Shown here one piece after another: positions 1-64,000 of a DNA stretch of 64,000 nt. This DNA comes from Geothrix sp. (GTDB lineage: Bacteria > Acidobacteriota > Holophagae > Holophagales > Holophagaceae): positions 124,001-188,000 of the forward strand of contig NZ_JAHRYQ010000001.1 in the NCBI RefSeq assembly GCF_020622065.1, read 5' to 3'. A program made the translations under genes and the position numbers. The stretch's first letter is position 1. Every line of letters begins with the position of its first letter. Under the pieces are notes generated by a model, which saw nothing but the letters and a program-made list of their open reading frames with translations, ran no database searches and was not told where the DNA came from.

Positions 1-311
1 TCCGGCTTGCCGGCGACGAAGTAGAGATAGTCGCCGCCCAGGCTCAGGTTGGAGGCGGTCTGCTTCACGGAGCCGAAGGTGGCCTCGGGGTAGATGCTGT
101 AGTCCAGCCGGGGCCGCACCATGTGGCCATCGCCCAGATCGAAGGTGCCGTGGACGCCGATGCCGGGGCCCGGCTTGTTGTCGACGAAGTCCTTCAGGTC
201 GCCCAGGGGGAGGTTCACCAGGCCCTGCACGCCGTAGCGCGGGGCCTCGGCCCCGAGGGACAGGGCGGCAGCGGCCAGCGTGGCCAGGGTCAGACGGGGC
301 AGGGTCAGCAT
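1..311 (-). CDS. Secreted/outer-membrane beta-barrel-like protein (N-terminal part)
   Basis: The gene runs off the left edge, so only about 103 N-terminal residues are visible. It starts at ATG 311, preceded by a GGGAGG-type ribosome site. The first 20 residues (MLTLPRLTLATLAAAALSLG) form a typical signal peptide ending near GAEA. The mature part has alternating hydrophobic and glycine-rich stretches (YGVQGLVNLPLGDLKDF, GIGVHGTFDLGDG, RPRLDYSIYP), as in small OmpW/OmpA-like outer-membrane barrels. Family and function cannot be fixed from this fragment. Confidence 0.7.
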   Translation of the reverse strand, partial: MLTLPRLTLATLAAAALSLGAEAPRYGVQGLVNLPLGDLKDFVDNKPGPGIGVHGTFDLGDGHMVRPRLDYSIYPEATFGSVKQTASNLSLGGDYLYFVAGKP

Positions 312-473
312 GGTTCCTCCCGGGGGCTGGCCGACCCGGGGGATCGGCCATGGCGCGGGACCATGTTCGCATGGCCACGGCTTTGCCGCACCCTGCTCCG
401 AATCCAAAAGAAGAGTTAGAATTAAAGGACCAGCTTGGGTTAGATCGTTCGTGATAGCTCTATTCTTTCCATG

Positions 474-499
474 AAAAAGGCGCCCGGGTGGGCGCCTTT
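474..499 (-). terminator. Rho-independent terminator after rplS
   Basis: A perfect 10-bp stem (positions 476-485 with 490-499) has a 4-nt loop. On the minus strand it is followed by a run of five T. It lies 19 nt beyond the rplS stop codon and is a textbook intrinsic terminator for the minus-strand operon. Confidence 0.9.
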
Positions 500-517
500 C
501 CAAAGGGGAGATTCGAC

Positions 518-877
518 TTACTGGGCGCTGTCCGCGCGGCGCTCCTTGAGGCGACCGGCCTTGCCGAGCTTCTCGCGCAGGAAGTAGAGCTTGGCGCGGC
601 GGACCTTGCCGTGGCGCACGACTTCCAGCTTGTCGATGGTGGGGCTGTTCAGGGGGAAGATGCGCTCCACGCCCACGCCGCTCGCGACCTTGCGGACGGT
701 GAAGGAGGTGCGCATGCCGCCGCCCTTGATGCCGATGACGATGCCCTGGAAGAGCTGGATGCGCTCCTTCTCACCTTCCTTCACCTTGACATGCACCTTG
801 ACGGTGTCGCCGGGGGCGATGCGGGGAAGGTCGCTGCGAAGCAGGCTGGCTTCGAGTTGATCGATGATGTGGCTCAT
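518..877 (-). CDS. rplS: 50S ribosomal protein L19
   Basis: 119 aa, the normal length for L19, a large-subunit protein at the 30S-50S interface. The N-terminal half has the L19 signature (PGDTVKVHVKVKEG, RIQLFQGIVIG) and the C-terminal half has GVGVERIFPLNSPTI and KLYFLREK. It is the last gene of a minus-strand operon after trmD, matching the common trmD-rplS order; rpsP and rimM, usually linked, are not here. A strong terminator follows. Confidence 0.98.
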   Translation of the reverse strand: MSHIIDQLEASLLRSDLPRIAPGDTVKVHVKVKEGEKERIQLFQGIVIGIKGGGMRTSFTVRKVASGVGVERIFPLNSPTIDKLEVVRHGKVRRAKLYFLREKLGKAGRLKERRADSAQ

Positions 878-986
878 GTGGGCTCCTGGGCCAGCGGTCC
901 CAAGCCTACGATCAGGCGGACATGGCTCGAAAGTCCCCGGATGGGGAGTCAGTCAGTGTATCCGATAGGCCGGAAAAGGGAAGGGG

Positions 987-1781
987 TCATTCAAGGCGAT
1001 AGCCCTTCCAGCCCTTCGGTTTGGGTCGCTCCCAGTCCTCCGGATGCTCCACCTGCCAGGCGCACCACTGGGCGGGGCGGTCCAGATCCCGCAGGCGGTC
1101 CCTCAGGTAGAGGGTCCACAGGTCGGGCCGCAGGCGCTTCGTCCGGACCATGGCCTCCCGCAGGCGCCAGAGCCGGATGGCCCCGTGATCGCCTCCCTGG
1201 AGGACGGCCGGCACCTCCGCCCCTTCGAAGGTGGCCGGGCGCGTGAAGTGGGGATGGTCCAGCAGGCCGGTGGCAAAGCTGTCCTCCTCGGCGGAGGCCC
1301 CGTTCCCCAGCACGCCCGGCAGCCAGCGGCAGACGGCATCGATGAGGAAGAGGGCCGGCAGCTCGCCGCCGCTGAGGACGGCCTCGCCGATGCTGAGCTC
1401 CTCGTCCACGAGGGCCTCCACCGCCCGCTGGTCCAGACCCTCGTACCGGGTGCAGACCAGGATCAGCTGGTCGAGCCGGGCCAGCTCCAGCACCTTCGCG
1501 TGGGTGAGGGGCGGGGCCGCGGGGCTGAAGTGGATGATGCGCCCCGCGCCCTCCCGGGGCACGGACGCCAGGGTGTCCCGAAGCACCTCCGGCCGCAGCA
1601 CCATGCCCGGACCGCCGCCGAAGGGAGTGTCGTCCACATGGCCGAAGGGGTTGCCGGCGAAGGGCCGGTAGCTGTGGGTGTGCAGTCCATGTCCCAGCTC
1701 CCGGAAGGCCCGGCCGGTGATGCCGAGGCGGGCGGCCTCGAAGAACTCGGGGAAGAGGGTGAGGGCATCGACGCGCATCAA
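987..1781 (-). CDS. trmD: tRNA (guanine-37-N1)-methyltransferase
   Basis: 264 aa. TrmD is the SPOUT-class enzyme that makes m1G37 in tRNAs and prevents +1 frameshifting. Visible signatures are the N-terminal RVDALTLFPEFF, the DDTPFGGGPGMVLRPEV loop, the AdoMet knot (ILVCTRYEGLDQR, then ELSIGEAVLSGGELPALFLIDAV) and the LLDHPHFTRPATFEG segment. Its ATG overlaps the stop of the upstream ExoD-like gene (ATGA), so the two are translationally coupled. rplS follows after about 110 nt. Confidence 0.97.
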   Translation of the reverse strand: MMRVDALTLFPEFFEAARLGITGRAFRELGHGLHTHSYRPFAGNPFGHVDDTPFGGGPGMVLRPEVLRDTLASVPREGAGRIIHFSPAAPPLTHAKVLELARLDQLILVCTRYEGLDQRAVEALVDEELSIGEAVLSGGELPALFLIDAVCRWLPGVLGNGASAEEDSFATGLLDHPHFTRPATFEGAEVPAVLQGGDHGAIRLWRLREAMVRTKRLRPDLWTLYLRDRLRDLDRPAQWCAWQVEHPEDWERPKPKGWKGYRLE

Positions 1782-2380
1782 TGCACCAGGGCGTGGAAGG
1801 CCTTCAGGAAGCCCCGGGCGATGAGGCCGAAGCTGGAGGCGAAGTAGACCGTGTTGCCGAGGGAGGCCGCCGCGCCGATCCAGGCCCAGGTGGGTCGTTC
1901 CTCCAGGAGGGCGGCGCCCAGGAGGCAGAGGATGGCCGCGGGAAGCTGGTTGCCGAAGGGCAGGGGCACGGGGATGGCCAGCAGGAAGCCGGTCCAGGCG
2001 ATGCAGGCGCCCACCCAGCGGTGGTTGAGGGGGCGCCGTTCGGCGCCGCGCCAGCGGAAGCGGTCCAGCTGCGCCTCGAGCTTGGCGAGGGCGTTCTTGA
2101 TGCGGCCCTTGTGGATGGCCTGGTCCTGCACCCGGCGGGGCACCCAGGGATGGGCGGTCCCCCAGGCCAGCTGGGAGCCCAGGGCGATGAGGCCGATGCC
2201 ACCCACCGGGGCCAGCCCGATGTTCAGGCCCGGGACCAGGCTCGGCAGGGAGAGCAGCAGCGTCAGGAGGCCGTAGGTCTGCTCGCCCGCGGCATCCAGC
2301 AGTTCACCCAGCGTGATCTCGCCCTCCGCGTCAAGCAGGGCGTGGAGGGTCTCGAAGAAGGGTTTCGGCGCGGACTGCAC
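1778..2380 (-). CDS. ExoD-like membrane protein
   Basis: 200 aa from a GTG start at 2380, which lies 20 nt after the rlmN stop. A longer in-frame reading from ATG 2506 would overlap rlmN by about 100 nt and adds unconserved sequence. The protein matches the exopolysaccharide-synthesis ExoD family: an N-terminal soluble segment (GEITLGELLDAAGEQTYGLLTLLLSLPSLVPG), a central WVPRR motif and a C-terminal pair of hydrophobic helices. ExoD's biochemical role is unclear. It overlaps trmD by 4 nt. Confidence 0.8.
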   Translation of the reverse strand: MQSAPKPFFETLHALLDAEGEITLGELLDAAGEQTYGLLTLLLSLPSLVPGLNIGLAPVGGIGLIALGSQLAWGTAHPWVPRRVQDQAIHKGRIKNALAKLEAQLDRFRWRGAERRPLNHRWVGACIAWTGFLLAIPVPLPFGNQLPAAILCLLGAALLEERPTWAWIGAAASLGNTVYFASSFGLIARGFLKAFHALVH

Positions 2381-2399
2381 CTGTCCAGCATGACCGAAG

Positions 2400-3707
2400 T
2401 CAGCGTGGTTTCGGGTGCCGGCCTTGGCCTTCCCGTACCAGCTGGCCGCAGGCTCCAGCCACATCCTGCCCGCGGCTGCGGCGGACGCTGACGGGCAGCC
2501 CGGCATCCGAGAGCAGCCGGCAGAGGGCGCCGATGCGGGATTCCTCCGGGGGCTCGAAGCCGCTGCCCTCGTGCGGATTGAACGGGATCAGGTTGATCTT
2601 GGCGGGGAAGCGGCGCGCGAAGGCGGCCAGACGGCGGCCATCCTCCAGGCTGTCGGTGACGCCCTTCAGCAGCACATATTCGAGGGTGATGCGCTCGCCG
2701 GACTGCAGAGGGAAGGCCGCGAGCGCCGTCGCCAGGGCCTCCAGGTTCCATACCCGGTTCACGGGCATGATCAAGGAGCGGTGGATGTCGGTGGTGGCAT
2801 TCAGGCTCAGGGCCAGCCGGGGTCGGCGGGCAAAGGCGCCCAGGCGCTCGATGCCGCTCACCAGGCCCGAGGTGGAGAGGGTGATGCGCCTCGGCGGGAT
2901 GGCCAGGCCCTTGGGATCCGTCAGTGGTCCGAAGGCGGTCATCACATGATCGAGGTTGTGCAGGGGCTCCCCCATGCCCATGAACACGAGATTGACCGGG
3001 CGCTCCGCGGAGTGGCCGTGATGATTCAGCATGGCCACGACCTGGCCCACGATCTCCGCCGCGCTGAGGTTGCGGATGATGCCCATCTGGCCCGTGGCGC
3101 AGAAGGTGCACCCCATGGCGCAGCCCACTTGGCTGGAGAGGCAGAGGGTGACGCGGTCGAGGTCTTCAGAGCCCGGCTCCGGGGGTGTAGGTCGCAGACC
3201 GGACCCCCGGACGGAAAGCCCGGGGTCAGGCTCGGCCTGGCCCGGGCGCGGGGGCTCCGGGGGTGTAGGTCGCAGACCGGACCCCCGGACGGAAAGCCCG
3301 GGGTCAGGCTCGGCCTGGCCCGGGCGCGGGGGCTCCGGGGGTGTAGGTCGCAGACCGGACCCCCGGACGACATAGGGCATGTGGACGCCTTCGACCTGCT
3401 TCCCGTCGGCGAGCTCGAACACATGCTTGGTCGAACCATCGGACGACGGCAGGCTCTGCACGATGGCGGGCCAGGCGAGGTCCACCTCGGCCGTCAGCCG
3501 GGTCCGGAGGGCCTGCGGCAGGTGGGTGAACTGCTCCCAGCGGGTCCAGCGCTGCCGGTAGAGCCCCTCGAACAGCTGCGCGCCCCGCCATGCGGGCTCG
3601 CCGAAGCTCGCGACCAGGGCCTTCAGGGCCGCCAAGTCCAGGCCCGCGGCGTTGGGACGCGGAGCCGAGCCGGCTTCGGGGGCCGGGAGATCCCAGGGCT
3701 GAGCCAT
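2400..3707 (-). CDS. rlmN: Dual-specificity RNA (adenine-C2)-methyltransferase RlmN with an in-frame repeat insertion
   Basis: 435 aa; the family is usually about 350-385. RlmN is a radical-SAM enzyme that makes 2-methyladenosine at 23S rRNA A2503 and tRNA A37. The cluster motif CxxxCxxC (C196, C200, C203, in CAMGCTFCATG) and the C-terminal catalytic cysteine (RRSRGQDVAGACGQL) are intact. Between the N-terminal domain (VEGVHMPYV) and the radical-SAM core lies an extra Pro/Gly-rich stretch (about residues 114-179) made of 2.5 copies of a 26-residue repeat. The surrounding protein is normal, so the insert is probably tolerated. It starts 2 nt after the small upstream gene's stop. Confidence 0.95.
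   Translation of the reverse strand: MAQPWDLPAPEAGSAPRPNAAGLDLAALKALVASFGEPAWRGAQLFEGLYRQRWTRWEQFTHLPQALRTRLTAEVDLAWPAIVQSLPSSDGSTKHVFELADGKQVEGVHMPYVVRGSGLRPTPPEPPRPGQAEPDPGLSVRGSGLRPTPPEPPRPGQAEPDPGLSVRGSGLRPTPPEPGSEDLDRVTLCLSSQVGCAMGCTFCATGQMGIIRNLSAAEIVGQVVAMLNHHGHSAERPVNLVFMGMGEPLHNLDHVMTAFGPLTDPKGLAIPPRRITLSTSGLVSGIERLGAFARRPRLALSLNATTDIHRSLIMPVNRVWNLEALATALAAFPLQSGERITLEYVLLKGVTDSLEDGRRLAAFARRFPAKINLIPFNPHEGSGFEPPEESRIGALCRLLSDAGLPVSVRRSRGQDVAGACGQLVREGQGRHPKPR
3175..3369. repeat. In-frame 78-bp palindromic tandem repeat inside rlmN (2.5 copies)
   Basis: Two full 78-bp units (3175-3252 and 3253-3330) and a 39-bp partial unit (3331-3369) appear identical by eye. Each unit has a strong dyad (TCCGGGGGT paired with ACCCCCGGA, with an inner GGTC-gca-GACC stem; first copy at 3178-3211) and a second GC-rich dyad (GCCCGGG paired with CCCGGGC). 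The period is 26 codons, so the rlmN frame is kept. It resembles REP or Rickettsia-type palindromic elements that insert within genes. Confidence 0.9.
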
Positions 3708-3709
3708 CG

Positions 3710-3970
3710 CTAGTCCATCCGGATCTTGAAGGACTTCATCAGGCGCTTGTCGTCTTCCGAGAAGGGCAGGTCGGCGTCCTCGTCCCCCGGGGCCACGATC
3801 TCCCGCGACCGGGTTCCCATCGGCGAGGCCTCGAGGATGAGCATCAGGCCATAGCCCTGGGCCTGGATCTGGAAGGTGAGATCCCGGCAGTGGTCGTCTT
3901 CCGCCAGGGCCTTGACCAAGGAATCCCCCAGCTCGCTCACCAGATGGTGAAGGTGCTCCGGCAATTCCAT
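3710..3970 (-). CDS. Small conserved-looking protein of unknown function
   Basis: 86 aa, starting at ATG 3970 behind a clear GGAGG site; a longer reading frame extends upstream but runs into the MscS-like gene. The sequence is acidic, begins MELPEHLHHLVSELGDSL, has a beta-like centre (DLTFQIQAQGYGLMLILEASP) and ends SEDDKRLMKSFKIRMD. There is no signal peptide or membrane segment. It lies 2 nt upstream of rlmN and is probably co-transcribed with it. I do not recognise the family. Confidence 0.7.
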   Translation of the reverse strand: MELPEHLHHLVSELGDSLVKALAEDDHCRDLTFQIQAQGYGLMLILEASPMGTRSREIVAPGDEDADLPFSEDDKRLMKSFKIRMD

Positions 3971-4013
3971 GGGACCTCCGCCCCTCCAGGATACCAGTCG
4001 TTCCGGGCAGACC

Positions 4014-5435
4014 CTACAGGCCGAACCAGGCCCGGATCTGTCGCGACCACTGGGCCCGTCGGGATTCCTTCGGCGCCGAGGCCCCGGACGCGTAGAGGGC
4101 CCGGTGTTCGATGAGGTCCAGTAGCCGTTCCAGCAGCTCCGGCTCCCGCTTGAGGGAGGCCTCGAAGGCCTCTTTCGGGAGCTCGGCGACCTCGGCTTCC
4201 GTGAGGGCGACCACGGTGGCGTTCCGCGGGGCGCCCGTGAGCAGGCTGGCTTCGCCGAACCACTGACCCGGCCCGAGTTCCGCCAGGGGTTTCCAGAAGA
4301 TCCCGGTGTAGGGCTCCAGGCGCTCCTCGGCCCGCACCACCTGGAGGGTGCCACGGTGCACGGCGAAGAGCGAATGGCCGGGATCGCCCTCCCGGATGAC
4401 GCCCTCTCCCGGGGCCAGCACCCGCAGGCGGAGGTGGCCGCGGAGATCCTCGGCCCAGTGGTCCGGCAGGCCCAGCTGGCGGACGAGGTCGTGCATCAGG
4501 GCCGGTTCCGGCAGTGGCTCCGGCCGCGCCACCAGGGGAGTCGGGCCGTGGGGGCCCATGAGCCGGAAGCCCTCCCGCGGCAGCACGGTGGCGGCCAGGC
4601 GCGTGGCCTGGAACGCGGCCTGGCGCCCGTGGCGGAATCCCAGGGCCCAGAAGCGCATCTCCAGCACGGCACCGCCCAAGTCCGAGCTGTGGACCACCAC
4701 CTCGGGCCGGTGCTGGGCCGGGTGCGGCAGGCCCCCGAGGGCCCGGGTGAGGTGCTCCAGGGCGGCATGGAGGTCCGGGCGGGGCTCGACGATGACCTTG
4801 GCCGTGCGGCGGTGCAGGCCCGAGGGCACATAGAGGTTCGTCACCACGGCCTGGGCGATGGCGCGGTTGGGCAGGATGTCCATGTCGCCGTTCTCGGTGC
4901 GGAGCTGCACCGTGCGCCAGGTCATGCTCTCCACCTGCCCGATGAGGGTCTCCCGGCCGGGGCCGCCCCGCAGGGTGCCCGTGATCTCCACCCAGTCGCC
5001 GACCTGGAAGGCGGGATCCAGGTGGAGGGAGATGCCGGCGAAAAGGTTGCCCAGCACCTCCTGGAGGCTGAGGCCCACCACGGCCGCGGCGATGGCGCCG
5101 GTGCCCAGCAGCTGGCCCAGGCTCACCTGGAGCACCTGGCGCAGGATGCCGCCCGCCGCCACGAGGTAGAGCACCACCACGAGGAGATCCCGCGCGAAAC
5201 CCGGCGTGGCCGTCTTCCGCTGGCTCAACAGGGGGTCGAGCAGCAGGAAGGAGACCAGCCGGATGGCCCCGTAGGCCAGGACGGACCAGAGGATCACATC
5301 GGCCGCGCGGTGAATGATGGGATGGGAGCTCGTGCGGGGCAGGACGAAGGCCGCCGCCAGCAGCAGCAGGCCGAGCAGCACCCAGGCCGCGATCCGGCGC
5401 GGGGCGCTGACCTTCTCCCTCAAGTCGCGAAACAT
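4014..5435 (-). CDS. MscS-family mechanosensitive channel with C-terminal cyclic-nucleotide-binding-type domain
   Basis: 473 aa. Three N-terminal membrane segments (about residues 14-33, 43-66 and 76-95) precede the pore helix and the MscS hallmark LQEVLGNLFAGISLHLDPAFQVGDWVEI. The MscS beta domain follows (ENGDMDILPNRAIAQAVVTNLY). After about residue 320 there is a cNMP-binding-like barrel (GEGVIREGDPGHSLFAVHRGTLQVV, FGEASLLTGAPRNATVVAL). Such fusions suggest ligand-modulated gating or a regulatory input, but no ligand can be read from sequence. The start at ATG 5435 has only a weak ribosome site. It is 16 nt beyond the ThiE-like gene. Confidence 0.9.
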   Translation of the reverse strand: MFRDLREKVSAPRRIAAWVLLGLLLLAAAFVLPRTSSHPIIHRAADVILWSVLAYGAIRLVSFLLLDPLLSQRKTATPGFARDLLVVVLYLVAAGGILRQVLQVSLGQLLGTGAIAAAVVGLSLQEVLGNLFAGISLHLDPAFQVGDWVEITGTLRGGPGRETLIGQVESMTWRTVQLRTENGDMDILPNRAIAQAVVTNLYVPSGLHRRTAKVIVEPRPDLHAALEHLTRALGGLPHPAQHRPEVVVHSSDLGGAVLEMRFWALGFRHGRQAAFQATRLAATVLPREGFRLMGPHGPTPLVARPEPLPEPALMHDLVRQLGLPDHWAEDLRGHLRLRVLAPGEGVIREGDPGHSLFAVHRGTLQVVRAEERLEPYTGIFWKPLAELGPGQWFGEASLLTGAPRNATVVALTEAEVAELPKEAFEASLKREPELLERLLDLIEHRALYASGASAPKESRRAQWSRQIRAWFGL

Positions 5436-5451
5436 GGGGAAGAGGATACGC

Positions 5452-6006
5452 TCATCGCTCCCGGAAACGCGCCACGGCCCGCGCGGGATCGCCCTCCCAG
5501 AAGGGCCGGATGGCGGCGATGCCCGCCAGCCGGGGGTGATCGAGAGCCGGGGTGTTCCGTGGATCCACGCCGCCCAGGGCCAACAGCCGGGGCCCTCCCG
5601 GGGGAAGCCGATCGAGAAACCGGCGCAGCCGCTCCAGGCCCCAGGGCTCACCCTTGCCGGGGCTGGGGAAGATCGGCGACACCAGCAGCTGGTCGGCGCC
5701 GCGCCGGGTGTCCCACTGATCCTCGTGATGAAGGGGGCGCGAGAGGGGCACCAGCCCCGGCTCCACCTCGGGATGGGCCTCGGGGGCGTGGAGCCCGCAC
5801 CCCGCGGCGAAGGCCACATCCAGCCGGCCGGCCACCCAGAGTTCGACGCCGGGCGCCTGATCCTGGCACCACCGCGTCGCGTCCAGCAAGGCACGGGCCT
5901 CCAGTTGCTTCTCGCGGAGGAGGAAGGCGTCGACCCCGGAGCGCAGCACGGCCGTCCAGCGGTCGCGGTCGAAGCCCAGGCCCGGGGTGATGGCGAGGAG
6001 GATCAT
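5452..6006 (-). CDS. Thiamine-phosphate synthase/TenI-like TIM-barrel protein
   Basis: 184 aa, shorter than typical ThiE (about 205-215). Family features are ITPGLGFDRDRW, the substrate-loop-like LLREKQLEARALL, GCGLHAPEAHPE, GADQLLVSPIFPSPGKGEPWGLERL and ALGGVDPRN. ThiE joins HMP-PP and HET-P in thiamine synthesis, while TenI homologues aromatise the thiazole. No other thi genes are visible, so activity is uncertain. Its ATG overlaps the stop of the aldo/keto reductase. Confidence 0.8.
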   Translation of the reverse strand: MILLAITPGLGFDRDRWTAVLRSGVDAFLLREKQLEARALLDATRWCQDQAPGVELWVAGRLDVAFAAGCGLHAPEAHPEVEPGLVPLSRPLHHEDQWDTRRGADQLLVSPIFPSPGKGEPWGLERLRRFLDRLPPGGPRLLALGGVDPRNTPALDHPRLAGIAAIRPFWEGDPARAVARFRER

Positions 6007-6992
6007 CCGAAGAGGCTCTCCAGCGCGGCGCGATCGAGCTTGGGGATGGCCATGACCGCCGCGTTCTCGACCACATGCTCCGCCCGCCCCATGCCGCAAA
6101 GGGCCGTGGTGACGCCGGGGCAGGAGCGGGTGAACTGCAGGGCCGCCTGGGCGGGTGTGCGGACCCCCAGGGCTTCGGCAAACCCGTCCGGCAGCTGGCG
6201 CAGGATGCGGGCCTGCATGATGGAGGCCGAGGTCTGGACGGAGAGGCCGCAGGCCTGGGCGGCCGCCAGGGGCGTCATGGCCGTGCCGTCCATCACCTGC
6301 GTGGGGGCCAGGAAGGCCTCCGGCAGGGCCAGGTTGAGGGGCAGCTGGATCCAGCGGAAGTGATGGTCCCGGCCCCCGGCGGCCTGGGCGGCCGCCAGCA
6401 GGCGGGCGAGACTCAGGTGCCCGTCCTGCCCGGGCGGCACCCGGAAGCCGTTCCAGGTGGCCACGCCGTAGGCGCGGATCTTCCCAGCGGCCACGAAGCC
6501 CTCGCAGGCCTCGAAGGCCCGGTCGATCATGGCGTAGAAGGCCTCCGGACCCAGGTGGGGCAACTGCTGCTCGGGATTGTGCAGATGGAACAGGTCCAGC
6601 GTCTCGAGACCCAGGGCGTTCCGGCTGATGTCCAGCTGATGACCCAGATACTTCGGCGTCAGGGCGTGGCAACCGTCCACCAGGTCGTCCACGGAAAGGA
6701 TGCCCGGCCCCTCCAGCACCCGGTGGAACCAGGCCCGGGGGCCCTCCTCCGTTCCCCCTTCCGGCATGGGGAGGTAGCCCGCCTTGGTGGAGATGAAGAA
6801 CGCATCGCGGGGAAGGTGCCGGAAGGCCGCGCCCAGGGCCCGCTCCGACCGACCGCCGCGGTAGTTGGCGGCCGTGTCGAAGACCGTGCCCCCCGCGGCA
6901 TGGAAGGCCTGGGCGGCCTCGGCGTAGGCGGCATCGGCGGCGTCCGTGGACGGGCCCAGGTAGGTGCCGAGGCCGAGGGTGCTCAGCTGCAT
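6003..6992 (-). CDS. Aldo/keto reductase
   Basis: 329 aa from ATG 6992 behind GGAGG. AKR-superfamily features are the N-terminal LGLGTYLGP, the catalytic Asp/Tyr segment (TVFDTAANYRGGRSERALG), the lysine in FISTKAGYL and the DLFHLHNPEQQL strand of the barrel. These enzymes reduce aldehydes or ketones with NAD(P)H; the substrate is not predictable. It overlaps the ThiE-like gene by 4 nt. Confidence 0.92.
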   Translation of the reverse strand: MQLSTLGLGTYLGPSTDAADAAYAEAAQAFHAAGGTVFDTAANYRGGRSERALGAAFRHLPRDAFFISTKAGYLPMPEGGTEEGPRAWFHRVLEGPGILSVDDLVDGCHALTPKYLGHQLDISRNALGLETLDLFHLHNPEQQLPHLGPEAFYAMIDRAFEACEGFVAAGKIRAYGVATWNGFRVPPGQDGHLSLARLLAAAQAAGGRDHHFRWIQLPLNLALPEAFLAPTQVMDGTAMTPLAAAQACGLSVQTSASIMQARILRQLPDGFAEALGVRTPAQAALQFTRSCPGVTTALCGMGRAEHVVENAAVMAIPKLDRAALESLFG

Positions 6993-7027
6993 GAAGGAAC
7001 CTCCGGCTCCAGTCTGGCAGCGTCGGA

Positions 7028-8116
7028 TCAGGGGCCCACCACCACCGTGGCGATGGCCCGGATCCGCATCTCCGCCAGGGGGGTGGCCACCACATGGTAG
7101 GTTCCCGGCGTGGTCGGGGCCGTGTAGCGACCGTCGCTGGTGAGGATGCCGCCCATGCCCCGGCCCTCGAGGATCCACCACTCCACGGGCCGCTGGCGGG
7201 GCGGTAGGCCCCCCACGGTGGCCGTGAAGGTCGCGGTGGCGCCGGGTGCGAGCGAAAGGGTGGCGGGGCTGATCTGGACGGTGGCCTTCACGGGGGTCGT
7301 GGCGGCGAACACCTCGATGGAGGAGGTCTGGACCAGGGTCGGGACCGCGACGCTGCGCATCTGGACCTGGACCGTGGCGGGCTGGTCGGGAAGGGTCACC
7401 ACGCCATCGGGGTTGACGCTCCCCCCGCCCGTGATCGTCCAGGCGAGCCGCGTATCGGAGATGCCCGAGAGCCCCTGGGTGAGGGCCACCGTGGTGGCGC
7501 CGGGGAATCTGCCCCCTCCGAACGACACATGGAAAGCCGGCTGGCTCGGGGCCTCCACGATCACCTGGACGGTCTTTTGAAGGCTCGGGTCCGCCAGGCT
7601 GGTGGCGGTGATCGTGCTGGTGCCGGGGAGGGATGGCGCCGTGAAGAAGCCGTCCGCGTCCAGCTGGCCGGCGCCGCTCAGGCTCCAGGCGACCGCGTGG
7701 TTGCCCAGGTTGTTGAGGGGGGCCCTGAACAGCTGGGAGCCGCCCACGGCCAGGTGCAGGGGGCCGCCCGGGGTAATGAAGATCTCCGGCGTGCCGGCCA
7801 CCACCTGGATGGTCGCCGTGGCCTGGTTCTCCCCTCGACGCGCGGTCACATGGTAGGTGCCGACGGTGGCGGGGGCCGTGTAGTAGCCCTGCGCATCGAT
7901 GGTGCCCCCGGAGGCGCCCTCGACCACGGCCCAGCTGACGGTGAGGGGCTGCCCGGCGTCGTTCGTCGCGGAGAACTGGAAGCCGTCCTCCGTGAGCATG
8001 ATCGTCCCGGTCTGGCTGAGGTGGAGGCCGCCCCCGCCGTTGGAGGAACCGCCGCCGCCGCAGGCGAGGCTCCCCAGGAGCGCGAGCAGGAACAGGGCGC
8101 GGAGGAGGAGCGTCAT
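7028..8116 (-). CDS. Lipoprotein with repeated Ig-like domains
   Basis: 362 aa. The start at ATG 8116 has AGGA about 9 nt upstream; an in-frame ATG at 8125 has almost no spacing. A signal sequence ends in a lipobox (LLGSLAC), followed by a Gly/Ser-rich linker. The rest is four to five tandem beta-sandwich repeats with the recurring motif DAQGYYTAPATVGTYHV or DGRYTAPTTPGTYHV, as in bacterial Ig-like surface proteins. It is probably anchored to a membrane and exposed; the role may be adhesion or scaffold. It stands alone between the reductase and bamD. Confidence 0.85.
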   Translation of the reverse strand: MTLLLRALFLLALLGSLACGGGGSSNGGGGLHLSQTGTIMLTEDGFQFSATNDAGQPLTVSWAVVEGASGGTIDAQGYYTAPATVGTYHVTARRGENQATATIQVVAGTPEIFITPGGPLHLAVGGSQLFRAPLNNLGNHAVAWSLSGAGQLDADGFFTAPSLPGTSTITATSLADPSLQKTVQVIVEAPSQPAFHVSFGGGRFPGATTVALTQGLSGISDTRLAWTITGGGSVNPDGVVTLPDQPATVQVQMRSVAVPTLVQTSSIEVFAATTPVKATVQISPATLSLAPGATATFTATVGGLPPRQRPVEWWILEGRGMGGILTSDGRYTAPTTPGTYHVVATPLAEMRIRAIATVVVGP

Positions 8117-8191
8117 GGCGGGCATCCTAAGCAGGGACTTCCACCCGCATGGTAAACCATCCCCGGACTCCCCGGCCGCCGTCTCCGATGG

Positions 8192-9121
8192 CTAGCTGTC
8201 CAGCTCCTCTTTCACGCCGGCGGTGCCCATGGTCACCAGGCGATCGGCCGCGCGGCGGGCCCACTCGGAGCCGGGATAGCTCTCCACCAGCTTCTGGTAG
8301 TAGCTCTTGGCCTCGGCACGGAAGACCTTGATGCGCTCGTTGCTGAATTCCTCGGAGTCCTTGGAGTACTGCTTGATCTGCTCCTTGGTGAGGTCCTTCA
8401 GATCCTCCTTCTGGAGCTTGACGGCGTAGTCCTTGTTGAACTGGGTCAGCTCCTCCGGGGTCAGCAGGCGCTGGCGCAGGGCCTCGCCCAGGTAGAAGTA
8501 GGCGCGCTCGCGGTCCACATAGTCGGGGTAGGTCTCCAGCAGGGACTTCAGCCGCCGCTCGGCACCCGGGTAGTAGTAGGTGTTCACATAGAACACGCCC
8601 ACGATCAGCTCGTGCTCGGCGATGCGCCGCCAGCACTGCAGGATCTTGGCCCGGGCCTCGCCGGCGTAGGGGCTGCCGGGGGCCTCCGCCAGCAGCACCT
8701 GGAAGCCGTCCAGGGCCTTGCGGGTCTCCGCCTGGTCGCGCTCGGCCCCCTCGATGGAGGAGAAGTGGCAGAGGGCGCGATGGTAGAGGGCGTAGTCCCG
8801 CAGCTCATGGCGGGGGAAGTAGTTCAGGAAGCTCGCGTACTCGACTTCGGCCTCGGGGTAGCTGGGACTCGGCTGGAAGAAGTAGCTGTCGCCCAGCATG
8901 AGCTTGGCCTTGGGGAACTCGGGGGAGCCGGGCAGGTACTGCTCCAGGTGGCGGAGGGTGAGCCGGGCGTCATTGAACTTCCCCTGCTTCAGCTGCTTGT
9001 CCGCCGTGGCCAGCAGTTCCGAGGACTGGATGGTCTTGTCGATGCCCTTCGGCTTGCGGCAGCCCAGGCCCAGGCCCGCCAAGGCGGCGGTCAGGGTGAG
9101 GGCGATGAGGATGCGCTTCAT
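8192..9121 (-). CDS. bamD: Outer-membrane assembly lipoprotein BamD/YfiO family
   Basis: 309 aa. The signal sequence ends in a lipobox (LAGLGLGC). TPR-type helical repeats follow (LLATADKQLKQGKFNDARLTLRHL, PEAEVEYASFLNYFPRHELRDYALY, GAERRLKSLLETYPDYVDRERAYFYLGEA). BamD is the essential lipoprotein of the BAM complex that inserts beta-barrel proteins. The charged C-terminal extension (about residues 225-309, rich in Lys and Glu) is longer than in E. coli BamD. Its ATG overlaps the stop of the upstream hydrolase. Confidence 0.9.
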   Translation of the reverse strand: MKRILIALTLTAALAGLGLGCRKPKGIDKTIQSSELLATADKQLKQGKFNDARLTLRHLEQYLPGSPEFPKAKLMLGDSYFFQPSPSYPEAEVEYASFLNYFPRHELRDYALYHRALCHFSSIEGAERDQAETRKALDGFQVLLAEAPGSPYAGEARAKILQCWRRIAEHELIVGVFYVNTYYYPGAERRLKSLLETYPDYVDRERAYFYLGEALRQRLLTPEELTQFNKDYAVKLQKEDLKDLTKEQIKQYSKDSEEFSNERIKVFRAEAKSYYQKLVESYPGSEWARRAADRLVTMGTAGVKEELDS

Positions 9122-10122
9122 GCGGACTCCGGGGACAACACTTCAGACATGGCGGGACGATGGGAAGGGTTCCAGGGGCGGTGGGAAGGATTCCAGGCCT
9201 GGTGCAGCTTCTCGAGCCAGGGTTCGGCCAGGGCCTGGGCTTGGGTCCGGTGCCGGTCGTGGAACACTTCGTGGTAGAAGGCGGGCAGGCGGTGGCGTTC
9301 CAGCAGCCCGGGCTTCACGGCGGACCAGAGTTCCTCCGAGGCGTCGGGATCCACCACGGTGTCCGTGCCGGACTCCAGCAGCAGGATGGGCCGGTCCAGC
9401 TCGTGCCCCAGGGGCAGCAGCTCGGCCCGGCCCTCCTCCAGGGCGGCGCCGAAGGCGGCGGTGGCCCAGCGGTGGCAGAGGGGGTCGGTTTCGTAGCGCT
9501 GGACGATGACCGGGTCGGAGCAGACCTGACTCTTGTCCCCGTGGAGCTGGATGGGGCGGTGGGGCATCACCCAGCGCAGCACCCGGGAGAGCAGGATCAG
9601 CGCCTTGGAATTGGACCTCACGGCCACGCTGGGGCTGGAGAGGATCAGGCCGTCGAGGGTGTCGGCATGCCAGAGCAGGGTCAACAGGGCCACCAGACCC
9701 CCGAAGCTGTGGCCCAGGACCACCTGGGGGCAGACCGGCAGGGGCGGCATGGGGACGCCGTCCACCACCCGGGCCGTGGCCCCGGTGCGCTCCGCATCGT
9801 GGCGGCGCTCCTGGCGCAGAAAGAGGGCGAAGTCGTCCACGAAGGCGCGGATGCCACCGGCGGCGTCGCCCCGGATGCCGCCGGAGCGGCCGAAGCCACT
9901 GTGATCCAGGCTGGAGACGGACCAGCCGAGGCCGTGCAGCCAGTGGGCCGTGTGCCGGTACCGCTCGCCGTGTTCGCCATAACCATGGGAAATCACGACC
10001 CGGCCCTTGGGCTCGGGGTGCTCCCAGCGCGCCCAGGCCAGGGGCAGGCCGCCGTGGCCGGTCAGGACCCCACGCAAGGTGGGCTCCAGGTCGGCAGGGA
10101 TCACGGGGATGAACTCAGGCAT
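9118..10122 (-). CDS. Alpha/beta hydrolase, monoacylglycerol-lipase-like
   Basis: 334 aa from ATG 10122 (GGGGGG upstream). Hydrolase_4-family features are VVISHGYGEHGERYRHTAHWL, the nucleophile elbow GHSFGG and LILSSPSVAV, followed by a distal Asp/His region (ESGTDTVVDPDASEELW, YHEVFHDRHRT). There is no signal peptide, so it is likely cytoplasmic and acts on lipid esters. The C-terminus carries a short duplicated heptapeptide (WNPSHRP twice), visible as a direct repeat at about 9160-9200. It overlaps bamD by 4 nt. Confidence 0.88.
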   Translation of the reverse strand: MPEFIPVIPADLEPTLRGVLTGHGGLPLAWARWEHPEPKGRVVISHGYGEHGERYRHTAHWLHGLGWSVSSLDHSGFGRSGGIRGDAAGGIRAFVDDFALFLRQERRHDAERTGATARVVDGVPMPPLPVCPQVVLGHSFGGLVALLTLLWHADTLDGLILSSPSVAVRSNSKALILLSRVLRWVMPHRPIQLHGDKSQVCSDPVIVQRYETDPLCHRWATAAFGAALEEGRAELLPLGHELDRPILLLESGTDTVVDPDASEELWSAVKPGLLERHRLPAFYHEVFHDRHRTQAQALAEPWLEKLHQAWNPSHRPWNPSHRPAMSEVLSPESA

Positions 10123-10209
10123 CCCCCCAGAATACCGTGAGCCTGGAATCCCACGGATTGCATTAAAGTTGAAGGTTCCCCGGCGCCGAACCTGGGGCCG
10201 GAGAGGCGG

Positions 10210-11319
10210 ATGATGGATTTCGAGACCCTGGTGCGAGCCAAGAACGAGCTGGAGCCCCGCGTCCAGCAGTTGGTCGCCCACCTTGATCCGGAGCGCAAGG
10301 CCCTGGAGCTGGAACAGATCGAGGAGCGCACCACGGCTCCGGGGTTCTGGGATGATCCCGACGCCGCCAAGCCCCTCCTCCAGAAGCGGGGCTCCATCAC
10401 CAACGACATCGCCCTGGCGAAGCGCCTGTCGGGCGGGATCGAGGACCTGGACACCGGGTTGGAGCTCGCCCGGGAAGACGCGGACATGCTGGCGGAAGTC
10501 GAGACCGTCGAGGCCGACCTCCGCAAGGCGGTGGAGGATGCCGAGCTGCGCATGATGCTCAGCGGCGACCTGGACAGCAACCACGCCATCGTGGCCATCG
10601 CGCCCGGGGCCGGCGGCACCGAGAGCCAGGACTGGGCCGCCATGCTCCTGCGCATGTACCTTCGCTTCTGCGAATCCAAGGGCTGGGCCACGGAGATGAT
10701 CGACTACCAGGACGGGGAGGAGGCCGGCATCAAGGGCGCCACCTTCATCGTCGATGCGCCATTCTCGTACGGCTACCTGCGGGCCGAGGCTGGCGTCCAC
10801 CGCCTGGTGCGCATCAGCCCCTTCGATTCCGCCAAGCGCCGCCACACCAGCTTCGCGGCGGTGTATGTGAGCCCCGAGCTGGACGACACCATCAATGTGG
10901 ACATCCCCGAGAAGGATCTGAAGATCGATGTCTTCCGCGCCAGTGGCGCCGGCGGCCAGCATGTGAACCGCACCGAATCCGCCGTGCGCTTCACCCACCT
11001 GCCCACGGGCATCGTCGTGAGCTGCCAGAACGAGCGCAGCCAGATCAAGAACCGCGCGACGGCCCTGAAGGTGCTGCAGGGCCGGCTGTACGAACTCGAG
11101 CAGCGGAAGTTCCTGGACAAGGTGGCCGCGGCCAGCGGCGACAAGGCCGATGTGGCCTGGGGCAGCCAGATCCGAAGCTATGTGCTGCAGCCCTACCAGA
11201 TGGTGAAGGACCACCGCACCGGCGAGGAGACCAGCCAGACCCAGAAGGTGCTGGACGGGGACATCGATGCCTTCATCCGCACCCAGCTGCTGGCCAAGAG
11301 CCTGAAGGCCGAGGGCTGA
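10210..11319 (+). CDS. prfB: Peptide chain release factor 2
   Basis: 369 aa. RF2 releases peptides at UGA and UAA. The catalytic GGQ is present (SGAGGQHVNRTESAVR), and so is the RF2 discriminator tripeptide SPF (RISPFDSAKRRHTS). The reading frame is continuous from ATG 10210, so the programmed +1 frameshift known in many bacteria is absent. It is convergent with the next gene, with 9 nt between stop codons. Confidence 0.98.
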   Translation: MMDFETLVRAKNELEPRVQQLVAHLDPERKALELEQIEERTTAPGFWDDPDAAKPLLQKRGSITNDIALAKRLSGGIEDLDTGLELAREDADMLAEVETVEADLRKAVEDAELRMMLSGDLDSNHAIVAIAPGAGGTESQDWAAMLLRMYLRFCESKGWATEMIDYQDGEEAGIKGATFIVDAPFSYGYLRAEAGVHRLVRISPFDSAKRRHTSFAAVYVSPELDDTINVDIPEKDLKIDVFRASGAGGQHVNRTESAVRFTHLPTGIVVSCQNERSQIKNRATALKVLQGRLYELEQRKFLDKVAAASGDKADVAWGSQIRSYVLQPYQMVKDHRTGEETSQTQKVLDGDIDAFIRTQLLAKSLKAEG

Positions 11320-11328
11320 GGACCGGGA

Positions 11329-11829
11329 CTACTCGCCCTTGGCGATCCGGGTCTGCTCGTCCTTCGGCAGCCGGAAGACCCAGCGGCCGGTGACGCGGTC
11401 CCAGAGGTCGAAGCAGCAGAGCCAGTTCAGGAGGCCGGCGATCATCACATAGGTGGCGCCGTATTCCTGCGTGAGGGTGCGCACGGGCTCGGTGCCCGCG
11501 CCGCCGAAGGCCCAGGCGAAGGCGCCGTAGATGGGGCCGATGCCCCCCGTGGCGAGAGCCCCCAGGGTGGGCAGCCAGGCCCCGGCCACGGGCACGAAGA
11601 CGCCGCCCTTCACGCCATCCACGGCCCCGTACTGCATCTGGAGGGCGCCCAGGACGCAGAAGAGCAGCCAGACCCCGAAGAAGGCCTTGGCCCGGCCCTT
11701 CTCTCCGATCATCCAGTAGCCGGCCCCCGGCACCAGCCATTGCATCAGCAGCGGCTTCCAGGCGGCCTTCAGCGCCTTCTGCTTGCGGAGGGGCATGGGC
11801 AGTCGCAGGACGGGCTTTTCGTCGGTCAT
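11329..11829 (-). CDS. Small multi-pass membrane protein
   Basis: 166 aa. A basic N-terminus (LRKQKALKAAWKPLLMQW) leads into LVPGAGYWMIGEKGRAKAFFGVWLLFCVLGAL, which resembles membrane proteins of the DUF6677 type. Two further hydrophobic segments follow (about residues 72-96 and 118-138). Function is unknown. It is transcribed alone, divergent from the histidine kinase 84 nt away. Confidence 0.8.
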   Translation of the reverse strand: MTDEKPVLRLPMPLRKQKALKAAWKPLLMQWLVPGAGYWMIGEKGRAKAFFGVWLLFCVLGALQMQYGAVDGVKGGVFVPVAGAWLPTLGALATGGIGPIYGAFAWAFGGAGTEPVRTLTQEYGATYVMIAGLLNWLCCFDLWDRVTGRWVFRLPKDEQTRIAKGE

Positions 11830-11912
11830 GGCCCCAGATTACCCCAGAATCGGACGGCTTCCCGCCCACCCGGAAGCTCACCTCCCGGGCACCTTCCGCC
11901 CTAGGATGGTGA

Positions 11913-13520
11913 TTGACCATGCCGCGACTCCGTCCCATTCTCCCGCTCAGGGCCAGGATCACGCTCCTGGTCACCCTGATCCTGGGCTTGGCCCTCGTCG
12001 TCACCGCCGCCATGGTGGACTGGCGGATGGCCCGTCAGACCCGGGAGACCCTGGGCGACAAGGTCGTCCTGCTGTCCCGCATCACAGCCGAGGCCGAGGT
12101 GGTGCGCGATGGCCTGGTGGGCCTCCGTCCCCTGGGCGAGGTGCAGGACTACGCCGAACGCATCCGCACCGAAGCCGGCGTGGACTATGTCGTGGTCATC
12201 GACATGAACGGCCTGCGGCTCTCGCACCCCAACCGCGCCCTCCTCGGGGCCCGGTTCGCCGGCGGGGATGATGCGGGCGTCTACCAGGGGCGCTCCTACC
12301 TGTCTGTCGCCAAGGGCACGCTGGGCATCTCCCTGCGGGCCTTCACGCCCGTGTGGAAGGGGGATCGGCAGGTGGGGGCCGTGGCCGTGGGCATTCTCCA
12401 GTCGGGCGTGGACCGTACGGTGGTGAGCCTGCGGAAGCGCATCGTCCTGGGGGGGATCATCGGTTTCGCGGCGGGAATCCTGGGGGCCATGTACCTCGCG
12501 GGCCGGATCAAGAAGATCCTCCTGGGGATGGAGCCCCAGGAAATCTCGACCCTGCTCCAGCAGCGCAGCGCCATGCTGCATTCGGTGCGGGAGGGCATCA
12601 TCGGGGTGAACCGGGACCTGGTGGTCACCATCGTCAATGAGGAGGCGTTGCGTCTCTTTGCGATGGCGGGGAGCCACGGCGAGCTGGTGGGCCATCCGGT
12701 GGAGGAGGTCCTCCCCAGTTCGAGGCTCCGCACCGTGATCGAGACGGGGCAGGCGGAATACGACCAGGAGGGGGACATCCTGGGATTGAAGATCCTGACG
12801 AACCGGGTCCCGGTGGTGGTCGAGGGGCGCATCACCGGGGCCCTGGCCACCTTCCGCGACATCACAGAGATGAACCGGCTGGCGGAGCAGCTGACGGGAG
12901 TCCGCTTCTATGCCGACGCCCTTCGGGCCCAGACCCACGAGTTCATGAACAAGCTGCATGTGATCCTCGGCCTGGTGCGGCTGGAGGAGTACGAGCGGCT
13001 CAAGACCTTCATCACCGGAGTGGCGGGCCGCCTGGACGATGAGGTGGGCTTCGTGGTCCAGCGGATCAAGGATCCCGTCGTCGCGGGCTTCCTGCTCGCC
13101 CGCTTCTCGTCGACGCGGGAACAGAACATCCTCATGACCTTGGATCAGGACGCTTCACTGCCCCCCTGCCCGGACGATTCGGTCTCCCATGACCTCGTCA
13201 CGGTCCTCGGCAACCTGTTGGAGAACGCGGTCGAGGCGATCGGGGAGGGACCCCGCCGGGAGATCCAGGTCTCCCTCCGTCCCGAGGGCACCCAGCTGCA
13301 CCTGTCCGTCCAGGACAGCGGCCCGGGCTTGCCCGAGGAAATCCTGGCCCGGGCCTTCACGCTGGGATTCTCCACCAAGGGCGAGAACCGCGGCTTCGGG
13401 CTGTGGCAGGCGGCCCGGACCATCGAGGCCCGGGGCGGCCGGCTGGTGGGCCGGAACCGGGAGGAGGGGGGCGCGGTCTTCACCGCCTCGCTGAACCTGT
13501 TTCCGGGGGAGGAGCCATGA
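11913..13520 (+). CDS. CitA/DcuS-family sensor histidine kinase
   Basis: 535 aa. The TTG start at 11913 has AGGA 6 nt upstream; ATG 11919 is the alternative. Order: membrane segment (about 13-34), extracytoplasmic PDC/Cache-like sensor domain (about 35-170, with VDYVVVIDMNGLRLSHPN), second membrane segment (about 178-195), PAS domain (about 210-320), an H-box of the SpoOB/CitA type (QTHEFMNKLH, H342) and an HATPase domain (NLLENAVEAI, DSGPGLP, GFGLW). The family senses C4-dicarboxylates or citrate. The response regulator follows with an ATGA overlap and a dicarboxylate-type symporter follows that. Confidence 0.95.
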   Translation: MTMPRLRPILPLRARITLLVTLILGLALVVTAAMVDWRMARQTRETLGDKVVLLSRITAEAEVVRDGLVGLRPLGEVQDYAERIRTEAGVDYVVVIDMNGLRLSHPNRALLGARFAGGDDAGVYQGRSYLSVAKGTLGISLRAFTPVWKGDRQVGAVAVGILQSGVDRTVVSLRKRIVLGGIIGFAAGILGAMYLAGRIKKILLGMEPQEISTLLQQRSAMLHSVREGIIGVNRDLVVTIVNEEALRLFAMAGSHGELVGHPVEEVLPSSRLRTVIETGQAEYDQEGDILGLKILTNRVPVVVEGRITGALATFRDITEMNRLAEQLTGVRFYADALRAQTHEFMNKLHVILGLVRLEEYERLKTFITGVAGRLDDEVGFVVQRIKDPVVAGFLLARFSSTREQNILMTLDQDASLPPCPDDSVSHDLVTVLGNLLENAVEAIGEGPRREIQVSLRPEGTQLHLSVQDSGPGLPEEILARAFTLGFSTKGENRGFGLWQAARTIEARGGRLVGRNREEGGAVFTASLNLFPGEEP

Positions 13521-14233
13521 TCCGGGTGCTGCTGGTCGAAGACGATCCCATGGTGGCGGAACTGAACCGGATGTACCTGAGCCGGATGGGCGGCTTCGAG
13601 ATCGTGGCGTCCGTGCGGAGCGCCCCCGAGGCGCTGGCGCTGCTCCAGGAGCGCCCGGTGGACCTGCTGCTGCTGGACATCTTCATGCCCGGGCAGAGCG
13701 GCATCGACCTCATGCGCGAGATCCGGAAGCAGGCCCTGGATGCGGATGTGATCTTCGTGACCGCCGCCCGGGACACGGCGACCATCGACCGGGCCCTGAA
13801 GCTGGGCGCGGTGGACTACCTCATCAAGCCCTTCGAGTTCGAGCGTCTCAAGCAGGCGCTCGAAGACTACCGCGAGACCCGGCACATGATCCGGCGCGGA
13901 GAGAGCCTCGACCAGAGCGCGTTGGACCGGCGCCTGGGTCGGCGGCCCATGGAGGACCGGAAGGCGGAGGGCCTTCCGAAGGGGCTCGACCGGAACACCC
14001 TGGACAAAGTGTTGAAGGCCATCGGCGCCTGGCCGGAGCCGACCCCCTGGTTCACCGCCGAGGAGATCGGCCAGCTGGTGGGCATCTCCCGGGTCTCCGT
14101 GCGGAAGTACTTCGAGTTCCTGAGCACGCTGAAAGTGCTGCGCATGGAACCCGGGTACGGCACCGGCGGTCGCCCGGTCCACCGCTTCCAGCTTCAGAAG
14201 GCCTACCTGCGGGAGGCCCAGCGGTTCTTGTGA
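13517..14233 (+). CDS. CitB/DcuR-family response regulator
   Basis: 238 aa. The receiver domain has the acidic pocket (VEDDP), the phosphoacceptor D54 (LLLLDIFMPG), the Thr-type FVTAA and the conserved Lys in YLIKPFEFER. A linker leads to a C-terminal helix-turn-helix (WFTAEEIGQLVGISRVSVRKYFEFL), typical of DcuR/CitB regulators. It is translationally coupled to the kinase and probably controls the symporter downstream. Confidence 0.95.
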   Translation: MIRVLLVEDDPMVAELNRMYLSRMGGFEIVASVRSAPEALALLQERPVDLLLLDIFMPGQSGIDLMREIRKQALDADVIFVTAARDTATIDRALKLGAVDYLIKPFEFERLKQALEDYRETRHMIRRGESLDQSALDRRLGRRPMEDRKAEGLPKGLDRNTLDKVLKAIGAWPEPTPWFTAEEIGQLVGISRVSVRKYFEFLSTLKVLRMEPGYGTGGRPVHRFQLQKAYLREAQRFL

Positions 14234-14481
14234 ACCGCTTGCCAGGCTTCGCTTTCAAAAGTTCCAATTCCCGGAATCAACTTCCAGAACGGCCGTGCCG
14301 CGTCCGGGCCATTCAGAATTGGGAAACCTACCCGTCGGTCATGTGAGCAGTGCGCCTGCTCGGCAATCGGGGCATCCCCCGGTTTTCGCCTCGACCTCCG
14401 GCATCTTTCCCACCGCGTTTCCATCCGGCCCCCATCGGGGCCGCCTTTCACTCATGCCTGGATCTTCTGAAAGGACCATCC

Positions 14482-15792
14482 ATGTTCAAGCGAGCGGCAT
14501 CAAAACTGTACAACTGGGTCGCGCTCATGATCGTTCTCGGTGCGCTGCTGGGGCACTTCTACCCTGGCGTGGCCGTGAAAATGCAACCCCTGGCCGACGG
14601 CTTCATCGCCCTCATCAAGATGCTCATCCCGCCGGTGATCCTCTGCAGCGTGGTGCTGGGCATCGCAGGCTCCGGCAGCATCAAGAAGGCCGGGCGCGTC
14701 GGTGGGAAGGCCATCCTGTACTTCGAGATCGTCAGCACGCTGGCGCTGGTGATCGGCCTCGTCATGGCCAATGTGTTCGGGCCCGGACGGAGCTTCCATG
14801 CCGACCCCTCCAAGCTCGACCCCAAGCTGGTGGCCGGATATGTCGCCCAGGCGCAGCACCTGACCATCACGGATCACCTCTTGAAGATGATCCCCAAGAC
14901 GATGTTCAGCGCCTTTACCGATGGCGACATCCTCCAGGTGCTGCTGATCTCCGTGCTGCTCGGGTTCTCCGTCGCGGCCCTCAGCGAGAAGCACAAGGCG
15001 CCCCTCATCGGCTTCCTGGAGAATGTGAGCAAGATGTTCTTCGGCGTCATGCACCAGATCCTCTACCTCGCCCCCATCGGCGCCGGTGCGGCCATCGCCT
15101 ACACCATCGGCAAGTTCGGCCTGAAGTCGCTGATCCCCATGGCGCAGCTCATCTTCCTCTTCTACGCGACCTGCGCCGTCTTCATTTTCGTGGTGCTCGG
15201 GCTCATCGCGCGGTTGGCGGGTTTCAACATCTTCAAGGTGGTGGGCTACATCAAGGATGAGCTCCTGCTGGTCATGGCCACCAGCTCTTCCGAGTCCGCG
15301 CTGATCCCCCTGATGGAGAAGATGGAGAAGCTCGGCCTCTCCAAGTCCATCGTCGGGCTGGTGATCCCCACCGGCTACTCGTTCAACCTGGACGGCACGA
15401 ACATCTACATGACGCTGGCGTCGCTCTTCATCGCCCAGGCGCTGGGCATCGAGCTCACGCTGGGCCAGCAGATGGGCATCCTCGTGGTGGCGATGATCAC
15501 CAGCAAGGGAGCCGCCGGCGTCACCGGCTCCGGGTTCATCACCCTGGCGGCCACCCTGGCGGTGGTCCCCGGCATCCCCGTGGCCGGCATGGCGCTCATC
15601 CTCGGCATCGACAAGTTCATGTCCGAGGCCCGCGCCATCACCAACCACATCGGCAACTGCATTGCCGCCGTCGTGATGGCCAGCTGGGAGAAGGAACTGG
15701 ACTGGGACAAGTTCCACGCCACCCTCGGCAAGCCCGCCGAGGCGGCCGTTCCCGCAGCCGAGATCCCGGTCCTGGCCAACGAGATGGAGTAG
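14482..15792 (+). CDS. Dicarboxylate/amino acid:cation symporter (DctA/GltP family)
   Basis: 436 aa from ATG 14482 (AAAGGA upstream). DAACS-family features: eight hydrophobic segments, the serine-rich hairpin [16 protein letters not shown], the [15 protein letters not shown] motif and [15 protein letters not shown], followed by [16 protein letters not shown]. The family imports C4-dicarboxylates or glutamate with H+ or Na+. The adjacent CitA/DcuS-type two-component system favours a C4-dicarboxylate such as succinate or fumarate. The 248 nt upstream of it (14234-14481) contain no gene; they probably hold its promoter, but I saw no clear box. Confidence 0.95.
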
Positions 15793-15812
15793 GCCTCTGG
15801 CCTGGAGGAGAC

Positions 15813-15837
15813 GCGGGGGCTCCGGCCCCCGCTTTTT
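15813..15837 (+). terminator. Rho-independent terminator after the symporter gene
   Basis: An 8-bp GC-rich stem (15813-15820 with 15825-15832) and 4-nt loop are followed by five T. It begins 20 nt after the stop codon. Confidence 0.9.
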
Positions 15838-15927
15838 CGTCATGCAGTGCCTCAGACTCGTCTGTTGTGAACGGCAGCAGCGCGATGCGAAGGACGAAGC
15901 GAGTCGCGAAGCGTGCCCGCAACAGCA

Positions 15928-15953
15928 CGAAGGCCGCCCAGGGGCGGCCTTCG
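15928..15953 (-). terminator. Hairpin downstream of rpsR (possible terminator)
   Basis: A near-perfect 11-12 bp inverted repeat with a 2-4 nt loop lies about 27 nt past the rpsR stop on the minus strand. No T-run follows, so it may be a processing or stabilising hairpin rather than an intrinsic terminator. Confidence 0.5.
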
Positions 15954-15979
15954 ACTTCGAACAGGTAAGGAAAGAACGA

Positions 15980-16246
15980 CTAATCCGTGGCGAACGGCAG
16001 CAGCGCGATGTTGCGCGCGCGCTTGATGGCTTCCACGAGGGCGCGCTGATGAACCGCACACACGCCGCTGGTGCGGCGGGGCAGCACCTTGCCGCGCTCG
16101 GGGGTGAAGGCCTGGAGGGTCTTCACATCCTTGTAGTCGATCATGAGGGACTTCTCGACGCAGAACTTGCAGAACTTGGCGCGTCGGCCCCCAAAAGCCT
16201 TCTTCTTCTTGGGCTTGCCCTTCTTGGCGTCGCTGCGGCGCTTCAT
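15980..16246 (-). CDS. rpsR: 30S ribosomal protein S18
   Basis: 88 aa. A Lys-rich N-terminus precedes the S18 core: FCKFC zinc-type cysteine pair, [33 protein letters not shown] and [14 protein letters not shown]18 binds with S6 on the small-subunit platform. Its ATG overlaps the rpsF stop (ATGA). rplI, often next in this operon, is not visible. Confidence 0.97.
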
Positions 16247-16632
16247 CCCATCACCTCTTCAGCGGAGCGTTCCTTGATGCCGGCCTGGGCCTTGCGCTTC
16301 GCTTCGCGCTCGATGCGCTGCTTGGCGCGACCCGCGGCCTTTTCAGCCTCGTCCATGCGGACGCTCAGGTACTTGATGACCGAATCGTGGTTGCGGAAGC
16401 GGCGCTCCAGCTCGGCGATGAGGTCGGGTCCGGCGTTCATCTCGAAGAGCGTGTAATAGCCCTCGCTGAACTTCTGGACTTCGTAGGCCAGCTTCTTGCG
16501 GCCCCACTTGTCGGTCTTGAGCAGCTCGCCACCCTGCTCGGCAATGATCCCCTCGAACTGCTTGACGAGCTCATCGCTCTGCTCGTCCGTCAGCGTGGGG
16601 GAGGCGATGAAGATGGTCTCGTAATGACGCAT
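16243..16632 (-). CDS. rpsF: 30S ribosomal protein S6
   Basis: 129 aa. It begins [17 protein letters not shown] and continues with the S6 core ([47 protein letters not shown]). The Ala/Lys/Glu-rich C-terminal tail is variable in the family. It is the first gene of the rpsF-rpsR pair. The strand and spacing suggest transcription with or close behind pth. Confidence 0.97.
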
Positions 16633-16755
16633 CTGTCCTCCTTGTGGATGTGAAGCCCCCTATGGATTCCAGGGAGCAAGGAAGAGCCCTCCAGCGGAGG
16701 ACGCGAAGGAACAGTTTCGCGTGGAAAGGCTTGGAAATCAATGGAAAGTCTGGAG

Positions 16756-17337
16756 TCAGGCCTCCCAGAACTCCGCCGGATTCACCTGGTTCGCCAGGCT
16801 GCCCAGGTCCTCCGCGGCACCCAGCCGTTCCAGGAAGCGGGCGAAGGGCGCGTCCTGGCGTTCCAGGCGCTCCCATTCAGGGTCGGTCCAGTGGCCCAAC
16901 ACGAAATCCACGAGGGGCCGCTGAAAGGGCCCGATGCCGAGGCGCAGGCGGGCGATGTCCTGGGTGCCCAGGCACTCGAAGACCGAACGCAGACCGTTGT
17001 GGCCGCCATCCGAGCCGTTCAGGCGGAACCGCCCTGTCCCCAGGGGCAGGTCCTTGTCGTCGTAGAGCAGGATCAGGCGGCGGGGATAGATTCCGGCGCT
17101 CTCCGCCTGGGCGCAGGCCTCTCCCGAGAGGTTCATGTAGGTGTTGGGGACCAGGGCCTGCAGGTGGTCCGTCAGGGGATAGAGGGCTCCGGAGGGAAAC
17201 CGTCTCGAGGGCACCGGAGCCAGATTCCGGTCCGCCATCCAGCGCTGAAGCAGCAGGCGGCCGAGGTTGTGACGGGTGTCCTGGTAGTCAGGGCCCGGAT
17301 TTCCGAGGGGTACCAAGGTCCACATGAGCTGATGCAT
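16756..17337 (-). CDS. pth: Peptidyl-tRNA hydrolase
   Basis: 193 aa from ATG 17337; ATG 17325 (MWTLVPLGNPG) is an equally possible start. Pth frees tRNA from stalled peptidyl-tRNA. All family landmarks are seen: GNPGPDYQDTRHNLG with the catalytic His (H23), NTYMNLSG, the catalytic Asp loop LLYDDKDLPLGTGRFRLNGSDGGHNGLRSV, and RLRLGIGPF. The longer reading frame up to 17394 would run through a hairpin terminator and is rejected. Confidence 0.95.
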   Translation of the reverse strand: MHQLMWTLVPLGNPGPDYQDTRHNLGRLLLQRWMADRNLAPVPSRRFPSGALYPLTDHLQALVPNTYMNLSGEACAQAESAGIYPRRLILLYDDKDLPLGTGRFRLNGSDGGHNGLRSVFECLGTQDIARLRLGIGPFQRPLVDFVLGHWTDPEWERLERQDAPFARFLERLGAAEDLGSLANQVNPAEFWEA

Positions 17338-17371
17338 CCCGAGTCGTGAGGTCCCAGTCTTCAGCAAACGC

Positions 17372-17395
17372 GGTGGGCGCCGCAAGGCGCCCACC
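17372..17395 (-). terminator. Hairpin terminator after the DUF6448-like gene
   Basis: A perfect 10-bp stem (17372-17381 with 17386-17395) has a 4-nt loop and lies 18 nt past the stop of the upstream minus-strand gene. The following tract is only GCGTTTGC, so the U-tract is weak. Confidence 0.65.
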
Positions 17396-17413
17396 GGGGA
17401 GGGGGCCCCAGGC

Positions 17414-18031
17414 TCAGTGCTGGTGGTGGGATTCAGCCCTGGGCGTCTCGGCAGTCACGGCATGGACACCGCCGGCCGCCGCGCGGTAGGCGCCCTCCAC
17501 ATAGTGGAGGAAGTCCACATAGGCGGCCACGGCCCGGCGGCCCGCCGCCAGGTCCACGGATTGCGTGCCCTGGGCCGCGCGGGCCTGCTTGAAGCGGGCC
17601 TCGAGCCCGGGCTTGAGGACGCCGTGCATGAGGTCGAACACGGGCTTGAGGTCGCCGGAGGCCAGGGCCTTGTCGGCGGCGGGGATGGCAGGGCCGAGGT
17701 CCAGGCCCGCGGGCTTGAGGCCCGTGTAGGGGGCGCCTTCGCCCGCGCGGTGCACCCGGACGAGGGTCTCGAAGAAGTAAGCGTCCGCCAGGTCCTTGGC
17801 CTCGGTCCCGAGGGCGCGGACCGCGAGGGTGCGTGCGAAGGCGGCGCGGATCTGGGGCTCGTCATCCGGTTTCACCCAGACCAGGACCGGGCCCGCATCG
17901 CCCTTGGCGAGGGCTTTCCGGGCGGCCACGACCACGGGGCCGTCGAGGGCGTCGCAATGGGCCTGGAGCGGCCAGGCGGAGAGGGCGAGCAGGGCGGTGA
18001 CCCATAGTGTGGGGAGAGCGGACAGTCGCAT
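17414..18031 (-). CDS. Secreted DUF6448-like protein
   Basis: 205 aa. A signal peptide (MRLSALPTLWVTALLALSAWPLQA) leads straight to AHCDALDGPVV, the usual start of DUF6448 proteins. Other family-like stretches are LADAYFFETLVRVHRAGEGAPYTGLKPAG and YVDFLHYVEGAYRAA. The tail ends in ESHHQH, a possible metal-binding end. Function is unknown; helices with conserved His and Glu suggest a periplasmic metal or redox role, which is an inference. AAAGGA precedes the start, and the gene follows the frameshifted TetR gene. Confidence 0.85.
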   Translation of the reverse strand: MRLSALPTLWVTALLALSAWPLQAHCDALDGPVVVAARKALAKGDAGPVLVWVKPDDEPQIRAAFARTLAVRALGTEAKDLADAYFFETLVRVHRAGEGAPYTGLKPAGLDLGPAIPAADKALASGDLKPVFDLMHGVLKPGLEARFKQARAAQGTQSVDLAAGRRAVAAYVDFLHYVEGAYRAAAGGVHAVTAETPRAESHHQH

Positions 18032-18062
18032 GGCGTTCCTTTCAGGTGGAGGACCGCGGGGG

Positions 18063-18655
18063 TCAAGGGACGGGTGGGGGATCCAGGAGGACGAGGAGGG
18101 TGTCGCAGGCTTCGTCCGCTTCGGCGCTGCGGGCTCCCCCCGTGGCCTGGGAGAAGACCAGGTTCATGAGGACGCGAAGACCACGGGGAGCAGGGCCTTG
18201 GGGGTGAGATCCGACCGGATGGCCCCCTGGGCCTGGGCGGCCTCCAGGGCCGCGAGGAGGAAGGTCCGGGTCCGGGTGACGAGGCCCCGGAGGCGCCGGG
18301 CGGCCGGATCCGGCAGCGCCATGGCGAACTGTTCTGAGAGCATGAGGCGTCCGATGCCCTGGCGGCCTCCGATCACCTGCGCCCGGGCCCGGAGCAGGGC
18401 CAGCAGTCGCTGGAGGGGCGGGTCCGTGTCGGGGGGGAAAGTCTCGAGGATCAGTTCCTCCACCCGGAGGGCCACGGCCTCCAGGATCTCGTTGCGATCC
18501 GCGAAGTGGCGGAAGGGGGCGCCGCTGCTCACGCCCAGTTCCTGGGCCAGGGCATTCGTGGTCAGGGCGGCGATGCCCCGCTCGCCGATGATGCGAAGGG
18601 CGGCATCCGCGATTTCGGTGCGCTTGGGGGTGAGTTCCAGGGGCGATCGGGCCAT
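18063..18655 (-). pseudogene. TetR-family regulator interrupted by a single-base frameshift
   Basis: The open frame (18164-18655, 163 aa) has a good TetR DNA-binding domain (AALRIIGERGIAALTTNALAQELGVSSGAPFRHFADRNEILEAV) but ends abruptly as LLPVVFASS. Adding one base near 18171-18175 (TTCGCGTCC to TTCGGCGTCC) continues smoothly as FGVLMNLVFSQATGG and stops at 18063, giving about 197 aa, the normal TetR length. A GG-to-G loss, real or a sequencing error, is the simplest reading. If real, the ligand domain loses its last helix. An AT-rich palindrome just upstream may be its own operator. Confidence 0.8.
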
Positions 18656-18670
18656 GGTTCGAATGTAAGT

Positions 18671-18682
18671 AAGTAATTACTT
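18671..18682. promoter_or_regulatory. Candidate TetR operator
   Basis: A perfect 12-bp palindrome (AAGTAATTACTT) sits 16 nt upstream of the TetR start, preceded by a repeated TAAG. Autoregulatory TetR proteins typically bind such AT-rich palindromes in their own promoters. Confidence 0.45.
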
Positions 18683-18696
18683 TTGGTCAAGCCCAT

Positions 18697-18726
18697 AAAA
18701 ACGGGCACCGTGAGGTGCCCGTTTTT
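18697..18726 (-). terminator. Intrinsic terminator after rplY
   Basis: A 13-bp perfect stem (18697-18709 with 18714-18726) with a 4-nt loop has A/T runs on both sides, so it could act in both directions. On the minus strand it lies 14 nt past the rplY stop. Confidence 0.9.
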
Positions 18727-18739
18727 GGGGAGTCCGGAA

Positions 18740-19384
18740 CTACTTCTTCTCTTCCTTCTTGCCCTTCTTGGCCACTTCGGGCTCGGCGGCGGCGGCGGGG
18801 GCGGCGGCGACTTCCTCCTCGGGGGCCTTGCCGCGGACGGAGCAGACCGTCTGGTGGGCATCGCCGATGAGGACGATGTTCGGCACGAGGGTGATCTGCT
18901 CGAAGCGGATGCTATCACCGATGTTGAGGTTGCTCACATCCACATCGATGTGGCCGGGGATGATGCTGGGGAGGCACTCGATCTCGATCTCGCGGTGGGT
19001 GAAGTCGAGGACGCCGCCCATGCTCTTCACACCGATGGAGGTGCCGGCCAGGCGCACGGGCACCTTCACGCGCACCTTGTGGGTCATGTCCACGCGCATG
19101 AAGTCGACATGGCGGAGGCGGCTGGTGATGGGGTCGCGCTGCAGATCCTTGATGATCACATGGCGCTTGATGTCGGTGCCTTCGCGCTGGAGGAACATGA
19201 CCGAGTTCATGCCGGCGTCGCTGGCCAGCACGCGGGCCACGGCCTTGGGGCTGATGGCGATGGCGATGGGGGGCTCATTCAGACCGTAGACCACGGCCGG
19301 GATCATGCCGCTCTTCTTCAGGTCGCGGATGGCGGCCTTGCCGAAGGTTTCGCGCTTGGGGACGATCAGGACTTCCTGGGACAT
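18740..19384 (-). CDS. rplY: 50S ribosomal protein L25/general stress protein Ctc
   Basis: 214 aa, the long two-domain form (TL5/Ctc). The N-terminal 5S-rRNA-binding domain has FGKAAIRDLKKSGMIPAVVYG and DLQRDPITSRLRHVDFMRV. The C-terminal domain has VPVRLAGTSIGVKSMGGVLD and IEIECLPSIIPGHIDVDVS. The tail is Ala/Glu/Lys-rich. In many genomes rplY and pth are adjacent; here they are separated by two accessory genes. Confidence 0.97.
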   Translation of the reverse strand: MSQEVLIVPKRETFGKAAIRDLKKSGMIPAVVYGLNEPPIAIAISPKAVARVLASDAGMNSVMFLQREGTDIKRHVIIKDLQRDPITSRLRHVDFMRVDMTHKVRVKVPVRLAGTSIGVKSMGGVLDFTHREIEIECLPSIIPGHIDVDVSNLNIGDSIRFEQITLVPNIVLIGDAHQTVCSVRGKAPEEEVAAAPAAAAEPEVAKKGKKEEKK

Positions 19385-19603
19385 GGGTTCCTCCTACCTG
19401 GCAGCCCCGGCATGGGCCTGGCTGCCCTCTCGTTGGTGATGGGTCCGGGCGGACCGTACGGATCCTCCCAGTGGAGGGCCGAACCATCGATTCTGCCCGA
19501 AAAAGCCCCGAAAACAAAGGAAGTTGTTCGGGCGGGACGATCCATCGCCTGTACCATCAGGCCGTTACACCCAGGCTGTACCCTCCTGGATCAGAGGTCC
19601 CCT

Positions 19604-21736
19604 GTGTTCCACCCCATCCCCCGCCCCGAGGAACTGCTCAACCGCGAGCTCAGTTGGCTGGATTTCAACGCCCGGGTCATGGAGGAGGCGGAGGATCCCA
19701 CGGTGCCGCTGTTGGAACGGGTGAAGTTCCTCAGCATCGTCTCCAGCAACTGGGATGAGTTCTTCATGGTGCGGGTGGCGGGCATCTGGCGGCAGATCGA
19801 CGCCGGCATCACCCAGCCCGGGCCCGATGGCCTGACCCCCCGGCAGCTGCTGGAGCGGGTGTCATCGCGGATCCACGCCTACTCCGCCCGCCAGCACGAG
19901 CTCTTCCACGCCATCCTGGAGCCGCAGCTGGAGGCGGCGGGCATCGCCATCCTGGATCCGAGAAAGCTGGACGAGGCGCAGAGCGCCTTCACCCTCGACT
20001 ACTTCGAGCGGAGCCTCCTGCCGCTCATCACGCCCCTGGCGGTGGACACCGGCCACCCGTTCCCCCGTCTGGGGAACCGCGCTCTGGTGCTGGTGGTTGA
20101 ACTGGAGCCGGACGAGGACCTGCTGGATGGGGATCTGCCGGCCTCGGAGCTCTCCTTCATCCATGTGCCCACGGGCCTGGCCTCCCGGTTCCTGCGGGTG
20201 CCGTCGGCGCCGGGCACCCACGCCTTCGTCATGCTCGAGGATGTGGTGCGGCACCACCTGTCGCGGCTCTTCCTGGGCTACACGGTGAAGTGCTGCCACG
20301 CCATCCGCGTCACCCGGGATTCCGACCTGCCGGTGGAGGAGGATCCCTCCGAGGACCTGCTCAAGACCGTGGAGGAGAGCCTCCGCGACCGCCGCCGCGG
20401 CGCCGTCGTCCGCCTCCAGTACGAGCACGGCCTGTCGTCCAAGGTGCTGGACCTCATCATCGAGGAGATGGAGCTGAGCCCCGAGGACCTCTACCCCTGC
20501 TCGGGCCTCACAGCCTTCTCGGACCTGATGCAGCTCTACGGCCAGCTGGACCTGCCGAGCCTCAAGGACACCCCGCTGCCACCCCTTCCGGTACCCCAGC
20601 TCGACCAGATGGGCAGCGTCTTCGACGCCATCTCCCGCAACGACATCCTGCTGCACCATCCCTACCAGAGCTTCGACGACAGCGTAGTTCGCTTCGTGCG
20701 CGAAGCGGCGGAGGATCCCAAGGTCCTGGCCATCAAGATGACCCTCTACCGCGTGACGGCCAACAGCCCCGTGGCGGCGGCCCTGGAGCGAGCCGCCGAG
20801 CGCGGCAAGCAGGTGGCGGCCATCGTGGAGCTGCGGGCGCGCTTCGATGAGGCGGCCAACATCGCCTGGGCACGCCGCCTCGAGAAGACCGGCGTGCATG
20901 TGGTCTACGGCCTGCCCAATCACAAGATCCACTGCAAGGCCTGTCTCGTGGTGCGCCAGGAGGCCGGGGGCATCAAGCGGTACTGCCACCTGGGCACGGG
21001 CAACTACAACGAGCGCACCAGCCGCCTGTACTCGGATCTGGGCCTGCTCACGGCCCGGCCCGAGTTCGGCGAGGACCTGTCGAACCTCTTCAACATGCTC
21101 ACGGGCTACACCCGGCCGCCCCGCTTCCATCGGATCCTGCTGGCGCCCCAGCACCTGAAGAAGGCCCTCAAGGCCCGCATCCAGCGGGAGATCGGCCACG
21201 CGCAGGATGGGCGGCCGGCCCGCATGGTGCTGAAGATGAATGCCCTGGTGGACCCCCAGATCATCCAGATGCTCTACGAGGCCAGCCGCGAGGGCGTGAA
21301 GGTGGATCTCATCGTGCGGGGCACCTGCTGTCTGCGGCCAGGCGTGCCCGGACTGTCGGAGAACATCCGCACCCTGTCGATCCTGGACCGCTTTCTGGAG
21401 CACACCCGGATCTACCATTTCGCCAATGATGGCCAGCCGGAGACCCTCCTCTCCAGCGCCGACCTCATGCCCCGCAACCTGGACCGCCGCGTGGAGCTGG
21501 CCTTCCCCCTGGTGGATCCGATCCTGGCGGCCCAGGTCATGGAGATGGTCGAGATGCAGCTGCACGACACCCTGAAGGGCCGCGTCCTGGGCCCCGAAGG
21601 GGATGTCCTCCGGCGGGGATTCGATGACCAGGATCCGCCCCTCCGAAGCCAGCTCCGCATCTATGAGCACACCCTGCTCGCCAGCGGCGTGGGCGCCCTC
21701 ACCCAGAAGCTGGGGCCGCTGGATCCAGACATCTGA
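19604..21736 (+). CDS. ppk1: Polyphosphate kinase 1
   Basis: 710 aa from GTG 19604, with GAGG 7 nt upstream; the open frame extends much further upstream but only as antisense to rplY. PPK1 makes polyphosphate from ATP. Features are the N-terminal NRELSWLDFNARVMEEA, the KFLSIVSSNWDEFFMVRVAG segment, the phosphate-binding KMTLYRVTANSPVAAAL and the catalytic His region (VYGLPNHKIHCKACLVVR, then LGTGNYNERTSRLYSD). The second PLD-like half ends IYHFANDGQPETLLSSADLMPRNLDRRVE. A PstS-like gene lies nearby, giving a phosphate theme. Confidence 0.97.
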   Translation: MFHPIPRPEELLNRELSWLDFNARVMEEAEDPTVPLLERVKFLSIVSSNWDEFFMVRVAGIWRQIDAGITQPGPDGLTPRQLLERVSSRIHAYSARQHELFHAILEPQLEAAGIAILDPRKLDEAQSAFTLDYFERSLLPLITPLAVDTGHPFPRLGNRALVLVVELEPDEDLLDGDLPASELSFIHVPTGLASRFLRVPSAPGTHAFVMLEDVVRHHLSRLFLGYTVKCCHAIRVTRDSDLPVEEDPSEDLLKTVEESLRDRRRGAVVRLQYEHGLSSKVLDLIIEEMELSPEDLYPCSGLTAFSDLMQLYGQLDLPSLKDTPLPPLPVPQLDQMGSVFDAISRNDILLHHPYQSFDDSVVRFVREAAEDPKVLAIKMTLYRVTANSPVAAALERAAERGKQVAAIVELRARFDEAANIAWARRLEKTGVHVVYGLPNHKIHCKACLVVRQEAGGIKRYCHLGTGNYNERTSRLYSDLGLLTARPEFGEDLSNLFNMLTGYTRPPRFHRILLAPQHLKKALKARIQREIGHAQDGRPARMVLKMNALVDPQIIQMLYEASREGVKVDLIVRGTCCLRPGVPGLSENIRTLSILDRFLEHTRIYHFANDGQPETLLSSADLMPRNLDRRVELAFPLVDPILAAQVMEMVEMQLHDTLKGRVLGPEGDVLRRGFDDQDPPLRSQLRIYEHTLLASGVGALTQKLGPLDPDI

Positions 21737-21898
21737 TGTTCTCCGGGGGTTCCGCGCTGCGCGCCTCCACCTGACGCCGCGCAGGGCGAGGGGACCTCGC
21801 CCTGGCTTGTGTCCCAATCGGCGCTGGGACGGGCCGATCGGTGCTGTGACGTGTCGGGCATTCATTCCCCGTGGCAGACTAATGGGCTGGAGATCCGC

Positions 21899-22933
21899 AT
21901 GACGAAGATCAGCCGCGCCGCCCTGTTCGAAGCCCTGAACGCCTACACGGTCCCCGGGACCAATGCCACCCTGACCACGCTCAAGGCCGTGAAGGGGATC
22001 GATGTCACCGAGGGCAAGGTGACGGTGCTGCTCCAGCTCATGGAGGCCTACCGGGACCGGGTGGCCGTCATCAAGGAGGCTCTGGAGGGCCTGATCCGCC
22101 AGCAGCCCGGCGTGACGGGCGTGGACATCGAGATCGGCTGGGAGAAGACCGCCCAGGTGGAATTCAAGAACCTCATCCCGGGCATCAAGCGCTGCGTGGT
22201 GGTGGGCTCGGGCAAGGGCGGCGTCGGCAAGAGCACCGTCACGGTGAACCTCGCCATCGCCCTGTCCCAGCTGGGCCTCAAGGTGGGCCTGCTGGATTCC
22301 GACATCTACGGCCCTTCCATTCCCATGATGCTGGGCCTGAAGGACTCGCCGCTGGGCACGCCGGACGGCCAGATCCTGCCCATCGAGAAGTTCGGCATCA
22401 AGATCATGTCCATGGGTCTGCTCATCGAGGAGGACCGGCCGGTCATCTGGCGCGGCGCCATGCTCAACAAGGCCCTCCAGCAGTTCCTGAAGGATGTGGC
22501 CTGGGGCGACCTCGATGTCCTGCTCATCGACCTGCCGCCCGGCACGGGCGATGTCCAGCTCACGCTCATCCAGAACGCCCAGGTCGACGGCGCCGTCATC
22601 GTCAGCACCCCGCAGGATGTGGCCTTCCTCGACGCCAAGAAGGCCATCGGCATGTTCGGCACCGTGAAGGTGCCCGTGCTCGGGATCATCGAGAACATGA
22701 GCAGCTTCATCTGCCCGGGCTGCGGTCAGGAGACCCAGATCTTCGGCCATGGTGGCGTGAAGGCCGCGGCGGTCCGCATGGAGCTGCCCTTCCTGGGCGA
22801 GGTGCCCATCGACCTCGCCATCCGCGAGGGTGGGGACAGCGGCAAGCCCTTCGTGGCGGAGCACCCGCAGAGCCCCCAGACCAAGGTGTTCCAGGACATG
22901 GCGGACACCCTCAAGGGCGTGCTGAAGCTCTAG
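21899..22933 (+). CDS. mrp: Mrp/ApbC-family iron-sulfur cluster carrier ATPase
   Basis: 344 aa from ATG 21899 (GGAG upstream). An N-terminal MIP18/DUF59-like domain (about 1-95) precedes the P-loop ATPase: VVVGSGKGGVGKSTVTVNLA (deviant Walker A), LLDSDIYGPSIPMMLGL, LLIDLPPGTGDVQLTL and STPQDVAFLDAKKAIGMF. The cluster-ligand pair CPGC (MSSFICPGCGQ) is present. Mrp proteins load Fe-S clusters onto client proteins. It is the gene downstream of ppk1 and may have its own start region in the 160-nt gap. Confidence 0.96.
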   Translation: MTKISRAALFEALNAYTVPGTNATLTTLKAVKGIDVTEGKVTVLLQLMEAYRDRVAVIKEALEGLIRQQPGVTGVDIEIGWEKTAQVEFKNLIPGIKRCVVVGSGKGGVGKSTVTVNLAIALSQLGLKVGLLDSDIYGPSIPMMLGLKDSPLGTPDGQILPIEKFGIKIMSMGLLIEEDRPVIWRGAMLNKALQQFLKDVAWGDLDVLLIDLPPGTGDVQLTLIQNAQVDGAVIVSTPQDVAFLDAKKAIGMFGTVKVPVLGIIENMSSFICPGCGQETQIFGHGGVKAAAVRMELPFLGEVPIDLAIREGGDSGKPFVAEHPQSPQTKVFQDMADTLKGVLKL

Positions 22934-22963
22934 GAATCGGTCCAAGAATCCCTGGACAGGCTC

Positions 22964-23977
22964 CTAGTTGAGCTTGCCGACGCTCAGGGCGGCGAAGTCC
23001 CCGGGGATGGCGACGGCGCCGAAACTCGCCACGCCGGCCTGCCCCTCCTTCGAGAGCACGAAGCGGAGGAATTCTTTCACTGTGGGATCCAGGGCGCGCC
23101 CCGGCGCCTTGTTCACATAGATGTAGAGGAACCGCGTCAGCGGATAGGTGGCTTTCTGGATGTTCTCCAGAGTCGGTTCGATGAACCGGTCGCTGCTGAA
23201 GGAGGCGATGGGAACGCCCTTCACCATGCGGTTGGCGTACTGCAGGGGGCCGTAGCTGATGCCGCCCCCGTCCACCGCCGGTGCCTCCACCACGGCGAAC
23301 TGATCCATGAAGGCCTTCAGGGTGGGCTTGAAGTCGCCCTTCTTCATCACATGCTCCCGGAAGAAGGCCCGCGTGCCGGAGTTCTCGTCGCGGCCGTAGG
23401 TCTGGATCTCCCGCTGCTTCCAGTCGCCGCCGAGGCCGAGGTCGCCCCACCGCTGGATGTCGCTCTTCGCCCCGCCCTTGCGGGTGGTGGAGAAGATGGC
23501 ATCAACCTCCTGCATGCGGAGCTGCTTGATGGGATTGTTGGCGTTCACATAGACCACCAGGGCATCCACCGCCACGGGGATGCGTGTGGGGGCGTAGCCG
23601 AACTGGGCCTGGAAGGCCGCCAGTTCCTGGTCGGTCATCTCGCGGCTCATCTGGCCCATCAGGGTGCTGCCCTCGATCAGCGCCTTGGGTGCGGTGCCCG
23701 AGCCCTTGCAGACGAAGCGCGTGGAGATCCGCGGATGGAACCGCTTGAAGTCCTCCCCCCAGAGCACCATCAGGGGCTCCATGGAATCCGATCCCACGCT
23801 CTTCAGCTCGCCGGCGACAGGATGTTCGGGCGCATAGGCCTGGAGGGTGGTTTCCCGCGGGACCGTGGGAACCTCGTGGACTGGCTTGGCGGGCGTCTCC
23901 TCGGGAGGCTGGCAGCCCAGGCCCAGCAGAAGCGGGGCGCTGAGCGCACAGGCACGAAAGGTCGTACGAAGGGACAT
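22964..23977 (-). CDS. PstS-like phosphate-binding lipoprotein
   Basis: 337 aa. The signal sequence ends in a lipobox (LLLGLGC). The PBP-like domain has the PstS landmarks KSVGSDSMEPLMVLWGEDF, CKGSGTAPKALIEG (phosphate loop), ALVVYVNANNP and GRDENSGTRAFFREHVM, ending FLRFVLSKEGQ. It would capture phosphate for an ABC importer or act as a sensor. No pstCAB genes are adjacent, so it may be a stand-alone paralogue. It is convergent with mrp. Confidence 0.9.
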   Translation of the reverse strand: MSLRTTFRACALSAPLLLGLGCQPPEETPAKPVHEVPTVPRETTLQAYAPEHPVAGELKSVGSDSMEPLMVLWGEDFKRFHPRISTRFVCKGSGTAPKALIEGSTLMGQMSREMTDQELAAFQAQFGYAPTRIPVAVDALVVYVNANNPIKQLRMQEVDAIFSTTRKGGAKSDIQRWGDLGLGGDWKQREIQTYGRDENSGTRAFFREHVMKKGDFKPTLKAFMDQFAVVEAPAVDGGGISYGPLQYANRMVKGVPIASFSSDRFIEPTLENIQKATYPLTRFLYIYVNKAPGRALDPTVKEFLRFVLSKEGQAGVASFGAVAIPGDFAALSVGKLN

Positions 23978-24093
23978 GGGGGAGCCTCCGGCTTCATTCC
24001 CCCACGGGGCGATGACGAGGCGATGAAGGCCCGGGATCTTCGTCGTAACCCTCCGCGGGGCGCCGCAAGGCAGGACATGGGCTATCCTGGACC

Positions 24094-24537
24094 ATGCCTA
24101 AGCCGCAGATCCCCGAGACCCTCGCTCCGGATCTCCTGGAGCGTCTGCGCGCAAGGTTCCACCCCTGGCCGCTCATCAGCGGGTGGGGCCTCACCATCGA
24201 ATCCATCGACCCCGGCCTGGCCGTCATGGTGCTCGTGCCCACCAAGGCCGTGATCAACGGCGGCCGCGGCAATGTCAACGGGGGCGTGCTGGCCACCATG
24301 GCGGACATGGCGAGCGCCCTGGCCCTCAGCACCGCCTTCGACGGGGCCATGCCCTTCGCCACCTCCGACCTGCACATCCGCTACCTGGAGCCGGCCCGCG
24401 GCGAGGTGCGCGGGGAGGCCCAGGTGATGAGGATCTCCGGTCGCAGCGGCATCCTGGAATGCCGGCTCACCTGCGGCGACCACCTGGTGGCCCTCAGCAC
24501 GGCCAACTTCGCCATCAAGCCTGGGCTCGGAGGCTGA
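24094..24537 (+). CDS. PaaI/YiiD-type hotdog-fold thioesterase
   Basis: 147 aa. The hotdog core shows VINGGRGNVNGGVLATMADMASALAL, with the helix following the conserved Asn-Gly-Gly, then FATSDLHIRYLEPARGEV and STANFAIK. Such enzymes hydrolyse acyl-CoA thioesters. It is the first gene of an operon with the K+ channel gene (1 nt between stop and ATG) and the antiporter, although no functional link is obvious. Confidence 0.88.
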   Translation: MPKPQIPETLAPDLLERLRARFHPWPLISGWGLTIESIDPGLAVMVLVPTKAVINGGRGNVNGGVLATMADMASALALSTAFDGAMPFATSDLHIRYLEPARGEVRGEAQVMRISGRSGILECRLTCGDHLVALSTANFAIKPGLGG

Positions 24538-24538
24538 G

Positions 24539-25582
24539 ATGAGGGCCAGCACACCGTTTCCCATGAGGCCGGACGACCAGCAGAATGGGCCGGTGAAGCG
24601 CCTGCGCTACACCCTGGCACTGCTGGTGGCCGTCATCGCCTGCGGGGGGCTCGGGTACCACTGGCTGTCCCACCTTGATCCCCTCGACAGCCTTTACATG
24701 GCCATCACGACCCTCTTCACGGTGGGCTTCCGGGAACTGGGCGAGGTGAACGCCCGGACGAAAATCTTCACGCTCTTCTACCTCATCGTCGGTCTGGGCG
24801 TCGCCACCTACGCCCTGTCGAACCTGACCGCCCTGCTCCTGGAGGGTGACCTCAAGGGCTACATCATGGAGCGCCGCATGCAGAAACGCCTGGACGACCT
24901 GAAGGACCACATCATCGTCTGCGGCTTCGGGAAGATGGGCTTCCAGGCCGCCTGGGAGCTAAAGAAGGCCGGCATCCCCTTCGTCATCATCGAACAGGAC
25001 GATTCCAAGGGTCGCAGCCCCCGCTTCGCCGGGGAGCTGATCCTCTACGGCAACGCCATGGACGAGCTGATGCTGGAGCGCGCCGGCATCCGCCAGGCAC
25101 GGGGCCTCATCACGGCTCTCACCACCGACGCTGACAATGTCCTGGTGACGCTCACGGTCAAGCAGATCCGCCCCGACCTGCCCGTGGTGGCCCGCAGCGC
25201 CAAGCTCGGTACCGAGCGCCAGCTGAGGGCCGCGGGTGCCGACCACATCGTGAGCCCCTACGAGATCGGCGGACGCCGCATGGCGGGGCTGCTGCTCAAG
25301 CCGGAAATGATGAACTTCTTCGACATCGTGCTCCAGCAGGAGCAGCTGGAGCTGGGCCTGGAGCGCATCGCCATCGCCCCGCAGTCGGCCCTGGTGGGCC
25401 AGACCCTGCGAGAGGCCCGGCTGCGTCACGCCACGGGCTCCCTGCTCGTGGGCCTGGTGCATCCCGGCGCCGGCCTGCGCTTCAACCCCTCCGGCGACGA
25501 GCGGTTCCAGGCCGGGGACGAGCTGCTGGTGATGGGCCCCGCCGAGGCCCTGGAAAACCTCACCCAGCTGGCCAAGGGCTGA
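24539..25582 (+). CDS. Two-TM potassium-channel protein with RCK/TrkA domains
   Basis: 347 aa. Two membrane helices (about 22-40 and 74-97) flank a pore loop (SLYMAITTLFTVGFRELGEV). The filter reads TVGF-RE, unlike the classical TVGYGD. A TrkA-N Rossmann domain follows (IIVCGFGKMGFQAAWELKKAGIPFVIIEQD; IITALTTDADNVLVTLTVKQIRP) and then a TrkA-C domain (about 265-345). It likely conducts or regulates K+ flux gated by nucleotide binding. It is followed 4 nt later by a CPA2 antiporter. Confidence 0.92.
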   Translation: MRASTPFPMRPDDQQNGPVKRLRYTLALLVAVIACGGLGYHWLSHLDPLDSLYMAITTLFTVGFRELGEVNARTKIFTLFYLIVGLGVATYALSNLTALLLEGDLKGYIMERRMQKRLDDLKDHIIVCGFGKMGFQAAWELKKAGIPFVIIEQDDSKGRSPRFAGELILYGNAMDELMLERAGIRQARGLITALTTDADNVLVTLTVKQIRPDLPVVARSAKLGTERQLRAAGADHIVSPYEIGGRRMAGLLLKPEMMNFFDIVLQQEQLELGLERIAIAPQSALVGQTLREARLRHATGSLLVGLVHPGAGLRFNPSGDERFQAGDELLVMGPAEALENLTQLAKG

Positions 25583-25586
25583 AGGG

Positions 25587-27617
25587 ATGGAGGCCCACCA
25601 CCGCCTTCTGCTCGACCTGGCCATGGTGCTGGGTGTCGCGGCGCTGACCTCCGTCCTGTTCCAGAAGCTGAAACAGCCGGCGGTGCTGGGGTACCTGCTG
25701 GCGGGCATGATCGTGGGGCCCCATGTGCCGGTGCCGCTGGTGGCGGACCTCGGCAATGTCCGGATCATGGGCGAGCTGGGCGTCATCCTCCTGATGTTCA
25801 CCATCGGGTTGGAGTTCAGCCTCCCGAAGCTGCTCCACGCAGGACCACCGGCCCTGCTCACGGGCACCCTCCAGGTGGGCACCCAGCTGGTGGCGGGTTT
25901 TCTGGTGGCGCGGCTCCTGGGGTGGGCGCCGCTGGAGAGCGCCTTCTTCGGAGCCAGCCTCTCCATCGCCTCCACCATGATCCTGGCCAAGCTGTTTGAG
26001 GAGCGGGGGCTCCGCGGCGCGCTGAAGGACACGGTCCTGGGCGTTCTGCTGGTGGAGGATCTCCATGCCGTGCTGCTGCTGGCGGCCCTCACCGCCGCGG
26101 CCTCCCTCGGCGGGCCCAGTGCCGGGGCCATTGCAGGCACCCTGCTCAAACTGATGCTCTTCCTGGTCCTCCTCGTGGGCGCCGGGCGGCTGGTGGTTCC
26201 CCGGGCCCTGCGATGGGTGGCCGACCATGCCCGGGACGAAGTGCTGCTGGTGGTGGCGGCCGGGCTCTGCTTCGGGTTGGCCCAGTTGGCCGCCTGGGCC
26301 GGTTTCTCCGTGGCCATGGGTGCCTTCGTGGCCGGCATGCTGATCTGCGAATCCGGCCGGGGGCGCAAGGTGGAGCACCTGGTCCATCCCCTGAGGGATC
26401 TCTTCGCGGCCATGTTCTTCGTGGCGGTGGGCATGATGATGGAGCCCGCGGTCCTGATGCGGGATTGGCATCTGGTGCTGCTCTTCACGGCCCTGGTCAT
26501 CGCCGTGAACGCCCTCTCCGTCACCGTGGGGGCCACCCTGGCGGGGCTTCCCCTGGCCCTGGGCGTGCGGGCGGGCCTGGCCCTTGGGCAGGTCGGTGAG
26601 TTCGGGTTCATCCTCTTGGGTGCCGGCATCGGGCTCGGTGTGGTCGACCCTTCCCGCTACGCCCTGCTGGCCGCCATCTGCGTGGCCACGGCCCTGGCCA
26701 CCCCGGCCCTGCTGACCGCCGGGGAACCCGCGGCCCGGCTGCTGGAGCGGCGACTCTCCCCGGCCCTCAAGACCTACCTGGGCCTCTACCAATCCTGGGC
26801 CGCGACCCTGCGCGCCCCGGCCATCCGGAAGGCCCCGGGCGCCGCCGTCCGGCGGACCTTCCTGTTCCTGCTGCTGGACAGCGTGCTCATCGGCCTGGTG
26901 GCCTCGCTGGCGCCCCGGGTGATGCGGATGGGCACGGCCTGGCTCGAAGGCCGGGGAACCCTGGGGCACACCCTGGCCCAGGGTGCGGTCCTGCTGGCGG
27001 CGGCGGTCGTGGTGGTCTTCGTGGTGAGCCGGATGGTGCGCCGCAGCCGGATCCTGGCCGAGGGCCTGCTGGACCTGCCCGGCCCCGGCGACCTGGGTAC
27101 CCGGCCCGACATCCGACGGGCCTTCCGCACGGGTCTGCGGCTGGCGGTGCTGCTGCTGGCGGGCCTTCCGGTCCTGGCGGCCGTGCTGGCGCTGGTGCCC
27201 CTGGCTTCTCTCGGCGCCCTCGGCGCCGCCACGGCCCTGGCCATCCCCCTGCTGCTCTGGCGACGGGCCCAGCGCCTTCAGAGGGACCTGGCCTCGGACT
27301 CCGGGTGGATGGGTGCCGATGCGCGGGACCCCTGGGATGCGGATGAAGAGGCCCCGGCCCCGCCCGTCCCGGGGGGCTGGCGCACGCTGCGCATCGGGGC
27401 CCGCTGTCCCTCTCTGGGCCGCAGCCTGGGCGAGCTGGATCTGCCCGGCAGCGCCGGAGTGGCCCTGGTGGCCCTGTTGAGGGAAGGCCACCTGCTGGAA
27501 CCCAAGCCCGAGGCCCTGCTCCAGCCCGGCGACCTGCTGGCCCTCAGCGGCAGCGCCTCCGCCCTGGACGAGGCGGAGGCGCTGCTGGGGCGGGAGTCGA
27601 CGGCCGGACCCGCCTGA
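25587..27617 (+). CDS. CPA2 (KefB/GerN-like) cation:proton antiporter with C-terminal TrkA-C domain
   Basis: 676 aa. About 12 N-terminal helices hold antiporter motifs (KQPAVLGYLLAGMIVGPHVP, LGVILLMFTIGLEFS, FAGFSVAMGAFVAGMLICES-like segment, LFAAMFFVAVGMMM, ALGQVGEFGFILLGAG). After about residue 400 there are two or three extra helices, and the last 80 residues form a TrkA-C domain (RCPSLGRSLGELDLPGSAGVALVALLR). It likely exchanges K+ or Na+ for H+. Co-transcription with the K+ channel gene suggests K+ or turgor homeostasis. Confidence 0.93.
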   Translation: MEAHHRLLLDLAMVLGVAALTSVLFQKLKQPAVLGYLLAGMIVGPHVPVPLVADLGNVRIMGELGVILLMFTIGLEFSLPKLLHAGPPALLTGTLQVGTQLVAGFLVARLLGWAPLESAFFGASLSIASTMILAKLFEERGLRGALKDTVLGVLLVEDLHAVLLLAALTAAASLGGPSAGAIAGTLLKLMLFLVLLVGAGRLVVPRALRWVADHARDEVLLVVAAGLCFGLAQLAAWAGFSVAMGAFVAGMLICESGRGRKVEHLVHPLRDLFAAMFFVAVGMMMEPAVLMRDWHLVLLFTALVIAVNALSVTVGATLAGLPLALGVRAGLALGQVGEFGFILLGAGIGLGVVDPSRYALLAAICVATALATPALLTAGEPAARLLERRLSPALKTYLGLYQSWAATLRAPAIRKAPGAAVRRTFLFLLLDSVLIGLVASLAPRVMRMGTAWLEGRGTLGHTLAQGAVLLAAAVVVVFVVSRMVRRSRILAEGLLDLPGPGDLGTRPDIRRAFRTGLRLAVLLLAGLPVLAAVLALVPLASLGALGAATALAIPLLLWRRAQRLQRDLASDSGWMGADARDPWDADEEAPAPPVPGGWRTLRIGARCPSLGRSLGELDLPGSAGVALVALLREGHLLEPKPEALLQPGDLLALSGSASALDEAEALLGRESTAGPA

Positions 27618-27653
27618 GATCCCCGGTCGAGCTGACCAGGCGGATCAAGCCCG

Positions 27654-29153
27654 TCAGGGGCGTCCGGAAGGAGCCACGGGGCCGGCCGCGGGGACAACCG
27701 GCCGGGACGGGCGCCCGTGAGGCAGGCGGGCCTCCATCTCCGCCAGTTCCCAGGCGGTGACGGCCATGGCCTGGGCGCCCTGCACGAGCTGCTCGGGCAC
27801 CACATGATCCGGGAAATCCATCTGGCTGTGGTGGGTGCCCAGGAAGTAGTCCACGGGCTCCTGGATGGCGGCGAAGGCGGGCACGCCGGCCCGGTCGAAG
27901 GGCGCGTGGTCGGTGCTGTTCATGGTGCGGAGGGACAGCTCCTTCACGCCCAGGTCGTTGAGGGGCGCGATGGCCTGGGCCATGAGGCCGCGGCAGTTCT
28001 CGCGGCCCTGCAGCGTGAAGCCCTTCACCATGCCCGTGCCCATGTCGTGGACCAGCACGGCCTGGATGGCGTCCAGGTCCGCCTTGTGCGCCTCGGCGTA
28101 GGCGCGGGAACCCAGGAGGCCCTGCTCCTCGCCGCTCCACAGGACCACCCGCAGGGTCCGGCGGGGCTTCAGGCCCGTGGCCTGCAGGGCCCGCAGCACC
28201 TCCAGGGCGACGGAGCTGCCCGTGGCGTTGTCCGTGGCGCCCGTGCCGAGGTCCCAGCTGTCCAGGTGTCCGCCCACGATGACCACTTCGCCGGGCTTCT
28301 CGCGGCCCGGGATCTCGCCGACGAGGTTGTAGGCCTGGACCGGCGCCGCGGAGAAAGTGCCGCCCAGGGACAGTTCCAGCTTCACGGGCTCCTTCCGGGC
28401 CAGCAGGCGGACCAGCATCTTGTAGGGTTCCTGGGGCACATAGGCTGCGGGGAGGGCGGGCTTTTTGGAATCGCGCCCGGCGCCGCCGCTGGTGAAGCCC
28501 AGCCCGTTCTTCCGGCCTGACATGGACAGGGTGGCCAGGGCGCCCTCGTCGAGGAGGAACTGGGTCATGGCCGCCTGCTCCGCCTGGAAGGCCTCCATGT
28601 CGCGGCCCCGGCGGTCCAGGGGGGGACGCTTGTCGTCGGGGTTGGTCCGCAGCAGGATCCGGCCCTTGAGCTGGCCTTTGAAGGCCTTGAGCTCCTCCAG
28701 GTTTCGGGCATCCACCAGGACCAGCTCACCCTTCACGGCCCCCTTGGTGGCGGGGGTCCAGGCCAGCTGGTCCACCCGGAAGCGCAGGCCGTTGTGGGTG
28801 AGCAGCCGCGCGCTGTCCACGCCGCGGGTCCAGGCCAGGCCGAAGTCGTAGGCCTCCTCGTGGACATTCACCGCCCCGAGCCGGGTCATCTCAGCCTTGG
28901 CCCAGGCCTGGGCCTGGCGGAGCTTGTCCGAGCCGGTGAGGCGGGGGCCGATCAGATCCGAGAGGTATTCCACCCGCGCCACCACCCCGGCGTGTTCCTT
29001 GATCTCCCGCAGCAGCTTCCCGGCCGGCGTATCCGGGTAGTCCTTCATCACCGGCACGGGAGAGGGGACGGGAGCGGCCGGCGGAAAGGGGGCCTGGGCC
29101 TGGAGGAGGGCGCCCAGGGACAGGGCGAGCAGGACGAAGGGGGTCCGCGGCAT
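27654..29153 (-). CDS. Secreted M28-family metallopeptidase
   Basis: 499 aa from ATG 29153 (GGAG upstream). A signal peptide (MPRTPFVLLALSLGALLQAQA) is followed by a PA-like domain (about 110-270) and the M28 zinc-peptidase core: VVIVGGHLDSWDLGTGATDNATG, LWSGEEQGLLGSRAYAE, VLVHDMGTGMV and YFLGTHHSQMDFPD, which supply the two-zinc ligands and the catalytic Glu. It probably trims peptides in the periplasm. It diverges from the arsenic cluster. Confidence 0.93.
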   Translation of the reverse strand: MPRTPFVLLALSLGALLQAQAPFPPAAPVPSPVPVMKDYPDTPAGKLLREIKEHAGVVARVEYLSDLIGPRLTGSDKLRQAQAWAKAEMTRLGAVNVHEEAYDFGLAWTRGVDSARLLTHNGLRFRVDQLAWTPATKGAVKGELVLVDARNLEELKAFKGQLKGRILLRTNPDDKRPPLDRRGRDMEAFQAEQAAMTQFLLDEGALATLSMSGRKNGLGFTSGGAGRDSKKPALPAAYVPQEPYKMLVRLLARKEPVKLELSLGGTFSAAPVQAYNLVGEIPGREKPGEVVIVGGHLDSWDLGTGATDNATGSSVALEVLRALQATGLKPRRTLRVVLWSGEEQGLLGSRAYAEAHKADLDAIQAVLVHDMGTGMVKGFTLQGRENCRGLMAQAIAPLNDLGVKELSLRTMNSTDHAPFDRAGVPAFAAIQEPVDYFLGTHHSQMDFPDHVVPEQLVQGAQAMAVTAWELAEMEARLPHGRPSRPVVPAAGPVAPSGRP

Positions 29154-29211
29154 GGGAACTCCAGATTGGAAAAGGGAAGGACTCGTGCCAGCAAACATCA
29201 AAAAACGAGGT

Positions 29212-29240
29212 ATGGCAAGGCCTGTCTCGGGCGGTATGAT
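29212..29240 (+). promoter_or_regulatory. Candidate promoter of the arsR1 operon
   Basis: A -10-like TATGAT (29235-29240) lies 17 nt after a -35-like ATGGCA (29212-29217). The predicted start point falls on the adjacent TTTCG dyad, consistent with repression by an ArsR protein. Confidence 0.5.
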
Positions 29241-29247
29241 GACGATG

Positions 29248-29265
29248 TTTCGGGAAATAGCGAAA
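29248..29265. promoter_or_regulatory. Candidate ArsR operator at arsR1
   Basis: The dyad TTTCG-N8-CGAAA runs from just downstream of the predicted -10 box to the first base of the arsR1 start codon. The same dyad and spacer length recur upstream of arsR2. Confidence 0.6.
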
Positions 29266-29654
29266 TGAACTCGGACCCTCTCCGTCCCCTCGTGGACACC
29301 CTCAAGACCCTCGCCCACCCCGTGCGCCTGCGCATCCTGGCGCTGCTCCATGCCGGGGAGCTCTGTGTCTGCGAGGTAGCCGAAGTGCTGGGCCTGGCGC
29401 CGTCCACCGTCTCCGAACACCTGACCGGCCTGCGCCGCACGGGCCTGGTACGCGAGTGGAAGGTGGGCCGCTGGGTCCATGTGGCCCTGGCCGATGCCGC
29501 CGCCACGACCCCCCTGCTGGAGGCCCTCTGGCCCCTCATGGCCGGGGCCGAAGCCGACCTGGCCCGCGACCGGGCCCAGGCCCTCGCCCTGCGCTGCGAG
29601 ACCTGCGATCCCTCCGCCTGTCCCCCCTCACGAACCCCCAAGGAGCCTGCATGA
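29265..29654 (+). CDS. arsR: ArsR-family arsenic-responsive repressor (ArsR1)
   Basis: 129 aa from ATG 29265. The winged helix-turn-helix is clear (LKTLAHPVRLRILALLHAGELCVCEVAEVLGLAPSTVSEHL). The metalloid-binding motif ELCVCEV (C34, C36) in the recognition helix is that of classical ArsR, which releases DNA on binding As(III). A second Cys group lies at the C-terminus (C111, C114, C119), which is unusual. It is the first gene of the arsenic cluster and overlaps the next ATG by 4 nt. Confidence 0.93.
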   Translation: MNSDPLRPLVDTLKTLAHPVRLRILALLHAGELCVCEVAEVLGLAPSTVSEHLTGLRRTGLVREWKVGRWVHVALADAAATTPLLEALWPLMAGAEADLARDRAQALALRCETCDPSACPPSRTPKEPA

Positions 29655-29986
29655 CCGCCCAGCCCCAGACCGAAGCCGCCACCCAGGCCGGCCTCGGCGA
29701 GACCACCCTCAACCTCATCGCCCTGGGGGCGGCCATCGGCGCCAACGCCGAGCGGGCCTTCCGTGCCCACCATGCCCGGTTGACGGAGCTCGGCGTGTCC
29801 AACGACGACATGATCGAAGCGGTGAACATGGCCCTCCGCGTGAAGGGCGATCCCCATTCGCAGATCATGGCCCTGGCCCAGACCGCGCTGGTCGGCGAGG
29901 GCGGCGGCTGCTGCGGCGGCGCCTGCGCCTGCGAAGAGGCCGGCGGCCAGAAGGGCGACTGCGGCGACGACTGCGACTGCAAGTAG
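29651..29986 (+). CDS. AhpD/carboxymuconolactone-decarboxylase-like protein with Cys-rich tail
   Basis: 111 aa, coupled to arsR1 (ATGA). Residues about 15-82 are all-helical and AhpD-like (TLNLIALGAAIGANAERAFRAHHARLTELGVSNDDMIEAVNMALRVKG). However, the CxxC active site of true AhpD is missing (ANAERA at that place). Instead the last 25 residues hold seven cysteines (C87, C88, C92, C94, C104, C108, C110). This tail could bind As(III) thiol-wise, as a chaperone or buffer; that is an inference. I know of no named function. Confidence 0.8.
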   Translation: MTAQPQTEAATQAGLGETTLNLIALGAAIGANAERAFRAHHARLTELGVSNDDMIEAVNMALRVKGDPHSQIMALAQTALVGEGGGCCGGACACEEAGGQKGDCGDDCDCK

Positions 29987-30010
29987 GCGACAGCAAGCAA
30001 GGAGGTGTCC

Positions 30011-31117
<1,107 letters not shown>

Positions 31118-31120
31118 GGC

Positions 31121-31534
31121 ATGGGCACCTTCGATGGCAGAGGCATGGTGATCCAGGGGCTGCGGTTCCTGGCGCCGAAGGAGGCGCTGGCTGCGCTGAA
31201 CGAGGGCGCCCTCTTGGTGGACCTCCGCCTGGATGAGCTGGCGGAAATGAAAGCCTTCAAGGTGCCCGAGACGATCCGCATCCCCCACGAGGAACTCCCC
31301 GGCCTGCTCGCGGAGCTGCCCGCAGGCCGGCCCCTGCTGCTGGCCGACAGCGCCGGCGTCTACACCAAGGAAGCCGCGCACCGGCTGCTGGAGCACGGGT
31401 TCACCCAGGTGGCCTGCCTCAACGGCGGCATGCTCCTCTGGGATCAGGAGGGCCTGCCCGTCGCGACCGATGCCGCGGCCCTCCTCCACGGCGAGTGTCC
31501 CTGCGTCCTGCGCCCCCGGAAAGGCCACCGATGA
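31121..31534 (+). CDS. Rhodanese-like domain protein lacking the catalytic cysteine
   Basis: 137 aa. The single rhodanese fold shows ALLVDLRLDELAEMKAFKVPETIRIPHEEL and the active loop LLLADSAGVYTKEAAHRLLEHGF, with NGGMLLWDQEGLPV at the end. The nucleophile Cys is replaced by Asp (D76), so sulfurtransferase activity is unlikely. Two cysteines appear in the tail instead (ECPCVL, C126 and C128). It sits between the arsenite pump and ArsN and may bind or hand over metalloid; this is an inference. Confidence 0.85.
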   Translation: MGTFDGRGMVIQGLRFLAPKEALAALNEGALLVDLRLDELAEMKAFKVPETIRIPHEELPGLLAELPAGRPLLLADSAGVYTKEAAHRLLEHGFTQVACLNGGMLLWDQEGLPVATDAAALLHGECPCVLRPRKGHR

Positions 31535-32013
31535 TCCGCCCCGTCCTGCCCACCGATGCCCCGGCCCTGGCTGACATCTACAACCCCTATGTGCGGGACA
31601 CCATCATCACCTTCGAGGAGGAGCCCGTCTCGGTGGCGGAGATGGGGGCGCGCATGGCCAAGGTGACAGCGACCTATCCCTGGCTCGTGTGGGAGGAGGA
31701 CGGCGCGGTCCTGGGCTACGCCTACGCTTCGACCTGGCGGACCCGGCATGCCTACCGCTTCGCCGTGGAGACCACCATCTACCTGGCAGCGGACCATCAC
31801 GGCCGGGGCCGCGGGGCCGCGCTCTATGGGGCCCTGCTGGCGGAACTCAAGCAGCGCGGCTTCCACTCGGCCCTGGGCTGCCTGGGCCTGCCCAATGATC
31901 CCAGCGTGCACCTGCATGAAAAGCTCGGCTTCCGGAAGGTGGGTCACATGACCGAGGCGGGCTGGAAGTTCGGCGCCTGGGTGGATGTGGGCTTCTGGGA
32001 ACGGATGCTGTGA
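31531..32013 (+). CDS. GNAT acetyltransferase, ArsN/phosphinothricin-acetyltransferase-like
   Basis: 160 aa, ATGA-coupled to the rhodanese gene. PAT-family signatures: [68 protein letters not shown] (acetyl-CoA loop HHGRGRG) and [23 protein letters not shown]. Homologues in arsenic operons (ArsN1) acetylate the arsenical antibiotic arsinothricin, while others act on phosphinothricin. Location inside an ars operon favours the former; substrate is inferred. Confidence 0.9.
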
Positions 32014-32023
32014 AGGAGCCGCG

Positions 32024-32455
32024 GTGACCTCGATCCTCTTCCTCTGCGTGGCCAACAGCGCCCGGTCCCAGCTGGGCGAAGGCCTGGCGCGCCAGATGTT
32101 CCCCGGCTTCCGCATCCAGAGCGCCGGCAGCCGGCCCAGCCGCGTGAACCCCCATGCCATCGAGGCTCTGGCGGAGAAGGGCATCGATGCCTCGGGGCAC
32201 ACCTCGAAGCCCGTGTCGGACATCGACCCCGCGACCGTGGACCTGGTCATCACCCTCTGCGCTGAGGAGGTGTGTCCGGCCTTCCTGGGAAAGGCCGAGC
32301 GCCTGCACTGGCCCATCCCCGACCCGGCCGCCGATTCCGCATCGGGGGATCCGGCGCTCACACCCGAGGACCTGCGGGCCCGCTTCCGCGCCGCCCGCGA
32401 TGAGATCGCCCGCCGGCTGGAGATCTTGGGCCGCGAACGGGGCTGGAGTTCATGA
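32024..32455 (+). CDS. arsC: Arsenate reductase, low-molecular-weight phosphatase type
   Basis: 143 aa from GTG 32024 (AAGGAG upstream). The P-loop is [18 protein letters not shown], with C8 as nucleophile and R14. Downstream are [28 protein letters not shown], which resembles the resolving-Cys region of thioredoxin-coupled ArsC, and WPIPDPA with the general-acid Asp. It reduces arsenate to arsenite for export by ACR3. It closes the first half of the arsenic cluster. Confidence 0.93.
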
Positions 32456-32476
32456 ATTTCGAAAAAAATCGAAATT
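32455..32476. promoter_or_regulatory. Candidate ArsR operator upstream of arsR2
   Basis: A perfect dyad AATTTCG-N8-CGAAATT, the same TTTCG-N8-CGAAA core as at arsR1. It begins at the last base of arsC's stop codon. A partial copy (TTTCG-N8-AGAAT, 32492-32509) follows and overlaps a possible -10 box (TAGAAT, 32504-32509; TTGCGC at 32482-32487). Confidence 0.6.
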
Positions 32477-32526
32477 AGATCTTGCGCCCTATTTCGACAA
32501 ATCTAGAATTAAGTCAGGAGGAGACC

Positions 32527-32862
32527 ATGACCGGGCGGGTGGAGCAGGCGGCAGAGCGGCTGAAGGCCCTCGGACACCCCGTCCGCCTGACCATCCTGCG
32601 CCGCCTGGTGCAGGGCCCCGAGGCGGGGACGCCCGCCGGAGAGCTGCAGTCGCGCCTGGACATTCCGGGCTCCACCCTCAGCCATCACCTGGCCACCCTC
32701 GCCGACGCCGGCCTGGTGCGGGTGGCCCGGGAAGGCACCACGCTCCGCTACCGCGCCGACTACGGTGTGCTGCGGGCGCTGACCGAATACCTCTGGCAGG
32801 ACTGCTGCGCCGGTGGCGCCGCGGACGACCCCCAACCTTCGCCCTGCTGCCGCAGGGACTGA
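32527..32862 (+). CDS. arsR: ArsR-family repressor (ArsR2) with C-terminal cysteine pairs
   Basis: 111 aa behind AGGAGGA. The winged helix-turn-helix (LKALGHPVRLTILRRLVQG, PGSTLSHHLATLADAGLVRVAREGTTLRYR) is typical ArsR, but the ELCVCD motif of classical ArsR is absent. Cysteines lie instead at C93-C94 and C107-C108. Some ArsR proteins with C-terminal Cys pairs bind As(III) or methylarsenite there. It heads the second half of the cluster (arsM, arsP-like, thioredoxin-like), so a methylarsenical-responsive role is plausible. Confidence 0.92.
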   Translation: MTGRVEQAAERLKALGHPVRLTILRRLVQGPEAGTPAGELQSRLDIPGSTLSHHLATLADAGLVRVAREGTTLRYRADYGVLRALTEYLWQDCCAGGAADDPQPSPCCRRD

Positions 32863-32929
32863 CCTTCCACTTCCCTGGGATCTGGATGCCGCCGGCGTCC
32901 CGGGGACCGTTCATCCGAAAGGCCCGACC

Positions 32930-33802
32930 ATGGAACCCGAAACCATCAAATCCGCCGTGCGTGACCGCTACGCCGGCTTCGTCACCAAGAACCAGAGCTG
33001 CTGTGGTCCATCCACCTCCTGCGGCTGCGGGCCCGGCGACGCGAGCCTGGACCTGGGCTACGACGCGAAAGACCTCGCCGCCGTGCCCGAGGGCGCCAAC
33101 CTGGGCCTGGGCTGCGGCAATCCCGTGGCCCTGGCGGCGCTGAAACCCGGCGAGACCGTGCTGGACCTGGGCTCCGGCGCGGGCTTCGATGCCTTCCTGG
33201 CCGCCCGGCGCGTGGGCCCCGAGGGCCGTGTCCTTGGCGTGGACATGACGCCGGAGATGATCGCCCGCGCCACGACCCTGGCAAAGACGCACGGCTACGC
33301 GAATGTGGAGTTCCGCCTGGGCGACATCGAAGCCCTGCCCGTGGCCGATGCCAGCGTGGATGTCATCCTCTCCAACTGCGTCGTGAACCTCACCACGGAC
33401 AAGGCGAAGGCGTTTCGCGAGGCCTTCCGGGTGCTGAAGCCCGGCGGCCGCCTCCAGGTGTCCGACCTGGTGCTGGCCCGACCCCTGCCAGAGGCCCTGC
33501 GGTCGGACATGGATGCCTACGCGGCCTGCGTGTCCGGCGCCATGCTCAAGGGCGACTATCTGGCCGCCATCCGTGCCGCGGGCTTCGAAGGCGTGACCGT
33601 GGCTGCCGAACGCTGCTTCGGCCTCGCGGAGCTGTCGCCCGAGTTCATGGAACTGGCCAGGCGCCGCTACCCCGGCATGAGCCCCGAGGAGCTGGAGCTC
33701 CTGGCCAGTTCGGTGCTCAGCATCCAGGTGGAGGCCACCAAGACGGCCCAGGTGGGGAAGACGACAGACCGGGCCTGCTGCGCGCCCAGCTGCTGCGGAT
33801 GA
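32930..33802 (+). CDS. arsM: Arsenite S-adenosylmethionine methyltransferase
   Basis: 290 aa from ATG 32930. The methyltransferase core has LDLGSGAGFDAFLAARRVG and VLGVDMTPEMIARA; the ArsM-specific cysteines are C62 (LGLGCGNP), C200 (AYAACVSGAM) and C229 (AERCFGL). Extra Cys groups occur at the N-terminus (C24, C25, C31, C33) and C-terminus (C283-C284, C288-C289). It methylates As(III) to mono-, di- and trimethyl species. It lies between ArsR2 and a permease likely to export methylarsenite. Confidence 0.96.
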   Translation: MEPETIKSAVRDRYAGFVTKNQSCCGPSTSCGCGPGDASLDLGYDAKDLAAVPEGANLGLGCGNPVALAALKPGETVLDLGSGAGFDAFLAARRVGPEGRVLGVDMTPEMIARATTLAKTHGYANVEFRLGDIEALPVADASVDVILSNCVVNLTTDKAKAFREAFRVLKPGGRLQVSDLVLARPLPEALRSDMDAYAACVSGAMLKGDYLAAIRAAGFEGVTVAAERCFGLAELSPEFMELARRRYPGMSPEELELLASSVLSIQVEATKTAQVGKTTDRACCAPSCCG

Positions 33803-33808
33803 TGGGGG

Positions 33809-34882
33809 ATGACCGTGGACTCGAAAGGCTGTGCCTGTGCCGCGCCCACCCCGGCTCCCGGGGGCGGTTTCTGGAAATCGGGAGGGTGGCTGCTGGCCGC
33901 CCTCCCGGCTTGGATCGCCCTCTATCTCGCGCTCAAGCCCATGGCCGATGGGCTGGCCTTCCGGGTCCTGGGCCTGCAGGCCGGCAGCCGCCTGGGCGAG
34001 GCCGTGGCCTTCTTTGTCTACGACGCGCCCAAGGTCCTGATGCTTCTGGGTGCCGTGGTGCTGGGCGTGACCTTCGTGCAGACCTTCATCAGCCCGGAGC
34101 GTACCCGCGACCTGCTGGCGCGGCGCACCGGGGCCTGGAGCAACCTGCTGGCGGCCCTGCTGGGCATCGCCACGCCCTTCTGCTCCTGCTCGGCGGTGCC
34201 GCTGTTTATTGGCTTCGTGCGGGTGGGCGTCCCCCTGGGGGCCACCTTCAGCTTCCTGGTCTCGGCGCCCATGGTGAACGAAGTGTCGCTGTTCCTGCTG
34301 CTGAGCCTCTTCGGCTGGCGCATCGCGCTGCTCTACGCGGCGACGGGCGTGGCCGTGGCCTTCCTCTCGGGCTGGATCATCGGCAAGCTGCGCCTGGAGC
34401 GCCACCTGGAGCCATGGGTGATGGAGATCCCCTTCGAAGCCTCTCAAGCCTCGGCGGCCGCCCTGGGCTTCTCCAACCGTCTCGATCTGGCACTCCAGGG
34501 GACGAAGGACATCGTCGGGAAGGTGTGGCCCTTCGTCCTGGCGGGCATCGCCGTGGGCGCCTTCCTGCACGGCTACGCGCCGGCGGAGCTGCTGGCCCGG
34601 TTCATGGGCAAGTCCGCCTGGTGGAGCGTGCCCCTGGCCGTGCTCATCGGCGTGCCCCTCTATGCCAACGCCGCCGGCATCATCCCCATCGTGCAGGTGC
34701 TGCTGGCCAAGGGCGCCGCCCTGGGCACGGCCCTGGCCTTCATGATGGCCGTCACGGGTCTTTCGCTCCCGGAGACCGTCATCCTGCGGAAGGTCCTGAA
34801 ACCGCGGCTGCTGGGGGTTTTCCTGGGCATCGTCGCCGCGGGCATCGTGCTGGTGGGGTTTCTGTTCAACGCGCTGCTATAG
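33809..34882 (+). CDS. arsP: ArsP-like permease (DUF318 family)
   Basis: 357 aa. A Cys-bearing N-terminal tail (GCACAAP, C8 and C10) precedes about eight membrane segments. Family motifs are ATPFCSCSAVPLFIGFVRVGVPLGATFSFLVSAPMVNEVS and IGVPLYANAAGIIPIVQ. ArsP members export trivalent organoarsenicals such as methylarsenite; other DUF318 permeases have no known substrate. Its place directly after arsM supports the arsenical role. It overlaps nothing and starts 6 nt after arsM. Confidence 0.88.
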   Translation: MTVDSKGCACAAPTPAPGGGFWKSGGWLLAALPAWIALYLALKPMADGLAFRVLGLQAGSRLGEAVAFFVYDAPKVLMLLGAVVLGVTFVQTFISPERTRDLLARRTGAWSNLLAALLGIATPFCSCSAVPLFIGFVRVGVPLGATFSFLVSAPMVNEVSLFLLLSLFGWRIALLYAATGVAVAFLSGWIIGKLRLERHLEPWVMEIPFEASQASAAALGFSNRLDLALQGTKDIVGKVWPFVLAGIAVGAFLHGYAPAELLARFMGKSAWWSVPLAVLIGVPLYANAAGIIPIVQVLLAKGAALGTALAFMMAVTGLSLPETVILRKVLKPRLLGVFLGIVAAGIVLVGFLFNALL

Positions 34883-34890
34883 GAGGTTCC

Positions 34891-35121
34891 ATGAAGATCG
34901 AAGTGCTGGGCAGCGGCTGTGCCAAGTGCAAGCTGCTGGCGGAACGGGCCGAGGAGGCTGCGAAGGGGCTGGGTGTGGACTTCACGCTGGTGAAGGTCAC
35001 TGAGTACCCGGACATCGTGGCCCGGGGCGTGATGTCCACGCCTGGCCTCGTGGTGGATGGCGTCGTGAAGAGCCAGGGCCATGTGCCCACGGTGGCGGCC
35101 ATCCGGGATCTGCTGCGGTAG
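34891..35121 (+). CDS. Small thioredoxin-fold protein with CxxC
   Basis: 76 aa behind AGGAGG. It begins MKIEVLGSGCAKCKLLAERAEEAA (C10, C13) and contains the cis-Pro region MSTPGLVVDGVVKSQGHVP, matching the redox-active disulfide protein 2 family. Such proteins often accompany DUF318/ArsP-type permeases and may supply reducing power or thiol transfer. It is the last gene of the arsenic cluster. Confidence 0.9.
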   Translation: MKIEVLGSGCAKCKLLAERAEEAAKGLGVDFTLVKVTEYPDIVARGVMSTPGLVVDGVVKSQGHVPTVAAIRDLLR

Positions 35122-35149
35122 CATCTCCGCACACCACGAGGGACTCCCC

Positions 35150-36190
35150 ATGCGCATCGGCATCCTGGGTTATGGCCGCTTCGGGAGGGCTCTGGGCGAG
35201 CTGCTCCACGAGGCCGGCCATGCCTATCGGGCCTGGGATCCCGGGGGCGGAGTTCCCGTGGAATGCCGGGGGGCCGGCCTGCGGGAGCTGGCGGAGGCCT
35301 CCGAGGCCCTGGTGCTGGCGGTGCCCATCGCCGCCCAGGCCGCTGCGCTGGCGAGTCTCCGGCCCCACCTGCAGCCGGGCCAAGTGGTCTTCGATGTGGG
35401 CAGCGTGAAGGCGGGACCCTGCGCCCTGCTGGACGCGCAACTGGGTGAGGAGATCCCCCATGCGGGTACCCACCCGCTCTTCGGACCCGTCAGCCTGGCC
35501 CGGGCCGAACGGCCCCTGCGCGTGGTGCTCTGCCCCTCGGCGAAGCATCCGGCGGCGGCGGATCGGGTGGAATGGCTGTTCCGCAGCCTCGGCTGCGAGG
35601 TGCTGCGCCAGAGCCCCGAAGACCATGACCGCGTGATGGCCACCACCCACGCCCTGACCTTCTTCGTGGCCAAGGGGCTGCTGGCCGTGGGCGCGGGTGC
35701 CGAGCTGCCCTTCACGCCGCCCTCCTTCCACGCCATCGCCCGCACGCTGGAGTCCGTGCGTGAGGATGCAGGCCACCTCTTCGCCGCGCTGCAGAACGAG
35801 AATCCCTTCGCCGCCGGGGCCCGGGAGGGCCTGCTGGAGGCGCTTTCCGCCATCCACCGGAGCCTGGCGGAGGCGGCGGAAACCGGGGGTGGCGAACAGC
35901 TGTCCATCCCGGACCTGGGCACGCGGTCCCCGGTGCTGCAGGAGGCCCGCGACCACATCGACGCTCTGGACCAGGAGCTGGTGGCCCTGCTGGCCCGCCG
36001 CACAGAGTTGGGGCTCCGCGCGGGCCGCGCGAAGGCCGAGCTGGGCCTGCCGGTGCACGACCCCGAGCGCGAGGCCTCGCAGCTTCAAGCCCGGCGCGCC
36101 TGGGCCGACGCCGCAGGGCTGGACGCCCAGGGCGTCGAAGAGGTCTTCCGCGCCGTGCTGCGGGCCTCCCGTTCGGCCCAGGGGCGCTAG
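35150..36190 (+). CDS. tyrA: Prephenate dehydrogenase fused to chorismate mutase
   Basis: 346 aa from ATG 35150. The N-terminal Rossmann domain (MRIGILGYGRFGRALGELLHEAGH; FDVGSVKAGP; GTHPLFGP) and helical domain (HDRVMATTHALTFFVAKGL) are prephenate/arogenate dehydrogenase. The last 80 residues are an AroQ chorismate mutase (ARDHIDALDQELVALLARRTELGLRAGRAKAELGLPVHDPERE). The order is dehydrogenase then mutase, the reverse of E. coli TyrA. It converts chorismate to 4-hydroxyphenylpyruvate for tyrosine. Confidence 0.93.
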   Translation: MRIGILGYGRFGRALGELLHEAGHAYRAWDPGGGVPVECRGAGLRELAEASEALVLAVPIAAQAAALASLRPHLQPGQVVFDVGSVKAGPCALLDAQLGEEIPHAGTHPLFGPVSLARAERPLRVVLCPSAKHPAAADRVEWLFRSLGCEVLRQSPEDHDRVMATTHALTFFVAKGLLAVGAGAELPFTPPSFHAIARTLESVREDAGHLFAALQNENPFAAGAREGLLEALSAIHRSLAEAAETGGGEQLSIPDLGTRSPVLQEARDHIDALDQELVALLARRTELGLRAGRAKAELGLPVHDPEREASQLQARRAWADAAGLDAQGVEEVFRAVLRASRSAQGR

Positions 36191-36194
36191 CAGA

Positions 36195-36896
36195 TCAGTA
36201 GGGCAGGTCCAGCGCCTTGCACAGGAAGGAGACGAGCGGAGAGGCCTGTCGGCAGGCGGCGGCCACCTGGTCGACGAAATCGGGCGCCGCCACTTCGGCA
36301 TTCGTGAACCCGGTGGAGGTGTAGAAGTCCTTGAGCTTGAGATCCTCCGCGCAGGGATGGGCGGGGTCGAAACCCTGGGGCACCCGCTTCAGTGCCTCCC
36401 CTTCGATCTCCAGCCCCGACTTCCGTAGGGCCTTCCAGGCCGCAGGCTTGGCGGCGATGGCCTGGCGGACCTTGAACAGCGAATCGGGATCCGGATGCCA
36501 CAGGCCGCCACCGGCGAAGCTGCCGCCGGGCTCCAGGTGGAGGTAGAAGCCCGGGCCGTGGACACCGCCGGCCTGCATGGCCCGGTGGGGGAAGTGGGCC
36601 GCGACATGCGTTTTGTAGGGCGTCTTGTCCTTCGAGAACCGCGTGTCGCGGTAGATCCGGAACATGGAGCCGCCGGAGGGCCGCGGGTCGGCGATGAAGT
36701 GGCGACTGATGGAGGCCAGCGGGCCGCTGAAGGCGGCAATGAGCCGCAGCATGGGGTCGCGGGCCTCGGCCTCGTAGCGCGCCTTGTTCTCCTGGAACCA
36801 CGCGCGCTCGTTGTGCGCCTTCAGATCCTTCAGGAACCGGAAGGAGGCGGGTCCCAGCGGGTTCTCAGATCCGGAGAGGGTTTCTTTCGGGGCCAC
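36195..36896 (-). CDS. DUF2461-family protein
   Basis: 233 aa from GTG 36896, chosen because AGGAGG lies 4 nt upstream; the longer frame to 36932 lacks such a site. DUF2461/TIGR02453 features: FRFLKDLKAHNERAWFQENKARYEAEARDPM, SGGSMFRIYRDTRFSKDKTPYKTHVAAHF and GFYLHLEPGGSFAGGGLWHPD. The family is widespread and of unknown function. It is convergent with tyrA. Confidence 0.88.
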   Translation of the reverse strand: MAPKETLSGSENPLGPASFRFLKDLKAHNERAWFQENKARYEAEARDPMLRLIAAFSGPLASISRHFIADPRPSGGSMFRIYRDTRFSKDKTPYKTHVAAHFPHRAMQAGGVHGPGFYLHLEPGGSFAGGGLWHPDPDSLFKVRQAIAAKPAAWKALRKSGLEIEGEALKRVPQGFDPAHPCAEDLKLKDFYTSTGFTNAEVAAPDFVDQVAAACRQASPLVSFLCKALDLPY

Positions 36897-36939
36897 GGTG
36901 CCTCCTGGAGAGCGCCACCAGGGTACGCCCAAAACGAGT

Positions 36940-36961
36940 CGGGCCCCCGTGCGGGGGCCCG
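36940..36961 (-). terminator. Intrinsic terminator after the superoxide dismutase gene
   Basis: A 10-bp GC-rich stem (36940-36949 with 36952-36961) is followed on the minus strand by ACTCGTTTT. It lies 28 nt beyond the dismutase stop. Confidence 0.8.
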
Positions 36962-36989
36962 TTCGCAGGCGATGAATCGCCCGTGCGCC

Positions 36990-37568
36990 TTACTTGCCGA
37001 AGCGCTTGCTGACTTCGCTCCACTTGATGTTCTCGGGAATGATGTCGAGGTACTTCGGGCGGGCGGTGCCGTAGTCCACCATGTAGGCGTGCTCCCAGCT
37101 GTCGACGACCAGGAGCAGGTCCTGCTCGATGGGCATGCCCAGGTGGTGCTCGGCGACGAAGTAGGTGTGCAGCTTGCCGTCGCGGCGGTTTCGGGTGAGC
37201 AGGGCCCAACCGGGACCGCCCAGGGCGCAGGCCTTGAGGTCGGCGAGCACTTTCTCCTGGCCGCCGGCGGCATCCAGGGCGGCCTTCAGGCCGGCGCTGA
37301 TCTGGTTGTCGGCGCCCAGGTTCTCGAAGTAGAGCTCGTGGAGGAAGGAGCCGTTGAAGGCCACGGCCTCGCGGCGCTTCAGCTCGCTGTATTCGTTGTA
37401 GGAGTAGTTGGGCTTGGTGTTGTCGACCGTCGCCAACCGCTCCTCGATCTCGTTCAGCTTGGTGACATAGCCCTTGTAGAGGCCGAAGTGCTGGTCCAGC
37501 TGGGAATCGCTGAGCCCCTTGAGGGCGCCACCCTTCAGGTGGTCGTAGTTCTTGGCGGTGTAAGCCAT
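36990..37568 (-). CDS. Superoxide dismutase, Fe/Mn family
   Basis: 192 aa from ATG 37568 with AAGGAG 6 nt upstream (ATG 37574 overlaps that site). Family landmarks are AFNGSFLHELYFENLG, ALGGPGWALL, AEHHLGMP and the metal-binding DSWEHAYMVDYG near the C-terminus. The usual N-terminal metal His stretches differ from those of E. coli SodB, so metal choice is not clear. It stands downstream of dps but is separated by about 130 nt of AT-rich DNA (37569-37697) that probably holds its promoter. Confidence 0.9.
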   Translation of the reverse strand: MAYTAKNYDHLKGGALKGLSDSQLDQHFGLYKGYVTKLNEIEERLATVDNTKPNYSYNEYSELKRREAVAFNGSFLHELYFENLGADNQISAGLKAALDAAGGQEKVLADLKACALGGPGWALLTRNRRDGKLHTYFVAEHHLGMPIEQDLLLVVDSWEHAYMVDYGTARPKYLDIIPENIKWSEVSKRFGK

Positions 37569-37697
37569 GGTCATCTCCTTGGCTGCGCGAAGCGCGGACT
37601 ATTAGTTTACCAATAAAGTCGGAAATTAGAGAAAACAGGCTAATTGTTCAGGTCTCTATCCGCAATCAAGCGCGGCGCGAGGGGCTGTGGGCTGGCT

Positions 37698-38141
37698 TCA
37701 GCCCAGCATCTCCCGCAGGAACCAGGCTTCCTTCTGGTGGACCTGCACGAAGCGCGTGAGCAGGTCCGCAGTGCCGGGATCGCCGGCGCCGTTGGCCAGT
37801 TCGATGCCCTCGTGCATGAGGGCGACGGTGGCCTCCTCGTTGGCCAGGGCCTCCTTCAGCATGCTTTCAGGATCCAGGCGGACGGCGGGATTGGAGATGG
37901 CCGCCTTGGTCTGGGCCTCGATCTGGGCCGGGGCATGGAGGGGGACGCCGCCCAGCATGCGGATCCGCTCCGCCAGCTCATCCACCGTGCCGTCGGCGGC
38001 GGTGTAGAGATCCTCGAAGCGCAGGTGGTAGTCGCGGAAGTGGGGGCCGGTGACGGTCCAGTGATAGCGCTTGGCGTTGAGGGCCAGCACGAAGGCGGTG
38101 GCGAGTTCGGCGTTCAGGTGGTCGATGACGGTTCGGTTCAT
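37698..38141 (-). CDS. dps: Dps/ferritin-like DNA-protection protein
   Basis: 147 aa behind GGAGAG. Features: HLNAELATAFVLALNAKRYHWTVTGPHFRDYHLRFEDLYTAADGTVDELAERI, which holds the intersubunit ferroxidase ligands (His, Asp and Glu), and QVHQKEAWFLREMLG at the end. Dps dodecamers store iron and consume peroxide. It is the last gene of a three-gene operon with an unknown protein and rubrerythrin. Confidence 0.95.
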   Translation of the reverse strand: MNRTVIDHLNAELATAFVLALNAKRYHWTVTGPHFRDYHLRFEDLYTAADGTVDELAERIRMLGGVPLHAPAQIEAQTKAAISNPAVRLDPESMLKEALANEEATVALMHEGIELANGAGDPGTADLLTRFVQVHQKEAWFLREMLG

Positions 38142-38150
38142 GATCTCTCC

Positions 38151-38699
38151 TCAGGAAGGCCAGGCGGTCCATGCGGCGGGCGCGGGCCAGCGGCCGGACA
38201 CCTCGGCGTGGTTGGAGACGAGGGCGGCGATGGTGCGGCCGTCCGGAATGAGGTAGCGCAGCGCCAGCACGGAGGGCAGGCGATCATCGGGCCCGGCAGC
38301 GCCGCGGTCCACCGCGGGCAGAGCGAAGGAGCCATCGATCAGTTCCAGCCGGAGCTGATCCGGGAAACGCTGGAGGGCGCTCAGGCGGGCATCACGCACC
38401 TCGTCGGGGAAACCCAGGAACAGGGTGGCAACGAGGCTCAGGCCGCCGGCTTCGCGGCGCGGCGCCAGCACCGCGAAGGAGGCGCGGGACTCGGCCACAT
38501 CCTCCGCGGGTGCGGTTTCCAGGGTCATGCCCTCGGCCCAGAGCGTTTCCACCACCTGGTCCTCGACGCTCTCGGCGGTCTCGGGCTGGAAGGTGATCCC
38601 TTCCGCCAGATCCAGCCGCAGGGCGGCCTGGCGGGCCAGGAAAGCCTGGCGGGCCTCAAAGCGGGCGCGTTCGGAGGCGGGGTCGAAGGCGAGGTGCAT
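38151..38699 (-). CDS. Unknown protein in the rubrerythrin-Dps operon
   Basis: 182 aa from ATG 38699; its GAGG site overlaps the rubrerythrin stop. The sequence begins MHLAFDPASERARFEARQAFLARQAALRLDLAEGITFQ (helical) and continues as a mixed alpha/beta domain (VEDQVVETLWAEGMTLETA, GLSLVATLFLGFPDEVRDARLSALQRFPDQLRLELIDGSF). There are no cysteines, signal peptide or membrane segment. I do not recognise it. Tight spacing with rubrerythrin and dps suggests a role in peroxide or iron stress. Confidence 0.75.
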   Translation of the reverse strand: MHLAFDPASERARFEARQAFLARQAALRLDLAEGITFQPETAESVEDQVVETLWAEGMTLETAPAEDVAESRASFAVLAPRREAGGLSLVATLFLGFPDEVRDARLSALQRFPDQLRLELIDGSFALPAVDRGAAGPDDRLPSVLALRYLIPDGRTIAALVSNHAEVSGRWPAPAAWTAWPS

Positions 38700-38706
38700 G
38701 GCCACC

Positions 38707-39171
38707 TCAGATGTGCTTGGCGATGTCGGCGTCGGGGGCGGCCATGCCGCCGGACTGCAGCTTCGTCAGCGCGTCCTGGAAGCGGCCGGCATGGAAACGC
38801 TCCACCTTGGCCAGGGTCTCGAACCAGGCGGCGATCTCGGCGTAGCCCTCTTCCCGGGCCAGGCGGGCGAACTCGGGATACATGTCGGTGTATTCGTAGG
38901 TCTCACCGGCGACGGCGGATTTCAGGTTGGTCAGGGTGTCGCCCAGGGGCATGCCGGTCGCCGGGTCGCCGGCCTGCGCCGCCAGGAACATGAGGTGCTT
39001 CAGGGCGTGGCCCGTCTCGCCGTCGGCGCTGTGCTTGAAGAGCGCGGCCACTTCCGGGAGGCCTTCCTTCTCCGCGACCTGGGCCATCCAGGTGTAGCGG
39101 CGGTTCGCCTGGCTCTCGCCGGCGAAGGCAGCTTTGAGGTTCTGGTGGGTCTTGGATTCGGGGAAGGACAT
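38707..39171 (-). CDS. Rubrerythrin-like ferritin-family protein
   Basis: 154 aa from ATG 39171 (GGAGAC upstream). The diiron four-helix bundle shows LKAAFAGESQANRRYTWMAQVAEKEG, HSADGETGHALKHL, AVAGETYEYTDMYPEFARLAREEGY and ETLAKVERFHAGRFQDAL, i.e. the paired ExxH-type ligands. The C-terminal rubredoxin domain of classical rubrerythrin is missing, making this the short form. It reduces hydrogen peroxide. First gene of the stress operon. Confidence 0.92.
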   Translation of the reverse strand: MSFPESKTHQNLKAAFAGESQANRRYTWMAQVAEKEGLPEVAALFKHSADGETGHALKHLMFLAAQAGDPATGMPLGDTLTNLKSAVAGETYEYTDMYPEFARLAREEGYAEIAAWFETLAKVERFHAGRFQDALTKLQSGGMAAPDADIAKHI

Positions 39172-39202
39172 GGTGTCTCCTGTGGCCGTCAACGGCGGCA
39201 TC

Positions 39203-39231
39203 AAGGTAGAGCCATCTCCGTGCCAATGCAA
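39203..39231 (-). promoter_or_regulatory. Possible promoter of the rubrerythrin operon
   Basis: On the minus strand TTGCAT and TACCTT are 17 nt apart, about 30 nt upstream of the rubrerythrin start. The match is weak, but the region is otherwise empty. Confidence 0.3.
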
Positions 39232-39346
39232 TAAGTCAAATCATTGAATGGATTCAGCTAAGCCCAAGGGCCGCGGCCCAGGACGATTCCCGACCGGCCG
39301 GGAGCCGGATTCGCGAGATGTCGAGAATGGGTGTGAGCGCGCCGGG

Positions 39347-39823
39347 TCAGCGGGCCGGGGACAGGGCGGCCCGGATCTGGGCGGCGTCCAGGCTGAGGGC
39401 CCGGCCGAAGCCCAGGACAAGGCGTCCGGTGGCGGGCCGGAGGCGGAAGAAGGAGAAATCCCCCAGGCCGAGGGTCAGCTCCGCTTGCGGAAACCGGGCC
39501 AGGTAGGCCTCTGCCGCCGAATCGTACTCGCCCGAATCCGCTGAGATCGCCTCGGCCGCGCCCTGCAGCGTCACCCGGGGCAGGGCCAGGGGATCCGGGT
39601 TCTCCTCCAGGGGGGCGGTGAACAGCAGGCTCATCCGGGCATCGGCCACCAGGTCGCGGGTGTGCTGGGCCAGGCGGCTCACATGGATGAGAAACCCTGA
39701 GCCGTCCGGCGCCGCGACCACCGGCACCATGGACACGAAGGGCGCCCCCTCGTGCAGGGTGCCCAGGGAGGCGATGGGCATGGCCAGCAGGGCTTCGAGC
39801 ATGGCTTCCGTGGTGGGTTCCAT
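39347..39823 (-). CDS. Pyridoxamine-phosphate-oxidase-like (HugZ-type) FMN-binding protein
   Basis: 158 aa. The split-barrel fold shows ASLGTLHEGAPFVSMVPVVAAPDGSGFLIHVSRLAQHTRDLVADARMSLLFT, then RVTLQGAAEAI and a C-terminal DFSFFRLRPATGRLVLGFGRALSLD. HugZ relatives bind FMN or heme; some degrade heme. The C-terminal heme-pocket domain of full HugZ is short here. It lies upstream of rubrerythrin on the same strand. Confidence 0.85.
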   Translation of the reverse strand: MEPTTEAMLEALLAMPIASLGTLHEGAPFVSMVPVVAAPDGSGFLIHVSRLAQHTRDLVADARMSLLFTAPLEENPDPLALPRVTLQGAAEAISADSGEYDSAAEAYLARFPQAELTLGLGDFSFFRLRPATGRLVLGFGRALSLDAAQIRAALSPAR

Positions 39824-39886
39824 GGGGCCTCCGTGCGATTGCCATCATGCCCCTTTCGGGGGCCGGTGGGGGGGCTTTGGCGGGAT

Positions 39887-40780
39887 TCAGTTCCCGAAGG
39901 CCTGCGCGACGATCCGGCCCACCTCGGCCAGCGTCGCCTCCCGGTGCTGCGGGGAGGCGGACGAGCCGGTGGTGTAGGCGGCCACCAGGATGGGTGCCCG
40001 GCCTGGTGGCCGCAGGATGGCCACATCGTTCGTGGTGCCGCGGGCTCCGGAGCCGCTCTTGTCCCCGGCCTGCCAGCCTGCGGGCAGTCCCGCGCGGAGC
40101 CGGTTCCGGCCCGTGGTGCTGGCCCCCATCCAGGCCTCCAGGCGCTGGCGGGTGTCGGGCCTGAGCGCAGAGCCCACCAGCAGGGCCTGCAGGTCCCTCA
40201 CCATGGCGGCGGGCGTGGTCGTGTCCCGGGGGTCCCCGGGGCAGGCCTCGTTCAGCTCTGGCTCGAAGCGATCCAGGCGCGTGTCGGAGTCCCCCAGGCT
40301 GCGCGTGAAGGCGGTGAGGGCTGCGGGCCCCCCGAGGCGCCGGAGCAGCAGGTTGGCCGCGGTGTTGTCGCTGACCACCACGGCGGCGGCGCAGAGTTCC
40401 TCCACGCTCAGCTTCCCCTCGGCCACCCGCGCCCGCGTCACGGGCGCATGGTCGAGCAGGTCTGCCGGGCCGTAGGGGAGGGTCCGGTCGAGGGTCTCGC
40501 GGCCCGCGTCCACCTGGGCCAGCACCGCCCCTGCCAGCAGCACCTTGAAGGTGCTGCAGAGGGGGAACCGCTCACCGGCCCGGTAGTCGAGCCAGCGCCC
40601 AGAGCCCGTGTCCAGGGCGGCCACGCCGAGGCGTCCCCCGCTCCGCGTCTCCAGGGCGGCCAGCGCCGCGGCCGGGCGGGCTGGATCCGTGCGCTTCACG
40701 AGGTTGGAGGCCGGCGGCGCGCCCTGAAGGGACAGACCCAGCAGGATCACGGCGGTGGCTAGAGGGAAGATCGGGTGCAT
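39887..40780 (-). CDS. Class A beta-lactamase
   Basis: 297 aa with an N-terminal signal peptide. All class A motifs are present: S76-T-F-K79 (the SxxK), S137-D-N139 (SDN), E173-P-E-L-N177 in the omega loop and K241-S-G (KTG-type), plus DPRDTTTPAAM. It would hydrolyse beta-lactams by acyl-serine chemistry in the periplasm. A Cys precedes the active Ser as in KPC/SME enzymes, but the partner position after KSG is Gly, so that disulfide is absent. No regulator or mobile element is adjacent, so it is probably a resident chromosomal gene. Confidence 0.95.
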   Translation of the reverse strand: MHPIFPLATAVILLGLSLQGAPPASNLVKRTDPARPAAALAALETRSGGRLGVAALDTGSGRWLDYRAGERFPLCSTFKVLLAGAVLAQVDAGRETLDRTLPYGPADLLDHAPVTRARVAEGKLSVEELCAAAVVVSDNTAANLLLRRLGGPAALTAFTRSLGDSDTRLDRFEPELNEACPGDPRDTTTPAAMVRDLQALLVGSALRPDTRQRLEAWMGASTTGRNRLRAGLPAGWQAGDKSGSGARGTTNDVAILRPPGRAPILVAAYTTGSSASPQHREATLAEVGRIVAQAFGN

Positions 40781-40806
40781 GGGGCCGCGGGTTTGGCGAT
40801 GACCTC

Positions 40807-40998
40807 TTACTCGGAGGCAGGCTGGCCTTCGCCGGAACCGCCCTCGGTGCCGCCGTCCTCATCCCCCTCCGATTCCGGGATGTCGTTGCCGAGGGCATCC
40901 TTCTTCAGCGCCTTCTTCTGCAGCTTTTCTTCCTTCTTCTTCTGCCGGGCCAGGTCCTTCTGCCGCTTCTCGAAGTTGTAGTTGGGCTTTCTGGCCAT
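40807..40998 (-). CDS. Small highly charged protein
   Basis: 63 aa from ATG 40998. The N-terminal half is strongly basic (MARKPNYNFEKRQKDLARQKKKEE, then KLQKK) and probably helical; the second half is acidic and Gly-rich (PESEGDEDGGTEGGSGEG). The start MARKPNY-FEKRQK resembles short conserved proteins found in many Gram-negatives, with no assigned role. Possibly nucleic-acid binding, by charge alone. Confidence 0.7.
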   Translation of the reverse strand: MARKPNYNFEKRQKDLARQKKKEEKLQKKALKKDALGNDIPESEGDEDGGTEGGSGEGQPASE

Positions 40999-41050
40999 GG
41001 CGAGTCCGATCACGAAAGAGGTTGAAGCTGATCCAGCCTGAGGCCTTAGT

Positions 41051-41536
41051 CTACCGCCTCGTCCGCCGAAGCGCCTGGATGAGGTCGTCCAGCCGCTGCA
41101 GGAAGGTGGAGCGGTCCCGCGCCGTGAACGGGGCGGGGCCCGTTCCCATCTCGCCCATGGCCCGCAGGTGGGTCATCAGCTCGCGGCTGGCCAGGGCATC
41201 GCCGATGGACTCGGGCGAATACACCTTGCCCTTGGCATCCAGGGCCCGGGCGCCCTTCTCCAGACAGCGGGCCGCCAGGGGGATGTCGGCCGTCACGGCG
41301 ATGTCCGAGGCCGTGATCTGCTCGACGATCCAGTCGTCGGCGCCGTCGAACTGGCCCTTCGCCACCACCACCGACTCGAACAGCGGATTGCGCGGCACCC
41401 GCAGGGGCGAGTTGGAGACGAGCAGCACCTTCAGCCCGCACCGCGTGGCCACGCGGAAGACTTCCTCCTTCACGGGGCAGGCATCCGCATCCACGAAGAT
41501 GCGGATGTCGGGAGGCTCTATCTGAATTCCGCTCAT
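41051..41536 (-). CDS. YaiI/YqxD-family (DUF188) protein
   Basis: 161 aa. The family signature IRIFVDADACPVKEEVFRVATRCGLKV opens the protein, followed by FDGADDWIVEQITASDIAVTADIPLAARCLEKGARALD and the C-terminal FTARDRSTFLQRLDDLI. The PIN-like acidic residues suggest a nuclease fold, but no activity is established. Its ATG overlaps the stop of the FMN reductase gene. Confidence 0.93.
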   Translation of the reverse strand: MSGIQIEPPDIRIFVDADACPVKEEVFRVATRCGLKVLLVSNSPLRVPRNPLFESVVVAKGQFDGADDWIVEQITASDIAVTADIPLAARCLEKGARALDAKGKVYSPESIGDALASRELMTHLRAMGEMGTGPAPFTARDRSTFLQRLDDLIQALRRTRR

Positions 41537-42069
41537 GGCTGCCGCCCCGCGGCCGCCAAGGCCGCCAGGGAGGCCTGCAGCCGGGCGACCTGCACCGGAT
41601 CGAGCAGCCGACCCTGGGCATCCAGCCCCGAGCGGGCCAGGGGCAGGGAGAGCGAGGCCTCGGGCACGACCTGGGCTGACATCACCTCCAGGGTGTGCAC
41701 CAGGGACGCATGGGCCCGGGCCCCGCCTTCGAGAGAGGGTGAGGCGCTCCAGGCAGCGGTGGGCTTGCCCACGCAGTCGCCCGAGGAGACCACCCACTCC
41801 AGCAGATTCTTCAGTACCGCGGGCATGGCGTGGATGTACTCCGGCGTGCAGATCAGCAGGCCGTCCGCCTCGCGCAGGCGCTCCCGCAGGTCCGCCACGG
41901 ACGCCGGCAGGGGCTCCACATCCCGCTCCGGGCTGTAGTGGGGTAGGTCGTCCAGGCCTTCCCAGCGCCGGATCTCCAGATCGGGGGGCGCCAGGCGGGC
42001 CGCCTCCTGCAGCAGCAGCGTGTTGAGGGACTGGGGCCGGAGGCTTCCGGACAGGGCGAGGATGCGCAC
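41533..42069 (-). CDS. NAD(P)H-dependent FMN reductase
   Basis: 178 aa. Flavodoxin-like: RILALSGSLRPQSLNTLLLQEA (FMN phosphate loop), ADGLLICTPEYIHAMPAVLKNLLEWV (family motif) and GGARAHASL. Such proteins reduce quinones, azo dyes, chromate or supply reduced FMN. It is coupled to the YaiI-like gene by an ATGA overlap. Confidence 0.93.
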   Translation of the reverse strand: MRILALSGSLRPQSLNTLLLQEAARLAPPDLEIRRWEGLDDLPHYSPERDVEPLPASVADLRERLREADGLLICTPEYIHAMPAVLKNLLEWVVSSGDCVGKPTAAWSASPSLEGGARAHASLVHTLEVMSAQVVPEASLSLPLARSGLDAQGRLLDPVQVARLQASLAALAAAGRQP

Positions 42070-42073
42070 CGGC

Positions 42074-42289
42074 TCAATCCTTCCGGCGCCAGATGAGGCC
42101 CGCGCCGACGGCCACGGCCGCCAGGCCGACCCAGACGGGGATCCGCACGGTTTCCTTCTCCTTCACCGTGAACTCCAGGGGGCCCAACTTGGCGTCATGG
42201 CTGTCCTTCGTGTAGCTGAACTCCGGCCAGGCGAGCGACGCCGCGCCGAGGAGCAGGAGGATCAGGCCGGCAAGGGGCTTCAGCCGCAT
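42074..42289 (-). CDS. Small two-TM membrane protein
   Basis: 71 aa. Two hydrophobic helices (about 5-22 and 50-66) flank a 25-residue loop containing a charged stretch (KLGPLEFTVKEKETVRIP), ending WRRKD. It is 4 nt after the DoxX-like gene on the same strand and 4 nt before the FMN reductase gene. Function unknown. Confidence 0.7.
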   Translation of the reverse strand: MRLKPLAGLILLLLGAASLAWPEFSYTKDSHDAKLGPLEFTVKEKETVRIPVWVGLAAVAVGAGLIWRRKD

Positions 42290-42293
42290 GGGC

Positions 42294-42680
42294 TCACTCC
42301 GCCTTGTCCAGGCTCCACTTCCCGGCGCCCCGGCAGGCCATGAAGAGGAAGAGGAAGCAGAACACCACCGCCAGCTCGCCCTTGTTCACGGCTGGCCAGA
42401 ATGCGGCGCCGAACTGGAACTTCCAGTGGAACTGCATGTAGGCCACGGCCATCATGCCGCTGCAGAGGAAGGCCGCCAGGCGGGTCTGGAAGCCCACCAG
42501 GATGGCGAGGCCGCCCACGAGCTCGAGGACACCGCCGATCCAGATCTGCGATCCCACCGGCGGCTGGTGCTCGGCCAGCAGGCCCAGGACCTTCTGGGCG
42601 CCGTGGAAGGCGAACAGCAGGCCCGAGACGATCCGCAGCAGCGCATAGGTTTCATCCGAATACTTGCCGAGCCACTTCAT
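42294..42680 (-). CDS. DoxX-family membrane protein
   Basis: 128 aa from ATG 42680 (GGGAGA upstream). Four membrane helices with DoxX features: ALLRIVSGLLFAFHGAQKVLGL, GVLELVGGLAILVGFQTRLAAFLCSGMMAVAYMQFHW and ELAVVFCFLFLFM. DoxX proteins take part in quinone or thiol redox steps in some bacteria. Adjacent genes include an FMN reductase, a loosely consistent redox setting. Confidence 0.9.
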   Translation of the reverse strand: MKWLGKYSDETYALLRIVSGLLFAFHGAQKVLGLLAEHQPPVGSQIWIGGVLELVGGLAILVGFQTRLAAFLCSGMMAVAYMQFHWKFQFGAAFWPAVNKGELAVVFCFLFLFMACRGAGKWSLDKAE

Positions 42681-42799
42681 GAGGATCTCCCGGAGAGGTT
42701 GTGAGGACATTCTTGCACCTTCCTCCCCCTCGCCCCGCGCCGTCGGAAATCTGGGCGGCCGCAGCGGCCGGTTGACGGGTCAGAGGCGCTTCTCGGTCG

Positions 42800-43105
42800 T
42801 CAGAGGCCTGGGTGCACCGGGGCGCCGGCCTCGGTCCCCACCACTGTGATCCAGGGGCGCACCCGCCAGTGGCGCACCAGGCCGTGCAGCACATAGGGAT
42901 CCGCCGCCGCGAACTTCTGGGCTGCCGCGGCCGAATCCCCCTGGAAGAGGAGGAGGGCCGAATCGACGGGCTCGGCCAGGGCTCCGCCCAGCAGCAGCTC
43001 ACCCCGGGCGTGGGCCTCCCACGCGAGGGCGAGGTGCTCGTCCCGGAACTCCGCCCGCCGTTCCAGGTATTCCGCGCCGACCTCGTAGACCAGAAGGAAA
43101 TGCAT
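42800..43105 (-). CDS. YCII-like protein
   Basis: 101 aa. It begins MHFLLVYEVGAEYLERRAEFRDEHLALAWEAHARGELLLGGALAEP and contains FAAADPYVLHGLVRHWRVRPW, matching the YciI dimeric ferredoxin-like fold with its conserved His and Asp. Function is not established. It is separated from the DoxX gene by about 120 nt. Confidence 0.92.
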   Translation of the reverse strand: MHFLLVYEVGAEYLERRAEFRDEHLALAWEAHARGELLLGGALAEPVDSALLLFQGDSAAAAQKFAAADPYVLHGLVRHWRVRPWITVVGTEAGAPVHPGL

Positions 43106-43232
43106 GATGGACCTCGGGGGAGAAAGACCGATCCCGGAATGGGCGACTGCTAGCCGATAAAGATGGGGCCAGGAGCGTCTTGGTGCCCGGGGAGAGGAAG
43201 GATTTTTCCGGGTCGCCCTGAAATGCGCCCCC

Positions 43233-43697
43233 TCAGCGGACCAGGGGGCGGTTGAGTTCCGTGCGCCAGGTGGCCGGATCGGGCCCCGATTCCGGGCCGG
43301 CGACATAGCATTCCCAGAGGTCCGGCGCGGGCGTGTGGCCTTCGGCGGCGATCCAGACCTCGAACTCCCGCCAGGCGGATCCCAGGCCTTCGTAGCCGCC
43401 CTGGTAGGTCGTCCGGGCCACCGTCGCCGTGGGCAGGTGCCCGGGCATGACGCGGCCCGCTGGAACCACCGTTCCCTTGATGGGCACCCCGAGTTCGAAG
43501 TCGAAGCGCTCGGGATCCATCCGCAGGTGGTGCGAGAAGAAGGGCCCGGTGGGGGCGAGGCCCTGGTCGGCCACGGTGGCCATCAGTTCGGCGAGGCCGG
43601 GGCCCATGACGGCCTGGATCTCCGCCCGGGGGATGGTGAAGCGGATGATGGCGGCGGACTGGGCCACGATGTGCAGGATCCTCGGGGCCTCGAGCAT
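43233..43697 (-). CDS. GyrI-like small-molecule-binding domain protein
   Basis: 154 aa from ATG 43697 with GGGAGG upstream. The fold resembles the SOUL/GyrI-like effector domain: ILHIVAQSAAIIRFTIPRAEIQAVMGPGL, GPFFSHHLRMDPERFDFELGVPI, TVARTTYQGGYEGLGSAWREFEVWIAAEGH, DLWECYVAGPES. There is no DNA-binding domain, so it probably binds a lipophilic ligand or sequesters it. The next 200 nt (43698-43897) are AT-rich and likely a divergent promoter region. Confidence 0.88.
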   Translation of the reverse strand: MLEAPRILHIVAQSAAIIRFTIPRAEIQAVMGPGLAELMATVADQGLAPTGPFFSHHLRMDPERFDFELGVPIKGTVVPAGRVMPGHLPTATVARTTYQGGYEGLGSAWREFEVWIAAEGHTPAPDLWECYVAGPESGPDPATWRTELNRPLVR

Positions 43698-43851
43698 GGG
43701 TCCTCCCTGGGTGGAATGAACCATAAGGCCGCGGCGCGATCTCGCCTGTAAATTCTGCCAAGGAGAGGGTGTTTTGTTTATATAAATAATTGACTTTAAA
43801 TATCTTGATTGAAACAAAAAAAGAAAAGAATGAAATAGCGCAACTCAATGG

Positions 43852-43879
43852 TTGTACTTGATCGGGCGCGGGCTAACTT
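43852..43879 (+). promoter_or_regulatory. Possible promoter of the SRPBCC-ArsR operon
   Basis: TTGTAC (43852-43857) and TAACTT (43874-43879) are 16 nt apart, 18 nt before the GTG start, in an AT-rich intergenic region. Confidence 0.4.
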
Positions 43880-43897
43880 GCCCTTCGGAGGTGGCCC

Positions 43898-44356
43898 GTG
43901 AGCCCATCGAGCCTCGATCGCATCGAGAAGGAGATCCTCCTGCGGGCGCCGCAGGCGCGCGTCTGGCAGGCGCTCGTGGATGCCGAGGCCTTCGGCGCCT
44001 GGTTCCGGGTGAAGCTGGAGCGCCCCTTCCTGCCCGGCCAGCACACCAGGGGCCCCATCACCTACCCGGGCTACGAGCACCTCACCATGGAGGTATGGGT
44101 GGAGCAGATGGTGGCCCAGAGGCTGTTCTCGTTCCGCTGGCACCCCGCCGCGGTCGATCCGGGGGTGGACTACTCGGGCGAGCCCACCACGCTCGTCGAG
44201 TTCCGGCTCGAAGCGGTGCCCGAGGGGACGCGGCTCACGGTGGTCGAATCGGGCTTCGACCAGATCCCCGCGACCCGGCGTGAGGCGGCCTTCCGGATGA
44301 ACAGCGGGGGGTGGGCCGAGCAGCTGGGCAACCTCCAGCGCCATGTCGCCGGGTGA
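43898..44356 (+). CDS. SRPBCC/AHSA1-type domain protein
   Basis: 152 aa from GTG 43898 with CGGAGG upstream. START-like fold: IEKEILLRAPQARVWQALVDAEAFGAWFRVKLE, PGYEHLTMEVWVEQMVAQRLFSFRWHP, TTLVEFRLEAVPEGTRLTVVESGFDQIP and GWAEQLGNLQRHV. These proteins bind hydrophobic ligands. It precedes an ArsR-type regulator, a frequent pairing. Confidence 0.92.
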   Translation: MSPSSLDRIEKEILLRAPQARVWQALVDAEAFGAWFRVKLERPFLPGQHTRGPITYPGYEHLTMEVWVEQMVAQRLFSFRWHPAAVDPGVDYSGEPTTLVEFRLEAVPEGTRLTVVESGFDQIPATRREAAFRMNSGGWAEQLGNLQRHVAG

Positions 44357-44363
44357 GGGCGGC

Positions 44364-44714
44364 ATGCATGTCCCCGTCCCGATCCCCGTCCACATCCCCG
44401 TCCGGGAGGCCGCCCCGCTCTTCGCGGCCCTGGGCGATCGGACGCGGCTGCAGCTGGTGGCCCGCCTCTGCTCCGGTGGACCCCTCTCGATCTCGGGTCT
44501 GAGCCGCTCCGCCGCCGTGTCCCGACAGGCCATCACCAAGCACCTCGGCGTGCTGTCCGAAGCCGGCCTGGTACGAAGCCGACGCCAGGGGCGCGAGTGC
44601 ATCTGGGAGCTCGAACCCAGACGCCTCGATGATGCGCACCGGTACCTCGAGCGCATCTCGCGGCAGTGGGACGACGCCCTGGATCGCCTCCGGGTCTTCG
44701 TCGAGCGCCCGTAA
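44364..44714 (+). CDS. ArsR-type winged-helix regulator paired with SRPBCC protein
   Basis: 116 aa from ATG 44364 (GAGGG upstream); ATG 44343 would overlap the previous gene and lacks a site. The domain is AAPLFAALGDRTRLQLVARLCSGGPLSISGLSRSAAVSRQAITKHLGVLSEAGLVRSRRQGRECIWEL. No metal-binding cysteine pair is visible, so it is unlikely to sense arsenic. In this arrangement the regulator usually controls its SRPBCC partner. Confidence 0.9.
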   Translation: MHVPVPIPVHIPVREAAPLFAALGDRTRLQLVARLCSGGPLSISGLSRSAAVSRQAITKHLGVLSEAGLVRSRRQGRECIWELEPRRLDDAHRYLERISRQWDDALDRLRVFVERP

Positions 44715-44761
44715 ACGATCCCAGCTTCCGGGCGTAGCTCAACTTCAGCCCGGAGACCCGC

Positions 44762-45658
44762 ATGAAGCCCCTCTTTTTCAATGAAGACAAGGGCCTTCGA
44801 AACGGCTGGTGGGCGCTCATCTACCTCGCCCTCCTGGCGGGTTGCCTCGCCGGCTTCCAGCTGCTTCTGGTCCCCGGGCTCAAGCGGCTCGGCCTCCGCA
44901 GCGGGGACTGGGTGGTGGGGCTGCTCTTCGGGCTGTCCCTGCTGGCGGCCTGGATCTGCACGCGGTTGCGCAAGGAGTCCCTCGCCAGCACCGGGTGGCG
45001 GCTGGACGGCCGGTGGGCCAGGGAATTCGCCTGGGGCACCCTGCTGGGCATCGGCGTGATGGTGTTGGCGGCCGGCCTGCTCTGGAGCGTGGGTGGCGTG
45101 ACCTGGGAGTTGGATCCCGCCCGCAGCTTTCGGGCCCTCAGCCGGGGGTTCGTGGTGTTCGCGCTGGTGGCCTGCTGGGAGGAGAACCTGTTCCGGGGCT
45201 TCGTCTTCCAGCGCCTGCTGGACGGCGTGGGCGCCTGGCCCGCGCAGGTGATCCTCGCCCTCTTCTTCGGGCTCGCCCACTGGGGCAACCCCGGCATGCA
45301 CGGCGCGACGAAGCTCTGGGCCACCCTCGACATCGCCCTTGCCGCCGTGTTCGTGGGCCTGGGCTATCTCCGCACCCGCAGCCTGGCCTTGCCCATCGGC
45401 ATCCACCTGGGCTGGAACTGGACTCAAGGCACGGTCCTCGGCTTCGGGGTCAGCGGCACCACAGCCCCGCACGGCTGGGTGCGGCCGGTCTTCCAGGGCC
45501 GGCCGGAGTGGATGAGCGGCGGGGCCTTCGGGCTGGAAGCCAGCGTCTTCGGCGTGATCGCCGTCCTGGTGGGCATCGCCCTGCTTTGGTGCTGGAAAGG
45601 CCGCGGCGCGGCTCCCATCGGCGCCGTGCCGGAGCCCTGGCACCCCGAGTCGGCTTAG
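44762..45658 (+). CDS. CPBP-family intramembrane metalloprotease
   Basis: 298 aa, about eight helices. The three CPBP motifs are present: E140-E141xxxR145 (CWEENLFRGFVFQRLL), FxxxH (H173 in LALFFGLAHWGNPG) and HxxxN (H215, N219 in IGIHLGWNW). The family includes Rce1-like prenyl-protein proteases and bacteriocin-immunity proteins. The substrate is unknown. ATG 44762 follows a gap of 47 nt with a weak hairpin. Confidence 0.92.
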   Translation: MKPLFFNEDKGLRNGWWALIYLALLAGCLAGFQLLLVPGLKRLGLRSGDWVVGLLFGLSLLAAWICTRLRKESLASTGWRLDGRWAREFAWGTLLGIGVMVLAAGLLWSVGGVTWELDPARSFRALSRGFVVFALVACWEENLFRGFVFQRLLDGVGAWPAQVILALFFGLAHWGNPGMHGATKLWATLDIALAAVFVGLGYLRTRSLALPIGIHLGWNWTQGTVLGFGVSGTTAPHGWVRPVFQGRPEWMSGGAFGLEASVFGVIAVLVGIALLWCWKGRGAAPIGAVPEPWHPESA

Positions 45659-45672
45659 GCGGGCTCAGATCT

Positions 45673-45990
45673 TCAGCCTTTGGAGCCGGGCTCCTTCTTG
45701 GGGGGCTTGCGGCGCCGCTCGGGCTTCTTGGCCTTGGCGGGGGGCTGGGTGGCGCTGTCGTACAGGCTCTCCAGGCGGATGGCCTTGGCCGAGGTGTCCG
45801 CCGCCTTGTGGATCTCCTTCAGCACCGAGGCCACCAGCTCCAGATCCGCGCCCTCGCCTTTTAGCAGCTCCTGGAAGGCCGCCGATTTCAGTGCCTCCAG
45901 CCGCTTGGACTGGCGCTTGCCCGCCGCCCAGGTCAGCAGCTTGGAGAACAGCTCGTAGCCGAGCCTGAGTTCCGGGGTGGGGAGGGACAT
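45673..45990 (-). CDS. Hypothetical protein with Lys-rich tail
   Basis: 105 aa. A helical N-terminal part (RLGYELFSKLLTWAAGKRQSKRLEALKSAAFQELLKGEGADLELVASVLKEIHKAADTSAKAIRLESLY) is followed by a basic, Pro/Lys-rich tail (PPAKAKKPERRRKPPKKEPGSKG). No membrane segment. It may bind nucleic acid or another protein; family not recognised. Convergent with the CPBP gene. Confidence 0.7.
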   Translation of the reverse strand: MSLPTPELRLGYELFSKLLTWAAGKRQSKRLEALKSAAFQELLKGEGADLELVASVLKEIHKAADTSAKAIRLESLYDSATQPPAKAKKPERRRKPPKKEPGSKG

Positions 45991-46039
45991 GGGGCCATGC
46001 TACCGGAAGCGATGCGCCAGGGCGTGTCCACTCGGGCCT

Positions 46040-47065
46040 TCAGGAGGGCGGCGCGCCGGAGAGCCGGACCGTCGAGGGCAACCCGGAAGACGCGTCCTCC
46101 GCCAGGACCGACCAGGCCAGGGCCCCGCAGTAGCCATGCTGGCGGGCCAGCGCCACGATCTGGGCCGGGTTCAGGCGGGAATTCCGGGTGGGGTACTCCC
46201 CCAGCAGCAGGGGCCGGTCCAGGCCCAGGTGCGCCACCGGGCGGTCCAGGGGAGAGACCGCATCGTGCAGGTCGTACCAGTGGATCTGATAGAGGTCCAG
46301 GCCGATGCCGCGCACCAGAGGCAGCCCCCGGGCAGTGCCGAGCCCCACGGTCACGGGCCGGTCTCCGTGGCGATGGGCCAGCTCCGCCATCCGCCGCAGG
46401 CGGGCCCGGAGCGTCCAGGGCGGGACGCCGGTCCCCTCCCACCCCATTCCGAACGCGGCCCACTCCGGTTCGTTGAAGAGATCCCAGGCGAGGAGGGCGG
46501 GGTGCCGTCCGTACCGCTGGAACACGGGCGCCAGCACCCGGTCCTCCAGGGCCTGCCATTGGTCCGGGTCGCGGAGCCAAGCGCTTCGGCCCCCCAGCTG
46601 CACCCCCTGGGTCCACTGGGCCGGCGCGCAGAGGAGGAAATCGAAGCAGACGGGCAGGAGCCGAAGGCCGTGGTCCGCGGCCAGGGCGAAGGCCAGGTCG
46701 AGGTCGGGGAAGACGCGGGAATCCAGGCCCAGGGGCCGTCCGGCCGGATCCGTGGCGATGCCCGAGCGCCCATCCGCGAACAGGAACCAGCGGAGGCAGG
46801 TGATCCCGTCCTGCTTCAGCGCGGCGAAAGCCTGCCGGGTCCGCGCGAGGTTTCCCGGCGCCGCGATGCCCCCCTCGGGATGCCAGGCGTTGCTTCCAAA
46901 ATCGTTGCCGCAGGAGAGCCACGGGAGGTTCGCGCCCAGGAGGAAGCCCTCCCCCAGGTCCGCCGCTGGCGGGGTTTCCGGTCGTGCCACCTCAGGCCGG
47001 AGCGCCCGGAGCCTCTGGAGGAGCGCCCAGCTCCAGCCCGCGGCACCCCAGGCGGCCCGCCTCAA
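46040..47065 (-). CDS. Glycoside-hydrolase-family-5-like protein
   Basis: 341 aa. TIM-barrel features of clan GH-A: GFLLGANLPWLSCGNDFGSNAW, LKQDGITCLRWFLFADGR, the acid/base Glu in LLAWDLFNEPEW (E199) and the putative nucleophile Glu in LLLGEYPT (E290), with IHWYD between. No obvious signal peptide. Substrate is not predictable; the family acts on beta-glycans. It overlaps the cupin gene by 4 nt, so the two are coupled. Confidence 0.8.
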   Translation of the reverse strand: MRRAAWGAAGWSWALLQRLRALRPEVARPETPPAADLGEGFLLGANLPWLSCGNDFGSNAWHPEGGIAAPGNLARTRQAFAALKQDGITCLRWFLFADGRSGIATDPAGRPLGLDSRVFPDLDLAFALAADHGLRLLPVCFDFLLCAPAQWTQGVQLGGRSAWLRDPDQWQALEDRVLAPVFQRYGRHPALLAWDLFNEPEWAAFGMGWEGTGVPPWTLRARLRRMAELAHRHGDRPVTVGLGTARGLPLVRGIGLDLYQIHWYDLHDAVSPLDRPVAHLGLDRPLLLGEYPTRNSRLNPAQIVALARQHGYCGALAWSVLAEDASSGLPSTVRLSGAPPS

Positions 47066-47466
47066 GATTCGTCACCTCCGACGGCGCCCGGAAGCGGCAG
47101 GGGGCGCAGCTGCTCGGCGAGGGTGCGGGTCTTCTCCATCGTCACCTCCCCGGTGTGCAGGGTCGTCTTCCGCTCGATGAGCAGGACATGGCACTCCTCC
47201 TCGGCAACCGGGTTGTGGCGCGTGCCCTTGGGCACGATGAACAGATCGCCCTCGCCAAGCTCCACGGCCCCGTCCTCCAGCTCAATCCGCAAGTGCCCCA
47301 TGAGGATGAAGAACAGCTCGTCCTCGTGCTCGTGGCTGTGCCAGGTCAGGGAGCCGTGCAGCTTGGCCACCTTCACATAGGCATCATCAAGCTCGCCGAT
47401 CACGCGGGGAGACCAGAACTCGGTCAGGGCGCGGGCGGCGGTCCCGGGGGAGAGGCGGGTCAGCAT
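47062..47466 (-). CDS. Cupin-domain protein
   Basis: 134 aa. The cupin metal motif is WHSHEHEDELFFILMGHLRIELEDG, followed by the second motif GDLFIVPKGTRHNPVAEEECHVLLIE. A metal site with three His and a Glu is therefore likely. The role may be sugar isomerase-like or a small-molecule sensor. It is upstream of and coupled to the GH5-like gene. Confidence 0.92.
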   Translation of the reverse strand: MLTRLSPGTAARALTEFWSPRVIGELDDAYVKVAKLHGSLTWHSHEHEDELFFILMGHLRIELEDGAVELGEGDLFIVPKGTRHNPVAEEECHVLLIERKTTLHTGEVTMEKTRTLAEQLRPLPLPGAVGGDES

Positions 47467-47530
47467 GAGGGCTCCAGGAACTCGGTGAAGGCGGGGGGTC
47501 GGGCCGGGCGCCGCGGCTCGGGCTGGGAGA

Positions 47531-47998
47531 TCAGAACACGAGCTTGTAGAGGTTCGACCGATTGTCCTTGGCCACGCCCAGGATCTGGGAACCCCGCCCC
47601 TCGCCGGGCGTCCGGTAGAAATCCATCCACAGGATGGTGCCCTGGCTGCCCCTCAGCTCCGTGACCGCGTGGTACATGCCGAGGACATGCGCCACATAGT
47701 AGCCCGGCCCGTAGACCTGATCCCAGGCCGCCGAAAGGGTGTTCTTGTCTAGCGTCGCGGGGTTGGGTTCGATGAAGGAATAGGGGCCCATGCATACCTC
47801 GCCCGTCGCCAGCGGCACCGAGATCGTGCCCGACTTGCCGAGCCCGACGAACGCCACCTTGGCGATCAGGGGCTGGCTGGACGCGCCCGGTGCAGGCACC
47901 GGCGCAGTCTGGACCGGGTAGAGCTTCCCCGTGACCGAACAGCCCACCGTCAACCCCAAGCCCAGCCCCAGGCTCAGTACCGAAGCGATCCCTCTCAT
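47531..47998 (-). CDS. Lipoprotein of unknown function
   Basis: 155 aa from ATG 47998 behind GGAGG. The signal sequence ends in lipobox LTVGC. The mature part has beta-rich stretches (IAKVAFVGLGKSGTISVPLATGEVCMGPYSFIEP, YYVAHVLGMYHAVTELRGSQGTILWMDFYRTPGEGRGSQILGVAKDN). Family not recognised. It borders the AT-rich patch that starts near 48050; its own sequence is normal high GC. Confidence 0.85.
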   Translation of the reverse strand: MRGIASVLSLGLGLGLTVGCSVTGKLYPVQTAPVPAPGASSQPLIAKVAFVGLGKSGTISVPLATGEVCMGPYSFIEPNPATLDKNTLSAAWDQVYGPGYYVAHVLGMYHAVTELRGSQGTILWMDFYRTPGEGRGSQILGVAKDNRSNLYKLVF

Positions 47999-48280
47999 GT
48001 GACCTCCAGACCTGCAGAAGAAGAGAACGATGCAGAAAGCCATGGTTGAAGGGCGACTTGCAACGGCGGAAGAGGGAATGAGGGCGATTAGAGGATGAAA
48101 TCATGCCGTTGTGGGCTTATGAACATGATTAGTGCCAAATGAGTGAATTATGGTCGATCTGACGAGGAAGTGAAGGGAACTGGCCTGGCTTGAAAGTATT
48201 GACCTAAGTAGAGAGATAAGGGCATGAGAGAGAAAGGCGGTAATGTAGGTAGGGTCAGAGTTGAGAGTTAAGAAAATGTT
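47999..48280. other. Non-coding, AT-rich spacer
   Basis: No convincing gene is seen. From about 48100 the composition shifts sharply to A/T-rich, in contrast to the GC-rich DNA either side. It includes many short purine runs (GGAAGTGAAGGGAA, AGAGAGATAAGGG). No insertion-sequence ends or target-site duplications were recognised. Confidence 0.5.
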
Positions 48281-48676
48281 TCATTTAGGTTTTTGAAACA
48301 AATAAATTTGTCGTTGAATCTCATTACCCTCTCGCACTGCAGATGCCGACCACCATGTAATCCATGTGTATGTTATTGTCGCAATGACAATGAGGATGTT
48401 AAGAAATAACAATTTATTACTGAAACTTGCATTTTCCGAGGCAGACCTAGCCATCCCTTTCAATTTTTCTTGCGCGATTGTCGCGCTGAGCTTGCTTTGT
48501 AGAAGATTCAAATGAGCTTTTTCTAGTTCGCTTAGATCTGCCTCAACTCTTCTCGGATCATCCAATGGGTATCTGTTTGACTCGGTGATCTTCGCATTGA
48601 AGTAGGTGTTGTAGACATGCTCGAACTGGCGGAACTCGCGTTCGATATCAGGATTCTTGTTTTCTAATTGTTTCAT
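48281..48676 (-). CDS. Membrane protein of unknown function with atypical base composition
   Basis: 131 aa from ATG 48676. The N-terminal 85 residues are charged and helical (MKQLENKNPDIEREFRQFEHVYNTYFN; DLSELEKAHLNLLQSKLSATIAQEKLK), likely a coiled coil. One membrane segment follows (LLFLNILIVIATITYTWITWW) and a short tail. Codon use (AAA, TTT, ATT) is unlike the surrounding GC-rich genes, suggesting recent transfer. Function unknown. Confidence 0.7.
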   Translation of the reverse strand: MKQLENKNPDIEREFRQFEHVYNTYFNAKITESNRYPLDDPRRVEADLSELEKAHLNLLQSKLSATIAQEKLKGMARSASENASFSNKLLFLNILIVIATITYTWITWWSASAVREGNEIQRQIYLFQKPK

Positions 48677-48714
48677 GGTGTGAGCGTCCTAAATAAAATA
48701 GAATTAACAATAAA

Positions 48715-49149
48715 TTAAAGGTCGCTATTTTCGTCACTATGAACGCGGACCACCCAGGCTTGCCCAAGCCACGCGGCGGGCAGGTAGGCCAGCACGAGGT
48801 CGAGGGTGCTGAACCAGGCCGGGGCCGGGAGCATGAGGACGCTGGCCACGCCGCCCAGCAGGAAGAGTCCGCCCACCCCATAGGCGGGAAGGGCGGATCG
48901 GTTGGGCGCCAGCAGGCCCGCCACGAAGGCGCCGGAGAGCGTTCCCAGCGCGTGCGCCAGAAAGGGGAAGATGAAGTGCTTCGCCTCGAAGAGGTGTAGC
49001 GAAGCCTTCAACCCTTCGGTGGTTGTCACATCAGCCCCGGCCGGCGGGGGGATGACCTTGCCGCTGATGAGGATGAGGCCCCCGTTGACGAGGCTGCCGA
49101 CGACGAACCCGAGCAGCACCGCGAGGAGCAGGCGAAGAACCTTGGCCAT
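48715..49149 (-). CDS. Four-TM membrane protein
   Basis: 144 aa. The N-terminal helix (VLRLLLAVLLGFVVGSLVNGGLIL) is followed by a short loop with FEAKHFIFPFLAHALGTLSGAFVAGLLAPN, and two more helices. GC-rich and typical of the host, although its stop region lies in the AT-rich patch. Function unknown; possibly related to the next gene, another small membrane protein. Confidence 0.8.
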   Translation of the reverse strand: MAKVLRLLLAVLLGFVVGSLVNGGLILISGKVIPPPAGADVTTTEGLKASLHLFEAKHFIFPFLAHALGTLSGAFVAGLLAPNRSALPAYGVGGLFLLGGVASVLMLPAPAWFSTLDLVLAYLPAAWLGQAWVVRVHSDENSDL

Positions 49150-49217
49150 GGTGGGCCTCCAGGGGACAGGAGCCGGGGGGTCGGCCCGCGGGGGTGGGGC
49201 TGATCCTCATCGGACCC

Positions 49218-49622
49218 TCATGCTCCGTCCGCTGGGACGCGCGCCTGGCCCAGCCGGAGGCCCGCCCAGCAGGCGAAGGGACACGCCAGGATCATGGCGA
49301 CCTTGAACCAGGGCGCATACGGCAGCATGGCCAGGTTGAACAGCAACGCGCAGGCCAGCAGGCCCCCGACGACCGTCCCCGTCCTCCGGCTCCCGATCCG
49401 GGAGGCGACCCCGGTGGCGAGGAGGAAGGTCGCCCCCCAGGCGAAGACCACCACACCCAGCACCCAGCCCGGGTAGCGCCGCACATGGGCGGGGATGTCG
49501 CCATCAAAGGGGACGGGAAAGGGATGGACCACCGAGCTGAACAGCTCGACGCCGAGGACCAGGACGAAGGCCAGCGTCAGACCGGCCGCCACCGCCCCCA
49601 GAGATCGCAGGAATGCTTTCAT
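49218..49622 (-). CDS. Small multi-pass membrane protein
   Basis: 134 aa from ATG 49622. Four helices: LGAVAAGLTLAFVLVLGVELFSSVV, WVLGVVVFAWGATFLLATGVASRIG, GTVVGGLLACALLFNLAML and FKVAMILACPFACWAGLRLG. The loop HPFPVPFDGDIPAHVRRYPGW after helix 1 is polar. It resembles its neighbour in layout (helix, loop, three helices). No recognisable family. Confidence 0.75.
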   Translation of the reverse strand: MKAFLRSLGAVAAGLTLAFVLVLGVELFSSVVHPFPVPFDGDIPAHVRRYPGWVLGVVVFAWGATFLLATGVASRIGSRRTGTVVGGLLACALLFNLAMLPYAPWFKVAMILACPFACWAGLRLGQARVPADGA

Positions 49623-49692
49623 GCGCGCGCCCACCCATGAATCGAGGATCGTTTGGACACCATGATGCGCCCAATCCCCCGACGGCCGGGGA

Positions 49693-50076
49693 TCAAGCGT
49701 TGGGGCCCGATCCGGCCTGCAGGGCATCCAGGTGCCGGTCGGCGGCCTCGAGGCTGTCCAAGCTGTGGGCTTCGTACCCGGCGGCCTCAGAGACGCGGGT
49801 CACCTGCATCCGGCTGAGGGGGATCTTCACCACGCGGACAATGGGGCCGACACCCCGGAGCTTCAGGGCGGACTTGGCGCGGAGGAAGTCCTTGAAGCCC
49901 TCCTGGTCGGAGGGGTGGAGGGCGGAGATGTCGGTGACCACGCCGAAGCCCGGGTCCAGACGGCTGGCCTCGGCAAGGATGGCCTTCAGGCTCTCCTGGC
50001 GCTCGGTGCCTTCGAGATGGCCCGACAGCGTGATGTAGAGCCGGTTCCGGTGGGGATCGGAGGTCACGCGGAACAT
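49693..50076 (-). CDS. STAS-like domain protein
   Basis: 127 aa. The sequence LYITLSGHLEGTERQESLKAILAEASRLDPGFGVVTDISALHPSDQEGFKDFLRAKSAL fits a STAS/SpoIIAA-like fold with the beta-strand-Asp pattern. The usual phosphorylatable Ser is not clear, so it may be a stress-response or structural variant. It is 8 nt downstream of folE on the same strand. Confidence 0.75.
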   Translation of the reverse strand: MFRVTSDPHRNRLYITLSGHLEGTERQESLKAILAEASRLDPGFGVVTDISALHPSDQEGFKDFLRAKSALKLRGVGPIVRVVKIPLSRMQVTRVSEAAGYEAHSLDSLEAADRHLDALQAGSGPNA

Positions 50077-50084
50077 GGCGGCAC

Positions 50085-50648
50085 TCAGAGGCGGAAGGGG
50101 ACGGGGGGCTGCTGCTCCCAGGCGCCGCCCATGAGGGTGGTGCGCACGGGCACGCCCGGGGTCTTCACGCCGCGATGGCCCATGCAGGTGTGCACGGCCA
50201 CGAGCTGCACGCCCCAGGCGGCGGGGCGCAGGTGGGTGCGAAGGGCGTCGGCGATCTGCTGGGCCATGCGCTCCTGCACCTGCAGGCGCCAGGCATAGGC
50301 CTGCACCACGCGCACGAGCTTGCTGAGGCCCACGGTGCCGCCTTCTCCGGGCAAGTAGCCGATGGTGGCGTGGCCCTCGAAGGGCGCCAGGTGGTGCTCG
50401 CAGGTGCTCACGAAGGGGACGCGCTCGAGGATGACGGGCACGGGGGAGAGGTCACCGGGCAGGGGTTTCAGCTCGGTGGCCAAGTTGATGCCGTAGCCCG
50501 CCAGCCGCTCGGTCCAGAATTCGGCCACCCGGGCGGGCGTGTCCTTCAGCTCCGGCGCGTCCGAATCCTGTCCGAAGCTCCGCAACAGCGCGCGGACGGC
50601 GGCCTCGGCGGCGGCACGGTCGAAAGATGGGGGCATCGGGTCGGACAT
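50085..50648 (-). CDS. folE: GTP cyclohydrolase I
   Basis: 187 aa. The zinc ligands are C83 in the CEHH motif (VSTCEHHLAPF, with H86) and C154 (AVHTCMGHRGV). GYLPGEGGTVGLSKLVRVVQAYAWRLQVQERMAQQIADAL is the conserved core. FolE opens GTP to dihydroneopterin triphosphate, the first step to folate. Length is near that of E. coli FolE (222 aa) minus part of the N-terminal helix. Confidence 0.97.
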   Translation of the reverse strand: MSDPMPPSFDRAAAEAAVRALLRSFGQDSDAPELKDTPARVAEFWTERLAGYGINLATELKPLPGDLSPVPVILERVPFVSTCEHHLAPFEGHATIGYLPGEGGTVGLSKLVRVVQAYAWRLQVQERMAQQIADALRTHLRPAAWGVQLVAVHTCMGHRGVKTPGVPVRTTLMGGAWEQQPPVPFRL

Positions 50649-50720
50649 GGTCCGGTCAGTCTACGCCTAGCCGGGCTCCGCCAGACCCGACCGGACCCAG
50701 CGAGATTCAGCCAGGGACCT

Positions 50721-51197
50721 TCACCCCAGCAGGTTTAGGCCGGAACTCAGCAGCGCCTGCTGGCCGGCGGTGATGGCCTGCTGCTCGGCGGCCTTGGGGT
50801 CCTGGCTCTGGTCGTAGGCGTAGCGCACCAGGGCGGCCGTGGTGGAGGCAGGCGTGAGAGCCGCCGCCGACACCGGCAGGCCGTCCGTCGAGGGGGCCAG
50901 CAGGGCGGAGGTGCCGCCGCCCAGGGAGGCCAGCATGGCCTGCACGGCCCCGGGGCCGTTCCCGGACGAAGCCGAGGCGCCATAGGCGAGGGACACCAGG
51001 GCCGAGCTGCTGGACCCTCCGCTCAGGGCGGAGGCGGGATCCACTGGCCCGGCGCTGCTCAGCAGGGTCGCGGCCTGGGCGACCTGGGACTGGCTCGTGG
51101 CCATGCCCTGGCTGAGGGCCTGACTGGCGCTTCCGGTCCGGGCGAGGGTGTTCTGGTAGGCGTAGGCGCTGAGGACGCCCGTGACGCTCATGTCCAT
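50721..51197 (-). CDS. Ala/Ser-rich protein of unknown function
   Basis: 158 aa from ATG 51197 (GGGGAAGG upstream). The sequence is Ala/Ser/Gly-rich (MDMSVTGVLSAYAYQNTLARTG, SQALSQGMATSQSQVAQAATLLSSAG, ALVSLAYGASASSGN, ALVRYAYDQSQDPKAAEQQ). No signal peptide or Cys. The YAYQ/YAYDQ motifs recur at both ends. Not recognised; the composition resembles secreted or surface-assembly accessory proteins, which is only an impression. Confidence 0.65.
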   Translation of the reverse strand: MDMSVTGVLSAYAYQNTLARTGSASQALSQGMATSQSQVAQAATLLSSAGPVDPASALSGGSSSSALVSLAYGASASSGNGPGAVQAMLASLGGGTSALLAPSTDGLPVSAAALTPASTTAALVRYAYDQSQDPKAAEQQAITAGQQALLSSGLNLLG

Positions 51198-51287
51198 GCC
51201 TTCCCCTTCCCACCGCCTCATCGGCCGGTCCACCCGCAAGGATGAGGCGCCCGGGGGGCCGGAACAAGATCGGTAAATACAGCCGGG

Positions 51288-51980
51288 TCAGGCCGTGAGA
51301 TCCAAACCCACCGAGGCCTCGGTGGCCGGGACCACCTGGTAGCTCCGCAGCACCTGGTGGAGGGGGGCCTGGGGCCGTGCGAAGGCTTCGGGACCGGGTC
51401 CGCCGGCGTGGGGCTGCAGATTCCCCGTGCGCAGCACCGCCGTGGCATCGCGCACCAGTTCAGCGCCCGGCGTGGCGGCCAAGGCGGGCGCCGCGGGGGC
51501 GCCGACCCCGGCTCCGAAGCGCAGCGCGGTCTGGAGGGCGAACTCCAGGCTCGAGCCCTGGGCGAAGGCATCCTGGGTGGCCGGGACTTCCGCGGGAACG
51601 GCCGCGGGCGGGTTGGCAGGCGGGGCGGTGGTGGCCGCAGGGGCCGTGTCGGTGGCCGCCACGGCCGCCGGTTGAGTGGTGGCATCCGGTGCAGCGGTGG
51701 CGGGCGCAGCCGCCTGGGGGGCGGTCAGGGCCGCCAGCAGGGGGGCAGCCGTTTCCTGCACCAGGCCGAGGCTGCCCCCGGTGGGCTCCGCCAGGGGGGA
51801 CAGGACGGCGGTCTGGAGGGCCCGCTGGAACAGGGCCTGGGCCAGGTCCTGAACGGAAAGGGTGGCTGCGGAAGCACTTCCATCCTGAGCGGGAGGAGTC
51901 GCCAGGGGCTGCACGGGCCGCAGGGCACCCAGCGCACCGAGGGTGGCGGGGCCGAGGGCACTGACCGTGAGGGCATCCAT
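51288..51980 (-). CDS. Ala/Pro/Thr-rich protein of unknown function
   Basis: 230 aa from ATG 51980. A low-complexity middle (about residues 85-135: Ala/Pro/Thr repeats) separates two helical parts (VQDLAQALFQRALQTAV; SSLEFALQTALRFGAG). The C-terminus ends HQVLRSYQVVPATEASVGLDLTA. No signal peptide. It lies 90 nt from the other Ala-rich gene and may be related. The low complexity resembles hook-length or secreted-needle-ruler proteins, but no flagellar gene is near. Confidence 0.6.
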   Translation of the reverse strand: MDALTVSALGPATLGALGALRPVQPLATPPAQDGSASAATLSVQDLAQALFQRALQTAVLSPLAEPTGGSLGLVQETAAPLLAALTAPQAAAPATAAPDATTQPAAVAATDTAPAATTAPPANPPAAVPAEVPATQDAFAQGSSLEFALQTALRFGAGVGAPAAPALAATPGAELVRDATAVLRTGNLQPHAGGPGPEAFARPQAPLHQVLRSYQVVPATEASVGLDLTA

Positions 51981-52069
51981 GGCACCCCCAACATAGGCCT
52001 TTTCCGCGGGGAGGTTTGGCGTCGGCCGGGAAAGAACCCTGTGGGATCATGGTCGATTGCGGAGGGGTC

Positions 52070-53104
<1,035 letters not shown>

Positions 53105-53117
53105 CCACACCCAAGCG

Positions 53118-53227
53118 GAACACCGACAGGCACCGCGAAAGGAAGGCTGAACACCGAGAATGAATGGGCTGAGCTGCGGTTTTGGGCCCTATCCTGATCG
53201 GTGTTCATCAGCTTTTGATCGGTGTTC
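53118..53227. repeat. Four-copy inverted/direct repeat GAACACCG
   Basis: Two direct copies of GAACACCG (53118-53125, 53149-53156) are followed by two copies of its complement CGGTGTTC (53199-53206, 53220-53227) within 110 nt between purM and the acyltransferase gene. The last two sit in a longer repeat, TGATCGGTGTTC. It could form a large stem-loop or bind a regulator. Confidence 0.7.
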
Positions 53228-53258
53228 TGCTTTGAGTGCCCATGACGGTGGAGGATCT

Positions 53259-54320
53259 TTGGCCGAAGTGCCTGTGAAAGTGCCTCCCCGCCTCGGCCTG
53301 CTGGATCCCCTGCGCGGCATCCTGGCCCTCTGCGTGGCGGTGTACCACCTGGGGGTGTGGTTCGACATCTCGCAGTCGGGCGGCGGCGCGAACATCGCCA
53401 TGGCGCGCCTGGGCAACTACAGCGTGTCGGCCTTCTTCGTGCTGAGCGGCTTCGTGCTGTTCCGCACCACGCCCTGGCCCCGCCTCCAGAAGGAGGGCCC
53501 CACGCGCTTCTGGCTGCGCCGCTTCCTGCGCCTGGCGCCGGTGTTCTATGTCGTCTGCGCCCTGAATGTGGCGTTCCACCTGGGCATGGGACCGGAGCCG
53601 TCCGGGCGGTTCATCGCCGAGAACCTGTCGTTGACCTTCGGCGCCATCCACCCGAACCATGCGCTGGTGACGGGCGGCTGGTATGTGGGCCTGGTGGCCC
53701 TGCTCTACTTCGCCTATCCGGCGCTGGCGTGGCTGCGGGAGAAGGGCGGGCTCGCCTTCCTGGTGGCGCTGGCCCTGGGCCTCTGGGCCTGGAGCCTGCC
53801 CTCGACCCTCCACGGCGTCATGGCGCAGGAGCCGTGGAACCGCTTCCACACCTATGTCATGGCCCCCAACCAGCTCTTCCTCCTGGCCTGGGGGGCCCTG
53901 CTGGCGGGGCTGCACGCCCGCACGGAGCAGCGGCTCGACCCCAAGATGACCCTGCTGCTGGCCCTGCCGCTGGTGTGGGTGCTGATCAAGCCGACCCCCC
54001 AGTTCTTCGACCACCTGGCGGTGCTCACCGGCTGGCTCCGCTACCGCTACCTGCTGGTGGTGACCGGCCTCGTGGCCCTGGCGGCCTTCACGCGCGACGG
54101 CGAACCGGGGTGGTTCGGGAAGGGCCTCGCCCGGCTCGGCGCCTGGAGCTACGGCCTCTACCTGCTGCACCCTTTCACCATGAAGCTGGTGGCGCCGCAC
54201 GGGACGGGCCGCCTGGGATTCAGCCTGGCCCTGGCGCTGGCCATCCTCGCCGCCTGGGCGGCGCACCGCTGGATCGAAGAACCCCTGGGGCGCCTGGGGC
54301 GGCCCAAGGAAAAGCGCTGA
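53259..54320 (+). CDS. Acyltransferase 3-family membrane protein
   Basis: 353 aa. The start is uncertain: TTG 53259 has GGAGG 5 nt upstream; GTG 53268 and an ATG at 53160 are alternatives. About ten helices. Family motifs: LDPLRGILALCVAVYHLGVW (catalytic His), FFVLSGFVLFRT, FWLRRFLRLAPVFYV and WSYGLYLLHPFTMKL. These enzymes O-acylate sugars of lipopolysaccharide, peptidoglycan or antibiotics. No sugar-pathway genes are adjacent. Confidence 0.9.
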   Translation: MAEVPVKVPPRLGLLDPLRGILALCVAVYHLGVWFDISQSGGGANIAMARLGNYSVSAFFVLSGFVLFRTTPWPRLQKEGPTRFWLRRFLRLAPVFYVVCALNVAFHLGMGPEPSGRFIAENLSLTFGAIHPNHALVTGGWYVGLVALLYFAYPALAWLREKGGLAFLVALALGLWAWSLPSTLHGVMAQEPWNRFHTYVMAPNQLFLLAWGALLAGLHARTEQRLDPKMTLLLALPLVWVLIKPTPQFFDHLAVLTGWLRYRYLLVVTGLVALAAFTRDGEPGWFGKGLARLGAWSYGLYLLHPFTMKLVAPHGTGRLGFSLALALAILAAWAAHRWIEEPLGRLGRPKEKR

Positions 54321-54350
54321 CCCGCAAACTGATCCGCAGGTCAGCGCTTT
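54311..54350. terminator. Long dyad between convergent genes (possible bidirectional terminator)
   Basis: A perfect 12-bp stem (54311-54322 with 54339-54350) encloses a 16-nt loop and includes the stop of the acyltransferase. The A/T at each stem end gives only a weak T-run. It lies between convergent genes, which suits a shared terminator. Confidence 0.5.
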
Positions 54351-54369
54351 CCGGCAGGGCCCGTGGCCC

Positions 54370-54831
54370 TCACCCCTTCTTGTAGATGCCGGTGCCGAAC
54401 ACCAGGCCGTCGTGCAGCTCGAAGTACATAGCCTTCGGGGCGGGGCGGCCGGTCCTGGGATCCTTGTACTGGATGTCCTGCCAGCCCTTGCCCTTGGCCT
54501 TGGCCGTCTCGATGCGCTCCCGGATGAAGGGCTTGCCGTCGGGATCCTTGGAGTTCAGGGCGTCCACGCCCACCTTGCCGGGCTCCTGGCCATGGGCCAG
54601 GCACTTCCCGTTCTGATCGTAGACCGTGATGTACAGCTCGCCACCGGCGCGCCGGAACTTGCCGCTGGGGAGGGTGAACTCACGCAGGGCCGCCGCCCGC
54701 CCGTGGGTCTGGTAGTAGGCGACGGCTTCCTTCAGGAACGCCACGGCATCTTCGTGCTTGAGCGTCTGGGCGCCAAGGGTGGAGACCAGGGCCGGGGCGG
54801 CGAGAAGGACGATCAACTTGCTTGGATGCAT
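54370..54831 (-). CDS. Periplasmic single-Cache domain protein
   Basis: 153 aa. Signal peptide MHPSKLIVLLAAPALVSTLGAQ, then a helix (HEDAVAFLKEAVAYYQTHG) and a single Cache-like domain (GGELYITVYDQNGKCLAHGQEPGKVGVDALNSKDPDGKPFIRERIETAK, FELHDGLVFGTGIYKK). Stand-alone Cache proteins usually bind small carboxylates or amines in the periplasm and may present them to a receptor. No receptor gene is adjacent. Confidence 0.88.
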   Translation of the reverse strand: MHPSKLIVLLAAPALVSTLGAQTLKHEDAVAFLKEAVAYYQTHGRAAALREFTLPSGKFRRAGGELYITVYDQNGKCLAHGQEPGKVGVDALNSKDPDGKPFIRERIETAKAKGKGWQDIQYKDPRTGRPAPKAMYFELHDGLVFGTGIYKKG

Positions 54832-54963
54832 GGCATCTCCGGTGGGCGCCGTACGCGGCGCATACCTGGGAGATCGGTTGGCCCTGGCCCGGGTTTAGAT
54901 GCAGCGGGCAGGTCTTGACCGGGGTCAAAAGGGCCGGCGGGTCGGAACGCCGGGGGCAACCTC

Positions 54964-55422
54964 TCAGGCCCCGTCGGGGATGACCGGCTCCACCAGCAGG
55001 GCCAGCTGGGCCAGGGATTCCTGCCAGCCGAGGACGCAGAGCTCCGGGGGGATGACGGCGGGGATGCCCTCCTGGACGATGTCCACCTCCGTGCCGCAGC
55101 TCACGGGGCGCAGGTTGACGGTGACCTGCATGTCCCCGGGGAGGTTGGGATCGTCGAAGCGATCGGCGTAGCGCAGCCGCTGGGAGGGCACCAGCTCCAG
55201 GTAGGTGCCTCCGAAGGCATGGGTGCTGCCGGTGCCGAAGTTGGTGAAGGACATGCGGTACCCGCCGCCCACCCGGGCGTCCATCTGGTGGACCTTTCCC
55301 GTGAAGCCATAGGGGGGCAGCCACTTCGCCATGGCATCCGGGTCGAGGAAGGCCCGGTAGATCTTGTCGGGCGTGGCGCGGAGCACCCGATGGAAGCGGA
55401 CGGTGGAGGGGGCATCGCTCAT
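54964..55422 (-). CDS. SRPBCC/AHSA1-family protein
   Basis: 152 aa. START-like fold: VRFHRVLRATPDKIYRAFLDPDAMAKWLPPYGFTGKVHQMDARVGGGYRMSFTNF, GTYLELVPSQRLRYADRFDD and GWQESLAQLALLVEP. These bind hydrophobic ligands or act as chaperone co-factors. It has a different partner arrangement from the first SRPBCC gene at 43.9 kb. Confidence 0.92.
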   Translation of the reverse strand: MSDAPSTVRFHRVLRATPDKIYRAFLDPDAMAKWLPPYGFTGKVHQMDARVGGGYRMSFTNFGTGSTHAFGGTYLELVPSQRLRYADRFDDPNLPGDMQVTVNLRPVSCGTEVDIVQEGIPAVIPPELCVLGWQESLAQLALLVEPVIPDGA

Positions 55423-55498
55423 GGCTGGCTCCGGGAGAGGGGTCCGAAATGGGATGCCGGTGGTGGGAGGGGCGTCACGGGCCCTCGGTTTCGAGCCC

Positions 55499-56956
55499 TT
55501 AGTTGCGAGTTCGCCCCTCCCCCTCGATTCGCGCATAAAAGCTGGTGCGGCGCAGGTTCTCCTCGACCTTGAAGGCCTGCTGCAGGGGCGGGAAGGCGCG
55601 CTGCTCGCAGTCGGTGCGCTCGCAGAGCCGGCAGGTGACGCCCACGGGGACCGGAGGTTGATCCAGGCGCAGGCCGTCGGCGTAGATGAGATCCTTGGCG
55701 TGACCCATCTCGCAGCCCAGCCCCACGGCCTGCATGGCGTGCTGGCCCCGGTAGCCGCCGGTGTCCTTCTGCAGAGTGCGGGCGATGCAGAAGTAGCGGC
55801 GGCCATCGGGAAATTCGCTGATCTGGGTGCGGATCAGGCCCGGCGTGAGGAAGGCCGCATGGGCGTTCCAGCGGGGGCAGGCACCGGAGAAGCGCGCGAA
55901 GCGGATGCCCGAGGCGGAGAAGCTCTTCGAGATGTTGCCGGCGATGTCGATGCGCAGGAAGTGGAAGGGCACGCCCTCGGCGCCGGGCCTGCGCAGCGTG
56001 GTGAGGCGGTGGCAGACCTGCTCGAAGCTGGCCTGGAAGCGGCGGGCCAGGATCTCGATGTCGTAGCGCTCGGTCCGGGCCGCTTTCAGGAAGCGGTCAT
56101 AGGGCATGAGCACGGCGCTGGCGAAGTAGTTGGCCAGCGCCACCCGGGCCAGGGCGCGGGAGGCGCCCGTGCGGAGCAGCGGGTGGGCGGTGAGGCGGTC
56201 CAGCAGGTCGCTGTGGTCGAGCAGGGCGAGCTGGTGGGCCAGCTGGAAGGTGCGGCTGCGCTGGGGCAGCAGCTCGGACAGGCTGAGGGTGCGGCGGTCC
56301 GGGTCGAAGTGGCGCAACAGGCCGGGACCTTCCGACACCCGGTGGATGCGGACGGCGATGCCTCGAGCCTCGAAGCAGGCCGCCAAGCCAGGGTAGGGGG
56401 CATCGGCCTCCAGGCCGGCGTTGATCCACAGGGCCTCGGCGGCCAGCTCCAGCTCCGGGAAGTGGTTCATGGCCTGCTGGATGAAGTCGCCGACCTCCTC
56501 GGAAGGCAGCCGCGTGGCCTCCGGGTCGAAGCCCTGGCCATCGCTGAGCTTGGCGGCCAGGGTGCCGAGACCGTCCTGGGCGTGCTGGTAGGCGCGGTAC
56601 AGCTCGAAGACCCCCCGGGCCAGCTGGGGGTTGTTCTGGACGAGCTCGCGAACATCCTGCGCCTGGAGGCCCAGGGGCTCGAAGAGGGGATCCCCGAAGG
56701 CCTCCATGAGGTCATCGGACAGGCGCTGGTCCTCCTCCGGCGCCAGGGCCTTGAGGTCCAGCTTGAACTGCTGGGCCAGCCGGATGAGCAGGGGGGCCGT
56801 GAGGGGGCGCTTGTTGCCCTCAATGAGGTTGAGGTAGCTGGGGCTGATGCCCAGGGCCTCGGCCAGCTGGACCTGGCTGAGGCCCTCCTGGCGGCGGAGC
56901 AGGCGGATCTTGGCACCGAGGCGGGCGGCGGGCTTGGTGGGAGCGGCAGAGGGCAT
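55499..56956 (-). CDS. XRE-family regulator of the ScfR/RamB type (short-chain fatty-acid/acetate metabolism)
   Basis: 485 aa from ATG 56956 with GAGG upstream. An N-terminal helix-turn-helix (LGAKIRLLRRQEGLSQVQLAEALGISPSYLNLIEGNKRPLTAPLLIRLAQ) is followed by an ImmA/IrrE-like domain (about 220-330, FQLAHQLALLDH in place of a full HExxH) and a C-terminal DUF2083-like domain with C-x-x-C-x(4)-C (VTCRLCERTDCEQRAFPP). RamB- and ScfR-type proteins control glyoxylate-cycle and short-chain acyl-CoA genes. It is divergent from aceA, with dyads between them. Confidence 0.93.
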   Translation of the reverse strand: MPSAAPTKPAARLGAKIRLLRRQEGLSQVQLAEALGISPSYLNLIEGNKRPLTAPLLIRLAQQFKLDLKALAPEEDQRLSDDLMEAFGDPLFEPLGLQAQDVRELVQNNPQLARGVFELYRAYQHAQDGLGTLAAKLSDGQGFDPEATRLPSEEVGDFIQQAMNHFPELELAAEALWINAGLEADAPYPGLAACFEARGIAVRIHRVSEGPGLLRHFDPDRRTLSLSELLPQRSRTFQLAHQLALLDHSDLLDRLTAHPLLRTGASRALARVALANYFASAVLMPYDRFLKAARTERYDIEILARRFQASFEQVCHRLTTLRRPGAEGVPFHFLRIDIAGNISKSFSASGIRFARFSGACPRWNAHAAFLTPGLIRTQISEFPDGRRYFCIARTLQKDTGGYRGQHAMQAVGLGCEMGHAKDLIYADGLRLDQPPVPVGVTCRLCERTDCEQRAFPPLQQAFKVEENLRRTSFYARIEGEGRTRN

Positions 56957-56997
56957 GGGACCTCGTTTACATAAATTTACAAAATCCAAAGAAACGA

Positions 56998-57073
56998 TTG
57001 ACTGAAATTTTCAGTTCAACCCCTATCAAATCAGCTGTTCATTGACTGGTCAAAGAATAAGTCAATCTTTGAC
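56998..57073. promoter_or_regulatory. Cluster of TTGAC/GTCAA dyads between the regulator and aceA
   Basis: Three inverted repeats lie within 76 nt: 56998-57019 (containing the perfect ACTGAAA-T-TTTCAGT at 57001-57015), 57042-57053 (TTGAC-TG-GTCAA) and 57061-57073 (GTCAA-TCT-TTGAC). They sit where a divergent regulator should bind. The intergenic region (56957-57107) is AT-rich. Confidence 0.55.
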
Positions 57074-57107
57074 ACAACGCCACTCCCCAACTTTTCCGAG
57101 GTGATTC

Positions 57108-58382
57108 ATGACCCCTAAGTTCCCTGTCCCCCCCATCGAGGACGACTTCTCCGCTCACCGCTGGGAGGGCATCACCCGGCCCTACACCGCCGAAACGGTG
57201 AAGAAGCTTCGCGGCAGCCTCCGCATCGAGCACACGCTCGCCCGGCTGGGTGCCCGCAAGCTCTGGAAGCTCCTCCAGAACGATGAGCCCACCCGGGCCC
57301 TGGGCGCCCTCAGCGGCGGCCAGGCCGTGCAGATGGCCCGGGCCGGGCTCAAGGCCATCTACTGCTCCGGCTGGCAGGTGGCGGCGGACGCCAATCTCTC
57401 GGGCCAGTCCTACCCGGACCAGAGCCTGTATCCGGCCAACTCGGTCCCGGCCCTGGTCAAGCGGCTGAACAACGCGCTCCAGCGCACCGACCAGGTCGAG
57501 CACGGCGAGGGCGGCATCAGCCGCGACTGGTTCCTGCCCATCGTGGCCGACGCCGAAGCGGGCTTCGGCGGCCCCCTCAACGCCTACGAGCTCATGAAGG
57601 GCATGATCGAAGCGGGCGCCGCGGGCGTCCACTTCGAGGACCAGCTCTCCAGCGAGAAGAAGTGCGGCCACCTGGGCGGCAAGGTGCTCATTCCCACGGG
57701 CCACTTCATCCGCACCCTGGTGGCGGCCCGCCTGGCGGCCGATGTCATGGATGTGCCCAGCCTCATCATCGCCCGCACGGATGCGGACTCCGCGCGCCTG
57801 ATCACATCGGACATCGACGAGCGGGACCAGCCCTTCCTCACGGGGGAGCGCACGCCCGAGGGCTTCCACCGCATCACGGGCGGGCTGGCCATGGCCATCG
57901 CCCGGGCCAAGGCCTACGCGCCCTACGCGGACCTGATCTGGTGCGAAACCTCCACGCCGGACCTGAAGGAGGCCCGCGCGTTCGCCGAGGGCGTCCACGC
58001 CGAGTTCCCCGGCAAGCTGCTGGCCTACAACTGCTCGCCCTCCTTCAACTGGAAGAAGAAGCTGTCGGACGATGAGATCGCCGCCTTCCAGCGTGAACTC
58101 GGGGCCATGGGCTACAAGTTCCAGTTCATCACCCTGGCGGGCTTCCACAGCCTCAACCACGGCATGTTCGAGCTGGCCAACGCCTACCGCACCGAGCACA
58201 TGACCGCTTACTCCCGGCTGCAGGAGGCCGAGTTCGCTTCAGAGGAGAAGGGCTACACCGCCACCAAGCACCAGCGCGAAGTGGGCACTGGCTACTTCGA
58301 CGAGGTGGCCCAGGCCATCAGCGGCGGCCTGGCCTCCACCCTGGCATTGGCGGGTTCCACGGAGGCCCAGCAGTTCCACTAG
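57108..58382 (+). CDS. aceA: Isocitrate lyase
   Basis: 424 aa with a GAGG site upstream. The catalytic motif KKCGH is present (C186), plus [58 protein letters not shown] and the C-terminal [12 protein letters not shown]. It splits isocitrate to glyoxylate and succinate, allowing growth on acetate or fatty acids. Malate synthase is not in the window. Its divergent neighbour is the ScfR/RamB-type regulator. Confidence 0.98.
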
Positions 58383-58419
58383 GCGAGGAATCCGTTTGGC
58401 TGGAAGGGCCGTGGACGCG

Positions 58420-59277
58420 CTATTTCGAGGCGTCCGCGGCCTTCTTGTCGGCGACAGTCTTGTCGTTGATGACGGTCCCCGCCGGAGCGGCGGGCTTCGC
58501 GCCGGCGGCGGCATAGGCCTGCCCCGTGTGGTGGTAGATGAGGTATTCGCCGAAGAAGACGGCCATGAGGTCGGCCCGCTCCTTGAAGTAGGCGAAGCCG
58601 TGCTCGTCGCCGTCCTTGATGTTCACGGCCACGCCCGGCAGGTCCTTCACGGCCTGGGCGTTCTCGAAGGCGTCCTTATCGCCGGCGGAGGCCAGCACCA
58701 GGGTGGAGGCCCGGCCCCGCAGCAGGGCGGCCTTCAGCCTTTCCCGGGAGCCTTCGCCGAAGGCGCCGGTGCCCGCGGGGCTGAGGCTGAGGATGGCGAC
58801 GGGCTTGACCTCGGGCGCGGCCAGGAGCGCCGAGAAGGCGCCGACGCTGGAGCCGGCGAGGCCGATGCGGCGACCGTCCACGCCGGGCTGCTTCCGCAGC
58901 CAGGCGGCGGCCTGGGCCAGATCAGCGGGGATCTTGTCGAAGCCCACGGCCTTGGCGGAGGCCATGAAGTCGCCGGTGACCTTCACCTCAGCGCCGTCCT
59001 TGAGGGTGCTGGCGCCGTGGCCGCGCAGGTCCAGGGCCAGGGTGCCGATGCCGCGGGCGGCCAGGCGCTCGGTCAGGGGCGCCCAGCCCGAGCGGGCCGC
59101 GCCGAACTGGTGGGCCAGGATCACCACAGGGGCCTTGCCCTTCGCGGCGGGCAGGGTGAGGGTGCCCTTGAGGGCGAAGCCATCGGCGCTCGTGAGGGCC
59201 ATCTCCGTGGTGGCAGGGGCGGCGGCCAATGTCAGGGCCAGGGATGCCAAGGGGGCCAGCAGGCGGAGCATGCGCAT
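58420..59277 (-). CDS. Secreted alpha/beta hydrolase
   Basis: 285 aa from ATG 59277 (GAGG upstream). Signal peptide MRMLRLLAPLASLALTLAAAPA, then a dienelactone-hydrolase-like core: APVVILAHQFGAARSGWAPLTERLAARGIGTLALDLRGHG, the nucleophile elbow GLAGSSVGAFSALLA (Ser), Asp near SAGDKDAFENA and the His in DGDEHGFAYF. Likely a periplasmic esterase; substrate unknown. The C-terminus has a charged Lys/Ala tail. Confidence 0.9.
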   Translation of the reverse strand: MRMLRLLAPLASLALTLAAAPATTEMALTSADGFALKGTLTLPAAKGKAPVVILAHQFGAARSGWAPLTERLAARGIGTLALDLRGHGASTLKDGAEVKVTGDFMASAKAVGFDKIPADLAQAAAWLRKQPGVDGRRIGLAGSSVGAFSALLAAPEVKPVAILSLSPAGTGAFGEGSRERLKAALLRGRASTLVLASAGDKDAFENAQAVKDLPGVAVNIKDGDEHGFAYFKERADLMAVFFGEYLIYHHTGQAYAAAGAKPAAPAGTVINDKTVADKKAADASK

Positions 59278-59311
59278 GGGTACCTCGGGAAAGTGCCCCA
59301 CTCTAGCACGC

Positions 59312-59340
59312 GTGGAACCCGGCGATTCATGGGGTATAAA
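59312..59340 (+). promoter_or_regulatory. Candidate promoter of frr
   Basis: A -10-like TATAAA (59335-59340) lies in the 92-nt divergent region, 17 nt after a weak -35 (GTGGAA, 59312-59317), and about 30 nt upstream of the frr start. Confidence 0.45.
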
Positions 59341-59369
59341 GGAAGGCTTCCCGTTCTTTCGAGGTGCTC

Positions 59370-59945
59370 ATGACCGCCCAGACCCCCGATGCCATCCTGC
59401 AGGAGACGAAGCGCCGCATGCATGCGTCTGTGGAGGCGCTGAAGAAGGAGATGGCGACCATCCGGACCGGCCGGGCCAACGCCAGCCTCCTGGATAATGT
59501 GCATGTGGAGTACTACGGCTCCATGGTGCCCCTGAACCAGATGGGCACCGTGTCCGTGCCCGAGGCGGGAATGCTGGTGGTGACCCCCTTCGACAAGAGC
59601 GCCATCAAGGCCGTGGAGACGGCCATCCTCAAGTCCGAGCTGGGCATCAATCCCGGCAATGACGGCAATGTGATCCGCCTGCCCATCCCCATGCTCACGG
59701 AGGAGCGCCGCAAGGAGCTGGTGAAGGTGCTTCACCGCCTGGGCGAGGAGATCAAGACCGGCGTGCGCAACATCCGCCGGGATGCCAACGAGGATGTGAA
59801 GAAGCTCGAGAAGCTCAAGGAGGGCCACATCTCCGAGGACGCCGCGAAGAAGGCCCTGGACGACATCCAGAAGCTCACGGACGCCCACATCAAGGAGGTC
59901 GATGAGGCCATGAAGCACAAGGAAGCGGAGATCCTCAAAGTCTGA
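59370..59945 (+). CDS. frr: Ribosome recycling factor
   Basis: 191 aa from ATG 59370 (CGAGG upstream; GTG 59364 overlaps the site). RRF features: MATIRTGRANASLLDNVHVEYYGSMVPLNQMGTVSVPEAGMLVVTPFDKSAIKAVETAILKSELGINPGNDGNVIRLPIPMLTEERRKELVKV and HKEAEILKV at the end. It splits post-termination ribosomes together with EF-G. pyrH and tsf, common neighbours, are not in this window. Confidence 0.98.
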   Translation: MTAQTPDAILQETKRRMHASVEALKKEMATIRTGRANASLLDNVHVEYYGSMVPLNQMGTVSVPEAGMLVVTPFDKSAIKAVETAILKSELGINPGNDGNVIRLPIPMLTEERRKELVKVLHRLGEEIKTGVRNIRRDANEDVKKLEKLKEGHISEDAAKKALDDIQKLTDAHIKEVDEAMKHKEAEILKV

Positions 59946-59949
59946 GCCG

Positions 59950-60723
59950 GTGCTGAGCCTTCCCAAACTCCTCCTCCTCATGCTTGCCGCCCTGCTGGCA
60001 GGCTTCATCGACGCGGTCGTGGGCGGAGGCGGACTGATCACCGTGCCGGCCCTCATGCTGGGGCTGCCGGCGGGCACGCCGCTGCCCACGCTGCTGGGCA
60101 CCAACAAGGTGGTGGCCGTCACGGGCACCACCATGGCCGCGGGCAAGTTCCTGCGCTCGGGGACGCTGGCCTGGCGCGAGATGGTGGGGCCGGTCCTGGC
60201 CTCGGCCGTGGGGGCCTCGGCGGGGGTGTGGCTCACCTACCGGATGCACGGGGACTTCCTGCGGCCGCTGCTGCTGATCCTGCTGGTGGCCATGCTGGCC
60301 TTCACCCTGCTGAAGCCCGAACTGGGCAGCCTGCACGCGCCCCGCTATGGCCTCACCCATCAGCGGGGCCTGGCGGCGGCCATCGCGCTGGCGCTGGGCT
60401 TCTACGACGGATTTTTCGGCCCGGGCACCGGCTCCCTGCTGATCTTCCTCTTCGTGGCGGTGCTGGGCTTCGACTTCCTGCGGGCCTCTGCCCTGGCCAA
60501 GAGCGTGAACTGGGCCTCCAACATCACCTCCATGGGCCTCTTCGTGTGGCACGGCAGCTGGATTCCCTCGGTGGCCCTCGGCATGGCCGCGGCCAACGGG
60601 GTGGGGGGCTACTTCGGTGCCCATATGGCGCTGAACCGGGGCAGCGGCTGGGTCCGCGGCCTCTTCATCGCGGTGGTGGGGGCCCTCATCCTCCGCCTGG
60701 GCTGGCAGGTCCTGTTCTCCTGA
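59950..60723 (+). CDS. TSUP/TauE-SafE family transporter
   Basis: 257 aa from GTG 59950. Eight helices in two repeats, with the family pattern GFIDAVVGGGGLITVPALMLGLPAGTPLPTLLGTNKVVAVTGT (first half) and GFYDGFFGPGTGSLLIFLFVAVLGFDFLRASALAKSVNWASN (second half). The family exports or imports sulfite, sulfonates or C2 organic anions. Gap to frr is 4 nt, so it may share its transcript. Confidence 0.93.
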   Translation: MLSLPKLLLLMLAALLAGFIDAVVGGGGLITVPALMLGLPAGTPLPTLLGTNKVVAVTGTTMAAGKFLRSGTLAWREMVGPVLASAVGASAGVWLTYRMHGDFLRPLLLILLVAMLAFTLLKPELGSLHAPRYGLTHQRGLAAAIALALGFYDGFFGPGTGSLLIFLFVAVLGFDFLRASALAKSVNWASNITSMGLFVWHGSWIPSVALGMAAANGVGGYFGAHMALNRGSGWVRGLFIAVVGALILRLGWQVLFS

Positions 60724-60791
60724 CCGTGGGGAAGATATTGCAGCTTTGAAAGGGGCTGGAGCGCAGGGCATACTCCCGGCACGAGGCCACC

Positions 60792-61940
60792 GTGAAAAAA
60801 GGAGAGGAAGGGCAGGGGAAGGCGAGCTTTTTCGTCCCTTCCGGACGGGCCGCACCCCTGGAGCTGCAGGATCAGGCGAGCTTCTGTCTGGACGAACCCC
60901 TGGTCCACGCGATGCTCGAGGCCGTGGACAGCTACGCGGTGGTGCTCAATGCGCAGCGCCAGATTCTCGCTGCGAACCCCCTTCTGCTGGAGGGGATCGC
61001 GAAGGAGAACCCCGGTGATTTCCTCGGCCTGAGGGTGGGTGAGGCCTTCCACTGCGTCCACCGGGCCGAGGGATCGGATGGCTGCGGTTCCTCCCGGGCC
61101 TGCCAGGGCTGCGGGGCCCTCCTCGCGGTGCTGGCCGCCCAGGACTCGCAGCAGCCTTCCTCGGGGGAATGCCTCCTCAGCCTCCAGCGGGAGGGCCGCT
61201 GGGAGGCCCGGGAATTCTCGGTGCGGGCCCGCCCGCTGGTGGTGGCAGGACACCGGCTCCTCCTGCTCACGCTCAAGGACATCAGTGCCCAGAAGCGGCG
61301 GGAGTCCCTCGAACACATCTTCATCCACGACCTCGTGAACTCCCTGCACGGGCTTCAGGGATGGACGGAGATGCTTCAGGGAAGCGGTTCCGACGCGACC
61401 GCCATCGCCACGCGGATCCTCGAGATGACCGATTGCCTCACGGAGGAGGTGGAGTCGCAGCGGCGCCTGCTGCTGGCCGAGCGGAACGAGCTGGTGCCGG
61501 ACCTCCGCGAGACGACGCCCGGGAAGCTGATCGAAGACCTCGCGGGATCGCTGGATGCGGAGTCCCAGGCGCGCCTGATCTGCCTGACGCCGGCGTCGGA
61601 CGCCCCGGTCCTGCGGACGGACCCGGCGATCCTGAACCGGATCCTCACGAACATGGTGCGGAACGCCCTGGAGGCGATGCCGACGGGAGGGCAGGCGCGG
61701 CTCTGGTTCGAGCTGCGGTCGGGGCAGCCCACCTTCGTGGTCCAGAACCCCGGGTACCTGCCGCCGGAGGTGGCGGACCGGGTGTTCCAGCGGTCCTTCA
61801 GCACCAAGGCGGCCCGCGGGCGGGGGCTGGGCACCTACGGGATGAAGGTGCTGGGCGAGACGGTGCTGGGCGGGAAGGTGGGCTTCACCACCGGCTGGGA
61901 GGACGGGACGCGCTTCTTCATCATGCTTCCGGGTGGATGA
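60792..61940 (+). CDS. PAS-domain sensor histidine kinase with Cys/His motif
   Basis: 382 aa from GTG 60792. A PAS-like domain (about 35-155) contains an insertion HCVH...GCGSSRACQGCG (C88, H90, C98, C104, C107) that could hold a metal or cluster. A histidine-kinase module follows: H179 in HDLVNSLHGLQGW and an HATPase region (LTNMVRNALEAMPTGGQARLWF, FSTKAARGRGLGTYGMKVL). No membrane segment, so a cytoplasmic sensor. No response regulator is adjacent; it is an orphan kinase in this window. Confidence 0.9.
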   Translation: MKKGEEGQGKASFFVPSGRAAPLELQDQASFCLDEPLVHAMLEAVDSYAVVLNAQRQILAANPLLLEGIAKENPGDFLGLRVGEAFHCVHRAEGSDGCGSSRACQGCGALLAVLAAQDSQQPSSGECLLSLQREGRWEAREFSVRARPLVVAGHRLLLLTLKDISAQKRRESLEHIFIHDLVNSLHGLQGWTEMLQGSGSDATAIATRILEMTDCLTEEVESQRRLLLAERNELVPDLRETTPGKLIEDLAGSLDAESQARLICLTPASDAPVLRTDPAILNRILTNMVRNALEAMPTGGQARLWFELRSGQPTFVVQNPGYLPPEVADRVFQRSFSTKAARGRGLGTYGMKVLGETVLGGKVGFTTGWEDGTRFFIMLPGG

Positions 61941-61969
61941 GCCCCGACCCAGGTTATGCTGGTCCCTCC

Positions 61970-62260
61970 ATGCCCGCCTCTCGCCCTCGTCCCTTCGCCT
62001 GGGACATCCTCTTCCGAGCGCTGCGATTCTTCTACCTGCTCTGGGGCGGGATGCTGTTGTCGACCCTGGCGTTCTATGGCCGCCTGAAGCTGCCGCCCGC
62101 GTTCTGGCACTGGCCCGAGTTGTGCCGGGCGCTCATGGGCCCCTGGGGCCGGGCCCTGGCGCTGGGTTTCGGCCTGGTCATGTGCCTGGCCGCCCTGCTG
62201 GAGGTCTGGGAGCTGGTGGATCGGGTGCTGGTGCGCTTCATGGGGGAATCGGAGCGGTAG
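61970..62260 (+). CDS. Small two-TM membrane protein
   Basis: 96 aa. Two hydrophobic segments (about 18-38: FFYLLWGGMLLSTLAFYG; 60-84: RALALGFGLVMCLAALLEVWELV) with a polar, Trp-rich loop between. Follows the kinase gene by 29 nt. Function unknown. Confidence 0.7.
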   Translation: MPASRPRPFAWDILFRALRFFYLLWGGMLLSTLAFYGRLKLPPAFWHWPELCRALMGPWGRALALGFGLVMCLAALLEVWELVDRVLVRFMGESER

Positions 62261-62394
62261 GGTTCCGTTTTGGACCGGCCCCGGCCGGAAACGCCTCTTG
62301 GTGAATCGGGTGCTTTTGGTGATCCTGGAACCTTGGGCTTGAACCCTTTCGGGGTTCGGGCCATTCAAATAGCGTGTCTCGGAGGCGTGGCGAT

Positions 62395-63765
62395 ATGGCG
62401 CAGGCGGTTCGTGGTGTGATCGGGGCGGGACTGATGCTGGGCGCGGCCGCCCTGCCCATGGCGGCGCAAAGCCTGGCCCTGCCAGCCGCGGATCCCGTGG
62501 GCATCGCCCGCAGCGGCGCCCAGGTGGCCTACGGCTACAGCCTGGAAGCGGCCTCGACCAATCCCGCGCTGCTGGCCTCCCTGCGGGAGAACCGGGGCTT
62601 CTATCTCGCGGCCGGGCTCGACCTCGCCTCCACCCAGCAGAGTCTGGAATCCAATCAGCGCACCACCTTCAGCACGGACCGCAACCGGGGCATCGGCGCC
62701 TTCGGCGCGGCCTTCCGCCTCTCGCCCTCCTTCAGCCTCGGACTGAAGCTGGATGAACCCTTCATGCGCCATGGGCGCCTCCGGAACGATGCGCCCAGCC
62801 GCTTTCTCGGAGATGGCCTCGACCTGTCGGCCCGCCGCCTGGAAGGGCAGATGGCCTGGGCCCTCAGCCCGAATCTGTCCTTCGGCCTGGGGCTCGGAGC
62901 CGCTCGCCTGAGCTTTGAATCCAGCAGCGTCATGCGGTTCGGCGTGCCGCTCGATCCCTCGCAGCCCACCTCTGGAATCAATCCCGTGCAGGGGCTGGTC
63001 GAGCAGCGGGTCGCCCAGTCGGGGAACAAGACGGTCCCCAGCTATTCACTCGGGTTGCGCTGGGCCATCAATCCCCGCTGGACCCTGGGTGCGGCGCACC
63101 AGTCCGGGCTGAAGGGCGACCTGAAGCTCAGCGCGGGCTTCCGCGATGCCAGCCTGGGTCTCTACGCCAACGACGGCCTGAGCCTCGCGCCCCTGGGCAC
63201 CGCCCCGCGGGCCACCGCGCTGCTGGGCGCCTCGACCCCCGTGCAGGCCGGCAGCCGGACGCTCGAGCTGCCGTCGCAGACCTCGGTGGGCTTCCGGCAT
63301 CGCGCTACGCCCATGATCACCTGGGAAGCGGACCTCCGCTGGACCTCCGCCAGCCTGCGCATGCCGGCCTTCGCGGTGGTCTCCACCCCCAGCGGACCCG
63401 CGTCGGCCTCGTCGGAACTGCCCCAGGGCAAGAGCCACCTGGGCCTCGGCGCCTCCGTGGAAGTGGAACTTGGCAAGTTCTGGACTGTCCGAGGGGGCCT
63501 CTCCCTCGACCAGCGCTCGGTGGAAGAATCAGCCGCGGAACCCCTGCTGGGGGGCTCGCGCACGGCCGCCTTTTCCATCGGTGCCGGGTACCGGATCTGG
63601 AGCGGCGAACTGAGCCTCGGCTATCAGTACCGCCAGAGCGAGGACCAGGACACCCGCCGCCTCGACGGCGTGTGGAGTGCCGCAGGTTTCCGCGCCACGG
63701 GCACCCGCGTGCGCATGGAGGGCATGGGGCATCTCCTGGCCCTCGGTTTCAAGAAGACCTTCTAG
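62395..63765 (+). CDS. OmpP1/FadL-like outer-membrane protein
   Basis: 456 aa from ATG 62395; an in-frame upstream start would add 7 residues. Signal peptide QAVRGVIGAGLMLGAAALPMAAQ. The mature part shows the family's N-terminal plug-like stretch (ADPVGIARSGAQVAYGYSLEAASTNPALLASLREN) and alternating beta-strands (SLGLKLDEPFMRHG, MAWALSPNLSFGLGLGAARLSFESSS, YSLGLRWAINPRWTLGAAHQS, GKFWTVRGGLSLDQRSVE, LSLGYQYRQSED), ending in aromatic F. Transports hydrophobic solutes in known members. The preceding 134-nt gap has two short GC-rich hairpins only. Confidence 0.88.
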   Translation: MAQAVRGVIGAGLMLGAAALPMAAQSLALPAADPVGIARSGAQVAYGYSLEAASTNPALLASLRENRGFYLAAGLDLASTQQSLESNQRTTFSTDRNRGIGAFGAAFRLSPSFSLGLKLDEPFMRHGRLRNDAPSRFLGDGLDLSARRLEGQMAWALSPNLSFGLGLGAARLSFESSSVMRFGVPLDPSQPTSGINPVQGLVEQRVAQSGNKTVPSYSLGLRWAINPRWTLGAAHQSGLKGDLKLSAGFRDASLGLYANDGLSLAPLGTAPRATALLGASTPVQAGSRTLELPSQTSVGFRHRATPMITWEADLRWTSASLRMPAFAVVSTPSGPASASSELPQGKSHLGLGASVEVELGKFWTVRGGLSLDQRSVEESAAEPLLGGSRTAAFSIGAGYRIWSGELSLGYQYRQSEDQDTRRLDGVWSAAGFRATGTRVRMEGMGHLLALGFKKTF

Positions 63766-63767
63766 CC

Positions 63768-64000
63768 ATGCGCTATCTCGGTCCCCACGCCTGCGAGGAG
63801 GCCCTGGTCCGTGGGGAGCTGCACACGGTCTGGATTGCGCCCGCGGCCTTCGGGCGGCTGGCGAAGTTCGTGGGCGAGGCCCGCGCCGCAGGGGTGGTGG
63901 TGCACCGCGAACCCATGGAGGGCATCGACCGGCGTAGCCAGGGGCAGCGCCACCAGGGCGTCCTGGGCGAGGGCGGCGCCTTCGCCTACGCGGAGTTCGA
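63768..64000 (+). CDS. rlmB: 23S rRNA (guanosine-2'-O)-methyltransferase RlmB-like (N-terminal part)
   Basis: The gene runs off the right edge; 77 residues are visible. The start MRYLGPHACEEALVRGELHTVWIAPAAFGRLAKFVGEARAAGVVVHREPMEGIDRRSQGQRHQGVLGEGG matches the SpoU/TrmH substrate-binding N-terminal domain, whose end carries RHQGV. RlmB methylates G2251 of 23S rRNA. The methyltransferase domain lies beyond the window. It follows the outer-membrane gene by 2 nt. Confidence 0.85.
   Translation, partial: MRYLGPHACEEALVRGELHTVWIAPAAFGRLAKFVGEARAAGVVVHREPMEGIDRRSQGQRHQGVLGEGGAFAYAEF

Follow-up and report, generated by a model that had tools for sequence, protein, structure and literature searches.

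Rickettsia palindromic elements (RPEs; Ogata 2000, 2002; reviewed in PMC10969869 and PMC2229807) are dispersed between genes and, in frame, within unrelated conserved genes, where the fused peptide is translated and the host protein stays plausible. REPs, with their BIME arrangements, are palindromes of 20 to 40 bp that lie near ORF 3' ends and form dimers or clusters inside ORFs; such intragenic clusters encode 20 to 82 amino acids in several species (PMC3733652). For E. coli, reduced translation has been reported where a REP lies no more than 15 nt from a stop codon (PMC12306157 and its reference 17). PARCELs are in-frame tandem units of ~25 residues made from palindromic DNA; they vary in copy number, have an amphipathic character, and are known from membrane-targeted ORFs of widely separated taxa.

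Here we describe a palindromic element from a 64,000-nt window of a Geothrix sp. genome (assembly GCF_020622065.1, contig NZ_JAHRYQ010000001.1, positions 124,001 to 188,000). By analogy, RPEs are the closest known system in behavior: this element, too, is found at many dispersed or intergenic sites and in frame within unrelated conserved genes, here those for RlmN and an ABC ATPase, each with relatives whose site is empty, and the fused peptide is read as part of a plausible host protein. It differs from RPEs in being a bipartite, two-hairpin element (H1 and H2) of ~78 to 87 bp rather than ~105 to 150 bp, in belonging to another lineage, in the stop-codon phasing of its intergenic copies, and in its 78-bp tandem arrays; the family matches no protein model, and searches of NCBIfam and Pfam showed no homology of its insert peptides to RPE peptides. 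Like REPs and BIMEs it consists of short palindromes near ORF 3' ends and in clusters within ORFs, but it carries no GTAG/CGTC tag, has no RAYT in its genome, and is a fixed H1-spacer-H2 unit at a precise 6-nt distance from stop codons. A strong sense-strand hairpin right behind the stop codon is shared with the E. coli post-stop REPs, whereas the spacing here is tighter (mostly exactly 6 nt), the role is putative, and the E. coli elements belong to another sequence family. Unlike the PARCEL unit, the unit found here is rich in Pro, Gly, and Arg, is predicted to be disordered, and derives from a genus-wide, mainly non-coding element.

Within rlmN, Tandem Repeats Finder reports an array of period 78 with 2.5 copies, 100% matches, and no indels (Table 1), and the perfect, in-frame, palindromic 78-bp repeat noticed in the first-pass annotation of this DNA is thereby upheld. 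On the coding strand each unit comprises H1 (32 nt, CCGGGGGTCCGGTCTGCGACCTACACCCCCGG), a spacer (AGCCCCCGCG), and H2 (27 nt). The two dyads claimed for each unit are real: the RNA fold of the 195 nt reaches -128.8 kcal/mol (z = -6.3, with 0 of 200 dinucleotide shuffles as stable), and the DNA fold gives z = -5.1. The array belongs to an in-frame subfamily with the core CGGYCTGCGRCC, which is found inside two ORFs, rlmN and the tail of an ABC ATPase, in one reading frame. No stop codon interrupts this frame, whose product is VRGxGLRPTPPEPPRxxQAEPxPxx (26 aa = 78 bp). RlmN does contain extra residues, as had been proposed, but the figure of about 66 requires correction to a net gain of 70 codons, since the gap from Met-Pro to Ser-Ser-Gln is 237 nt here versus 27 nt in empty-site relatives.

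Table 1. Positions in the window of rlmN, the parts of its array, and the second family member.
Feature	Position	Strand	Remarks
rlmN, 435 aa, 23S rRNA/tRNA m2A methyltransferase, host of the array	2400..3707	(-)	TIGR00048 match
CAMGCTFC, CxxxCxxC iron-sulfur motif of radical SAM	3099..3122	(-)	intact
Segment missing in empty-site relatives, residues 113-183	3159..3371	(-)	flanks Met-Pro-Tyr112 / Asp184-Arg-Val-Thr-Leu-Cys
Tandem array, 2.5 identical 78-bp units	3175..3369	(-)	coding-strand order H1-H2-H1-H2-H1
H1 hairpin, unit 1	3335..3366	(-)	
H2 hairpin, unit 1	3298..3324	(-)	terminator-like shape, without a T tract
H1 hairpin, unit 2	3257..3288	(-)	
H2 hairpin, unit 2	3220..3246	(-)	identical repeat of 3298-3324
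H1 hairpin, half unit	3179..3210	(-)	
Example of a predicted RlmN peptide spanning the repeat			GSGLRPTPPEPPRPGQAEPDPGLSVR
Second family member, partly decayed	21734..21814	(+)	from TGA stop codon (TGATGTTCTCCGGGGGTTCCGCGCTGCGCGC...)

The host protein scores 311 bits against the RlmN equivalog model TIGR00048 (NCBIfam cut-off, 290), and the nearest named rlmN, from Holophagaceae bacterium UBA692, is 78% identical. An alignment of 56 RlmN proteins bears out the suggestion that the catalytic cysteines survive the insert: C196, C200, and C203 of the CxxxCxxC motif, as well as C189, are invariant. The insert lies directly ahead of the strand carrying Cys189 and this motif. An AlphaFold2 model built from the 56 sequences has a confident RlmN fold (TM scores of 0.93 on 6fz6 and 0.87 on 3rf9, normalized by target), in which the insert forms a predicted loop joining strand 104-112 to strand 185-190; pLDDT falls under 50 over residues 117-127, 129-148, and 155-176. 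The model thus predicts a floppy, disordered loop that leaves the RlmN fold and the cysteines unaffected, at a site that could accommodate a loop.

Among the 46 genomes of the genus that gave rlmN, 14 have the insert. In the other 32 the site is clean and empty, with two codons between Tyr and Arg, as it is in outgroups. The 14 filled species carry 0.5 to 3.5 units at one fixed site (H1 alone in G019, 3.5 units in G023), so that copy number, which the annotation had proposed comparing, varies from 0 to 3.5 between species; the ORF is open in all 14. The outcome named there as counting against a mobile element, the same insert in all relatives and no copies elsewhere, is not what we found, given the 32 empty sites and the dispersed copies described below. 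In G020, the draft assembly is broken within the rlmN array (contigs C188 and C237); copy numbers from draft genomes may therefore be underestimates.

All 14 filled alleles, and no empty one, have a Leu codon immediately ahead of the Asp preceding Arg/Trp-Val, which points to one original rlmN insertion. Presence and absence are nevertheless scattered on the rlmN tree (11 changes versus a shuffled-label mean of 12.3), and a single clade of insert-bearing alleles is rejected (p-AU 1.5e-7). A single capture therefore requires either many precise losses or horizontal exchange of alleles. We considered allelic exchange as the cause of the patchiness and set it aside, as the rlmN flanks hold only a weak exchange signal, within about 40 nt. 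H1 itself is better conserved than the core of the gene. Third-codon-position divergence in H1 is 0.149 versus a core median of 0.394, a core value slightly inflated by the misaligned row of G036, and 0 of 225 14-codon core windows are lower. H1 is identical in G000, G009, and G020, whose rlmN cores differ at 35 to 40% of third positions. The H2 sequences of both units are identical within G000 and likewise within a relative, G010, and differ between the two genomes.

BLAST and pattern searches found the same H1-spacer-H2 arrangement at many other sites in the genome. In the dispersed consensus, H1 is usually near CCGGGGGTTCCGCGCTGCGCGCACACCCCCGG and is followed by ACCCCCGCG and then by a hairpin on GCCCGGC-NNN-GCCGGGC. 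A strict pattern of the H1 outer arms has 10 forward matches in this genome (0 for a reversed control pattern) and matches every one of the 47 genomes of the genus; across 10 further genera of the family it matches once, and control patterns match as often there. With a covariance model built from 46 elements, we obtained 25 matches at E <= 0.01 (28 at E <= 0.1) in this genome and 1,087 in the 47 genomes of the genus, where counts range from 5 to 61 per genome with a median of 22. The search for further genomic copies, as the annotation had suggested, was thus amply answered. Other genera of the family mostly have 0 to 7 matches (exceptions, G052 with 28 and G069 with 13), and none of 16 genomes from two other families of the same class has a match. 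One of the 28 matches in G052, from sister genus g4, lies behind an apparent orthologue of a host gene in G049 and G013. The palindrome family may predate the split of the genus or may have been transferred.

The second member in the window has an altered 3' arm of H1 (CTGCGCGCCTCCACCTGACGCC...). Full elements occur at C1:123697-123780 (-), ~220 bp before the start of the window, and at C1:121087-121174 (-); the two adjoin the ends of neighboring genes, for an outer-membrane-like protein and rpmA, and with the rlmN array make three family loci within ~6 kb. Tandem arrays of ~4 units also lie outside both host ORFs, at G019:C17 1901-2224 and G023:C28 3944-4264.

We therefore favor, with a probability of roughly 0.78, the reading that a genus-wide, REP/RPE-like palindromic element makes up the rlmN insert as a small tandem array, captured once and since subject to frame-preserving, near-neutral copy changes in steps of 78 bp. 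The single capture would have occurred at a surface turn that tolerates a disordered Pro-rich loop. The array would then expand and contract by whole 78-bp units through recombination or slippage, steps that keep the reading frame, while copies within one gene would be homogenized, as the H2 sequences of G000 and G010 suggest. For the enzyme, the insert is probably a near-neutral passenger.

Outside ORFs, the element has a stereotyped place. Lying behind genes, on their sense strand, it usually takes the form [stop codon]-TGYTST-H1-RCCCCCGCG-H2. Of 38 elements, which were picked by the H1 pattern alone and include a few orthologues of each other, 21 have the stop codon of an upstream ORF at precisely 6 nt ahead of H1. 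Since TGA, TAA, and TAG are all used at this one spacing, the stop is the gene's and not the element's. A stop at that spacing within 1 nt is also found for 26 of the 29 top covariance-model matches from the genus, a figure biased toward the stop-codon consensus because the model includes it; in the genome studied here, 12 of 25 non-rlmN matches have the exact spacing and ~16 of 25 are within 3 nt of it. On the 3' side of rpmA, compared in 19 species, the element is whole in 9, altered or enlarged in most others, and missing in G007 and G032, which indicates that copies have been long retained and also gained or lost. In G004, G006, G013, and G029, H1 behind rpmA is enlarged by an extra inner segment with the flanking arms kept, as if something had inserted in its apical part. 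A simple terminator scan made no call for H2 inside rlmN, and some dispersed copies end in CTTTT.

The annotation's suggestion of a selfish element is doubtful: with their stereotyped position and persistence at orthologous genes, most copies resemble RNA elements retained at 3' ends rather than mere parasites. Dispersed copies may act as 3'-end RNA structure, at the transcript end or in mRNA protection, and a post-stop element would perhaps slow ribosomes at the stop in a REP-like manner. Taken further, H1 and H2 could form a functional, non-mobile terminator or stabilizer copied mainly by local duplication and recombination, with the rlmN array as an accidental internal copy. The fixed spacing from the stop codon, the same-strand bias, and the retention behind rpmA in most of the 19 species all suit this explanation, which we consider possible but doubtful. 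It has to accommodate 1,087 dispersed copies with near-identical H1 and the presence or absence of the element at orthologous sites, such as the empty rpmA sites of G007 and G032, and these require some form of dispersal; capture within two ORFs also speaks against it.

The second in-frame host is the C-terminal end of an ABC transporter ATPase, where the insert has the same strand, frame, and 78-bp spacing as in rlmN and encodes V/I-RGxGLRPTPPEPPRPDQAEPAP. Across ~30 orthologues, the insert is intact in G008, G020, G023 (four copies), G024, G025, and G047 and decayed in G035; those without it have a clean empty site and a short tail. Prompted by an out-of-frame TGATGCTGTCCGGGGG in the tail, we considered an origin by stop readthrough into a downstream element, and rejected it because the native C-terminal end of the ATPase and its stop lie past the insert and the empty orthologues are short-tailed. 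Several other weak peptide matches were likewise rejected as in-frame inserts, being wrong-frame reads of post-stop elements.

Over 19 in-frame units, 92.1% of cells are paired and 9 pairs have changed on both sides. The covariation score is 0.226 versus 0.102 for shuffled data (0 of 500), and pairing is lost when partners are slid by one to three columns. One H1 stem pair is T-A in rlmN and C-G in the ATPase, a change that is synonymous on both sides (GGT-GGC, CGA-CGG). Such compensatory changes within ORFs imply that the hairpins persist even in translated copies, and selection or template-directed repair would hold them paired.

This evidence bears on the idea that selection acts on the Pro/Gly-rich repeat as a linker or interaction tail in both RlmN and the ATPase, with the palindrome as a by-product. 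Open ORFs in 14 of 14 insert-bearing species, the RGxGLRPTPPEPPR stretch common to the two proteins, and a pN/pS of ~0.46 among units, a value inseparable from the pairing constraint, could be read that way. We judge it improbable, given that 32 of 46 congeneric rlmN genes do without the insert, the two hosts are unrelated in fold and position, the pairing co-varies, and the insert is modeled as disordered. The same DNA also occurs in non-coding arrays of the in-frame subfamily with broken frames, for example upstream of ubiE in G019. Something of a long shot is the proposal that, throughout the genus, the post-stop hairpin controls translation termination or mRNA ends and that the rlmN copies are either a cis-acting brake, a copy-number-tunable feedback on the A2503-modifying enzyme, or an array skipped by the ribosome or in the RNA, so that mature RlmN would be without it.

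The first-pass annotation had compared the repeat to REPs or RPEs and suggested looking for an associated RAYT. The mobile-palindrome part of this comparison agrees with copies that are dispersed, in frame, and variable in number; the RAYT part failed. A search for Y1_Tnp (IS200-type) gave 0 matches in this genome and positive results in control genomes, so there is no RAYT here, and a Y1 transposase occurs in only 5 of the 47 genomes of the genus. Two of the genomes surveyed, G033 and G035, carry multi-copy IS200-like Y1 transposases with identical scores (six full and one partial, and five, respectively). Among 40 dispersed elements, CGTC is present in 0 and GTAG in 1; CGTC stands at the palindrome edge in some rlmN copies only. 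It is true that REPs, too, are short palindromes near ORF 3' ends and sometimes in frame within ORFs (PMC3733652), but a RAYT-mobilized REP of the GTAG/CGTC class is, on these counts, scarcely credible. No target-site duplication, one mark of a MITE, was readable from the filled and empty rlmN or ABC sites, and the search for a parent transposon covered the Y1 class. Plain tandem duplication of rlmN sequence, with palindromes arising by chance in DNA of ~76% GC in which Tandem Repeats Finder lists several other short repeats, is effectively negligible, being ruled out by homologous elements elsewhere in the genome and in relatives and by the compensatory pairs, as well as disfavored by the fold z of -6.3.

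Database searches placed the element in no described family. The element has no Rfam match (a sub-threshold chance match falls elsewhere in positions 1-8000), and neither it nor its peptide matches PLSDB plasmids. NCBIfam and Pfam hold RPE models, and the insert peptides have no match in either library beyond chance ones with E above 1. We found no description of this palindrome family in the papers searched, and it appears to be undescribed so far. The best reading of the element is a new REP/RPE-like family of protein-coding palindromes with putative mobility and function.

For a long time, protein-coding palindromes passed for something peculiar to Rickettsia and Wolbachia, to which some REP-rich genomes were later added. 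The array in rlmN and its dispersed relatives add an independent example; with 47 genomes in this lineage, alleles of the same genes with and without the element can be set side by side. For annotation, one consequence is that automatic RlmN alignments in the genus take in a non-conserved repeat of 18 to 94 residues. A single family occupies two niches, stop-codon-phased behind genes and in frame within ORFs, and RNA pairing is kept in both. Given these two niches and the paired alleles, such elements can be put to the test as parasites, as regulators at 3' ends, or as a source from which new protein loops arise.
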